Of a stretch of DNA of 37,100 bases, positions 1 to 37,100 are shown piece after piece. Origin of the DNA: Lentilactobacillus dabitei (lineage in GTDB: Bacteria > Bacillota > Bacilli > Lactobacillales > Lactobacillaceae). Within the stretch, counting starts at the first letter, position 1, and each line of letters begins with the position of its first letter. The translations under genes were made by a program, and so were the position numbers. Where the stretch lies: NCBI RefSeq assembly GCF_019061365.1, contig NZ_JAHPPD010000017.1:1-37100 (forward strand), given 5' to 3'. A model generated the notes under the pieces. The model ran no database searches. It was not told the origin of the DNA and saw only the letters and a program-made list of their open reading frames with translations.

Positions 1-1
1 A

Positions 2-75
2 TGTCGCAAGAGAGATTCGAACTCTCGACCTACGGTTTAGAAGACCGTTGCTCTATCCAGCTGAGCTATTGCGAC
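2..75 (-). tRNA. tRNA-Arg (anticodon UCU)
   Basis: Read on the minus strand this folds as a full cloverleaf. The acceptor arm GTCGCAA (75-69) pairs with TTGCGAC (9-3), followed by discriminator A at 2. The D arm contains GCTCAGCTGGATAGAGC. The anticodon stem ACGGT/ACCGT encloses loop CTTCTAA, giving anticodon TCT, which reads AGA and AGG. The T arm is GAGAG-TTCGAAT-CTCTC. No CCA is encoded, since the base after the discriminator is T. It is transcribed away from the rplU cluster from its own promoter at 119-91. Confidence 0.95.
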
Positions 76-90
76 AAATCAACACTAACA

Positions 91-119
91 ATTATATGAG
101 ATATTGAAGGGGGAGTCAA
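91..119 (-). promoter_or_regulatory. Promoter of the tRNA-Arg gene
   Basis: On the minus strand the -35 box TTGACT (119-114) is followed by a 17-base spacer and a perfect -10 box TATAAT (96-91). The predicted start lies about eight bases before the mature tRNA 5' end at 75. This is close to the vegetative sigma-factor consensus. Confidence 0.75.
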
Positions 120-210
120 TGTCTAATAGATAAATGTTTTGGATAATAATTACGATTTTCTTAAGAATCTTGAATTTTTATTAAATTAAGATGTGTTATG
201 CGCTAATGAT

Positions 211-240
211 TTGATGCCAATAGCCTAATAGCCTAATAAT
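211..240 (+). promoter_or_regulatory. Candidate promoter for the small ORF at 286, with an 8-bp tandem repeat in its spacer
   Basis: TTGATG (211-216) and AATAAT (235-240) are separated by 18 bases. The spacer contains AATAGCCT twice in tandem (219-226 and 227-234), followed by AATA. The predicted RNA start is about 45 bases before the GTG at 286. The boxes match well, but no transcript is known from the sequence. Confidence 0.5.
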
Positions 241-285
241 GGATTTGTAGCAAAGGATTGCTATCACTATTAGGAGGTGGAAGTT

Positions 286-402
286 GTGGGATTTGTCATA
301 TTTATTGTGCTGATTTTCATTGCGAGTGGAATTTTTCAATATTTTGCTGACTCTTCAACATCCATACGGGGGAACGGCAAACATTTAGCGTCAAGAAAAT
401 AG
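286..402 (+). CDS. Small hypothetical membrane protein, 38 aa
   Basis: I do not recognise a family. The ORF starts with GTG at 286, eight bases after a perfect AGGAGG (272-277), and ends with TAG at 400-402. Residues 2-20 are strongly hydrophobic (GFVIFIVLIFIASGIFQYF) and could span the membrane once. The tail, about residues 21-38, is polar and ends basic (SRK). It has its own candidate promoter at 211-240, and a terminator follows at 553-578. It lies between a divergent tRNA gene and the rplU leader. The ribosome binding site, promoter and hydrophobic-then-basic layout suggest a real small protein, but a chance ORF remains possible. One could speculate about a membrane-active or regulatory peptide; nothing in the sequence shows it. 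Confidence 0.5.
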   Translation: MGFVIFIVLIFIASGIFQYFADSSTSIRGNGKHLASRK

Positions 403-552
403 CGTGAGGCAAAAGGCATGTTTAATTATGGAGTGTGAATAAACAAGTGGAATATCGTGGGTTTAGATAACTGACTTGTTTGTTGACATCATCCACATTT
501 GGCTTTTTGCTACAGATTTAATCCATCAATCAGTTGGATTTCCCCAAAGAGG

Positions 553-578
553 TTGGGCAAATTTTTGCCCAATTTTTC
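553..578 (+). terminator. Rho-independent terminator upstream of rplU, possibly an attenuator
   Basis: TTGGGC (553-558) pairs with GCCCAA (567-572), extendable through the A/T bases between them, and is followed by TTTTTC. The 5' half of the stem, TTGGG at 553-557, can also pair with CCCAA at 543-547 across loop AGAGG. The terminator therefore has a competing fold, as attenuators do. It either ends the transcript of the small ORF at 286 or controls readthrough into rplU. Confidence 0.7.
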
Positions 579-591
579 TTTGTTTAAAGGT

Positions 592-751
592 TATAATATC
601 TAAGGTTGACGAAGCACCAGCGATTATGTATACTAGTAACGTTGTAATTGTGGCTTCCACAGCTACAACCGCTCGATTCGAGCCATAAAGTTCCTGCAAA
701 GGGCGCTTTGTATCGGCGAGTCTAAGCATAAAATATAAGGAGGTGCACAAT
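592..751 (+). promoter_or_regulatory. rplU promoter -10 box and structured 5' leader (L21-leader-like)
   Basis: A perfect TATAAT lies at 592-597, with no recognisable -35 box. About 145 bases of leader follow before the ribosome binding site AAGGAGGTG (738-745). The leader holds three clean hairpins: GTTGTA/TACAAC (641-646 with 664-669) enclosing GTGG/CCAC (650-653 with 657-660); GCTCG/CGAGC (671-675 with 679-683); and CAAAG/CTTTG (697-701 with 706-710). Firmicutes rplU genes often carry an L21 leader RNA thought to allow autoregulation by L21. Position and structure fit, but I have not matched the covariance model. Confidence 0.55.
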
Positions 752-1060
752 ATGTACGCAGTTATTACTACAGGCGGTAAGCAATATAAGGTTTCCAAAG
801 GCGACGCAATTTACGTTGAAAAATTAGACGCAAACGAAGGCGACAAGGTTACTTTTGACCAAGTTGTAATGGTCGGTGGCGATTCAGTTAAGGTTGGTGC
901 TCCATTAGTTGATGGCGCATCCGTTACTGCAACTGTTGAAAAACAGGGCCGTCAAAAGAAGATTACAATCTTCCGTTACAAGCCAAAGAAGGGCTCACGT
1001 TCAAAGAAGGGTCATCGTCAACCATATACCAAGGTTGTTGTTGATTCAATCAACGCTTAA
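752..1060 (+). CDS. rplU: 50S ribosomal protein L21
   Basis: L21 is a component of the large ribosomal subunit that binds 23S rRNA. The N-terminus [14 protein letters not shown] is the family hallmark. The 102-residue length is typical, and the C-terminal half is rich in K/R (around [20 protein letters not shown]). The ATG at 752 is chosen because AAGGAGGTG at 738-745 sits seven bases upstream; the in-frame GTG at 743 lies inside that ribosome binding site. It heads the conserved rplU-prp-rpmA cluster and is preceded by a structured leader that may let L21 control its own expression. Confidence 0.97.
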
Positions 1061-1084
1061 TTTTATATTTGAGGTGACTGACAG

Positions 1085-1420
1085 ATGATCAAGGCAACAA
1101 TTAACCATTACCATCATCACGTGAGTAGTTTTACGATCACTGGTCATGCTGATGCCGGCGAATATGGGCAAGACATTGTTTGCTCTGCTGTTTCAGTGTT
1201 GAGCATCACAACGGTTAACGGCCTTCAAGAGGTTGCTGGCATGGATGTTGATGTTGATAGTGATGATAAAAATGGCGGTTATCTGTCGGTTCATATTCCC
1301 GTCACCGCCGATTCAAAGAAACGTATTCAAGCAGATGCAATTCTTGATACCTTTCAAGGTGGCATGACTGACATAGCTTCAAGTTATAGTCAATATATTA
1401 AATTAAACACAGCAAATTAA
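1085..1420 (+). CDS. prp: Ribosomal-processing cysteine protease Prp
   Basis: Prp (YsxB family) removes the N-terminal extension of ribosomal protein L27 in Firmicutes and related bacteria. The protein is 111 aa, as usual for the family. The catalytic pair is visible: His21 in TGHAD and Cys33 in [10 protein letters not shown]. It lies between rplU and rpmA, the invariant arrangement for this protease and its substrate. The ATG at 1085 follows the purine-rich GAGGTGAC. The downstream L27 carries the matching cleavable extension, so substrate and enzyme are both intact here. Confidence 0.95.
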
Positions 1421-1446
1421 ATAAACTTATTCGGAGGTGTAACCTT

Positions 1447-1740
1447 ATGCTAGCAATGAACTTACAATTCTTCTCTCACCATAAAGGTGGTGGATCAACT
1501 GCCAACGGTCGTAACTCAGCTGGTCGTCGTTTAGGTACGAAGGCTGCTGATGGCTCATCAGTTCACAGTGGATCAATCATTTATCGTCAACGCGGTACTC
1601 ATATTTATCCTGGTAACAACGTTAGTCGTGGTAATGACGATACTTTGTTTGCTTTAGTTGACGGTGTCGTACGCTTTGAAAGAAAAGGCCGTGACAAGCG
1701 TCAGGTTTCAGTTTATCCAGTTGCTGAAGCTGCTAAGTAG
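1447..1740 (+). CDS. rpmA: 50S ribosomal protein L27 with Prp-cleavable N-terminus
   Basis: L27 is a large-subunit protein whose N-terminal tail reaches toward the peptidyl transferase centre. The 97-residue protein begins MLAMNLQFF, followed by SHHKGGGS. In Firmicutes the extension up to the FF pair is removed by Prp, exposing the mature tail. The ATG at 1447 lies nine bases after GGAGG (1433-1437). The in-frame ATG at 1456 is 18 bases away and less likely, and starting there would shorten the extension. It is the last gene of the cluster and is followed by a strong terminator at 1767. Confidence 0.96.
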
Positions 1741-1766
1741 TACTTTTAAATCTTGAATGAATGAGG

Positions 1767-1805
1767 AGCTGGGACAAAACGGTGGTTTTGCTTCCCAGCT
1801 TTTTT
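1767..1805 (+). terminator. Terminator of the rplU-prp-rpmA operon
   Basis: AGCTGGGA (1767-1774) pairs with TCCCAGCT (1793-1800). An inner stem CAAAAC/GTTTTG (1775-1780 with 1785-1790) adds to it, and a run of Ts follows at 1800-1805. This is a classic intrinsic terminator separating rpmA from efp. Confidence 0.9.
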
Positions 1806-1835
1806 AATCGAATTTTCGGGATTAATTCATTATAA

Positions 1836-1866
1836 TTGGATATTTAGGGACGAAGTATTATATAAT
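1836..1866 (+). promoter_or_regulatory. Candidate promoter of efp
   Basis: TTGGAT (1836-1841) and a perfect TATAAT (1861-1866) are separated by 19 bases, upstream of the AGGAGG of efp. The spacer is slightly long. A second TATAAT at 1830-1835 lacks a good partner. A promoter is expected here because a terminator precedes it. Confidence 0.5.
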
Positions 1867-1900
1867 TAAGATTGTTACTTTACATTTAGGAGGAACAAAA

Positions 1901-2461
1901 ATGGCAATTTCGACTGCTGATTTTAAGAATGGTTTGACCATCGAAGTTGATGGTGCAATTTGGAGAATTTTAAGTTTCCAACACGTTAAGCCTGGTAAAG
2001 GTGGCGCCTTTGTTCGTTCAAAGCTTAAGAACTTACGAACAGGTGCTGTTCAGGAAAAAACATTCCGTTCTGGTTCAAAAATGGAACAAGCTCAAATTGA
2101 TACCCGTAACATGCAGTATCTTTATGCAGATGGTGACCAACATGTATTCATGGATATGGATACGTATGATCAGATTTCAATTCCAGCTGAACAAATCAAG
2201 GCAGAATTGAACTATCTTCAGGAAAATATGGAAGTTAACGTTATCCAGTATGGCAACGAGACATTAGGAGTTGAATTACCGAACACGGTTACCCTCGAAG
2301 TTGCTTCTACTGAACCTGGAATCAAAGGTGATACTGCATCTGGTGGTTCAAAGCCTGCAACAATGACAACTGGTTTGACGCTACAAGTACCTTTCTTCGT
2401 TAATCAAGGTGACAAATTGGTCATCAACACCACTGATGGTACTTATATTTCCAGAGCATAA
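1901..2461 (+). CDS. efp: Translation elongation factor P
   Basis: EF-P binds ribosomes stalled at polyproline stretches and promotes peptide bond formation. The 186-residue, three-domain length is standard. The N-terminal KOW-like domain carries the loop [10 protein letters not shown], whose tip lysine (Lys33) is the residue modified in many bacteria. The C-terminal OB domains include the conserved [12 protein letters not shown] segment and end in SDG-type DGTYISRA. The overall sequence is very close to the Bacillus-type protein, in which this lysine carries 5-aminopentanol. TTAGGAGGAAC precedes the ATG. No EF-P modification gene lies in this window. Confidence 0.97.
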
Positions 2462-2499
2462 TCAGGTTAACTGATTTGATTGAAAACGGAGGCTTTAAT

Positions 2500-2940
2500 A
2501 TGGCTGAAGATACGAATATTGCCCTTCATACCAACGATCCAGAGTTGGGAAAAATTGAAATTGCCCCTAACGTCCTTGAAATTATTGCCGGGGTTGCAAC
2601 AACTCAAGTAGATGGCGTTAATCGGATGCAAGGTTCTCTGTCCAATAGCGTTAACGAGTTACTTGGCCGTCGCAAAGAGCATAGTAAAGGTGTTAAGTTA
2701 ACTTACACTAACGAGGAACTCGCAGTCGACATTTACATTTATTTGAATTATGGGGTTTCTGTCCCTAAGGTTGCCTTACAAATTCAAAGCCAAGTTGAAC
2801 AACAATTGTATTTTATGACCGAATTAAAGGTTCATGAAGTCAACGTACACGTTCAAGGTGTTGTTCCTGAAAAGACCACCAGCACTGTTGACCCGAACGA
2901 TCCTTTTGCTGCTGACGATGAAGAAGACGGTGAGAATTAG
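2500..2940 (+). CDS. Asp23/Gls24 family envelope stress protein, YqhY type
   Basis: This 146-residue protein carries the Asp23/Gls24 domain: KIEIAPNVLEIIAGVATTQVDGV, then a beta-rich segment ending in VHEVNVHVQGV. Its tail is strongly acidic (DPNDPFAADDEEDGEN). YqhY-type proteins sit between efp and nusB in many Firmicutes; in Bacillus, loss of yqhY perturbs acetyl-CoA carboxylase and lipid synthesis. The ATG at 2500 is chosen over the upstream ORF start because GGAGG (2488-2492) is seven bases away. Its last base overlaps the GTG of nusB, so the two are translationally linked. A second Asp23-family gene lies at 23089. Confidence 0.9.
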   Translation: MAEDTNIALHTNDPELGKIEIAPNVLEIIAGVATTQVDGVNRMQGSLSNSVNELLGRRKEHSKGVKLTYTNEELAVDIYIYLNYGVSVPKVALQIQSQVEQQLYFMTELKVHEVNVHVQGVVPEKTTSTVDPNDPFAADDEEDGEN

Positions 2941-3353
2941 TGGAACTAACACGACATCATATTCGCGAGCTTGCATTTCAAACATTATTCGCGCTTAATA
3001 CAAATGAACAAACCGATTGGAAAGATTTTTATCAAGTCCTGACTGATGGTCAATATGGTGATGAGTACCCAAGCTATCTTCATCAGCTCATCGCAGGCGT
3101 TTTAGAGCACAAGTCTGAAATCGATCAAATGATTGAAAAATATTTGATATCTGGTTGGTCACTCAATCGGATTGCCAAAACGGACTTGATTATTATTGAA
3201 ATTGCTTTATATGAAATGATGTATGTTGATGATTTACCCGCAAAGGTTTCTATTAACGAAGCAATCGAACTCGCAAAAAAATACAGTGATGACCGTTCTC
3301 GTAAATTTGTTAACGGGATTTTGTCACATGCATTAGAAGAACTGGTAAAATAG
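2940..3353 (+). CDS. nusB: Transcription antitermination factor NusB
   Basis: NusB joins NusE (S10) at boxA RNA to form the antitermination complex on rRNA operons. The 137-residue all-helical protein begins with RHHIRELAFQTLFAL and ends with the typical SINEAIELAKKYSDDRSRKFVNGILS segment. It starts with GTG at 2940, whose first base is the last base of the preceding stop codon, and only a weak ribosome binding site is visible, so coupling to the upstream gene is likely. Its own terminator begins inside the last codons (3347). Confidence 0.96.
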   Translation: MELTRHHIRELAFQTLFALNTNEQTDWKDFYQVLTDGQYGDEYPSYLHQLIAGVLEHKSEIDQMIEKYLISGWSLNRIAKTDLIIIEIALYEMMYVDDLPAKVSINEAIELAKKYSDDRSRKFVNGILSHALEELVK

Positions 3354-3381
3354 ATTTACGCAACTGTAAGTCTATTTTTTT
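3347..3381 (+). terminator. Terminator overlapping the nusB stop codon
   Basis: AAAATAGA (3347-3354) pairs with TCTATTTT (3371-3378), and TTTAC/GTAAG (3355-3359 with 3366-3370) continues the stem around loop GCAACT. The 3' arm runs into TTTTTTT. The hairpin contains the nusB stop codon (3351-3353), so a ribosome ending there would cover its 5' arm. Confidence 0.85.
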
Positions 3382-3426
3382 GTACATACGACACTGGATG
3401 TTATTAAGAGAGGAAGAGATTTTTCG

Positions 3427-4293
3427 ATGGCAACGATTATTGACGGTAAGGCACTTGCAAAGAAACTGAACCAACGTACCAGCAAACGGGTAGAAGAATT
3501 ACAATCGCAGTTTGGGGTTACCACAGGGCTTGTCGTCGTCATTGTTGGAAATGATCCGGCAAGTGAACGTTATGTTCGTAATAAGAACCGAACAGCTAAA
3601 CGATTGGGAATTAATTCAACCGTCAAACAATTACCGGCGGATACTTCAGAAGCAGACTTGTTAAAATTGATTGCAAATTACAATGCAGACCCCGCAGTTC
3701 ACGGTATTTTAGTTCAAGATCCACTTCCTGACCAGATTAATGAAAAAGATATCACCCGCGCCATTTTACCTGAAAAGGATGTCGATGGCTTTCATCCAAT
3801 CAATGTTGGGAAGTTATATTTGAATGATACAACCGAATTTCCAGTTTCTTGCACGCCTAAGGGCATCATGACGATGTTTGATGAATATCACATTTCATTA
3901 AAAGGGAAAAATGCAGTCATGATCGGACGAAGTGCCATTGTTGGCAAGCCAATGGCAGCCTTAATGTTAAATGCCGGTGCCAGTGTGTCGATTCTTCACA
4001 GGTTTACCAGGGACATTACTGAATACACAAAGAACGCAGACATCATCGTCTCAGCTACGGGTCATTTACATACCTTAACGAAAGATGCGGTTAAGGAAGG
4101 GGCAGTGGTTATCGACGTTGGTCAAAACATTAACGAAGCAGGTCATTTGGTTGGAGATACTGATTATGACGATCTCTTTGATAAGGTGAGTTATATTACC
4201 CCAGTTCCAGGCGGTGTGGGCCCAATGACCATTGCAACCCTCATGCAACAAAGTGTTGATTTAGCAGAATGGAGTAGTCAAAGTGGTAAATGA
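3427..4293 (+). CDS. folD: Bifunctional methylene-THF dehydrogenase / methenyl-THF cyclohydrolase FolD
   Basis: FolD interconverts 5,10-methylene-, 5,10-methenyl- and 10-formyl-tetrahydrofolate, feeding purine synthesis and the formyl donor used by Fmt (also in this window). The protein is 288 aa, family-typical. Tyr49 and Lys53 in SERYVRNKN are the catalytic positions. VQDPLPDQ and EKDVDGFHPINVGKL match the family. GRSAIVGKPMAALML is the dinucleotide-binding segment and TPVPGGVGPMTIATLM is the C-terminal signature. The ATG follows GAGGAAGAG. Its 3' end overlaps xseA by 11 bases. Confidence 0.97.
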   Translation: MATIIDGKALAKKLNQRTSKRVEELQSQFGVTTGLVVVIVGNDPASERYVRNKNRTAKRLGINSTVKQLPADTSEADLLKLIANYNADPAVHGILVQDPLPDQINEKDITRAILPEKDVDGFHPINVGKLYLNDTTEFPVSCTPKGIMTMFDEYHISLKGKNAVMIGRSAIVGKPMAALMLNAGASVSILHRFTRDITEYTKNADIIVSATGHLHTLTKDAVKEGAVVIDVGQNINEAGHLVGDTDYDDLFDKVSYITPVPGGVGPMTIATLMQQSVDLAEWSSQSGK

Positions 4294-5650
4294 TTCTGTC
4301 ACTAGCGATTATTTGACCGTTAGTGCCTTAACTAAATATATTAAAAGAAAATTTGACGTTGATCCATACTTATCAAAAGTCTATCTAACGGGTGAAATCT
4401 CTAATTTTCGGTTGCGGCCAAATGCCCATCAATATTTTAGTTTGAAAGATGATCGTGCCAAGATTAGCGCCATTATGTTTAAGTCAGCTTTCAATAGAAT
4501 CAAATTCACGCCTGAAGAAGGGATGAAGGTATTGGTGGTTGGTCACATTTCATTATATGAGCCAACCGGTAGTTATCAAATTTACGTTGACCGCATGGAA
4601 CCTGACGGGGTTGGCCAACTCTACCAAGCTTATGAGCAACTAAAAAAGAAGCTTGCTGATGAAGGATTATTCGATTTACCCAAAAAGCCGTTAACAAAGT
4701 TTCCCAAGCAAATTGCAGTCGTGACTTCTCCCAGTGGTGCAGTGATCCGAGATATTATCACAACCGTTCGCAGGCGTTATCCAATTGCTCAAATCGTTTT
4801 GTTTCCAGCATTGGTTCAAGGAAATGAAGCCAGTGAGGATATCGTCAACCAAATTCATCGAGTGAACGGTCTCGGCAATTTTGATACGTTGATTGTTGGC
4901 CGTGGCGGCGGTTCAATCGAAGACCTCTGGCCATTTAACGAAGAAAATGTTGCCCGCGCAATCGTTGGGAGTCGGATCCCGGTTATTTCCTCTGTCGGAC
5001 ATGAAACCGATACCACAATTGCGGATTTAGTTGCAGACGTTAGGGCTGCAACGCCAACTGCTGCAGCGGAACTAGCCGTCCCTCGTTTGGATCAGGTTCT
5101 AGTGGATTTAAAGACAACCCAGAATCGAATCATTAACGCCACTTATCAGATTATCCAGCAAGAGAAATTACGATTGAAACGATTGCAAAAGTCAACCGTT
5201 TTCACCACTCCTCAGAGAATTTACGAAAGTTTCTCACAGCGACTGGATTTGCTGGTTCAACATTTGTATAATCAATCAGATAGGATTACGAGTAAACGGA
5301 AAGAAAAATTTGCCGATCTGAATATGAGATTACGGCTTGTGGCGCCAACGTACACAATTAAGGAACAACAGCAAAAACTGAGTGCACTTCAGCAACGATT
5401 AAAGCAATCCGCAATTCAAACGATTAAAAACAACCAGCAACAGTATCAGATGCTGGTAGCGTCACTAGACCATTTAAGCCCACTTAAAATTTTAAGTCGA
5501 GGCTATACATTTACAACCGATGAAAAAGATCAATTCATTAGTCAAGTTGCCCAACTTAACACAAAAGCAATTAAGGTCCACTTTAGTGATGGTATTGTTG
5601 AAGCAACTGTATCGAAAATAACCAAAAAGGAAGACAATCAAGATGGCTGA
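4283..5650 (+). CDS. xseA: Exodeoxyribonuclease VII large subunit
   Basis: XseA is the catalytic subunit of exonuclease VII, which degrades single-stranded DNA from both ends. The 455-residue protein has an N-terminal OB-fold (YLTVSALTKYIKRKF to about residue 105). The central nuclease domain carries VVTSPSGAVIRDI, the glycine-rich GRGGGSIEDLWPFNEE and SVGHETDTTIAD. A long coiled-coil C-terminal region binds XseB. The GTG at 4283 follows GGAGTAG and overlaps folD by 11 bases. The downstream TTG at about 4313 is a less likely alternative. xseB follows with an 8-base overlap, as expected for partners. Confidence 0.95.
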   Translation: MVNDSVTSDYLTVSALTKYIKRKFDVDPYLSKVYLTGEISNFRLRPNAHQYFSLKDDRAKISAIMFKSAFNRIKFTPEEGMKVLVVGHISLYEPTGSYQIYVDRMEPDGVGQLYQAYEQLKKKLADEGLFDLPKKPLTKFPKQIAVVTSPSGAVIRDIITTVRRRYPIAQIVLFPALVQGNEASEDIVNQIHRVNGLGNFDTLIVGRGGGSIEDLWPFNEENVARAIVGSRIPVISSVGHETDTTIADLVADVRAATPTAAAELAVPRLDQVLVDLKTTQNRIINATYQIIQQEKLRLKRLQKSTVFTTPQRIYESFSQRLDLLVQHLYNQSDRITSKRKEKFADLNMRLRLVAPTYTIKEQQQKLSALQQRLKQSAIQTIKNNQQQYQMLVASLDHLSPLKILSRGYTFTTDEKDQFISQVAQLNTKAIKVHFSDGIVEATVSKITKKEDNQDG

Positions 5651-5918
5651 TAAACCAGAACAGAATCAAACATTTGAACAAAAAATGGATCAGTTGGAAA
5701 CCATTGTCAATCAGTTGGAACAGGGCAATGTTTCCCTTGAAGATTCGATGGAAAAGTTTAAAACTGGCATTAAATTAAGCGAACAACTCCAGGACACTTT
5801 AAGCAAGGCTGAACACACCATGGCTAAAATGATGGATAAAGATGGTAATGAAGTCTCCTTCGAAAGTCCAGATGACAGTGATAATCAAAAAGGTGATAGT
5901 AATGGCAACCAAGCTTAA
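5643..5918 (+). CDS. xseB: Exodeoxyribonuclease VII small subunit
   Basis: XseB is the small helical subunit, several copies of which bind the XseA coiled coil. The family signature FEQKMDQLETIVNQLEQGNV spans residues 11-30, followed by SLEDSMEKFKTGIKLS. At 91 aa it is slightly longer than many homologues because of a polar, acidic tail (about 70-91) that is probably disordered. It overlaps xseA by 8 bases and ispA by 17 bases, a tight operon in which expression of all three is presumably coupled. Confidence 0.93.
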   Translation: MADKPEQNQTFEQKMDQLETIVNQLEQGNVSLEDSMEKFKTGIKLSEQLQDTLSKAEHTMAKMMDKDGNEVSFESPDDSDNQKGDSNGNQA

Positions 5919-6795
5919 CATATTTCAATCTGAGTGGCTTCCAAAAATTAATCATTTTCTTGAAACTCAAATTCCAGCTGATACCGATGAAGAAACCCTC
6001 GCAGAAGCAATGGGCTATTCGGTTAACGCCGGTGGCAAACGGTTACGACCGCTTTTTACGCTGGCAGTGTTATCCATTTTCGACAAGCCGATCACACATG
6101 ACGTTTTAAAATCCGTTTGTGCATTGGAATTAATGCATTCCTACTCATTAATTCATGATGACCTGCCTGCAATGGACAATGATGATCTACGCCGAGGCAA
6201 AGCAACCAATCACGTTGTCTACGGAGCAGGGATGGCCACACTTGCTGGCGATGGCTTACAAGCACTGGCTTTTCAATGGTTGGTTGACAATCAGTTGCCT
6301 GCAGAAGTTCATTCTGAGTTGACGCTTGAACTTGCCAAGGCGGCTGGTCCTGAAGGAATGGCTTCTGGTCAAGCTGACGATATTCATTTTGAAGGGACCA
6401 GACTATCACTGGCGGGACTTCAAAAATTAGATAGGCATAAAACGGGCGCATTGATTCGATACGCGATCAACGCTGGGCTAATTATTGGCGGCATTTCCCC
6501 TGACGATCGTTTTGATCTTTTGGCGTTCGCTGAATCATACGGGGCCGCCTTCCAAATTTACGATGATATTTTGGATGTCGTGGGCACAGAACAGCAAATT
6601 GGCAAACCAGTTCATCAGGATGCCAGCAAAAATACTTATCCTAATCTTTTGGGGCTGGCTGGCGCAAAGGCGGCGCTTAACCAAACGGTCAAAGATGCCC
6701 GCCAATCACTGACCATTGCCAGTAAAAAATTAGGGGTCGATACGACTCTTTTGGCTGAATTTTGTAACTATTTTGTACTTAAGGACGAACAGTAA
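5902..6795 (+). CDS. ispA: Farnesyl diphosphate synthase (polyprenyl synthetase family)
   Basis: It condenses isopentenyl and dimethylallyl diphosphates to farnesyl diphosphate, the precursor of undecaprenyl carriers. The 297-residue protein has GGKRLRP (substrate binding, 44-50), the first aspartate-rich motif DDLPAMDND (86-94), and the second as DDILD. The two-residue insertion in the first motif and SYSLIH before it are typical of bacterial farnesyl-length enzymes. The ATG at 5902 follows AAAGGTGA and lies inside the end of xseB; the longer upstream reading is just xseB sequence in another frame. In Bacillus dxs follows ispA; here tlyA does, consistent with isoprenoids made by mevalonate. 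Confidence 0.94.
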   Translation: MATKLNIFQSEWLPKINHFLETQIPADTDEETLAEAMGYSVNAGGKRLRPLFTLAVLSIFDKPITHDVLKSVCALELMHSYSLIHDDLPAMDNDDLRRGKATNHVVYGAGMATLAGDGLQALAFQWLVDNQLPAEVHSELTLELAKAAGPEGMASGQADDIHFEGTRLSLAGLQKLDRHKTGALIRYAINAGLIIGGISPDDRFDLLAFAESYGAAFQIYDDILDVVGTEQQIGKPVHQDASKNTYPNLLGLAGAKAALNQTVKDARQSLTIASKKLGVDTTLLAEFCNYFVLKDEQ

Positions 6796-7607
6796 TGGAA
6801 AAACAACGAGTGGATGTTTTATTGGTAACACAAGGGTTATTTGATACCCGAGAAAAAGCCAAACGGGCGGTCATGGCCGGTGAAATTCTTGGTGACAATG
6901 AAGAACGGTTGGATAAACCGGGAACAAAAATTCCAGTTGGTACTGAGTTACATTTAAAGGGTAAACCAATGCCTTATGTGAGTCGGGGTGGTTTGAAGCT
7001 GGCGAAAGCCTTGGATGTTTTCAACATTGATGTCAAGGGTTTGACCGTTCTGGATATTGGGTCTTCAACTGGTGGATTTACCGATGTGATGCTCCAAAAC
7101 GGGGCTAAACTCAGCTATGCATTGGACGTTGGTAGTAATCAATTGGTTTGGAAGCTGCGGGAGGACCCTCGGGTTGTTGTAATGGAGCACACAAACTTTC
7201 GTTACAGTAAACCGGCCGATTTTACCCATGGCCAGCCCCAGTTTGCTTCAATCGACGTTTCTTTCATTTCACTAGAGTTAATTCTCCCCGTCTTAAAAAC
7301 GATTCTGGTACCAGACGGTCAAGTCGTTGCGCTTATTAAGCCTCAGTTTGAGGCTGGTAAAAGTAATGTTGGCAAGCATGGAATTGTCCGTGACCCAACT
7401 GTCCATAAAATGGTCCTGAAAAAGATCCTTAACTTTGCAGTTGCCACAGGCTACTCGGTCGAACATTTGGACTTTTCACCAATTAAGGGTGGCGCTGGTA
7501 ATATTGAATTTTTAGTCGCACTAAGATCTGTCGAAAATCCCATCATGGCGGATAATGTTTCAATTGAAAAAGTGATTGAAAACGCTTATTCTGAATTAAA
7601 GGGATAA
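6795..7607 (+). CDS. tlyA: TlyA family rRNA 2'-O-methyltransferase (YqxC)
   Basis: Often annotated as hemolysin A, this family 2'-O-methylates rRNA. The 270-residue protein has an N-terminal S4 RNA-binding domain (RVDVLLVTQGLFDTREKAKR, residues 5-24) and an FtsJ-like methyltransferase domain. SRGGLKLAKAL begins the latter, VLDIGSSTGGFTDVML is the SAM-binding loop, and ASIDVSFISL, ALIKPQFE and NIEFLVAL supply the expected D, K and E residues of the catalytic tetrad. It starts in an ATG sharing one base with the ispA stop. Position before argR and recN is conserved in Firmicutes. Function is inferred from the family, and the exact rRNA target in this lineage is not shown here. Confidence 0.9.
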   Translation: MEKQRVDVLLVTQGLFDTREKAKRAVMAGEILGDNEERLDKPGTKIPVGTELHLKGKPMPYVSRGGLKLAKALDVFNIDVKGLTVLDIGSSTGGFTDVMLQNGAKLSYALDVGSNQLVWKLREDPRVVVMEHTNFRYSKPADFTHGQPQFASIDVSFISLELILPVLKTILVPDGQVVALIKPQFEAGKSNVGKHGIVRDPTVHKMVLKKILNFAVATGYSVEHLDFSPIKGGAGNIEFLVALRSVENPIMADNVSIEKVIENAYSELKG

Positions 7608-7623
7608 AAATCCATCCCTTTAA
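7596..7623 (+). other. Hairpin overlapping the tlyA stop codon
   Basis: TTAAAGGGAT (7596-7605) pairs perfectly with ATCCCTTTAA (7614-7623) around loop AAAAATCC. It includes the tlyA stop codon and is followed by CAGATTTTCC rather than a clear U-run. It could be a weak terminator, a processing site, or an mRNA-stabilising element between tlyA and argR. Confidence 0.55.
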
Positions 7624-7645
7624 CAGATTTTCCGGGGGTGAAGGT

Positions 7646-8104
7646 ATGCGCAAAAAAGAACGTCAAAGATTAATTAAACAGTTATTAACAAGCAATAATA
7701 TTCAGCGGCAGGAAGATTTTGTCACCTTGCTGGAAAAGCAGGGCGTCAAAGTGACCCAAGCAACAGTGTCCCGGGACATTAAAGATATGCAGTTGGTAAA
7801 GGTTCCCTCAGTGACTGGCGGATATCGATACAGCCTGCCAACTCAAAAGAATATTGATACTGAGAAAAAATTAGTTCAAACAATCCGAGATTCATTTGTT
7901 TCAGTCGATTCCCAGGACAAGTTTGTCTTTTTAAAGGTCTTACCCGGTAGTGGACCAATTATTTCCAGCCTGATGTACCAAATGAACTACAGCGAGATTT
8001 TTGGAACAATTGGTGATGATAATACTGTTCTTATTATTTGCAAGACAGAAGCGGATACGCTCAGTTTCCGTAATCAAATTAACAATATGCTCAGTACTGA
8101 ATAA
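7646..8104 (+). CDS. argR: ArgR/AhrC family arginine repressor
   Basis: ArgR-type hexamers sense arginine and regulate arginine synthesis and catabolism genes. The N-terminal winged helix-turn-helix (1-65) has the recognition segment QATVSRDIKDMQLVKV (38-53). The C-terminal oligomerisation and ligand domain (75-152) contains GSGPIISSLMYQMNYSEIFG. The usual GT-I-x-GDDT arginine-binding motif reads GTIGDDNT here (120-127): Asn126 replaces the second aspartate and Asp124 the preceding glycine. The ATG follows GGGGGTGAAGG. The tlyA-argR-recN order matches Bacillus ahrC. Ligand response may differ from the standard repressor. Confidence 0.92.
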   Translation: MRKKERQRLIKQLLTSNNIQRQEDFVTLLEKQGVKVTQATVSRDIKDMQLVKVPSVTGGYRYSLPTQKNIDTEKKLVQTIRDSFVSVDSQDKFVFLKVLPGSGPIISSLMYQMNYSEIFGTIGDDNTVLIICKTEADTLSFRNQINNMLSTE

Positions 8105-8126
8105 CAATCATTGAAAGGGTTAATTT

Positions 8127-9824
8127 ATGTTACTTGAACTATCAATTACTGATTTTGCGATCATTGAATATTTAGACATTGAATTTCAAGCAGGCATGAC
8201 GGTGTTAACTGGCGAAACCGGTGCCGGCAAATCGATTATTATTGATGCGGTCGGGCTACTGGTTGGTGGCCGTGGTTCCCACGATTTGATTCGAACCGGC
8301 GCGAAAAAGTCGGTCATTCAGGGTAACTTCATCCTCCATAATGACAATCCTACATATGCTGTTTTAGATGACCTTGGGATTGATCACAGCGATGGTAACG
8401 TGATTATTGAACGCGAAATTTTTGCAAACGGGCGCAATAGTTGTCGGGTGAATGGGATTATGGTCAATATTGCATCGTTGAAACGAATTGGCGAAACCAT
8501 TGTCGACATTCAAGGACAAAACGAACACCAGGAATTAATGAAGCCGGAACGGCATATTCAATTACTAGACGATTTTGCGGAAGACGAATTGCAATCAGTT
8601 TTAAGTTCTTATCAAGAAAAGTATGACAAATTCATCAAACTTCGAGCACTCAACGAGAAAAAACATCAAAATGAAAAACAGTGGGCCCAACGGGTAGACA
8701 TGCTTAAATTCCAAATTAAAGAGATTGAGGCCGCTGACTTACATGAAAATGAAGATACCGAGCTAACGGCTGAACGCGATCATCTTAACAATTTTCAAAA
8801 AATTCATGATTCCTTATTGAGCAGCTATGAAGGAATCAACGGTGACGATTCGGGACCTTTGGATTCAATTGGATCAGCAATGAGTTCAATGCAAGAAATT
8901 GAAGACCTAGATCCAGACTACAAGCAAATTTCTGACAATTTATCCGGGGCGTTTTTTACACTTCAAGATGTTGCCAGTCAAATTTCCGATCAGTTAAGCA
9001 GCTTAGAGTTTGATCAGGATCGACTTGATCAAGTTGAACAGCGGTTAAATACGATTTACCAGTTGAAACATAAGTACGGTGATTCTGTCGATCAAATTCT
9101 GAAATACCTGAAAAAAATTCAAAAAGAATTAGCGGATATGTCTGGAACGGTCAGTGAAGATCAAGATCTTGACGAGCAATTAACCACGATCAAAGCATCC
9201 TTGATCAAAGATGCCAAAAAAATCAGTGACATCCGGCGCAAGTCTGCTAAGGAATTGGAAAATGCGGTTCATCATCAATTAGCGGATTTATACATGGATA
9301 AGGCTGTTTTTGAAGTAAACATCAAGCAAAATACCGCACTTAACCGGCTGGGTGCTGACCGGGTTGAATTTTATATTCAAACCAATCCGGGAGAAAAAAT
9401 GTTACCCTTGGTTAAATCAGCTTCTGGTGGGGAACTGTCTCGTATTATGTTGGCATTAAAAACGATGTTTGCAAGGGCTGCCGGGGTCACCTCGATCATT
9501 TTTGATGAAGTAGATACAGGTGTCTCTGGTCGGGTCGCTCAGGCAATTGGTAATAAAATTTATACGATTTCAACCAAGTCCCAGGTGTTATGTATTACAC
9601 ATCTCCCACAAGTTGCCGCAATGAGTGATCATCACTATTTTATTGAAAAAAAAGTAACCGACAACCGAACCACTACGACGATTACCGAACTGACTGCCAA
9701 ACAGAGTGTGAAGGAAATTTCCCGGATGTTGGCTGGAACGGCTGTTACCAAATTAACTAAGGAACATGCTCAGGAACTCCTGAATTTGGCAGACGAGGAA
9801 AAGGTTAAAATTAGTCAGGATTAA
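8127..9824 (+). CDS. recN: DNA repair protein RecN
   Basis: RecN is an SMC-like ATPase acting early in double-strand-break repair. The 565-residue protein has Walker A GETGAGKS (29-36), a central coiled coil (about 155-370) with a short hinge, and the C-terminal half of the ATPase: signature SGGELSRIMLALK, Walker B IIFDEVDTGVSG and the ITHLPQVAA switch. It is slightly longer than the Bacillus protein. The ATG follows GAAAGGG. I see no SOS box upstream, although the next gene on the other strand has one. recN closes this operon. Confidence 0.96.
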   Translation: MLLELSITDFAIIEYLDIEFQAGMTVLTGETGAGKSIIIDAVGLLVGGRGSHDLIRTGAKKSVIQGNFILHNDNPTYAVLDDLGIDHSDGNVIIEREIFANGRNSCRVNGIMVNIASLKRIGETIVDIQGQNEHQELMKPERHIQLLDDFAEDELQSVLSSYQEKYDKFIKLRALNEKKHQNEKQWAQRVDMLKFQIKEIEAADLHENEDTELTAERDHLNNFQKIHDSLLSSYEGINGDDSGPLDSIGSAMSSMQEIEDLDPDYKQISDNLSGAFFTLQDVASQISDQLSSLEFDQDRLDQVEQRLNTIYQLKHKYGDSVDQILKYLKKIQKELADMSGTVSEDQDLDEQLTTIKASLIKDAKKISDIRRKSAKELENAVHHQLADLYMDKAVFEVNIKQNTALNRLGADRVEFYIQTNPGEKMLPLVKSASGGELSRIMLALKTMFARAAGVTSIIFDEVDTGVSGRVAQAIGNKIYTISTKSQVLCITHLPQVAAMSDHHYFIEKKVTDNRTTTTITELTAKQSVKEISRMLAGTAVTKLTKEHAQELLNLADEEKVKISQD

Positions 9825-9845
9825 ACTTTGTTGTTTTGGAGATTG

Positions 9846-9879
9846 AAAAAGGAGCGACCACATTTAATTGGCCGCTCCT
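9846..9879 (-). terminator. Terminator of the minus-strand gene at 9906, shared with recN
   Basis: AGGAGCG (9850-9856) pairs with CGCTCCT (9873-9879), and CCA/TGG (9858-9860 with 9869-9871) extends the stem past one mismatch. The A-run at 9846-9850 becomes a U-run in the minus-strand RNA, so it is a proper terminator for the gene at 9906. In the recN direction the hairpin lacks a U-run but may still block convergent transcription. Confidence 0.85.
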
Positions 9880-9905
9880 AGTGTTTATGTGCTTGAGTTG
9901 TTCAT

Positions 9906-10211
9906 CTAAAACTTTTTGATTGCTTGGATTTCATTGATCGAGAAAATTCGCGTAAAATGATTGTCAGCCGATGTGATTAAAAGGCGACGGTCACTAATCT
10001 TTGAAAGATAGCCAGCTGAATCGGGCGTATGATCGTTAAATTGGACGATAATTGGGAACTTTTGACTTAAAGCTTTATCAATGTAGACGTCTAATTGAAA
10101 GGTTGGCATTTGTTTGACCTGGGTATTATCTGTTACGAGATCAAAGAAACGATTGTAATTGTTTTTAACAGATTTAGTGATTTCCGATAAATAGGATTGT
10201 TTGTTTTGCAT
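9906..10211 (-). CDS. SOS-regulated small protein of uncertain family (possibly YolD-like / Sm-like fold), 101 aa
   Basis: I do not firmly recognise this protein. The start ATG (10211) is six bases after GGGGTG; an in-frame GTG at 10220 lies in that ribosome binding site. Residues 1-30 look helical and polar. The rest reads as a small beta barrel: FPIIVQFNDHTPDSAGYLSKISDRRLLIT and FTRIFSINEIQAIKKF, the second ending resembling YolD-like proteins, which often accompany Y-family polymerases. That link is tentative. Its promoter holds a perfect LexA/DinR box in the spacer (10250-10263) and a near-match downstream (10223-10236), so damage induction is well supported. It is the only gene between recN and gmk and has its own terminator. 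No polymerase gene is nearby. Confidence 0.8.
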   Translation of the reverse strand: MQNKQSYLSEITKSVKNNYNRFFDLVTDNTQVKQMPTFQLDVYIDKALSQKFPIIVQFNDHTPDSAGYLSKISDRRLLITSADNHFTRIFSINEIQAIKKF

Positions 10212-10222
10212 TTTGTTCACCC

Positions 10223-10236
10223 CGAACGTTTGTTTG
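10223..10236 (-). promoter_or_regulatory. Second, imperfect LexA/DinR box
   Basis: CGAAC-GTTT-GTTTG (plus strand) differs at one position from the symmetric CGAAC-N4-GTTCG. It lies just downstream of the predicted start of the 9906-10211 transcript, 27 bp centre to centre from the perfect box, and borders the ribosome binding site. It could give tighter repression through two operators. Confidence 0.5.
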
Positions 10237-10243
10237 TAGTTTC

Positions 10244-10272
10244 ATTATACGAACAACTGTTCGAAATTGCAA
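10244..10272 (-). promoter_or_regulatory. Promoter of the SOS-box gene
   Basis: On the minus strand TTGCAA (10272-10267) and a perfect TATAAT (10249-10244) are separated by exactly 17 bases. The LexA/DinR box occupies 14 of the 17 spacer bases, so bound repressor would directly exclude RNA polymerase. Confidence 0.8.
10250..10263 (-). promoter_or_regulatory. LexA/DinR SOS box
   Basis: The plus strand reads CGAAC-AACT-GTTCG, a fully symmetric match to the Firmicutes LexA (DinR) operator core GAAC-N4-GTTC with flanking C and G. It lies between the -35 and -10 boxes of the minus-strand promoter. Confidence 0.88.
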
Positions 10273-10320
10273 GACCAAATTTAAAATATGGAGTAGAATT
10301 AGATTAACCGGTAATAATAC

Positions 10321-10349
10321 TTGTCAAATCAAGGAAAAAGGGCGATAAT
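10321..10349 (+). promoter_or_regulatory. Promoter of gmk-rpoZ
   Basis: TTGTCA (10321-10326) and GATAAT (10344-10349) are spaced by 17 bases and match the consensus at 5/6 each. A 12-bp perfect palindrome, CGATAATTATCG (10343-10354), covers the -10 box and could be an operator or may reflect chance in AT-rich DNA. A TATAAA follows at 10360. Confidence 0.75.
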
Positions 10350-10384
10350 TATCGGTACTATAAATAATTGAAGGGATTTTTTCA

Positions 10385-10999
10385 ATGGCTAAAAGAGGAA
10401 TGTTGATTGTTTTGTCAGGTCCATCAGGAGTTGGTAAGGGAACAGTCAGAAAAGCGCTGTTTGAAGAACCAGATGTTGATTTTGAATACTCAACGTCGAT
10501 GACGACCAGGGAGCCCCGCCCTGGTGAAAAGAATGGTGTCGACTATTATTTTGTTTCGAAAGAACAGTTTGAGAAGAACATTCAAGATGGTGAGATGCTT
10601 GAATACGCAAAATACGTTGACAATTACTACGGAACGCCATTAAAATATGTTAATGAAACGTTGAATTCCGGTAAAGATGTCTTTTTGGAGATTGAAGTGA
10701 ACGGTGCCATGCAGATTCGGGCCAATTGTCCTGATGCAGTATTTGTGTTCTTAACCCCACCAGACCTTATGGAATTAAAGCACCGTTTAATTGGTAGAGG
10801 GACTGACGAAATGGACGTGATCAACCGTCGAATTAAAAAAGCCGTTGGTGAAATCAGCATGATGCGAAACTATGATTATGCGGTTTTGAACGACAAAGTT
10901 CCTTATGCCGTTGATCGAATTAAATCAATTATCAGAAGTGAACGATTAAAAGTTGCTCGGGTGATGCCCGATTATGAATCAATGTTAGGAGAAGATTAA
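10385..10999 (+). CDS. gmk: Guanylate kinase
   Basis: Guanylate kinase phosphorylates GMP to GDP with ATP and is essential for GTP supply and for clearing (p)ppGpp-related nucleotides. The 204-residue protein has P-loop GPSGVGKGT (12-20), the GMP-binding [18 protein letters not shown] segment, and the lid [19 protein letters not shown] lies eight bases before the ATG. It is followed after two bases by rpoZ, a conserved pair. A strong promoter at 10321 drives both. Confidence 0.96.
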
Positions 11000-11001
11000 T
11001 T

Positions 11002-11214
11002 ATGTTACTTTACCCATCAGTTGATAAGTTGTTGGATCAAATTGATTCACGTTATTCTTTGATTATGCTTGCCAGCAAGCGTGCCCATGAATTGGACGCA
11101 GGCGCCAAACCATTATTAGATAGCTATAAATCACAAAAGTCCGATGGTAAGGCATTAGAAGAAATTGCTGCCGGTGTGCTAAAAATTGATCCAAAAGAAA
11201 AAGATTTTAACTAA
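11002..11214 (+). CDS. rpoZ: DNA-directed RNA polymerase omega subunit
   Basis: Omega stabilises the beta-prime subunit during RNA polymerase assembly. The 70-residue protein has the conserved core [22 protein letters not shown] (residues 10-31), followed by the segment ending [13 protein letters not shown]. Its ATG lies two bases after the gmk stop, and the ribosome binding site GGAGAAG lies in the end of gmk. Two nested inverted repeats follow it. Confidence 0.95.
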
Positions 11215-11260
11215 TTAAGTTTAAGTAGGCGAAACTGGGATAAGGCGACTTAATTCCAGA

Positions 11261-11320
11261 ATTTAGCGAAGAAGGACAATCATTTCAGGATCTTGGAATG
11301 GTTGTCCTTCTTCGTTAAAT
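11261..11320 (+). repeat. Long near-perfect stem-loop after rpoZ
   Basis: CGAAGAAGGACAA (11267-11279) pairs perfectly with TTGTCCTTCTTCG (11302-11314). The pairing extends inward past G-T wobbles (TCATTTCA with TGGAATGG) and outward through ATTTAG/TTAAAT, giving about 26 pairs over 60 bases. No U-run follows in either direction. A second repeat, AATTAAGT/ACTTAATT (11213-11220 with 11248-11255), lies just upstream. It may act as a terminator, an RNase III site, or be a remnant of a small repeat element. Confidence 0.7.
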
Positions 11321-11429
11321 AATTAAGATCAGCAGACTTTAAGAAAAAGCCATCCTCTGACATTGCGCTTTGTTATTGGCATAGAGTTCTTGGATCGAAA
11401 GAGATTATTTTAATTACCAAGAAAATGTT

Positions 11430-11438
11430 TGGTACAAT
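11430..11438 (+). promoter_or_regulatory. Candidate extended -10 promoter of coaBC
   Basis: TGG-TACAAT (11430-11438) is an extended -10 element; the candidate -35 at 11410 (TTAATT) is weak. The predicted start, near 11445, rules out the upstream in-frame TTG at 11444 as the coaBC start and supports one of the later codons. Confidence 0.5.
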
Positions 11439-11470
11439 AAAGATTGAATAATGAAATGGCGGTGAATCGA

Positions 11471-12685
11471 TTGTTAAAAAATAAAAACGTTGTGTTATTT
11501 GTGACTGGCAGTATTGCGGCATATAAATCCTTAACCCTAACTCGACTGCTTGTTAAAAGCGGCAATGATGTTCATGTTGTGATGAGTGAGGCCGCTCAAC
11601 AATTTGTGACGCCATTCGCTTTTGAAACTTTGAGCAAAAATGCCGTTATGACCAGTGATTTTAGCGGTGATGATCCTAAAACAATTCCACACGTTCAACT
11701 TGCGGATGACGCTGATCTTGCTATTATTGCGCCTGCAACGGCAAACACCATTTCCAAGATGGCTAATGGAATTGCTGATAATGTCCTTACGGCAACGTTA
11801 TTAGCAATGACCAGGCCAATTTTTGTTGTACCGACAATGAATACTCATATGTTGACTAACTTTGCCACCCAATTTAACTTACAGACTCTAATGGACCATG
11901 GAATTCACATCATGCAGCCAGCAGAAGGCTTTTTAGCTGAAGGTTATTCTGGCCGTGGCCGGATGCCAGAACCAGCTGAAATTTTTGAATGGGTCGATCA
12001 TACATATGATTCTCCGAGTCAACTATTAGCCGGCAGGCATATTGTTGTGACTGCCGGTGGGACCCAAGAACCATTGGATCCAGTTCGGTATTTAACAAAC
12101 CGTTCTTCAGGGAAAATGGGGTATGCGATCGCCGAAGCAGCTCAAGTTGCTGGTGCCGACGTGACTTTAATTTCTGCAAATGCGGCGCTGCCGACGCCAA
12201 CGAATGTCAAACTGGTTTGTGTCCAGACAGCCGCTGAATTGTTGACTTCAGTCCAACAGAATTTTGTAAGTGCCGATATTTTAATTATGGCTGCCGCGGT
12301 GGCCGATTATCGACCTAAAACAGTGGCAAACCAAAAGATTAAGAAAACGGCTAATAATGAAACCATGACCCTTCAGTTAGTCCGCAATCCTGATATTTTG
12401 AAGACAGTTGCTGCATCCAAAGAACCTAATCAGGTCATTGTCGGATTTGCCGCGGAGACAAATGACTTGCTGGCAAACGCAGCTAAAAAGATTGCGGCTA
12501 AAAAGTTGGATTTGATTGTCGCCAACGATGTTTCCAATCACCAAATTGGCTTCAATTCCGAAAATAATCAGGTCACTTTTTTATTTGCAAACGGTGAAAA
12601 AACTAAGACTGCCCTTGAAAGCAAGCATGCCGTCGCAAATGAACTGATTACGATTCTTGCAAAAAAATTCTCGTTTAATGAATAA
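11471..12685 (+). CDS. coaBC: Bifunctional phosphopantothenoylcysteine decarboxylase / phosphopantothenate-cysteine ligase
   Basis: CoaBC joins cysteine to 4'-phosphopantothenate and decarboxylates the product, two steps of coenzyme A synthesis. The N-terminal flavoprotein half (about 1-180) has VTGSIAAYKS, catalytic His in PHVQL, and PTMNTHM. The C-terminal ligase half has NRSSGKMG and AAAVADYRP followed by KIKK. The segment reading ACGD in the E. coli enzyme, with active Cys158, reads AEGY here, so Glu replaces Cys. The TTG at 11471 follows GGCGGTGA; the ATG at 11456 is in frame but lacks a ribosome binding site. priA follows after 30 bases. Confidence 0.92.
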   Translation: MLKNKNVVLFVTGSIAAYKSLTLTRLLVKSGNDVHVVMSEAAQQFVTPFAFETLSKNAVMTSDFSGDDPKTIPHVQLADDADLAIIAPATANTISKMANGIADNVLTATLLAMTRPIFVVPTMNTHMLTNFATQFNLQTLMDHGIHIMQPAEGFLAEGYSGRGRMPEPAEIFEWVDHTYDSPSQLLAGRHIVVTAGGTQEPLDPVRYLTNRSSGKMGYAIAEAAQVAGADVTLISANAALPTPTNVKLVCVQTAAELLTSVQQNFVSADILIMAAAVADYRPKTVANQKIKKTANNETMTLQLVRNPDILKTVAASKEPNQVIVGFAAETNDLLANAAKKIAAKKLDLIVANDVSNHQIGFNSENNQVTFLFANGEKTKTALESKHAVANELITILAKKFSFNE

Positions 12686-12715
12686 ACTCGACATCATGAA
12701 AGGAGCGGCCTAACC

Positions 12716-15115
12716 TTGCAGATTGCACAGGTCATCGTTGATATCCCAACTCGCCAAACCAATAATCCATACAGCTATCTGATTCCTGACTACCTGACTG
12801 ACCAGGTTGTTCCTGGAATGCGAGTGGCGGTTTCTTTTGGCAACCGAAGAATCACTGGCTTTGTGGTGGCTATCACAGACAAAGCGGCATTTGACGGTAA
12901 ATTAAAACCAATTGATTCGCTGATTGACTTGGCACCCGTGATTAACAAAGAGCTTCTTCAACTGGCAACTTGGATGGCTGACAAAACCTATTCGTTCAAA
13001 ATCAGCTGTTTGCAAACCATGTTGCCCGGCGGCATGCGAACGAAGAATCAGAAACGGTTAATTGCAACCGAGAATTCAGTTGTAGCGGCTTATCCAGAAA
13101 TATTCCATGGTCAGCATGAAATCGATTATAATCGTCAAAATTTGAATAACCAATCTGTCACAAAAGTGCTCGAACTAGAACATCAGGGAAAAATTCGGGT
13201 GGAATATAACTTGACCAAGCATGCGCGACCAATTATGGTGAAAGCTTACCAAGCAATGCTGGAGCCAGACCAAATCTCTGGTGAGCTGGCGGGTGTTCGA
13301 AAAAATGCGAATGGCCAAATTAAATTACTCGAGATCTTAAGGCAACACCCAGGTGAAACTTTTTTACAAAGTAAGCTAACAGCTGCTGGAGTGACAACTT
13401 CAGCCCTTAAAACGGGTGAACAAAAAGGCTGGGTAAAGGCCACGCTGAAGCGTCACGTTCGAAATCCGTTTTTAAGACCAGTTGCCCACACGAACCCTCT
13501 CCATTTAAATGCTGATCAGCAAAAAGCTGTCGACCAAATTAATATTGATGTGAGTGATCAAAAAAATGACGTCTTCTTGTTGGAAGGGGTAACTGGCTCC
13601 GGCAAAACCGAAGTATATCTCCAATCGATTGCCCATGCCCTTGAAACCGGGCGAACAGCATTGATGTTAGTGCCCGAAATCACTTTAACGCCACAAATTG
13701 TTGGGCGAATTCGTAGCCGATTTGGTGATCAGGTTGCCATGCTCCATAGCGCGCTATCAAATGGTGAGCGCTACGATGAATGGCAGCGGATCAATTCCGG
13801 TCAAGCCAAAGTGGTTGTCGGCGTGCGGTCAGCAGTTTTTGCGCCCTTAGACAATATTGGTTTGATCATTATCGATGAAGAACACGACAGTAGTTACAAG
13901 CAGGCTGATAATCCCCGCTATCAGACGCGTGACGTTGCCAAGTGGCGGGCTGCTTACAACCATTGCCCAGTCGTGCTGGGAAGCGCCACACCATCATTAG
14001 AGTCACGGGCGCGGGCAATGAAGGGGGTCTATCGATTTTTGACTCTCCCTGAACGAATTAACCACCATGCTTTGCCCCATGTTTCGATTGTCGATATGAA
14101 AACCGAAATGGCACAACATCAAAGCATCCTATCGAACCAACTTGCCAACGCAATTTCTGACCGGCTTGAAAAGCATGAACAAATCATTCTGTTGTTAAAT
14201 CGGCGTGGATACTCGTCGTTTTTAATGTGTCGAGATTGCGGTTATGTTCCCAAGTGCCCTAATTGCGATATTTCATTGACGGTTCACAAAGACACTCATA
14301 CTCTAAATTGCCATTATTGTGGCCATAAGGAACCGATTCCATCCGTTTGCCCACAATGTCACAGTAAACGAATTCGGTTTCATGGGGTTGGCAGCCAACA
14401 ATTAGAAGAACAGGTGAGAAATCAGTTTCCAACTGCCCGGGTGCTACGTATGGATGTCGATACCACCAGGCGAAAGGGGTCGCACGAAGCCATTATTGGC
14501 AAGTTTGGGGCTCACAAGGCTGATATTTTGCTTGGCACTCAGATGATTGCAAAGGGGCTGGATTTCCCCGAAGTCACTTTGGTAGGCGTACTGAATGCCG
14601 ATTCTGCGCTTCAGTTTCCAGATTTTCGTTCCAGTGAACGGACCTTCCAACTTCTCACCCAGGTTTCCGGTCGATCGGGGCGTGCTGATAAAGTTGGAGG
14701 GGTCATTATTCAGACGTTTAATCCGGATCATTACGCCATTCAATTGGCTAAAACTCAGGATTATGAACGATTTTATGCGACTGAAATGCACGTTCGCCAT
14801 GACGGCAAATACCCACCGTACTATTACACCATTAAATTGACGGGTAATTCACCCAGTGAAAATCAAACGGCTTCAGAAATGTTTGGCATTCTGACCTTTT
14901 TGAAGGATAATTTATCTAAGCAGGCGATTATCCTCGGACCAACGCCTAAGGCCATTACTCGGATTAACAATCAATATTATTATCAAATCATCATTAAGTA
15001 TCGAAAAGAACCCAATTTAAAAAAGACTTTGGATCAAATTTTAGTTGATTCACAGAAAAAGCAACGTCATGGGTTACAGATTGCAATTGATAATGAACCA
15101 CTCGATTTTATGTAA
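12716..15115 (+). CDS. priA: Primosomal protein N' (replication restart helicase PriA)
   Basis: PriA recognises stalled forks and loads the replicative helicase. The 799-residue protein starts with a 3'-end-binding domain, then a winged helix. The helicase core begins at about residue 265, with Walker A GVTGSGKTEVYL, DEEHD box and GSATPSLESRA. Eight cysteines form the two zinc sites within CRDCGYVPKCPNC and CHYCGHKEPIPSVCPQC. Motifs V-VI appear as GTQMIAKGLDFPEV and QVSGRSGRADK. It starts with TTG at 12716, ten bases after AGGAG (12701-12705). Bacillus has def between priA and fmt; it is absent here. Confidence 0.96.
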   Translation: MQIAQVIVDIPTRQTNNPYSYLIPDYLTDQVVPGMRVAVSFGNRRITGFVVAITDKAAFDGKLKPIDSLIDLAPVINKELLQLATWMADKTYSFKISCLQTMLPGGMRTKNQKRLIATENSVVAAYPEIFHGQHEIDYNRQNLNNQSVTKVLELEHQGKIRVEYNLTKHARPIMVKAYQAMLEPDQISGELAGVRKNANGQIKLLEILRQHPGETFLQSKLTAAGVTTSALKTGEQKGWVKATLKRHVRNPFLRPVAHTNPLHLNADQQKAVDQINIDVSDQKNDVFLLEGVTGSGKTEVYLQSIAHALETGRTALMLVPEITLTPQIVGRIRSRFGDQVAMLHSALSNGERYDEWQRINSGQAKVVVGVRSAVFAPLDNIGLIIIDEEHDSSYKQADNPRYQTRDVAKWRAAYNHCPVVLGSATPSLESRARAMKGVYRFLTLPERINHHALPHVSIVDMKTEMAQHQSILSNQLANAISDRLEKHEQIILLLNRRGYSSFLMCRDCGYVPKCPNCDISLTVHKDTHTLNCHYCGHKEPIPSVCPQCHSKRIRFHGVGSQQLEEQVRNQFPTARVLRMDVDTTRRKGSHEAIIGKFGAHKADILLGTQMIAKGLDFPEVTLVGVLNADSALQFPDFRSSERTFQLLTQVSGRSGRADKVGGVIIQTFNPDHYAIQLAKTQDYERFYATEMHVRHDGKYPPYYYTIKLTGNSPSENQTASEMFGILTFLKDNLSKQAIILGPTPKAITRINNQYYYQIIIKYRKEPNLKKTLDQILVDSQKKQRHGLQIAIDNEPLDFM

Positions 15116-15133
15116 TGAAAGGAAACGATTAAT

Positions 15134-16078
15134 TTGACAACCATAGTATTTATGGGGACCCCAGAATTTGCTGTTCCAGTTCTGCAGGGGCTCGTTGACA
15201 ACGATTATGATGTTGTAGCAGCAGTCACTCAGCCGGATCGGCCGGTTGGAAGAAAACATAAGATTCAACAAACGCCCGTCAAAAAGCTGGCTGTGAGTCT
15301 CAAGATCCCCGTTTTTCAACCAGCTAAATTAAGCGGCAGCGCAGAAATGCAGCGGGTCATCGATCTGCATCCTGATTTCATCGTCACCGCCGCATATGGC
15401 CAATTCTTACCAACTAAGATGTTAAATGCCGTCAAAATTGCCGCTGTCAACGTTCATGGTTCGTTATTACCCAAGTATCGCGGTGGTGCACCGGTACAAT
15501 ACGCGATCATGAATGGTGATAAAGAAACCGGCATCAGTTTAATTTACATGGTCAAAAAAATGGATGCTGGCGATATCTTGGCACAAAAAGCCATCCCGAT
15601 AGAAGATGATGACGATACCGAATCTATGTTTCACAAGCTAAGCATCGTTGGCCGAGACGTGCTCTTACAAACCTTACCAAAAATTATCTCCGGAGATATC
15701 CAAGCGACGCCTCAAGATGCTGACAAGGTTGTTTTTTCGCCTAACATTAAGCCAGAGGAAGAAGAACTCGATTTTAATCAGTCTGCCTTTTTAGTGGACG
15801 CCAAAGTTCGAGCTCTACGACCAGATCCGGGAGCCTATGCAATGTTAAATGGCAAACGGGTCAAGATTTGGCAAACCGCTGTCGTCGACGATTCAACGAC
15901 CGCAGTTCCTGGAACGGTTGTCAAAAAGGATAAACATGATTTATACTTAGCAGCTGGCAATGGCAGTGTTCTTTCCTTATTGGAAGTTCAGCCTGCCGGT
16001 AAACCCAAACAAGCAATTACAGACTATTTAAATGGAAGCGGCCAATCGTTAAAAGTTGGTCAACAGGTGATTAAATAA
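15134..16078 (+). CDS. fmt: Methionyl-tRNA formyltransferase
   Basis: Fmt formylates the initiator Met-tRNA using 10-formyl-THF, the product of FolD. The 314-residue protein has an N-terminal formyltransferase domain: FMGTPEFAVPVL at the start, the catalytic Asn/His block in NVHGSLLPKYRGGAP, and IYMVKKMDAGDIL. A C-terminal OB-like tRNA-binding domain begins near residue 205. The start is TTG at 15134, eight bases after AAAGGAAA. rsmB begins on the base after its stop codon. Length and motifs are standard. Confidence 0.96.
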   Translation: MTTIVFMGTPEFAVPVLQGLVDNDYDVVAAVTQPDRPVGRKHKIQQTPVKKLAVSLKIPVFQPAKLSGSAEMQRVIDLHPDFIVTAAYGQFLPTKMLNAVKIAAVNVHGSLLPKYRGGAPVQYAIMNGDKETGISLIYMVKKMDAGDILAQKAIPIEDDDDTESMFHKLSIVGRDVLLQTLPKIISGDIQATPQDADKVVFSPNIKPEEEELDFNQSAFLVDAKVRALRPDPGAYAMLNGKRVKIWQTAVVDDSTTAVPGTVVKKDKHDLYLAAGNGSVLSLLEVQPAGKPKQAITDYLNGSGQSLKVGQQVIK

Positions 16079-17416
16079 ATGAAATACAAAACGAACAATC
16101 CGCGTCAACTTGCAGTTGAAACCTTAGTGAGAACCAGTACGGGGTCATATTCCAACTTACAAATTAATGCGGTGATTCAGTCAACTTCAATGAAGCCGGA
16201 AGACAAAGCATTGTTTACCAATATCGTCTATGGGGTCATCCAACATCGGCTCACGCTCCAATACAAGCTTAGCCCATTCATTCGCGAGCCTCAAAATACA
16301 GAGAATTGGGTCAAAGAATTATTGTACACGGCAATGTATCAACTTGAATATCTAGACCGCGTTCCCAAACGGGCCATTTTTGATGAAACCATCAAGATTG
16401 CCAAATCGATGGGCCACGATGGGACAAGGCGGTTCGTGACTGGAATCCTACATCAAATGGATCGTAAGGGGACTCCTGAAGTTGATGCCATCAAAGATGT
16501 AACTGAGCGCTTATCGATTGCCTACAGTGTGCCAACCTGGTTAGTCACAATGTTACAAGATCAACTTGGAAAGCCAAAAGCCAAGGCAATTTTGCAATCA
16601 CTGAACATGGCTCCCAAACAATCGGTTCGCTTCAATTCAACCAAGACGACAAAGGCTGATTTGATGACCGAACTCAATGCCGACGGCTATGATGTTGAAG
16701 ATAGTGAGGTTGCCAGTGAAGGAATCATCGTTAAAAGTGGCCAGATTGTTCACAGTTCATTTTTCAAAGATGGTTTATTGACCATTCAGGATGAAAGCGC
16801 CATGTTGCCGGTGGAATCGATGAAGATTGCCGCTGATGATACTATTTTGGATGCCTGCAGTGCTCCGGGTGGGAAAACGACCCAAATTGCCAGTCGATTG
16901 GACGGTGGGAAAGTCTTCGCCCTCGATATCCACAAGAATAAACTAAAGACGGTGTTACGTAATGCGACCCGGCTGGGAGTTGAAAAACAAATTGAGACCT
17001 TTGAATTGGATGCCCGAAAAGTTGATCAAAAGTTTAACGATGGCCTATTCGACCAGATCTTAGTTGATGCACCTTGTTCGGGGCTTGGATTATTACGGCG
17101 AAAACCAGAAATTCGTTATGATAAGACGCCTGAAGACATTGACCGACTCAGTACCATCCAGCTGCAAATTCTAAATGCCGTTGCCCCAAAGGTTAAAGCT
17201 GGTGGTATGATTACGTATAGCACTTGTACAATTGTTGACCAAGAAAATCAAGATGTCATTGATCAATTCATTGCAGCTCATCCAAATTTTGAGGTAGTCA
17301 AGACGCAAACTGCTTTGGATCTTGATCATAATCATGACGATCAAATGCTTAAAATCTATCCCGATGACTATGGTTCTGATGGCTTCTTTGTTAGTTCTTT
17401 AGTAAGGAAATCGTAA
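16079..17416 (+). CDS. rsmB: 16S rRNA (cytosine(967)-C5)-methyltransferase RsmB
   Basis: RsmB (Sun family) methylates 16S rRNA at C967. The 445-residue protein has an N-terminal NusB-like RNA-binding domain (about 1-145; RQLAVETLVRTSTGSYSNLQ) and a C-terminal Rossmann methyltransferase domain. LDACSAPGGKTTQIA is the SAM loop, DAPCSGLGLLRRKPEIR contains one catalytic cysteine and YSTCTI the other. The ATG at 16079 directly abuts the fmt stop; AGGTGA in the end of fmt is its ribosome binding site. All expected catalytic features are present. Confidence 0.95.
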   Translation: MKYKTNNPRQLAVETLVRTSTGSYSNLQINAVIQSTSMKPEDKALFTNIVYGVIQHRLTLQYKLSPFIREPQNTENWVKELLYTAMYQLEYLDRVPKRAIFDETIKIAKSMGHDGTRRFVTGILHQMDRKGTPEVDAIKDVTERLSIAYSVPTWLVTMLQDQLGKPKAKAILQSLNMAPKQSVRFNSTKTTKADLMTELNADGYDVEDSEVASEGIIVKSGQIVHSSFFKDGLLTIQDESAMLPVESMKIAADDTILDACSAPGGKTTQIASRLDGGKVFALDIHKNKLKTVLRNATRLGVEKQIETFELDARKVDQKFNDGLFDQILVDAPCSGLGLLRRKPEIRYDKTPEDIDRLSTIQLQILNAVAPKVKAGGMITYSTCTIVDQENQDVIDQFIAAHPNFEVVKTQTALDLDHNHDDQMLKIYPDDYGSDGFFVSSLVRKS

Positions 17417-17430
17417 CGGAGTTGATTTAC

Positions 17431-18180
17431 ATGCAAATTGCGTATCAATCGTCGACAGGTAAAGTTCGTGACAAGAACGAAGATGCCGTCGGCGCATTTT
17501 CAAACAAGAAGGGATTAGTCCTCGCCATCATCACTGATGGCATCGGTGGTAACAACGCTGGCGAAGTAGCTTCCCAGATGGTCGTGACTCATTTTGGTGA
17601 GAGCTTTCAACAAACTGACATCGATAGTCTGGACGAGTTGGAAACCTGGTTTGAGAATAAATTAACTGAAGAAAATACGACAATTATTGAAGAATCAAAT
17701 ACGAATAGCCGGCTCCATGGGATGGGAACAACAATTGTTGCCGCTCTTATCGACGGTAAACAAGGTTTGATTGCCAATATTGGCGACAGTCGGGGCTATG
17801 TCTATTCAGATGGTCAATTAACCCAGATTACCGAAGATCATTCATATGTGAATGAGTTAGTTAAACATGGTGATTTGACCCCCGATCAAGCCAAAAACAA
17901 TCCTTATAAAAATATCATTACAAAAAGCCTTGGTATCAACGATGATTCTGTTGCTGATTTTAAACCGCATACCGCATCCCCAAATGATCAGATTCTCCTC
18001 TGTACGGATGGGCTCACTAATATGGTCGATGATATCGATATTGAAAAAGTTCTAGCGATGGATGAAAGCTTACAGGATAAATGTGACCTGTTAGTATCCA
18101 TTGCAAATCAAAACGGAGGTTTAGATAACATTACCGTTTTGATTGCTCAGTACGATTCGGAGGTGGAAACCGATGAATAA
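17431..18180 (+). CDS. stp: PP2C-type serine/threonine phosphatase (Stp/PrpC)
   Basis: This phosphatase reverses phosphorylation by the adjacent kinase PrkC. The 249-residue PP2C fold has the metal-binding motifs RDKNEDAVG (13-21), DGIGGNNAGEVAS, GDSRGYVY, and the C-terminal DGLTNMVDD with DNITVL. The ATG at 17431 is chosen because ACGGAG lies nine bases upstream; the TTG at 17422 is within that site. Its last codons overlap the start of prkC by eight bases, so phosphatase and kinase are probably made in proportion. Confidence 0.95.
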   Translation: MQIAYQSSTGKVRDKNEDAVGAFSNKKGLVLAIITDGIGGNNAGEVASQMVVTHFGESFQQTDIDSLDELETWFENKLTEENTTIIEESNTNSRLHGMGTTIVAALIDGKQGLIANIGDSRGYVYSDGQLTQITEDHSYVNELVKHGDLTPDQAKNNPYKNIITKSLGINDDSVADFKPHTASPNDQILLCTDGLTNMVDDIDIEKVLAMDESLQDKCDLLVSIANQNGGLDNITVLIAQYDSEVETDE

Positions 18181-20236
18181 AGGGTACGTGTTAAATGGCC
18201 GTTATGAAATTATTGGCCGGCTTGGTGAAGGTGGTATGGCCGACGTTTACCTGGCCAAGGATCTCATTTTAAAACGGGAGGTCGCCGTTAAACTCTTGCG
18301 ATTGGACTTTCGGGATAACCCACAAGCCAAGAAACGGTTCCAGCACGAAGCAATGGCGGCAACCCAACTGGATAATCCCCACATTGTTGGCATCTATGAT
18401 GTTGATGAAGTTGAAGGAATGCAATATTTAGTCATGGAGTACATCGATGGTGAAGATCTTAAGAAGTACATTGGTGACCATTTTCCAATCCCATATGCTG
18501 AAGTGGTCAACATTATGGAACAGATTTGTTCCGCTGTTAGCGAAGCCCATCGCCACCACATCATTCATCGTGACCTCAAGCCGCAAAATATTTTAGTTGA
18601 TAAAAATGGCTATATTAAAATTACCGATTTCGGGATTTCTCGGGCCGGCACCGAAGACACAATGACTCAAACCCGTTCAATTATTGGTTCCATTCATTAC
18701 TTATCACCAGAGCAGATTAAGGGTCAGGTTGCAACCGAACAGTCAGATATCTATTCACTGGGAATCATTTTGTATGAACTGTTGACGGGAAAAGTACCGT
18801 TTACAGGGGATACGGCCGTGTCAATTGCAATTAAGCATTCTCAAGAAGCAATTCCATCCGTTCGTGACTTTGATCCAAGAATCCCCCAGGCGATGGAAAA
18901 CGTTGTCTTACGAGCGACTGCAAAAGACCCAAACGACCGTTATGCAACCGTCGATCAGCTAGCTGACGACTTGAATACGTCACTTGATCGTTCCAGAGCC
19001 AATGAACCACGATTTGTTGTGCCCGAGAAAAAATCTGATTTGAACGAAGCAACCCGGGTCATGCCGTTTCCACCGCTCCAAGATCAGCCTGCCTCAGCTA
19101 ATGATCAGGCTAGTCAACGAAGCGAACCAGCTAAACAAGCTTCAAAAGACCAGCCGCCCAAAAAATCGACGCCTAAAAAGAAAAAGCGCCATCGGCTGAT
19201 TATCGCCACTATTTTAGGACTACTGGTGCTCCTGGTTGCTTTTGTCATGATTGTGACTGCCAACGGTCGAACAACTGTCCCGGTCATCACGGGTACAACC
19301 GAGGAAGAGGCATCCCAAAAGCTTCAGAATGCCGATCTTCAAGTAGGTAAAGTTAAGTACCACAGTAGTGATACCGTCGACCGCAATCGGGTAATTTCTT
19401 CTAATCCCAAGGAGAATACGAAGATTAAGAAAAACACCAAAGTTTCTCTCGTGGTAAGTTCTGGTCCCCGGAAAGTCCGCGTTGGTAATTACGTGGGCCA
19501 GAACTATAACTCAGTCAAAGACCGCCTCGAACGGGAAGGGTTTAAAATTCGCAAGCGTAATGCACCATCTGGAACATTCAAATCCGGTCGAATTTTACAA
19601 CAAGACTTCAGGTCGGGGGCTAAGCTGAATCCGGCTAAGCACACTTTAACGTTTGTGGTTTCAACCGGGGTTAAGCAAATTACCCTTAAAGACCTGACTG
19701 GGATGACCAAGGCTCAGGTTGTGAGTTATGCCAACAAGGAAGAAATTAATCCAACCTTTGACTATGTCTATTCTGATGATCAGCCTAAGGGACGCGTTGT
19801 CCGCCAGTCTCCTGGAGCCGATGAAGTGATTCAGCAAGGTGGAAACGTTGCTGTTTGGTTATCCAGAGGATCGAAGAGCAGCAAACAGGATACTTTGAAG
19901 AGCTTTAACGTGCGGATCACGATTCCATACTTTGATGCCAATAGTGACGCTGAGAGCAGTTCTCAGCCATTAACTGGCAGCCCAAGTGCGGATACCCCGT
20001 CTGGTAGTTCGGACGATACCCAAACAACGAGTGGTAGTAGCGAAAATGTTGTGTTTATCTATCTAAAGGATCACGATCATGACTTTTCAACGATTTACAA
20101 ACAGATGGTGATCACCAAAGATACCCCGGTGAACTTACCTTTTAAATTGACGAAGAATGAGGTTGGCCGTTACAAAGTTGTTCGTGATGGCAAAACAATT
20201 CTGCGTGATAACAACGTTACCCAAGATTCTCAATAA
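18173..20236 (+). CDS. prkC: PASTA-domain Ser/Thr protein kinase PrkC (Stk)
   Basis: PrkC is a transmembrane kinase sensing peptidoglycan fragments or lipid II and regulating cell wall synthesis and division. The 687-residue protein has a kinase domain (about 1-270): G-loop GRLGEGGMADVY, Lys40, catalytic HRDLKPQN (Asp134), DFG at 152, and activation loop TMTQTRSIIGSIHYLSPEQ. A lysine-rich juxtamembrane linker precedes one membrane helix (341-363). Three PASTA domains follow (about 366-430, 434-498, 501-566). The end (about 590-687) is a Ser/Thr-rich linker plus an extra beta-rich segment. The ATG at 18173 follows GGAGGTGG and overlaps stp. Confidence 0.95.
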   Translation: MNKGYVLNGRYEIIGRLGEGGMADVYLAKDLILKREVAVKLLRLDFRDNPQAKKRFQHEAMAATQLDNPHIVGIYDVDEVEGMQYLVMEYIDGEDLKKYIGDHFPIPYAEVVNIMEQICSAVSEAHRHHIIHRDLKPQNILVDKNGYIKITDFGISRAGTEDTMTQTRSIIGSIHYLSPEQIKGQVATEQSDIYSLGIILYELLTGKVPFTGDTAVSIAIKHSQEAIPSVRDFDPRIPQAMENVVLRATAKDPNDRYATVDQLADDLNTSLDRSRANEPRFVVPEKKSDLNEATRVMPFPPLQDQPASANDQASQRSEPAKQASKDQPPKKSTPKKKKRHRLIIATILGLLVLLVAFVMIVTANGRTTVPVITGTTEEEASQKLQNADLQVGKVKYHSSDTVDRNRVISSNPKENTKIKKNTKVSLVVSSGPRKVRVGNYVGQNYNSVKDRLEREGFKIRKRNAPSGTFKSGRILQQDFRSGAKLNPAKHTLTFVVSTGVKQITLKDLTGMTKAQVVSYANKEEINPTFDYVYSDDQPKGRVVRQSPGADEVIQQGGNVAVWLSRGSKSSKQDTLKSFNVRITIPYFDANSDAESSSQPLTGSPSADTPSGSSDDTQTTSGSSENVVFIYLKDHDHDFSTIYKQMVITKDTPVNLPFKLTKNEVGRYKVVRDGKTILRDNNVTQDSQ

Positions 20237-20256
20237 TTAATTACTGCAAATTAAAG

Positions 20257-20293
20257 TTACTTCTCCTATAATGATAGGTGAAGTAATTTTTTT
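20257..20293 (+). terminator. Terminator after prkC, with a TATAAT at the apex
   Basis: TTACTTC (20257-20263) pairs with GAAGTAA (20280-20286), and CCTAT/ATAGG (20265-20269 with 20274-20278) continues past a T-T mismatch around loop AATG. Seven Ts follow. The apex region contains TATAAT (20267-20272), a perfect -10 sequence, but no good -35 is seen at the right distance. Confidence 0.88.
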
Positions 20294-20307
20294 ATCGAGG
20301 TGATGAA

Positions 20308-21198
20308 TTGACAAAGGGAAAGATTTTTCAATCCCTGAGTGGATTTTACGATGTCCACTCTGAGGGGAAGGTATACCGGACACGTGCACGGGGGAATTTC
20401 CGAAAACGTAAGATTACGCCGTTAGTTGGCGACGACGTCGAATTTCAAATTGAAGATGGCGATAAGGGTTACATTTTGAGTATGTTACCAAGGAAGAACT
20501 CTTTGGTCCGGCCGCCAATCGCAAATATTGATCAGGCAATTGTCGCAACCGCCGCTGTCCAACCCGAATTTTCAAGCAATCTGTTGGATCGTCAATTGAT
20601 TGCGTTAGAAATTAGCGGCATTACGCCAATTATTTATTTTACTAAGACGGATTTGTTAACTGACCAACAGCGGGCTCATCTAGAAACGATTGCTAAGGGG
20701 TATCGGGCCGTTCCCTATAAAGTCATCTTTCCGGAGCAGGCATTTGATCCATCATCATTAGATCAGCTGCGACAGCTATTTGCTGGTAAAGAAAATGTCA
20801 TTATGGGGCAAACTGGTGCCGGAAAATCAACACTGCTCAATCATCTGGCACCGGACCTCCAGTTAAAGACCGGAGAAATTTCAGCTGCCCTTAATCGTGG
20901 AAAACACACAACTCGAAAAGTTGCGTTACTTCAAGTTAATGATGGCTTAATTGCTGACACACCTGGTTTTTCTTCATATGATACACTAGAAATTGATTAC
21001 CGTGAATTAGCCAACTATTTCCCTGAATTTAAACGAGCCGCAGTGAAATGCCGATTTCGGGGATGTGTTCACGTTAATGAACCGGATTGTGAAGTGAAAC
21101 GTCAAGTGAGTGCCAGGACAATCATGGAATCACGATATACAAATTACCTTCAGTTATATACGGATATCAAGAATCGTAAACCAATTTATAAAAAGTGA
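20308..21198 (+). CDS. rsgA: Ribosome small-subunit-dependent GTPase RsgA
   Basis: RsgA is a circularly permuted GTPase that assists late 30S maturation. The 296-residue protein has an N-terminal OB-fold (about 1-70). The G-domain has the permuted order: G4 FTKTDLL first, then G1 GQTGAGKSTLL and G3 DTPGFSSY. The C-terminal zinc knuckle is CRFRGCVHVNEPDC (Cys, Cys, His, Cys). It starts with TTG at 20308 after GAGGTGATG; the ATG at 20303 is out of frame. rpe and thiN follow closely, as in other Firmicutes. Confidence 0.95.
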   Translation: MTKGKIFQSLSGFYDVHSEGKVYRTRARGNFRKRKITPLVGDDVEFQIEDGDKGYILSMLPRKNSLVRPPIANIDQAIVATAAVQPEFSSNLLDRQLIALEISGITPIIYFTKTDLLTDQQRAHLETIAKGYRAVPYKVIFPEQAFDPSSLDQLRQLFAGKENVIMGQTGAGKSTLLNHLAPDLQLKTGEISAALNRGKHTTRKVALLQVNDGLIADTPGFSSYDTLEIDYRELANYFPEFKRAAVKCRFRGCVHVNEPDCEVKRQVSARTIMESRYTNYLQLYTDIKNRKPIYKK

Positions 21199-21209
21199 GG
21201 AAGTTAATA

Positions 21210-21863
21210 ATGATTAAAGTAGCACCTTCAATTTTGAGCGCGGATTATGTGAATCTTCAACGAGACATCGAAATGGTGGATAAGGGTGGCGCAGAGCTCT
21301 TACATATTGATATTATGGATGGGGCCTTTGTGCCAGCATTGTCATATGGCCCTGGCTGGGTAAAAGCCATTCGTCCCATTACTGATATGACGTTGGATGT
21401 TCATATGATGGTTGAATCTCCAGAACGTTACGTCGAAGACTTTGCCGATGCAGGGGCTGATATTATTGGTGTTCACACTGAAGCCACTCTCCATATTCAT
21501 CGGGCACTCCAGATGATTAAGAATAAAGGGGTTAAAGCAGAGGTTGTCATCAACCCAGGAACGCCAGTTGCCGCCATTACCCCTGTTCTTTATATGGTCG
21601 ATCAAGTGCTTGTCATGACTGTTAACCCAGGCTTTGGTGGTCAAAAGTTCTTACCAGAAACGGTTAAGAAAATTGCTGAATTAAACGAAATCAAAAAGCA
21701 ACAAAGCCTGAACTTCGACATTGAAATCGATGGTGGGGTAAACGACTCAACCGTTGTCGGTGCTTATCAAGCAGGTGCGACCGTTGCTGTTGCGGGTTCA
21801 TATGTTTTTGATAACGATGACCCGGTTTCAAGAATTCAAGCTTTAAAGGACGCCACAAAATAA
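21210..21863 (+). CDS. rpe: Ribulose-phosphate 3-epimerase
   Basis: It interconverts ribulose 5-phosphate and xylulose 5-phosphate in the pentose phosphate or phosphoketolase pathway, a main sugar route in heterofermentative lactobacilli. The 217-residue TIM barrel shows VAPSILSADY at the start, the metal-binding HIDIMDGAFVPALSYGP and DVHMMV, MTVNPGFGGQKF, and the phosphate-binding EIDGGVN. The ATG at 21210 follows GAGGAAG; the earlier in-frame start at 21195 overlaps the rsgA stop and lacks a ribosome binding site. Confidence 0.96.
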   Translation: MIKVAPSILSADYVNLQRDIEMVDKGGAELLHIDIMDGAFVPALSYGPGWVKAIRPITDMTLDVHMMVESPERYVEDFADAGADIIGVHTEATLHIHRALQMIKNKGVKAEVVINPGTPVAAITPVLYMVDQVLVMTVNPGFGGQKFLPETVKKIAELNEIKKQQSLNFDIEIDGGVNDSTVVGAYQAGATVAVAGSYVFDNDDPVSRIQALKDATK

Positions 21864-22526
21864 ATGAAATTATTAAACTTACTGGTTGGCGGACCAATTG
21901 ATTTGTGGCCACAACAAGTGAAAAACGGTGAGATAAAAGGAAACTGGATTGGCATCGATCGGGGAAACCTCCATCTCATCAAAATGGGCATTGATCCGTT
22001 AGTTGCGATTGGTGACTTTGATTCACTTCAACCGGAAGAATATCAATTAATGAAGGCTCATGTCAGCGATATTCGCCAATCGATTCCTGAAAAGGACGAT
22101 ACGGATACGCAATTGGGCCTAAAAGTCGCCATTGAGGAGCATCACGCCGACCGTCTGGATATATACGGTGCCACCGGCGGAAGATTAGACCATTTTTTGG
22201 CCAATCTGTGGATGGTCTTGGAACCCCGGTTCAAAAAATATGCACCAAAAATTAGAATGATCGACAAACAAAATACGATTACCTTTTTTCTGCCTGGGGA
22301 GTATACCATCACGAAAGAACCTGATAAGAAGTATTTGGCGTTCGTGGCCTTAACCCCAATGGATCACTTGACATTATTTGACGAAAAATATCAATTAGAT
22401 GACTATCAAGTCAAACGGCCAATTTCACTGGCCAGCAATGAGTTTGTTGGTGACAAGGCTCGGTTTAAATTTGGCAGTGGCGTCATGTGTGTGATTCAGA
22501 GTAAAGATATTGATCGATTTAGCTAA
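21864..22526 (+). CDS. thiN: Thiamine pyrophosphokinase
   Basis: ThiN converts thiamine to thiamine diphosphate using ATP, the cofactor of phosphoketolase and other enzymes. The 220-residue protein has the family motifs IGDFDSLQ, EKDDTDTQLGLK and YGATGGRLDHFLANLWM in the N-terminal nucleotide-binding domain; the C-terminal beta domain binds thiamine. The ATG directly follows the rpe stop codon. The rsgA-rpe-thiN order is the standard Firmicutes cluster. A long stem-loop follows it at 22558. Confidence 0.93.
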   Translation: MKLLNLLVGGPIDLWPQQVKNGEIKGNWIGIDRGNLHLIKMGIDPLVAIGDFDSLQPEEYQLMKAHVSDIRQSIPEKDDTDTQLGLKVAIEEHHADRLDIYGATGGRLDHFLANLWMVLEPRFKKYAPKIRMIDKQNTITFFLPGEYTITKEPDKKYLAFVALTPMDHLTLFDEKYQLDDYQVKRPISLASNEFVGDKARFKFGSGVMCVIQSKDIDRFS

Positions 22527-22557
22527 AATCCAATTACCTATATGACCGAATATTTAA

Positions 22558-22606
22558 AGGGTCTCCAAACTGAAATTCAGGTTCTGAATTTCAATTTGGA
22601 GACCCT
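22558..22606 (+). repeat. Long stem-loop between convergent thiN and rpmB
   Basis: AGGGTCTCCAAA (22558-22569) pairs with TTTGGAGACCCT (22595-22606). After one mismatch, TGAAATTCAG (22571-22580) pairs with CTGAATTTCA (22584-22593) around loop GTT. That is 22 pairs with one mismatch. No U-run follows on the plus strand; on the minus strand TTTAAATATT follows. It probably serves as a bidirectional terminator for the convergent genes. The rest of 22527-22680 is non-coding. Confidence 0.75.
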
Positions 22607-22680
22607 CTAGTTAATTGCTTGTTCCATCGGCTTATCTCACGCCACAAAAAAAGACCGACTACTAATCGATCCGTTGAGTA

Positions 22681-22866
22681 TTATACTCGTGTTACTTTAC
22701 CTGATTTAAGAGTTCGAGCAGAAATCCATACTTTCTTTGGCTTTCCGTCAACTAAGATCCGAACTTTTTGCAAGTTTGGCTTCCAGCTACGACGACTTGA
22801 GTTCAAAGCGTGTGAGCGCTTGTTGCCAAAATGAGTACGCTTGCCATTAATAAAATCTTTAGCCAT
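22681..22866 (-). CDS. rpmB: 50S ribosomal protein L28
   Basis: L28 is a small large-subunit protein. The 61-residue reading [20 protein letters not shown] is the Firmicutes form, and the central [15 protein letters not shown] is conserved. No zinc-binding cysteines are present, so this is the cysteine-free type. The ATG (22866) follows AAGGGAGAT on the minus strand; the TTG three codons upstream is too close to it. It is divergent from the Asp23-family gene at 23089, the same arrangement as rpmB and yloU in Bacillus. Confidence 0.96.
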
Positions 22867-22973
22867 GGGTAACAAATCTCCCTTCTTTGCAATTTTAGTG
22901 TTTCTTTCTGATTCATTACACTAGAACAATTTATCATATCTACCCCGACATTGCAATACTTTTCTTTCAAGTA

Positions 22974-22979
22974 ATTATA
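22974..22979 (-). promoter_or_regulatory. Candidate -10 box of rpmB
   Basis: The minus strand reads TATAAT at 22979-22974, about 105 bases before the rpmB start. No good -35 box is seen at 16-18 bases. Another near match, TATGAT (22938-22933), lies closer. Either could be the promoter. Confidence 0.35.
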
Positions 22980-23029
22980 CTTGACAGGGACACTCAAGCT
23001 AGTTAAGTTTACTTTGGTTTTTGGCCTGA

Positions 23030-23057
23030 TTGTGGTAATATTAACTATCGTTATAGG
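23030..23057 (+). promoter_or_regulatory. Candidate promoter of the yloU-fakA-recG-plsX operon
   Basis: TTGTGG (23030-23035) and TATAGG (23052-23057) are separated by 16 bases, upstream of AAGGAGG. Both boxes are moderate. A perfect TTGACA at 22981-22986 has no good -10 partner. A promoter is expected in this divergent gap. Confidence 0.3.
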
Positions 23058-23088
23058 TAATAGATTAAAATCAAGGAGGCTGCAGTTT

Positions 23089-23451
23089 ATGGCCGTCAAA
23101 ATTAAAACTAAGTTCGGAACAGTTGACATTGATAATGATGTCATTGCTAATGTTGTGGGTGGCGCCGCAACCGATAATTATGGCGTTGTTGGAATGGCCA
23201 GCCGTAATCAACTGCGAGACAACGTGAATGTTATTTTGAACCGCGAAAATTATTTCAAAGGCGTTGAAGTTAAGCAGCACGATAATGATATCATCATTAA
23301 CGTCTATATTATTGTGGCGTATGGCAACAAAATTTCTGAAATTTCTAAAAATGTTCAATCAAAAGTTAAGTACAATCTGCAGAGCATGCTTGGAGTAACT
23401 GCAAATTCGGTCAATGTAATTGTCCAGGGCGTTCAGGTACTAAACGACTAA
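23089..23451 (+). CDS. Asp23/Gls24 family protein, YloU type
   Basis: This 120-residue protein is a compact Asp23/Gls24 domain: FGTVDIDNDVIANVVGGAATDNYGVVGMAS, a central EVKQHDNDIIINVYIIVAYG, and the final SVNVIVQGVQV. YloU-type proteins precede the fakA-like gene in many Firmicutes; their function is not clear. The ATG at 23089 is chosen because CAAGGAGG lies nine bases upstream. An upstream extension would add a hydrophobic segment but has no ribosome binding site and overlaps the promoter region. It differs from the YqhY-type protein at 2500, which carries an acidic tail. Confidence 0.9.
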   Translation: MAVKIKTKFGTVDIDNDVIANVVGGAATDNYGVVGMASRNQLRDNVNVILNRENYFKGVEVKQHDNDIIINVYIIVAYGNKISEISKNVQSKVKYNLQSMLGVTANSVNVIVQGVQVLND

Positions 23452-23485
23452 TTGATTACTGATATTGACCAAGGAGGACAAGTAG

Positions 23486-25198
23486 TTGAAAGTAGCAAAA
23501 ATTACCAATACCGAATTTACGGCAATGGTTCAAGCAGCAGCAAACAAATTAAATAAAAATTCTGAATTCATTAATTCTTTAAACGTTTTTCCAGTTCCTG
23601 ATGGTGATACCGGCACAAATATGAGTCTATCGATGGCAAGCGGTTACAAATATGTCAATAAAGACGTCAAAACTAACGTCGGTGATCTTGCCGGCGCACT
23701 TGCCAAGGGCCTGTTAATGGGTGCCCGGGGAAACTCTGGGGTTATTTTATCGCAGATCTTCAGAGGATTCCAAAAGTCAACCGAGGGTAAAGAAACTTTA
23801 AGTGCTCAAGACCTTTCTGATGCATTTATTGTGGGGACAGAGACTGCCTATAAATCAGTTATGAAACCCACTGAAGGAACTATTTTGACGGTCGTTAGAA
23901 TGGCGGCTCAAGCTGGTAAAAAGAAGGCAGCCACGACTAATGACGTGGTTGCCGTAATGGACGCCATCTATGAAAGTTCAACTAAAGCGTTGGAAAAGAC
24001 ACCTGACCTGCTGCCCGTTTTAAAACAAGTTGGAGTGGTTGACTCAGGTGGTCAAGGATTGGTGTTTGTCTTGGAGGCGTTCGATGACGTGCTTAATGGC
24101 CGTAGTGAAGCTGAAAGCGGTGAACATCAACCCAATGATGCCGAGTTAAATCAAATGATTCATGCAGCCGATCAAAGTGTTCAAAGCAAGTTAAATCCAG
24201 AAGATATTGTGTATGGGTATTGTACCCAAATCATGGTTCGGATTGGTAAAGGTCGCGAAGTTGACCATAAGTTCGATTATCAGACTTTTTACGATTATCT
24301 CGCAAAATTGGGTGATTCACTCTTAGTGGTGAATGATGAAGATATTGTGAAGGTCCACGTCCACACTGAACATCCTGGCAAAGTCCTTGCTTGGGGTCAA
24401 GAATTCGGTGACTTGGCAACTGTAAAGGTCGATAATATGCGACTCCAACAGGAAACGATCATTGAGAATGATGCAGAAACTTCTGACAATGATGAATCCG
24501 CTGTTCAAAAAGCCGAAAGCTTGAATGGTGGTCAGCCACAATCCGATACCGCCGTGATTTCCGTATCGTCAGGAAAGGGGTTAAACACCCTGTTTAAGAG
24601 CCTTGGGGTTAATTATATTGTGAGTGGTGGCCAAACGATGAATCCCAGCACTGAGGATATTGTCAACGCAATTAATGAAACTCATGCAAAGAAAGCCATC
24701 GTGCTACCTAATAATAAAAATATTTTCTTAGCGGCTGAACAAGCGGCCAAAGTAGCAGATATTCCAACTGTGATCGTTCATTCCAAAACGATTTCTCAAG
24801 GGATTACCGCCATGCTTGGCTTCAATCCTGAAAGTTCACTCGATGAAAATCAAAAATCGATGGAAGACAATTTAAGTACAGTTAAATCCGGTCAAGTAAC
24901 GACTGCCATCCGGGATACTGAAATTAATGGTTTTTCGATTAAGAAGGATCAATTCATGGGAATTGTTGATGGCGATATTGTTACGACGGGTGACGATCTT
25001 GTCAAAACTGCTACTGACATGGTTGCCAAAATGCTCGATGATGACAGTGAGGCAATTACCGTCATTTGGGGTGATGGGGCTAATGAGTCCTTAGCAGATC
25101 AGGTTCAAACAGCCGTTTCCGAGATGGATGACGAGTTAGAAGTTGAGGTTCATGAAGGAGATCAACCGGTATATCCATTCTTGATTTCCGTTGAATAA
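23486..25198 (+). CDS. fakA: Fatty acid kinase catalytic subunit FakA (DhaL domain, YloV)
   Basis: FakA phosphorylates exogenous fatty acids presented by FakB proteins, giving acyl phosphate that PlsY and PlsX channel to phospholipid; plsX lies three genes downstream in the same run. The 570-residue protein has an N-terminal DhaL ATP-binding domain (about 1-200) with NVFPVPDGDTGTNM and ARGNSGVILSQIF, a middle domain, and a C-terminal DegV-like domain. The start is TTG at 23486, following AAGGAGGAC. No fakB is present in this window. Function is inferred from the family. Confidence 0.92.
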   Translation: MKVAKITNTEFTAMVQAAANKLNKNSEFINSLNVFPVPDGDTGTNMSLSMASGYKYVNKDVKTNVGDLAGALAKGLLMGARGNSGVILSQIFRGFQKSTEGKETLSAQDLSDAFIVGTETAYKSVMKPTEGTILTVVRMAAQAGKKKAATTNDVVAVMDAIYESSTKALEKTPDLLPVLKQVGVVDSGGQGLVFVLEAFDDVLNGRSEAESGEHQPNDAELNQMIHAADQSVQSKLNPEDIVYGYCTQIMVRIGKGREVDHKFDYQTFYDYLAKLGDSLLVVNDEDIVKVHVHTEHPGKVLAWGQEFGDLATVKVDNMRLQQETIIENDAETSDNDESAVQKAESLNGGQPQSDTAVISVSSGKGLNTLFKSLGVNYIVSGGQTMNPSTEDIVNAINETHAKKAIVLPNNKNIFLAAEQAAKVADIPTVIVHSKTISQGITAMLGFNPESSLDENQKSMEDNLSTVKSGQVTTAIRDTEINGFSIKKDQFMGIVDGDIVTTGDDLVKTATDMVAKMLDDDSEAITVIWGDGANESLADQVQTAVSEMDDELEVEVHEGDQPVYPFLISVE

Positions 25199-25207
25199 GT
25201 TCTTGTT

Positions 25208-25251
25208 AAAAGTTTGGTCGCCAATTGGCCAAGCTTTTATTTGTATTTTTT
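25208..25251 (+). terminator. Probable terminator between fakA and recG
   Basis: AAAAG (25208-25212) pairs with CTTTT (25234-25238), and TTTGG/CCAAG (25213-25217 with 25229-25233) continues the stem around an 11-base loop containing GCCAATTGGC. ATTTGTATTTTTT follows. The interrupted T-run suggests moderate efficiency, so recG and plsX may be partly read through. Confidence 0.6.
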
Positions 25252-25268
25252 GAAATGAGGGAAATAAA

Positions 25269-27299
25269 GTGAGCAGTCTAACCGATTCAGTCGCAGTATT
25301 AAAGGGAGTTGGCGAAAAACGGCTGACAGCTTTAAATAAGCTTGGCATTCATACAATTAACGACTTACTGACCTATTTTCCTCGTCGTTACGATGATCTG
25401 TCGCTCAAGGATTTGGGAACGGCCGTCGATGGTCAGAAAGTGACCGTTAAAGGACAAGTCATTACCACACCGACTTTGAACTTTTTTGGTCGCAAGAAAA
25501 GTCGGCTGAGCTTTCGGCTCAAAATTGATGGTAATATCTATAACGTCACTTTCTTCAACCAACCATGGCTAAAAAAACAACTTGAATTGGAAGCTGAAGT
25601 GATTATTTTTGGTACATTTAACCTGAATCATAACCAGATTCAGGGAATGAAAATTTTAAACGGTGACAAAAGCGATACCTATGATTCAATCTACCCGAGC
25701 AATAAAGAAGTTAAACAAAATACCATTAAGCAATTAATTCAACTGGCTTTCAAACAGTATGAAAATATTCTGGTGGATATCATTCCAACGTCTTTACGCC
25801 AAAAATATCGACTCGAAAGCTTTCACGATACGATCAAAAATATTCACTTTCCATCATCGCCGATCGCAGCCAAACGCGCTTTTCGAACGGCTAAGTTTAT
25901 GGAATTCTTTTTGTTTGCAATGAAAATTCAATTGTTAAAAGCGACTCATCGTCAACCAGACCCAAAGTCCAAGATCATTTATGATCCCAAGCTAATCAAA
26001 TCGTTCACTCAACAATTACCGTTCGCACTTACCCAATCGCAGCAAAAAGTTATGAATGAAATTTTAACCGATCTCAAAAATCCAATTGAAATGAACCGGC
26101 TGCTGCAAGGAGATGTTGGTAGTGGAAAAACGGTTGTCGCGGCGATTGCCATTCTAGCGGCGATCAGTTCAGGTCGTCAGGCGGCAATTATGGCCCCAAC
26201 AGAAATTTTGGCTGAACAGCATTCTAACAGTTTTGCTAAAATGTTCGCGGGCTTTGATGTCAATATTGCTCTCTTAACTGGCGCAACTTCAGCCCTGGCA
26301 AGACGGGCAATGCTACCAAGCATTCAATCTGGTGAAGTTAATCTGATCGTTGGCACCCATGCCTTGTTTCAGGATCAGGTGGATTATCATAATCTGGGAC
26401 TGGCTGTTATTGACGAGCAACATCGATTCGGTGTCAATCAGCGGCAGGCACTTCGTCAAAAGGGTACCAGCACAAATATGCTTGCAATGACGGCAACCCC
26501 GATTCCCCGAACGCTCGCGATCACAATGTATGGTGATATGGATGTGTCAGTAATCGACGAGTTACCCAAGGGAAGAAAGCCCATTAAAACAACTTGGATC
26601 ACTTCAGCGAAAACCGAATCCGCATTGAGGTTTGTCAAAAAACAACTCGAATCTGGAAGTCAGATTTATGTGGTCACGCCGTTGATTGAAGAATCCGAAG
26701 CCGTTGATATGAAAAATGCCCTGGCTATCTTTGAACGTTTCAAAGCTATTTTTGAACCCCAATTTACGGTCGGTTTGTTGCATGGGCGAATGTCCAATCA
26801 AGAAAAAGATGAGGCAATGACCGATTTTAAAGAAAATAAGTTTCAAGTATTGGTCGCCACAACCGTCATTGAAGTGGGAGTGGATGTTGCCAATGCCAAC
26901 ACTATGCTGATTTTTGACGCCGATCATTTTGGCTTGGCCCAACTTCATCAGTTGCGTGGCCGAGTTGGCCGAGGGGAAAAACAGTCTTACTGTATTTTGA
27001 TTGCCGATCCGCGAAATGAAATTGGTAAGAAGCGAATGAAAGCTGTTGCCAGCAGTACGGACGGTTTCTTTCTTTCCCAAAAAGACCTCGAACTTCGTGG
27101 CCAGGGAGATATCACTGGCCTCAAACAATCAGGGATGCCTGATTTTAAAGTAGCCGATCCAGTTGGTGACCTCAACATTTTGACGGTTGCCAACCAAGAG
27201 GCCCAAAGTATTACCGTGAATTCAGATTGGCAAAAAAAGCCAGAAAATGTACAATTAGCTAAGTATTTAAAATACACACAAACCATTACCACTGATTAA
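25269..27299 (+). CDS. recG: ATP-dependent DNA helicase RecG
   Basis: RecG remodels stalled replication forks and branched recombination intermediates. The 676-residue protein has an N-terminal wedge OB domain (about 1-160). Helicase motifs follow: GDVGSGKTVVAAIA (Walker A), APTEILAEQH, DEQHRFGVNQR (Walker B), MTATPIPRTLA, and RGRVGRGEKQSYC (motif VI). The TRG segment near the C-terminus is present. The GTG at 25269 follows GAGGGAAA. It sits between fakA and plsX, as in other lactobacilli. Confidence 0.96.
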   Translation: MSSLTDSVAVLKGVGEKRLTALNKLGIHTINDLLTYFPRRYDDLSLKDLGTAVDGQKVTVKGQVITTPTLNFFGRKKSRLSFRLKIDGNIYNVTFFNQPWLKKQLELEAEVIIFGTFNLNHNQIQGMKILNGDKSDTYDSIYPSNKEVKQNTIKQLIQLAFKQYENILVDIIPTSLRQKYRLESFHDTIKNIHFPSSPIAAKRAFRTAKFMEFFLFAMKIQLLKATHRQPDPKSKIIYDPKLIKSFTQQLPFALTQSQQKVMNEILTDLKNPIEMNRLLQGDVGSGKTVVAAIAILAAISSGRQAAIMAPTEILAEQHSNSFAKMFAGFDVNIALLTGATSALARRAMLPSIQSGEVNLIVGTHALFQDQVDYHNLGLAVIDEQHRFGVNQRQALRQKGTSTNMLAMTATPIPRTLAITMYGDMDVSVIDELPKGRKPIKTTWITSAKTESALRFVKKQLESGSQIYVVTPLIEESEAVDMKNALAIFERFKAIFEPQFTVGLLHGRMSNQEKDEAMTDFKENKFQVLVATTVIEVGVDVANANTMLIFDADHFGLAQLHQLRGRVGRGEKQSYCILIADPRNEIGKKRMKAVASSTDGFFLSQKDLELRGQGDITGLKQSGMPDFKVADPVGDLNILTVANQEAQSITVNSDWQKKPENVQLAKYLKYTQTITTD

Positions 27300-27310
27300 G
27301 GGGATAAAAA

Positions 27311-28354
27311 ATGAAAATCGCAGTTGACGCAATGGGCGGAGATTACGCCCCAAAAGAAATTGTCGAAGGAATTGAATTAGCTCGGGATGCTTATCCGGAC
27401 GTTGAATTCTTATTATTTGGTCAAACTGATCAAGTAAAAAAATATTTGAAGAATGACCACAACATTCAGCTTATCCAAGCAGATGAAGTGATTGAAATGG
27501 GCGACGAACCGGTTAAGGCCGTTCGAACCAAAAAACAGTCCAGCATCGTATTAGCAGCGACTGCCGTTAAAGAAGGAACCGCCGATGCATTCTTTTCTGC
27601 CGGGAATACCGGAGCCATTTTAGCAGCCGGCTTATTTATTGTCGGTCGAATTAAGGGCATTGATCGGCCTGGCTTAACAACCACCTTACCAGTGATTACC
27701 GGTAAGGATACCGGTAAATTTGTCATGATTGATGTTGGGGCCAACGCTGATACAAAAGTATTGAACATTTATCAGTATGCCTTGATGGGCAAGTATTATG
27801 CTCAAAATGTCCATAAAGTTACCAACCCACGAATTGGCTTATTGAATAATGGAACTGAAGCTGACAAAGGTGACATGAATCACCGCAAAGTGCATGACCT
27901 ATTAGCTGCTGATAAAGATTTAAACTTTATTGGTAATGTCGAATCCCGTGAACTTTTAAATGGTGCTGCCGATGTCGTTGTAACGGATGGTTTCACTGGT
28001 AATGCCGTCTTGAAGAGTATCGAAGGAACTGCTCTCTCGATGCTAAAACTGATCAAGGGCAGTATCATGAATGGCGGCGCAAAGTCCAAGTTTGGCGCCC
28101 TCATGTTAAAGAGTACCTTTGGCGAAATCGCCGATTCAATGGATTATTCTCAGTATGGCGGTGCGGTTTTGCTGGGCGTCAAGGCGCCAGTTGTTAAAAC
28201 CCATGGCAGTAGTAAAGCGCCAACGGTTAAAAATACCATCGGCCAAATCAGAGAAATTATTGATTCTCGTATGATTGCTGACTTAAACACCTATGTCACC
28301 GATCATGCTGAGGATTTAAAACAAATTAAAGATAGTATCAAAAGCAGTAAATAG
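27311..28354 (+). CDS. plsX: Phosphate acyltransferase PlsX
   Basis: PlsX interconverts acyl-ACP and acyl phosphate, supplying PlsY for phospholipid synthesis. The 347-residue protein begins with AVDAMGGDYAPKEIVEG and contains SAGNTGAILAAGLF and DVGANADTK. It is next to acpP, whose product is its substrate carrier, and in the same stretch as fakA. fapR, fabD and fabG, present around plsX in Bacillus, are absent. The ATG follows AAGGGGAT, 11 bases after recG ends. Confidence 0.96.
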   Translation: MKIAVDAMGGDYAPKEIVEGIELARDAYPDVEFLLFGQTDQVKKYLKNDHNIQLIQADEVIEMGDEPVKAVRTKKQSSIVLAATAVKEGTADAFFSAGNTGAILAAGLFIVGRIKGIDRPGLTTTLPVITGKDTGKFVMIDVGANADTKVLNIYQYALMGKYYAQNVHKVTNPRIGLLNNGTEADKGDMNHRKVHDLLAADKDLNFIGNVESRELLNGAADVVVTDGFTGNAVLKSIEGTALSMLKLIKGSIMNGGAKSKFGALMLKSTFGEIADSMDYSQYGGAVLLGVKAPVVKTHGSSKAPTVKNTIGQIREIIDSRMIADLNTYVTDHAEDLKQIKDSIKSSK

Positions 28355-28356
28355 TT

Positions 28357-28365
28357 TGATATAAT
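28357..28365 (+). promoter_or_regulatory. Extended -10 promoter of acpP
   Basis: TGATATAAT (28357-28365) is a perfect extended -10 element, just after the plsX stop and about 40 bases before the acpP start. The -35 region (GTATCA) is poor, as is common with extended -10 promoters. acpP would then be transcribed in addition to plsX readthrough. Confidence 0.55.
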
Positions 28366-28405
28366 AAGATTTAGTTAATCTATAAATTGAAATAGGTGGA
28401 TAGGA

Positions 28406-28648
28406 TTGGACAAACAAGAAGTTTTTAATAAAATTGCAGATTTAGTTGCCGATCAATTCGATGTCGATCGTGATAAAATCACTGGTTCTCTCAACTTCAA
28501 GCAGGATTTGGATGCCGATTCAATTGACTTTGTCGAATTTGTGTTAGACCTCGAAGATACTTTTAATGCAGAAATTTCTGACGAAGATGCTGAGAAGCTC
28601 AACACGATTGATGAAGCAGTTGATTTTGTCATGAAGAACCAAAAATAA
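28406..28648 (+). CDS. acpP: Acyl carrier protein
   Basis: ACP carries growing acyl chains on a 4'-phosphopantetheine arm made from coenzyme A. The 80-residue, acidic, four-helix protein has DADSIDFVEFVLDLED with Ser39 as the attachment site (DSI rather than the common DSL). It starts with TTG at 28406 behind AGGTGGATAGG. Its neighbours plsX and rnc are conventional. An independent promoter is likely because ACP is needed in large amounts. Some lactobacilli carry a second ACP in the fab cluster, so this copy may serve phospholipid synthesis. Confidence 0.95.
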   Translation: MDKQEVFNKIADLVADQFDVDRDKITGSLNFKQDLDADSIDFVEFVLDLEDTFNAEISDEDAEKLNTIDEAVDFVMKNQK

Positions 28649-28696
28649 CTGCATTTTTACGATAACGAACGATTCGTAGGCAAGCAACCGATAAGA

Positions 28697-28723
28697 TTGG
28701 AATTATTTCGACTGAGATATAAT
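28697..28723 (+). promoter_or_regulatory. Candidate promoter of rnc
   Basis: TTGGAA (28697-28702) and a perfect TATAAT (28718-28723) lie upstream of the rnc ribosome binding site, but the spacer is only 15 bases. Confidence 0.35.
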
Positions 28724-28767
28724 TTCAATTTTTTACTGTTTAATAAAATAAATTTGGAGGCAGCGGA

Positions 28768-29478
28768 TTGATAAAAGGCTTGAATGAAATGTTGAAAAAT
28801 GACTTCAATATTCATATTGATAATCAGGATTTGCTTGATGAGGCGTTTACTCAAGCATCTTATGTTAATGAGCATAAAGGCCAGAATCTAAAGTTTTATG
28901 AGCGCCTGGAATTCTTGGGCGACGCGGTGCTACAACTGATCGTATCTTCATATATCTTTAAGCGATATCCGAAGATGCCTCAAGGACGACTCACTCGTTT
29001 AAGAGCTGCCATGGTTAATGAAAAAAGCTTCAGTACTTTCGCTCGGGAGTGTAACTTTAACAAGTACATTCGCCTTGGGCGCGGGGAAGAAAAGGCTGGC
29101 GCTCGAGATCGTGACTCACTACTCTGTGATATCTTTGAATCATTTGTCGGTGCATTATATTTGGATCAGGGTCAGCCAACCGTGGAAAAATTTGTCCAGC
29201 AAGTCATTTTTCCCAAGTTGGATGAAGGGATGTTTGCAGAGTTCTTTGACCACAAGACAGAACTTCAAGAATTAGCCCAAGCAGAGGGGCCAGTCGACAT
29301 CGATTACGAATTGATCGATGAATTTGGTCCGGATAACGATCGCTCATTCAAAGTGAATGTTTCAATCGGTGGTAAATTATTTGGGGTTGGCGTGGGCCAT
29401 TCAAAAAAAGCAGCCGAACAACACGCAGCGCAGCAGGCGCTTACCCATTTTGACACCGAGGGCGATAATCTTGTTTAG
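28768..29478 (+). CDS. rnc: Ribonuclease III
   Basis: RNase III cleaves double-stranded RNA, including rRNA precursors and many mRNA hairpins. The 236-residue protein has the signature ERLEFLGDAVLQ with its catalytic acidic residues, CDIFESFVGALYLD with the second acidic site, and a C-terminal dsRNA-binding domain (about 158-230) ending GVGHSKKAAEQHAAQQAL. The TTG start follows GGAGG (28756-28760). Long stem-loops elsewhere in this window (11261, 22558) could be its targets, which is speculation. smc follows after 14 bases. Confidence 0.96.
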   Translation: MIKGLNEMLKNDFNIHIDNQDLLDEAFTQASYVNEHKGQNLKFYERLEFLGDAVLQLIVSSYIFKRYPKMPQGRLTRLRAAMVNEKSFSTFARECNFNKYIRLGRGEEKAGARDRDSLLCDIFESFVGALYLDQGQPTVEKFVQQVIFPKLDEGMFAEFFDHKTELQELAQAEGPVDIDYELIDEFGPDNDRSFKVNVSIGGKLFGVGVGHSKKAAEQHAAQQALTHFDTEGDNLV

Positions 29479-29492
29479 ATTGGAGAAACACA

Positions 29493-32400
29493 GTGCAACT
29501 TAAATCCATCGAAATTATTGGTTTTAAATCTTTTGCAGATAAAACCAGAATAGATTTCCCTGGTGGGATGACCGGAATTGTCGGCCCAAATGGAAGTGGC
29601 AAAAGTAACATAGCCGAGTCAATCCGTTGGGTAATGGGGGAACAGTCTGCCAAAAATCTACGGGGATCGAAAATGCCGGATGTGATTTTTTCCGGTTCAG
29701 CTGATCGCCGCTCTTTGGGTATGGCTTTCGTGACCCTAACGTTGGATAATTCCGATCGCTATATCAATACGCCACTTGATGATTTACAAATTTCCCGAAA
29801 GCTGTTCAGGAATGGCGACAGCTCTTACTTTATCAACGATAAGCAGTGTCGTTTAAGAGATATTACCGATTTGTTTATGGATACTGGGATTGGTCAAGGT
29901 TCACTTTCAATTATTTCTCAAGGGAATGTTGAAGAAATCTTTAATAGCAAACCAATTGAAAGGCGCTCGGTGATTGAAAATGTTGCTGGAGTTTATAAAT
30001 ATAAGCAACACAAGCAAACGGCTCAAAAAGAAATTGATGAAACAACTGATAATTTAAACCGAGTTGAAGACATCATCAATGAATTACAGGTTCGTCTTCA
30101 ACCGTTAGAAGAACAAAGCAGTTTGGCAACCGACTATTTGGATCAGAAAAAGCGGTTGGATACACTGTTAAAGCAACAATTGGTGTTGGCAACCACTCAG
30201 CTCCTTTCAGAAACTCAAGCTCTAAAAGCTTCATCAACTGCAAAGCAAGCCATTGTCACTAAATTAACCAAACAAGTTGCCGAGGGGAATCATCAACAAG
30301 ACTCTCTCAAACAGCAGGTAAATGATGGACGTAAACAGATTGACGATCTGAATGACCAGCTTTTAGAAACTGCTAAAAAAATTCAATCTCTAAAGAGTCA
30401 GCATCAATTAACCACGCAAGAAAAGAGTTTCAAGAATGCTGATTTAAACCGGATCACTGAACAGATTAAATTAACTCAAAACCAAATTGATGATTATCAA
30501 ATTAGGCTGTCCCAGTTCGCAGATCAACAACACCAACTTAAAGCAGACCTTAATGTCAATACTACCGAACTGACCAAGATCACGACCAGCCAACAACAAA
30601 ATAGTGTTGCGGCAATCGAGACTAAGATCGAGGCATTAAGAAATCAGTATGTCGATCTCCTTCAAGAACAGGCCAATATTAAGAATCAGGTTAACGATCA
30701 GGTTCATGACAACCAGCGGACCCATGAAAAAATTGTCGCGCAACAAGCCCGGATCGATCAAGCAGATAATGAAGTTAAAACACTTCAGGAACAATATGAA
30801 GCTTTGAAGTTGAAACTTGCTGGCAGTCATCATGAACTTGAAACAAATCAACAAAAATTAGCTGATTTAGAAAAAGTACTCGCTAAAAACAAGAAGATTG
30901 TCGACGATCATCAAGCTAACTGGTTAGCAGCCTTGAAAGTCGCTGAAGAAGCCAAGGCCAAGGCAACTTCACTGAGGCAGTTACATGATTCTTACCGCGG
31001 ATTTTACCGCGGCGTTTCAAATCTGCTTCGGCATAAAGATCAACTGAATGGCATTTTAGGCCCAGTTGCCGACTATTTGAAAGTTGATCCAAAATACGTT
31101 AAAGCGGTTAATACGGCATTGGGCAGCCAAGTACAGCATGTCATTGTTGAAGACAATCGATCGGCGGCCGCTGCAATTAAGTATTTAACTCAAGGCCGCC
31201 TGGGACGGGTCACACTGTTGCCAATCTCCACCATTTCTGCCCGTTCCCTCAACACGGAAATTGTGTCAGCTGCTAGGCAAGCCCAGGGCTACATCGGGAT
31301 TGCCTCTGAACTGGTTTCGATGCCTGATCAATTAAACCAGATTAAAGCGTTTCTTCTTGGCACAACTTTAATTGCGGATCAATTGGACCACGCAATTGAA
31401 ATGAGCCAATTGGTTCACCACCGAACCCGAATTGTCACGTTGGATGGTCAAGTTGTCAATGCTGGTGGTTCACTAACGGGTGGCGCTAATCGTGGGGATG
31501 ATCAAGGCGTCCTGATTCAGAAAACTGAATTAGAAGCACTAATCAAGTCCACAGCAGAAATGAGTCAAAAATTAGCGGAAAAAGAAACAATGCTTAACCA
31601 TGCCAAATCTGAGCTTCAAAAGATCATTGATTCCCATGAACGTGGTCGCCAAAACGTCTTTGAACTGAAACAAATTGATGAAAATCAAAATCAGCAGTTC
31701 AATAAGTTAGCCGAGGAATTAGCGAAAAAGCAACGGGCCGCAGAAACTTACAAATTAGCCTTGAAGAACCTCTCAAGCAGCTCTGAATCTGACACTCAAC
31801 CCGATTTAACTGCAAAGAATCAGTCCATTCAAACAGAACTTGATCAGATCAATCACCAGTTGACCCAGCAAAAAGATTGCCTGGCTCACGTTAAAGGACT
31901 CTCTGAGAAGTATTCAAAGGCCAAACAGGCAGTTCACGATCAGATCGTCGTGGCCAAACAAAAGATCCAACAAACTGAACGCTCCCAGAATGAGATTCAC
32001 GATCAAATCAAAGCGCATCAATCAACGTTACAGGAATTGCAGGACCAACGAGACCAACATATTGCCGAATTGGCTGAAACGGTTGATGCTGGTAAATTGA
32101 ATCATGAAATCAAGCAAGCCGTTCAATTACAAGTTGATCTTAACAAGCAATTGGCGATCAAAAAGCAACAGGTTGCCGATGACGATCAACAATTAGATCG
32201 TTTGGGTCAACGCATCCAGTCTGATCAGCTGAACCTTAATAACGCCAAGTATGAACTGCAAGAAGTCACAGTTAAATTACAAAAATCAACTCAAACCCTT
32301 CAAGCAAATTACAAACAGCTACAATCAAATTATGACATCGATCCCAAACAAATTGGCAATCTCAAGCTCGATGTTACGATTGAGCATGTTAATAATCAAA

Positions 32401-33044
32401 TTAAGATGCTTCGAACAGGGATTGATGAAATCGGTCCGGTGAACATTTCAGCCATTCAAGAGTTTAAAGAGGTTTCGGACCGCTACAATTTCTTGATCAA
32501 GCAGCAGCAAGATCTGCTTGACGCTAAGAATCACTTGACAGAAACAATGGCCGATATGGATTCAACCATTAGTAACAAATTTGCCACAGCCTTTAAGGAT
32601 GTGGCTCAGGCCTTCTCGAAGGTCTTTGTCGACATGTTTGGTGGTGGTGAGGCAAAATTAGTTTTAACAGACCCTGAGGATTTGCTGACAACAGGAATTG
32701 AGATTATGGTGAAACCGCCTGGAAAAAATTATCGCAGTTTGAGCTTACTTTCAGGTGGTGAAAAGGCGTTGACTGCCATTACATTGTTGTTTGCAATCAT
32801 TAAAGTCCGACCAGTGCCATTCTGTATCTTGGATGAAGCTGAGGCCGCACTAGATCCATTTAATGCCGACAGATTTGCCAAGTTTTTAAAACGTTTCGGT
32901 GATCAGACCCAGTTTGTGGTCATTACTCATCGAAAGGAAACCATGATTTACGCTGATCAACTTTACGGGGTAACCATGCAAGAATCAGGCGTATCAAAAG
33001 TTGTTACTGTTAATTTGGATAATTTACAAACGGAGGTGAGCTAA
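29493..33044 (+). CDS. smc: Chromosome segregation protein Smc
   Basis: Smc forms condensin with ScpA and ScpB and organises the chromosome. The 1183-residue protein has an N-terminal ATPase half with Walker A GPNGSGKSN (32-40), two long coiled-coil arms rich in Q, K and E, a hinge (about 510-660; including LRHKDQLNGILGPVADYL and GGSLTGGAN), and a C-terminal half with signature LSGGEKALTA and Walker B FCILDEAEAALDP. The GTG at 29493 follows TTGGAG. The rnc-smc-ftsY order is conserved across Firmicutes. It overlaps ftsY by one base. Confidence 0.97.
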   Translation: MQLKSIEIIGFKSFADKTRIDFPGGMTGIVGPNGSGKSNIAESIRWVMGEQSAKNLRGSKMPDVIFSGSADRRSLGMAFVTLTLDNSDRYINTPLDDLQISRKLFRNGDSSYFINDKQCRLRDITDLFMDTGIGQGSLSIISQGNVEEIFNSKPIERRSVIENVAGVYKYKQHKQTAQKEIDETTDNLNRVEDIINELQVRLQPLEEQSSLATDYLDQKKRLDTLLKQQLVLATTQLLSETQALKASSTAKQAIVTKLTKQVAEGNHQQDSLKQQVNDGRKQIDDLNDQLLETAKKIQSLKSQHQLTTQEKSFKNADLNRITEQIKLTQNQIDDYQIRLSQFADQQHQLKADLNVNTTELTKITTSQQQNSVAAIETKIEALRNQYVDLLQEQANIKNQVNDQVHDNQRTHEKIVAQQARIDQADNEVKTLQEQYEALKLKLAGSHHELETNQQKLADLEKVLAKNKKIVDDHQANWLAALKVAEEAKAKATSLRQLHDSYRGFYRGVSNLLRHKDQLNGILGPVADYLKVDPKYVKAVNTALGSQVQHVIVEDNRSAAAAIKYLTQGRLGRVTLLPISTISARSLNTEIVSAARQAQGYIGIASELVSMPDQLNQIKAFLLGTTLIADQLDHAIEMSQLVHHRTRIVTLDGQVVNAGGSLTGGANRGDDQGVLIQKTELEALIKSTAEMSQKLAEKETMLNHAKSELQKIIDSHERGRQNVFELKQIDENQNQQFNKLAEELAKKQRAAETYKLALKNLSSSSESDTQPDLTAKNQSIQTELDQINHQLTQQKDCLAHVKGLSEKYSKAKQAVHDQIVVAKQKIQQTERSQNEIHDQIKAHQSTLQELQDQRDQHIAELAETVDAGKLNHEIKQAVQLQVDLNKQLAIKKQQVADDDQQLDRLGQRIQSDQLNLNNAKYELQEVTVKLQKSTQTLQANYKQLQSNYDIDPKQIGNLKLDVTIEHVNNQIKMLRTGIDEIGPVNISAIQEFKEVSDRYNFLIKQQQDLLDAKNHLTETMADMDSTISNKFATAFKDVAQAFSKVFVDMFGGGEAKLVLTDPEDLLTTGIEIMVKPPGKNYRSLSLLSGGEKALTAITLLFAIIKVRPVPFCILDEAEAALDPFNADRFAKFLKRFGDQTQFVVITHRKETMIYADQLYGVTMQESGVSKVVTVNLDNLQTEVS

Positions 33045-34432
33045 TGGGGTTATTTGATATTTTTAAACGTCGCTCCAAAAAGAATGAGGAACCAGAAAAG
33101 AAGCCAGAACCAAGCAAGTCAACTGAGAGCCAACCGACTAGTGACCAACAACCCGCTACTGAAAAGTCCAACGATGCCAAATCAGCTGAATCTAATGCTC
33201 CTAGCTCAGCGGCAATCAGTTCAGAATCATCACGGGCTACCTCAACAGCAGCCGCTGAAAATTCAGACCAGCCAGAAGCTGCCAAAGATTCCGATCAGCC
33301 AATAAAAGAGCAATCTCAGGCAACTCTAACTGCAGATGAAAAGGATGCTACTGTCACTGCCGATATAAGCCAGTCGGAAATTTCTCCAGCATCAAATGAA
33401 GCATCCACCGCGTCTCAATCAACCAGTATGGATGATTCTGATTCTGCTCAAGCCAAGCCAGTTTCAACAACCACTGAGGCCAAAGAACAGTCAGATACCA
33501 CAACTGCTTCATATGAAAAAGGACTAGAAAAATCCCGTTCAACCTTTGGTCAAAAGCTGAATGCTTTGTTGGCTAATTTCCGCCATGTTGATGAGTCCTT
33601 CTTCGACGATCTGGAAGATATGTTGATTGAATCTGATGTGGGTTTTGAGACATCAATGCGAATTACCGATGAGTTGCGGGAAGAAGTTAAGCTAGAAAAT
33701 GCCAAGAAACCCAAAGATGTTCAAAATGTGATTGTCAAAAAACTGATTGATATGTATGATCAAGCCGGCAATGGTGAGAATCCTGCAATTAATATTGCAG
33801 CCAGTGGCCCAACTGTTTTGCTGTTTGTCGGGGTAAACGGCGTCGGTAAAACGACAACCATTGGGAAAATGGCGAAGATGTACAAAGATCAAGGGGAAAA
33901 GGTTGTTCTGGCTGCTGCTGATACATTTAGGGCTGGTGCCATCGAACAGTTGAACGTTTGGGCCGAACGTGATGGTGTTGATATTGTCAAAGGCAAACCT
34001 AAGAGTGACCCGGCATCTGTTGTCTTTGATGCCGTCAAAAAAGCGCGCGATGAAAGTTATGATATTTTGATGGTCGATACTGCCGGTCGATTGCAGAACA
34101 AAGTAAATTTGATGAATGAATTAAGTAAAATGAAGAAGATTTTAACGAGAGAAATTCCCGCCGCTCCTCATGAAGTTTTACTGGTTCTTGATGCCACAAC
34201 TGGTCAAAATGCCATGACCCAGGCAAAGATGTTTAAGGAGGCCACCGACGTGACTGGGATCGTCTTGACTAAGTTGGATGGAACTGCCCGTGGTGGGATT
34301 GTTTTAGCCATCCGGAGTGAACTTCACTTGCCAGTCAAATATGTTGGGCTGGGCGAAAAAGTCACTGACTTGAAGCCGTTTGACCCTAATGACTTTGTAT
34401 ATGGCTTGTTTAAAGGTCTTATTTCTGAATAA
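33044..34432 (+). CDS. ftsY: Signal recognition particle receptor FtsY
   Basis: FtsY is the membrane receptor for SRP. The 462-residue protein begins with a short basic patch (FDIFKRRSKKN) followed by a long low-complexity A region (about 15-165) rich in Ser, Ala, Glu, Gln and Thr. The NG GTPase domain has GVNGVGKTTTIGKMA, DTFRAGAIEQL, DTAGRLQNK and TKLDGTARGG. The ATG at 33044 shares a base with the smc stop, after GGAGGTGAG. The A region is unusually Ser/Ala-rich with no clear membrane helix. Confidence 0.96.
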   Translation: MGLFDIFKRRSKKNEEPEKKPEPSKSTESQPTSDQQPATEKSNDAKSAESNAPSSAAISSESSRATSTAAAENSDQPEAAKDSDQPIKEQSQATLTADEKDATVTADISQSEISPASNEASTASQSTSMDDSDSAQAKPVSTTTEAKEQSDTTTASYEKGLEKSRSTFGQKLNALLANFRHVDESFFDDLEDMLIESDVGFETSMRITDELREEVKLENAKKPKDVQNVIVKKLIDMYDQAGNGENPAINIAASGPTVLLFVGVNGVGKTTTIGKMAKMYKDQGEKVVLAAADTFRAGAIEQLNVWAERDGVDIVKGKPKSDPASVVFDAVKKARDESYDILMVDTAGRLQNKVNLMNELSKMKKILTREIPAAPHEVLLVLDATTGQNAMTQAKMFKEATDVTGIVLTKLDGTARGGIVLAIRSELHLPVKYVGLGEKVTDLKPFDPNDFVYGLFKGLISE

Positions 34433-34457
34433 TGATCTGCTTAGATAACGGTTGTGA

Positions 34458-34486
34458 TTGACGGTCTCAGGAAAAATCTGTAGTCT
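34458..34486 (+). promoter_or_regulatory. Weak candidate promoter of ylxM-ffh
   Basis: TTGACG (34458-34463) has a 17-base spacer to TAGTCT (34481-34486). The -35 box is good and the -10 box poor. The 91-base gap between ftsY and ylxM holds no terminator that I can see. Confidence 0.3.
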
Positions 34487-34523
34487 AGGGTTATGCGTCA
34501 TGATAACTAAAAGGGGTTTCAAA

Positions 34524-34865
34524 ATGGAACTGGAAAAAAACAACTATATTAATTCCTTGTTCGAATTTTACGAACCATTACTCACAAAAAAACAGGCGAA
34601 TTATATTCAATTGTATTATGCAGATGATTTTTCACTCGGCGAAATTGCGGAAGAATACGATGTCAGTCGTCAAGCAGTATATGACAATATCCGCCGCTCA
34701 GAAAAGATCTTGCAACAATACGAGGACAAGCTCGATTTATATCACAGCTTTGTTGACCGAAATCAGAAACTAGATCAGATTCAAACATATGTCAAAAAGA
34801 AGTATCCGACAGACACCAAACTGAATGCCTTAATTTCCAATTTGGAAACAACTGAAGAACAATGA
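34524..34865 (+). CDS. ylxM: YlxM/p13-like SRP-associated DNA-binding protein
   Basis: YlxM is a small helix-turn-helix protein found upstream of ffh in Firmicutes; in streptococci it modulates SRP GTPase activity. The 113-residue protein has [22 protein letters not shown]-like helices ([19 protein letters not shown], 18-36), then [19 protein letters not shown], a sigma-like recognition helix, and a coiled C-terminal half. The ATG at 34524 follows AAGGGG; the longer upstream reading lacks support. It is 13 bases before ffh. Confidence 0.92.
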
Positions 34866-34878
34866 AAGTGGTGAAACA

Positions 34879-36315
34879 ATGGCTTTTGAAGGATTAACAG
34901 AACGGCTGCAAAATGCCATGAAAAAGTTACGTGGGAAAGGCAAGGTTTCTCAGGCCGATTTGCGGGAAACAATGCGCGAAATTCGGCTGGCCCTGCTCGA
35001 AGCCGACGTTAATTTCCAAGTGGTTCGTGACTTTGTCAAAACAGTCGAGCAACGAGCAACTGGTGCCAAAGTACTGGAAGGGTTGAATCCGTCCCAGCAA
35101 ATCGTCAAAATTGTTGATGAAGAATTAACCAAGATGATGGGGGATGAGGCCGTTCCCCTGAATAAATCCGAGAAAATTCCGACGATTATCATGATGTCAG
35201 GACTTCAAGGTGCCGGTAAAACGACCACTGCAGGTAAACTCGCTTTAAAATTGAAAGACGATCAAAATGCCCGGCCACTTTTGATCGCAGATGATGTTTA
35301 CCGACCAGCTGCTATCGAGCAACTGCAAACGGTTGGTCAGCAAATCGATGTCCCGGTGTTTCAGCTAGGGACAGACGTAGATCCCGTTGAAATTGCAAAA
35401 CGTGGTCTCCAGCAGGCTCAAAAGAATCACAATGATTATGTCATCATTGATACAGCTGGTCGTCTCCAAATCGATGAAAAGTTGATGGGCGAGTTAAAGA
35501 ATATCAAAGATGCTGTCCATCCTGACGAAATTCTGTTGGTGATTGATGCGATGACTGGTCAAAATGCCGTTGCCACGGCTGAAGGATTTAATAAGACCCT
35601 TGACGTGACTGGGGTTGTCTTAACCAAGTTAGATGGCGATACCCGTGGTGGTGCTGCGCTTTCTATCCGTGCCGTAACTGAAAAACCGATTAAGTTTGTT
35701 GGTCAAGGCGAAAAGATGACCGATTTGGACGTCTTTTATCCAGATCGGATGGCTTCTCGAATCTTGGGAATGGGCGATATGTTATCGCTGATCGAAAAGA
35801 CTCAGAAGGAATATGACCAAAAGCAAGCTGAAGAACTTCAGGAAAAAATTCAAGAAAATACATTTGATTTCAATGATTTCTTGGATCAGTTATCTCAAAT
35901 CCAAAAAATGGGGCCAATGGATGAAATCATGAAGATGATTCCAGGGATGGCCAATAATCCCGCCCTCAAGAATGTTAATATGGATCCCAAAGATATGGAT
36001 CATTTGAAGGCGATCATTTATTCAATGACTGAACAGGAACGGACGAATCCTGACGTTTTGAATCCGTCAAGAAGACGCCGAATTGCCAGAGGATCTGGGC
36101 GGCCAATTCAAGAGGTCAATCGGATGATTAAACAATTTGGCCAAATGAAAACGATGATGAACAAAGTCTCAAAAGGGAACATGTCTGGCATGGAAAACAT
36201 GATGAACGCCGGTGGAATGGGCGGTGGCAAGCTTTCCAAGCTGGCGATGAAGCAATTGAGCCGGAGAATGAAGAAGAATAAAAAACGCCGAAATAAGAAA
36301 AGGAAGCGTCGCTAA
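34879..36315 (+). CDS. ffh: Signal recognition particle protein Ffh (SRP54)
   Basis: Ffh binds signal peptides and 4.5S/scRNA and delivers ribosomes to FtsY. The 478-residue protein has an N domain (FEGLTERLQNAMKKL), G domain with GLQGAGKTTTAGKLA, DTAGRLQID and TKLDGDTRGG, and a methionine-rich M domain (about 300-450) with SRRRRIARGSG, which contacts SRP RNA. It ends in a very basic tail (RRMKKNKKRRNKKRKRR). The ATG follows GAAAGTGGTG. Its receptor gene ftsY lies immediately upstream of ylxM. Confidence 0.97.
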   Translation: MAFEGLTERLQNAMKKLRGKGKVSQADLRETMREIRLALLEADVNFQVVRDFVKTVEQRATGAKVLEGLNPSQQIVKIVDEELTKMMGDEAVPLNKSEKIPTIIMMSGLQGAGKTTTAGKLALKLKDDQNARPLLIADDVYRPAAIEQLQTVGQQIDVPVFQLGTDVDPVEIAKRGLQQAQKNHNDYVIIDTAGRLQIDEKLMGELKNIKDAVHPDEILLVIDAMTGQNAVATAEGFNKTLDVTGVVLTKLDGDTRGGAALSIRAVTEKPIKFVGQGEKMTDLDVFYPDRMASRILGMGDMLSLIEKTQKEYDQKQAEELQEKIQENTFDFNDFLDQLSQIQKMGPMDEIMKMIPGMANNPALKNVNMDPKDMDHLKAIIYSMTEQERTNPDVLNPSRRRRIARGSGRPIQEVNRMIKQFGQMKTMMNKVSKGNMSGMENMMNAGGMGGGKLSKLAMKQLSRRMKKNKKRRNKKRKRR

Positions 36316-36324
36316 ACTCCACTT

Positions 36325-36349
36325 GTGATTCTCATAGTCACTTTCTTTT
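36325..36349 (+). terminator. Probable terminator after ffh
   Basis: GTGATT (36325-36330) pairs with AGTCAC (36336-36341, one G-T pair) around loop CTCAT, followed by TTTCTTTT. The stem is short, so some readthrough into rpsP is likely. Confidence 0.55.
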
Positions 36350-36369
36350 ATGGTGTAAAGAAAAAAACC

Positions 36370-36398
36370 TTTACAACCTTTCTAATTACTGGTATATT
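36370..36398 (+). promoter_or_regulatory. Strong promoter of rpsP-khpA
   Basis: TTTACA (36370-36375) and TATATT (36393-36398) are 17 bases apart, each 5/6 to consensus, with an extended TGG before the -10 box. TGTAAAG/CTTTACA (around 36354-36376) forms a small hairpin over the -35 box. Confidence 0.78.
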
Positions 36399-36432
36399 AT
36401 TAATCGTTAAATGATTATAGGAGGTAAAATAC

Positions 36433-36708
36433 ATGTCAGTTAAGATTCGCTTAAAGCGCATGGGTTCAAAGAAGCGTCCATACTACCGTATCGTTGTTGC
36501 AGATTCACGTAGCCCTCGTGATGGTCGTTTCATTGAAAACGTTGGTACTTATAGCCCATTATCACAACCAGCCAAAGTTACTCTTGAAGAAGCGTCAATT
36601 ATGAACTGGTTAAACAATGGTGCTCAACCATCTGATACTGTTCGTAACTTGCTATCAGATGCCGGTATCATGAAGAAATATCACGAAGCTAAATACTCAA
36701 AAAAGTAA
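36433..36708 (+). CDS. rpsP: 30S ribosomal protein S16
   Basis: S16 is an early-assembling small-subunit protein. The 91-residue protein begins with [20 protein letters not shown] and [15 protein letters not shown], typical of S16, and continues with [16 protein letters not shown]. The ATG lies after AGGAGG (36420-36425). It has its own strong promoter, so it need not rely on readthrough from ffh. khpA follows, and rimM-trmD-rplS would be expected beyond the window in related genomes. Confidence 0.97.
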
Positions 36709-36726
36709 AGTGAGTGATTAAACATC

Positions 36727-36975
36727 ATGGTTAGTATTGATGGATTAATAAAAAAGATTGTCTCACCATTAGTTGATTATCCAAAACAGATTGAGATTTC
36801 TCATAATGAATCCGATCGTTTTATGGAATATCATCTGCGGTTAAACGAAGATGATATTGGTAGAATTATTGGTAAACATGGTCATGTCATTCAAACAATT
36901 CGAACGATTGTTTATAGCGTTCCCGTTGAAGGACAGAAGAAAGCTCGTTTAATAGTCGATGATGGCAAACAGTGA
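36727..36975 (+). CDS. khpA: KH-domain RNA-binding protein KhpA (YlqC)
   Basis: KhpA partners with KhpB (Jag/EloR) and binds RNA; in streptococci the pair affects cell elongation. The 82-residue protein is essentially one KH domain with GRIIGKHGHVIQTIRTIV carrying the GxxG loop. It follows rpsP after 18 bases, its conserved location. The start ATG at 36727 has GAGTGATTAAACATC upstream, a weak ribosome binding site, so translation may couple to rpsP. A long terminator starts within its stop codon. Confidence 0.94.
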   Translation: MVSIDGLIKKIVSPLVDYPKQIEISHNESDRFMEYHLRLNEDDIGRIIGKHGHVIQTIRTIVYSVPVEGQKKARLIVDDGKQ

Positions 36976-37015
36976 GTTCTTGAGCGAAACGAATGTTTTG
37001 TTTAAGAACTTTTTT
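36975..37015 (+). terminator. Terminator of rpsP-khpA
   Basis: AGTTCTT (36975-36981) pairs with AAGAACT (37004-37010). The stem continues inward with wobbles (GAGCGAAAC with GTTTTGTTT) around loop GAAT, and Ts follow to 37015. It overlaps the last base of khpA. Confidence 0.88.
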
Positions 37016-37016
37016 C

Positions 37017-37100
37017 TTATCCCGAAGTGTCAAATCAAGTGCAACAGTTAATGACCTATTCCAATGATTGGTCTAGTTAGTCAGCTAGACCTGGTAATAG
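37017..37100 (+). other. Window edge, non-coding, with a 7-bp inverted repeat
   Basis: No ORF is visible. GGTCTAG (37070-37076) pairs perfectly with CTAGACC (37085-37091) around loop TTAGTCAG. CCAAT-G-ATTGG lies just before it (37061-37071). It may be the leader of the next gene, which is cut off. Confidence 0.4.

Follow-up and report, generated by a model that had tools for sequence, protein, structure and literature searches.

Genes of the SOS response that lie outside the core repair functions are often lineage-specific and unnamed. For the Lactobacillaceae, a study of regulons in lactic acid bacteria arrived at 13 predicted LexA target operons (PMC3616900). In Lactiplantibacillus plantarum WCFS1, the gene lp_1611 has been on record since 2007 as carrying a LexA-DinR motif and as strongly induced, 32.9-fold, by peroxide; it adjoins the opu (glycine-betaine) genes in the opposite orientation, and in the part of that account that concerns it, it is treated as a single hypothetical ORF of unknown function (PMC2174512). 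Among small SOS proteins, YqjX, YolD and YozL (PF08863) are described as putative counterparts of UmuD, and YolD was found to co-occur with its polymerases in all but three of 207 cases (PMC6511836). YolD has been assigned to the WYL-like superfamily of Sm/SH3 barrels (PMC6511836, PMC4012209). Here we describe a small gene of Lentilactobacillus dabitei that can be compared with both systems, and for whose family a literature search found no published treatment.

The gene lies in a window of 37,100 nucleotides, the whole stretch of DNA analyzed here, and encodes 101 amino acids on the minus strand (9906..10211, with the ATG start codon at 10211 and the stop codon at 9908-9906). The ORF listing offers an alternative start, GTG at 10220, giving 104 amino acids; we prefer the ATG because it suits the ribosome-binding site and the homologues. 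The first-pass annotation of this stretch had described a minus-strand promoter with a perfect palindrome in its spacer, a second box one base off, a good ribosome-binding site and a terminator, and each of these elements was recovered at the expected place. The -35 hexamer TTGCAA (10272-10267) and the -10 hexamer TATAAT (10249-10244) are separated by a spacer of 17 bp, which is filled by O1, a perfect LexA box of the form CGAAC-N4-GTTCG at 10250..10263 (CGAACAGTTGTTCG, read on the minus strand from 10263 to 10250); the -10 hexamer follows O1 directly. A second LexA box, O2, of the form CAAAC-N4-GTTCG, occupies 10223..10236 (CAAACAAACGTTCG, read on the minus strand from 10236 to 10223) and has one mismatch. 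Judging from the -10 hexamer, O2 would sit at the start of the transcript. It has one base in common with the ribosome-binding site GGGGTGA (10223-10217), which precedes the ATG. Beyond the 3' end of the gene is a terminator-like hairpin on the minus strand (9879-9850) with an 11-pair stem; shuffled sequences gave 0.4 such hairpins on average, compared with this one. The flanking genes are both on the plus strand: recN (8127..9824; SMC_N/AAA matches), which converges on the small gene, and the guanylate kinase gene gmk (10385..10999; PF00625), which diverges from it.

Conservation of this arrangement was assessed in 46 homologous loci from 18 genera. These came from 25 of the 26 genomes found to carry the gene (its own included), from 20 further stretches picked from the best-scoring listed profile matches, and from Lactiplantibacillus pingfangensis (L119); the 26th genome (G033) is represented by a longer stretch. 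One of the 47 loci gathered (L026) was removed as belonging to the same genome as another (L154). The loci are not independent, 24 of the 46 being from the genus of the window; genera g4, g3 and g114 contribute three, two and two, respectively. Operators and neighbours were examined in 18 genera out of the 25 in which the profile had a match; the weakest matches are those of the other seven (g9, g110, g112, g113, g116, g118 and g131). One locus (L017) ends at a contig edge; it is counted among the 46, and excluded from the 45 loci in which the operators could be assessed and from the 45-sequence profile described below.

In all 45 assessable loci an O1-like box (GAAC or AAAC-N4-GTTC) abuts the -10 hexamer, which reads TATAAT in 40 and TATACT in five, and a TTG precedes the -10 at a spacing of exactly 17 bp. 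A search of the assessable homologues for one lacking the box therefore found none. O2 is recognizable in 43 of the 45, a tally that leaves out the O2 of L147, where the ORF start was placed too early. Both boxes are present with no more than one mismatch in 42 of the 46 loci, and the pitch from O1 to O2 is 27 bp in 37 of these 42, with values of 28, 29 or 34 bp in the others. The boxes of L142 and L147 have two mismatches, and a locus from a 1.2-Mb genome (L025) has kept O1 and lost O2. Across the same loci, identity to the window protein drops to 18%. Ratios of dN/dS were 0.03-0.06 in four of the six pairs tried, values that are rough, since two of these pairs have a dS above 1.5. A two-operator promoter of fixed design through all the genera examined is a new observation.

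Taken singly, the LexA box is not significant in either the window or the genome. The window holds 11 sites with two mismatches or fewer, against 13.45 expected. No perfect box other than O1 occurs in the 2.81-Mb genome, where base composition alone predicts about 1.6, and the same pattern read backwards, used as a control, gave seven perfect matches. Sites with one mismatch number 39 genome-wide, against 149 for the backwards control. Besides the lexA site, O1 and O2, the surroundings of 14 of the 39 were viewed, and several of these 14 fall inside ORFs and look like chance occurrences. O1 and O2 are the only pair lying within 60 bp of each other among the 39 genome sites with at most one mismatch. 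These single-box statistics are what might favour reading O1 and O2 as chance boxes, or as boxes of another regulator. That reading would have to account for a geometry that does not vary in any assessable locus, for the agreement of the boxes with those near lexA, recA, uvrB and other genes, and for the published induction of lp_1611, and we regard it as hardly credible; chance is excluded by the position of the boxes together with their conservation across homologous loci.

The genome encodes LexA, and a LexA-like box (CGAACGTGTGTTTG) is found upstream of lexA itself. Boxes with one mismatch are present upstream of recA, uvrB and prophage-type integrase ORFs (all three named by eye). A Y-family polymerase gene (Pfam IMS) and a yolD-like gene are preceded by one-mismatch boxes too, and in these two cases the box likewise lies between the -35 and -10 hexamers. 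The proposal that O1 and O2 are LexA/DinR operators thus gains the support of a LexA gene with a like box, of similar boxes at other SOS genes, and of an operator over the promoter that is kept in relatives. We regard LexA regulation of the 101-amino-acid gene as near certain, with binding by LexA itself predicted from the boxes.

The published gene lp_1611 resembles the window gene in its LexA motif and in its neighbourhood: in L. pingfangensis the homologue is flanked by gmk and, at its other end, by OpuAC and permease genes on the opposite strand, recalling the opu genes beside lp_1611. On the evidence of neighbourhood and box, lp_1611 is probably the orthologue of the 101-amino-acid gene. 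What sets the present description apart from that report, as far as its treatment of lp_1611 goes, is the predicted fold, the family, the second operator and the distribution, all described here for the 101-amino-acid family. The first-pass annotation had also called the protein damage-induced. The induction of the probable orthologue supports this, with the reservation that the 32.9-fold figure was measured with peroxide rather than with a specific DNA-damaging drug, and the window gene is very probably turned on by DNA damage via its two conserved LexA sites, a conclusion carried over to L. dabitei from L. plantarum.

A single-sequence search of 60 relatives identified the gene in 26 genomes, including all 24 from its own genus, and the nearest named homologue is that of L. 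rapi (98% identity). With a profile of 23 sequences, the family was detected in 209 of 350 Lactobacillaceae genomes, representing 25 of the 40 genera sampled. The remaining 141 genomes gave no profile match; in these the gene is either dispensable or too divergent. The locus had been described as a conserved junction beside recN. The junction is indeed conserved, and recN was seen in 38 of the 46 loci within flanks of 1.5-3 kb, but the constant neighbour is gmk, which is found on the opposite strand in 45 of the 46.

Modelling with AlphaFold2 from 14 sequences (mean pLDDT 85.9) predicts helices at residues 4-22 and 37-50 and strands at 53-58, 65-71, 77-80, 86-90 and 95-100, the five strands apparently forming an Sm/SH3-like barrel over residues 53-100. 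Conserved positions include a QMPxxQ motif at residues 34-39 (Q34-M35-P36 and Q39), F43 (a tyrosine in the window protein) and G67, which may mark a working surface. Searches of Pfam and NCBIfam identified nothing for the window protein, and an alignment of 23 members gave only scattered weak matches to Pfam, NCBIfam, PADLOC and PHROGs, the most frequent being phrog_12716 (unknown function), matched by 4 of the 23 members with a best E of 3.2e-4. A sequence search of the PDB returned nothing below E 0.1, and no phage match was obtained by tblastn. Matches of the latter on three Rhodococcus plasmids, two of them annotated as TerD family, had E values of 0.07-0.3 and are read as chance.

In a Foldseek search with the model, the 50 best PDB rows were all Hfq proteins, with a best E of 2.4e-3 and thus no match at E <= 0.001; a viral structure library gave three matches at E <= 0.001, none of them informative. 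Structural comparison likewise placed Hfq first (Z 7.2, rmsd 2.2 over 62 residues, for residues 38-101 of the protein), followed by designed barrels (Z 6.6-6.9) and by the WYL proteins DriD and PafBC (Z 6.3-6.4), which are tied with other small barrels. Values of Z below 8 may reflect only the common small-barrel arrangement. The likeness to DriD and PafBC, which is seen in structure comparison only, is confined to the barrel; unlike these proteins, the 101-amino-acid family has no DNA-binding domain fused to it.

Profile comparison with hhalign points to YolD. Against an alignment of 27 YolD proteins, 23 members scored 33.3 (E 1.7e-5, 68 columns) and 45 members scored 37.7 (E 3.6e-6, 73 columns), with probabilities of 78% and 87%, which is not equivalent to a match with a curated family. 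With the columns of the YolD alignment shuffled, the highest scores were 13.8 (60 shuffles, 23 members) and 13.0 (100 shuffles, 45 members), and the reversed YolD alignment scored 12.7. Against Hfq, the 23 members scored 23.3 and the 45 members 25.2, where shuffles rose to 18.0 and 22.7, respectively, and the probabilities were 15-25%. Because the YolD scores far exceed those of the shuffles, the barrel is predicted to be a distant relative of YolD. The suggestion that the C-terminal half is a small barrel of the YolD or Sm-like kind is therefore supported by the model, by the Foldseek/VIA matches and by the shuffle-controlled profiles. The two families differ in charge. The median pI is 9.3 in 46 members, compared with 5.5 in 27 YolD proteins, 8.3 in 25 Hfq proteins and 6.1 in 27 proteins of the window; because the values within the family range from 5.4 to 10.9, its basic charge is a tendency only. 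A divergent kinship with YolD, accompanied by this change of charge, is the prediction that is new here at the level of the protein.

This kinship raises the question of whether the protein is a YolD-type (UmuD'-like) subunit that serves a Y-family polymerase, UvrX-like or other, in trans in translesion synthesis. The profile similarity spans the barrel, both families consist of small SOS-controlled proteins with a helix and an Sm/SH3-like barrel, the Y19xxFF stretch of the 101-amino-acid family might be what remains of the YolD KWxxYF stretch (by eye), yolD genes located away from a polymerase are known in staphylococci (PMC6511836), and the genome of the window encodes two UvrX-like polymerases with which the protein might act. 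On the other hand, that genome already has two YolD homologues of its own, one of which (at L060) has an intact DRGMMKW and a LexA-type box. A strict DRGxxKW-like motif is present in none of the 46 family members and in 11 of the 27 YolD proteins, and a looser pattern in 3 of 46 and 18 of 27, so that YolD proteins do not all carry it either. Pfam YolD (PF08863) is not among the 12 families matched at E <= 10 by any of 23 members, nor did it match anything in the window's own genome; since the model also misses that genome's yolD-like gene (L060:3222-3587), it is not sensitive here and under-counts YolD. An AlphaFold2 model of that YolD-like protein, made without an alignment, had a pLDDT of 33.7, which is too poor for a comparison of models. 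The 46 loci (195 kb) contain no Y-family polymerase ORF, in agreement with the absence of an adjacent polymerase noted from the window alone, and the place of the 101-amino-acid gene is fixed beside gmk. Two genomes that carry the gene, G007 and G020, yielded no UvrX-like polymerase and no YolD; the match that remains in each is weaker and DinB-like (G020 is 88% complete). Assuming that both searches drew the same 350 genomes, gene and UvrX-like polymerase occur together in 173, the gene only in 36, the polymerase only in 105 and neither in 36, so that the polymerase is found in 173 of 209 carriers of the gene and in 105 of 141 non-carriers (odds ratio 1.65, p 0.08); put the other way, 105 of 278 polymerase carriers do without the gene, and 36 of 209 gene carriers without the polymerase. 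Polymerases were counted at E <= 1e-40 with a single query, a cut-off at which very distant ones could be missed. This loose co-occurrence, unlike the near-perfect one published for YolD, shows that the gene is independent of the polymerase, with no tight linkage, which is a further new observation, and a role as a polymerase subunit appears unlikely.

The solved folds closest to the protein suggest instead an RNA-binding, Hfq-like post-transcriptional regulator, acting in the SOS response of a lineage without Hfq. The best solved-structure matches, to residues 38-101, are Hfq proteins, the pI is mostly basic as well, and the Hfq model found nothing in the window's own genome or in three others of the order (G039, G044 and G047), whereas it detected Hfq in 55 of the 57 remaining genomes of the class. 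Such a role is rendered decidedly improbable by the YKH-like motif, which occurs in 25 of 25 Hfq proteins and in none of the 46 family members, by the extra N-terminal helix, by a weak profile match that barely passes its shuffles, and by Z values tied with those of other small barrels, including designed ones. The protein might also be an SOS checkpoint factor, a SulA- or YneA-like inhibitor that blocks cell division or replication from within the cytosol. A small division inhibitor is commonly induced in Firmicutes, and the ORFs beside lexA (L043) include no obvious yneA-like gene (by eye only). YneA-type inhibitors are membrane proteins, whereas no membrane segment is evident by eye in the 101-amino-acid sequence, whose barrel is confidently modelled; we consider the checkpoint role very unlikely.

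We conclude that the 101-amino-acid gene is a functionally uncharacterised SOS gene, with a YolD/Sm-like barrel predicted for its product. The reading we favour, with moderate confidence, is that it constitutes a single-gene SOS unit and that its product is a stand-alone, nucleic-acid-binding effector rather than a fixed subunit of a Y-family polymerase. LexA bound at O1, between the -35 and -10 hexamers, and at O2, over the expected transcript start, would exclude RNA polymerase; DNA damage would lead to RecA-stimulated cleavage of LexA and release of the promoter. Together the two operators would make repression tight and induction strong, which is what the figure for lp_1611 suggests. The product, a small and mostly basic protein with helices and an Sm/SH3-like barrel, would represent a divergent branch of the YolD/WYL-like superfamily and would act alone at breaks or damaged forks, where its target would be single-stranded nucleic acid or a complex of nucleic acid and protein. 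From the fold, the charge, the regulation and the independence from polymerases, we infer that its likeliest activity is to bind either nucleic acid in single-stranded form or a repair complex. A bolder version, which we hold to be possible but doubtful, is that a YolD-derived barrel freed from the polymerase and turned basic forms rings as Sm and Hfq proteins do, and coats or remodels single-stranded DNA or RNA after damage, as an effector shared throughout the Lactobacillaceae and acting in bacteria without Hfq.

The family is present in 25 of the 40 Lactobacillaceae genera sampled and the operator-promoter design in all 18 examined, yet none of the libraries searched has a name for it. The protein may be an unrecognised damage-response factor. 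A YolD-type barrel that exists apart from translesion polymerases allows a function of its own, such as nucleic-acid binding, to be tested directly. The promoter is also a candidate reporter of DNA damage for industrial and probiotic lactobacilli.

Several observations were made on the polymerase and YolD genes themselves. The best UvrX-like polymerase matches in four relatives (G008, G009, G011 and G021) each contain one in-frame stop, hinting at decay or at a start-site artefact. In the genome of the window, the second UvrX-like polymerase gene (contig C146) has a YolD homologue nearby. The SOS genes for the other UvrX-like polymerase (L059, on contig C171) and for the YolD-like protein (L060, on contig C217) are unlinked. 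These two have 36 bp in common, with two differences, just upstream of and extending into their promoters, as if a control region had been copied or the two genes had once been joined as a pair.
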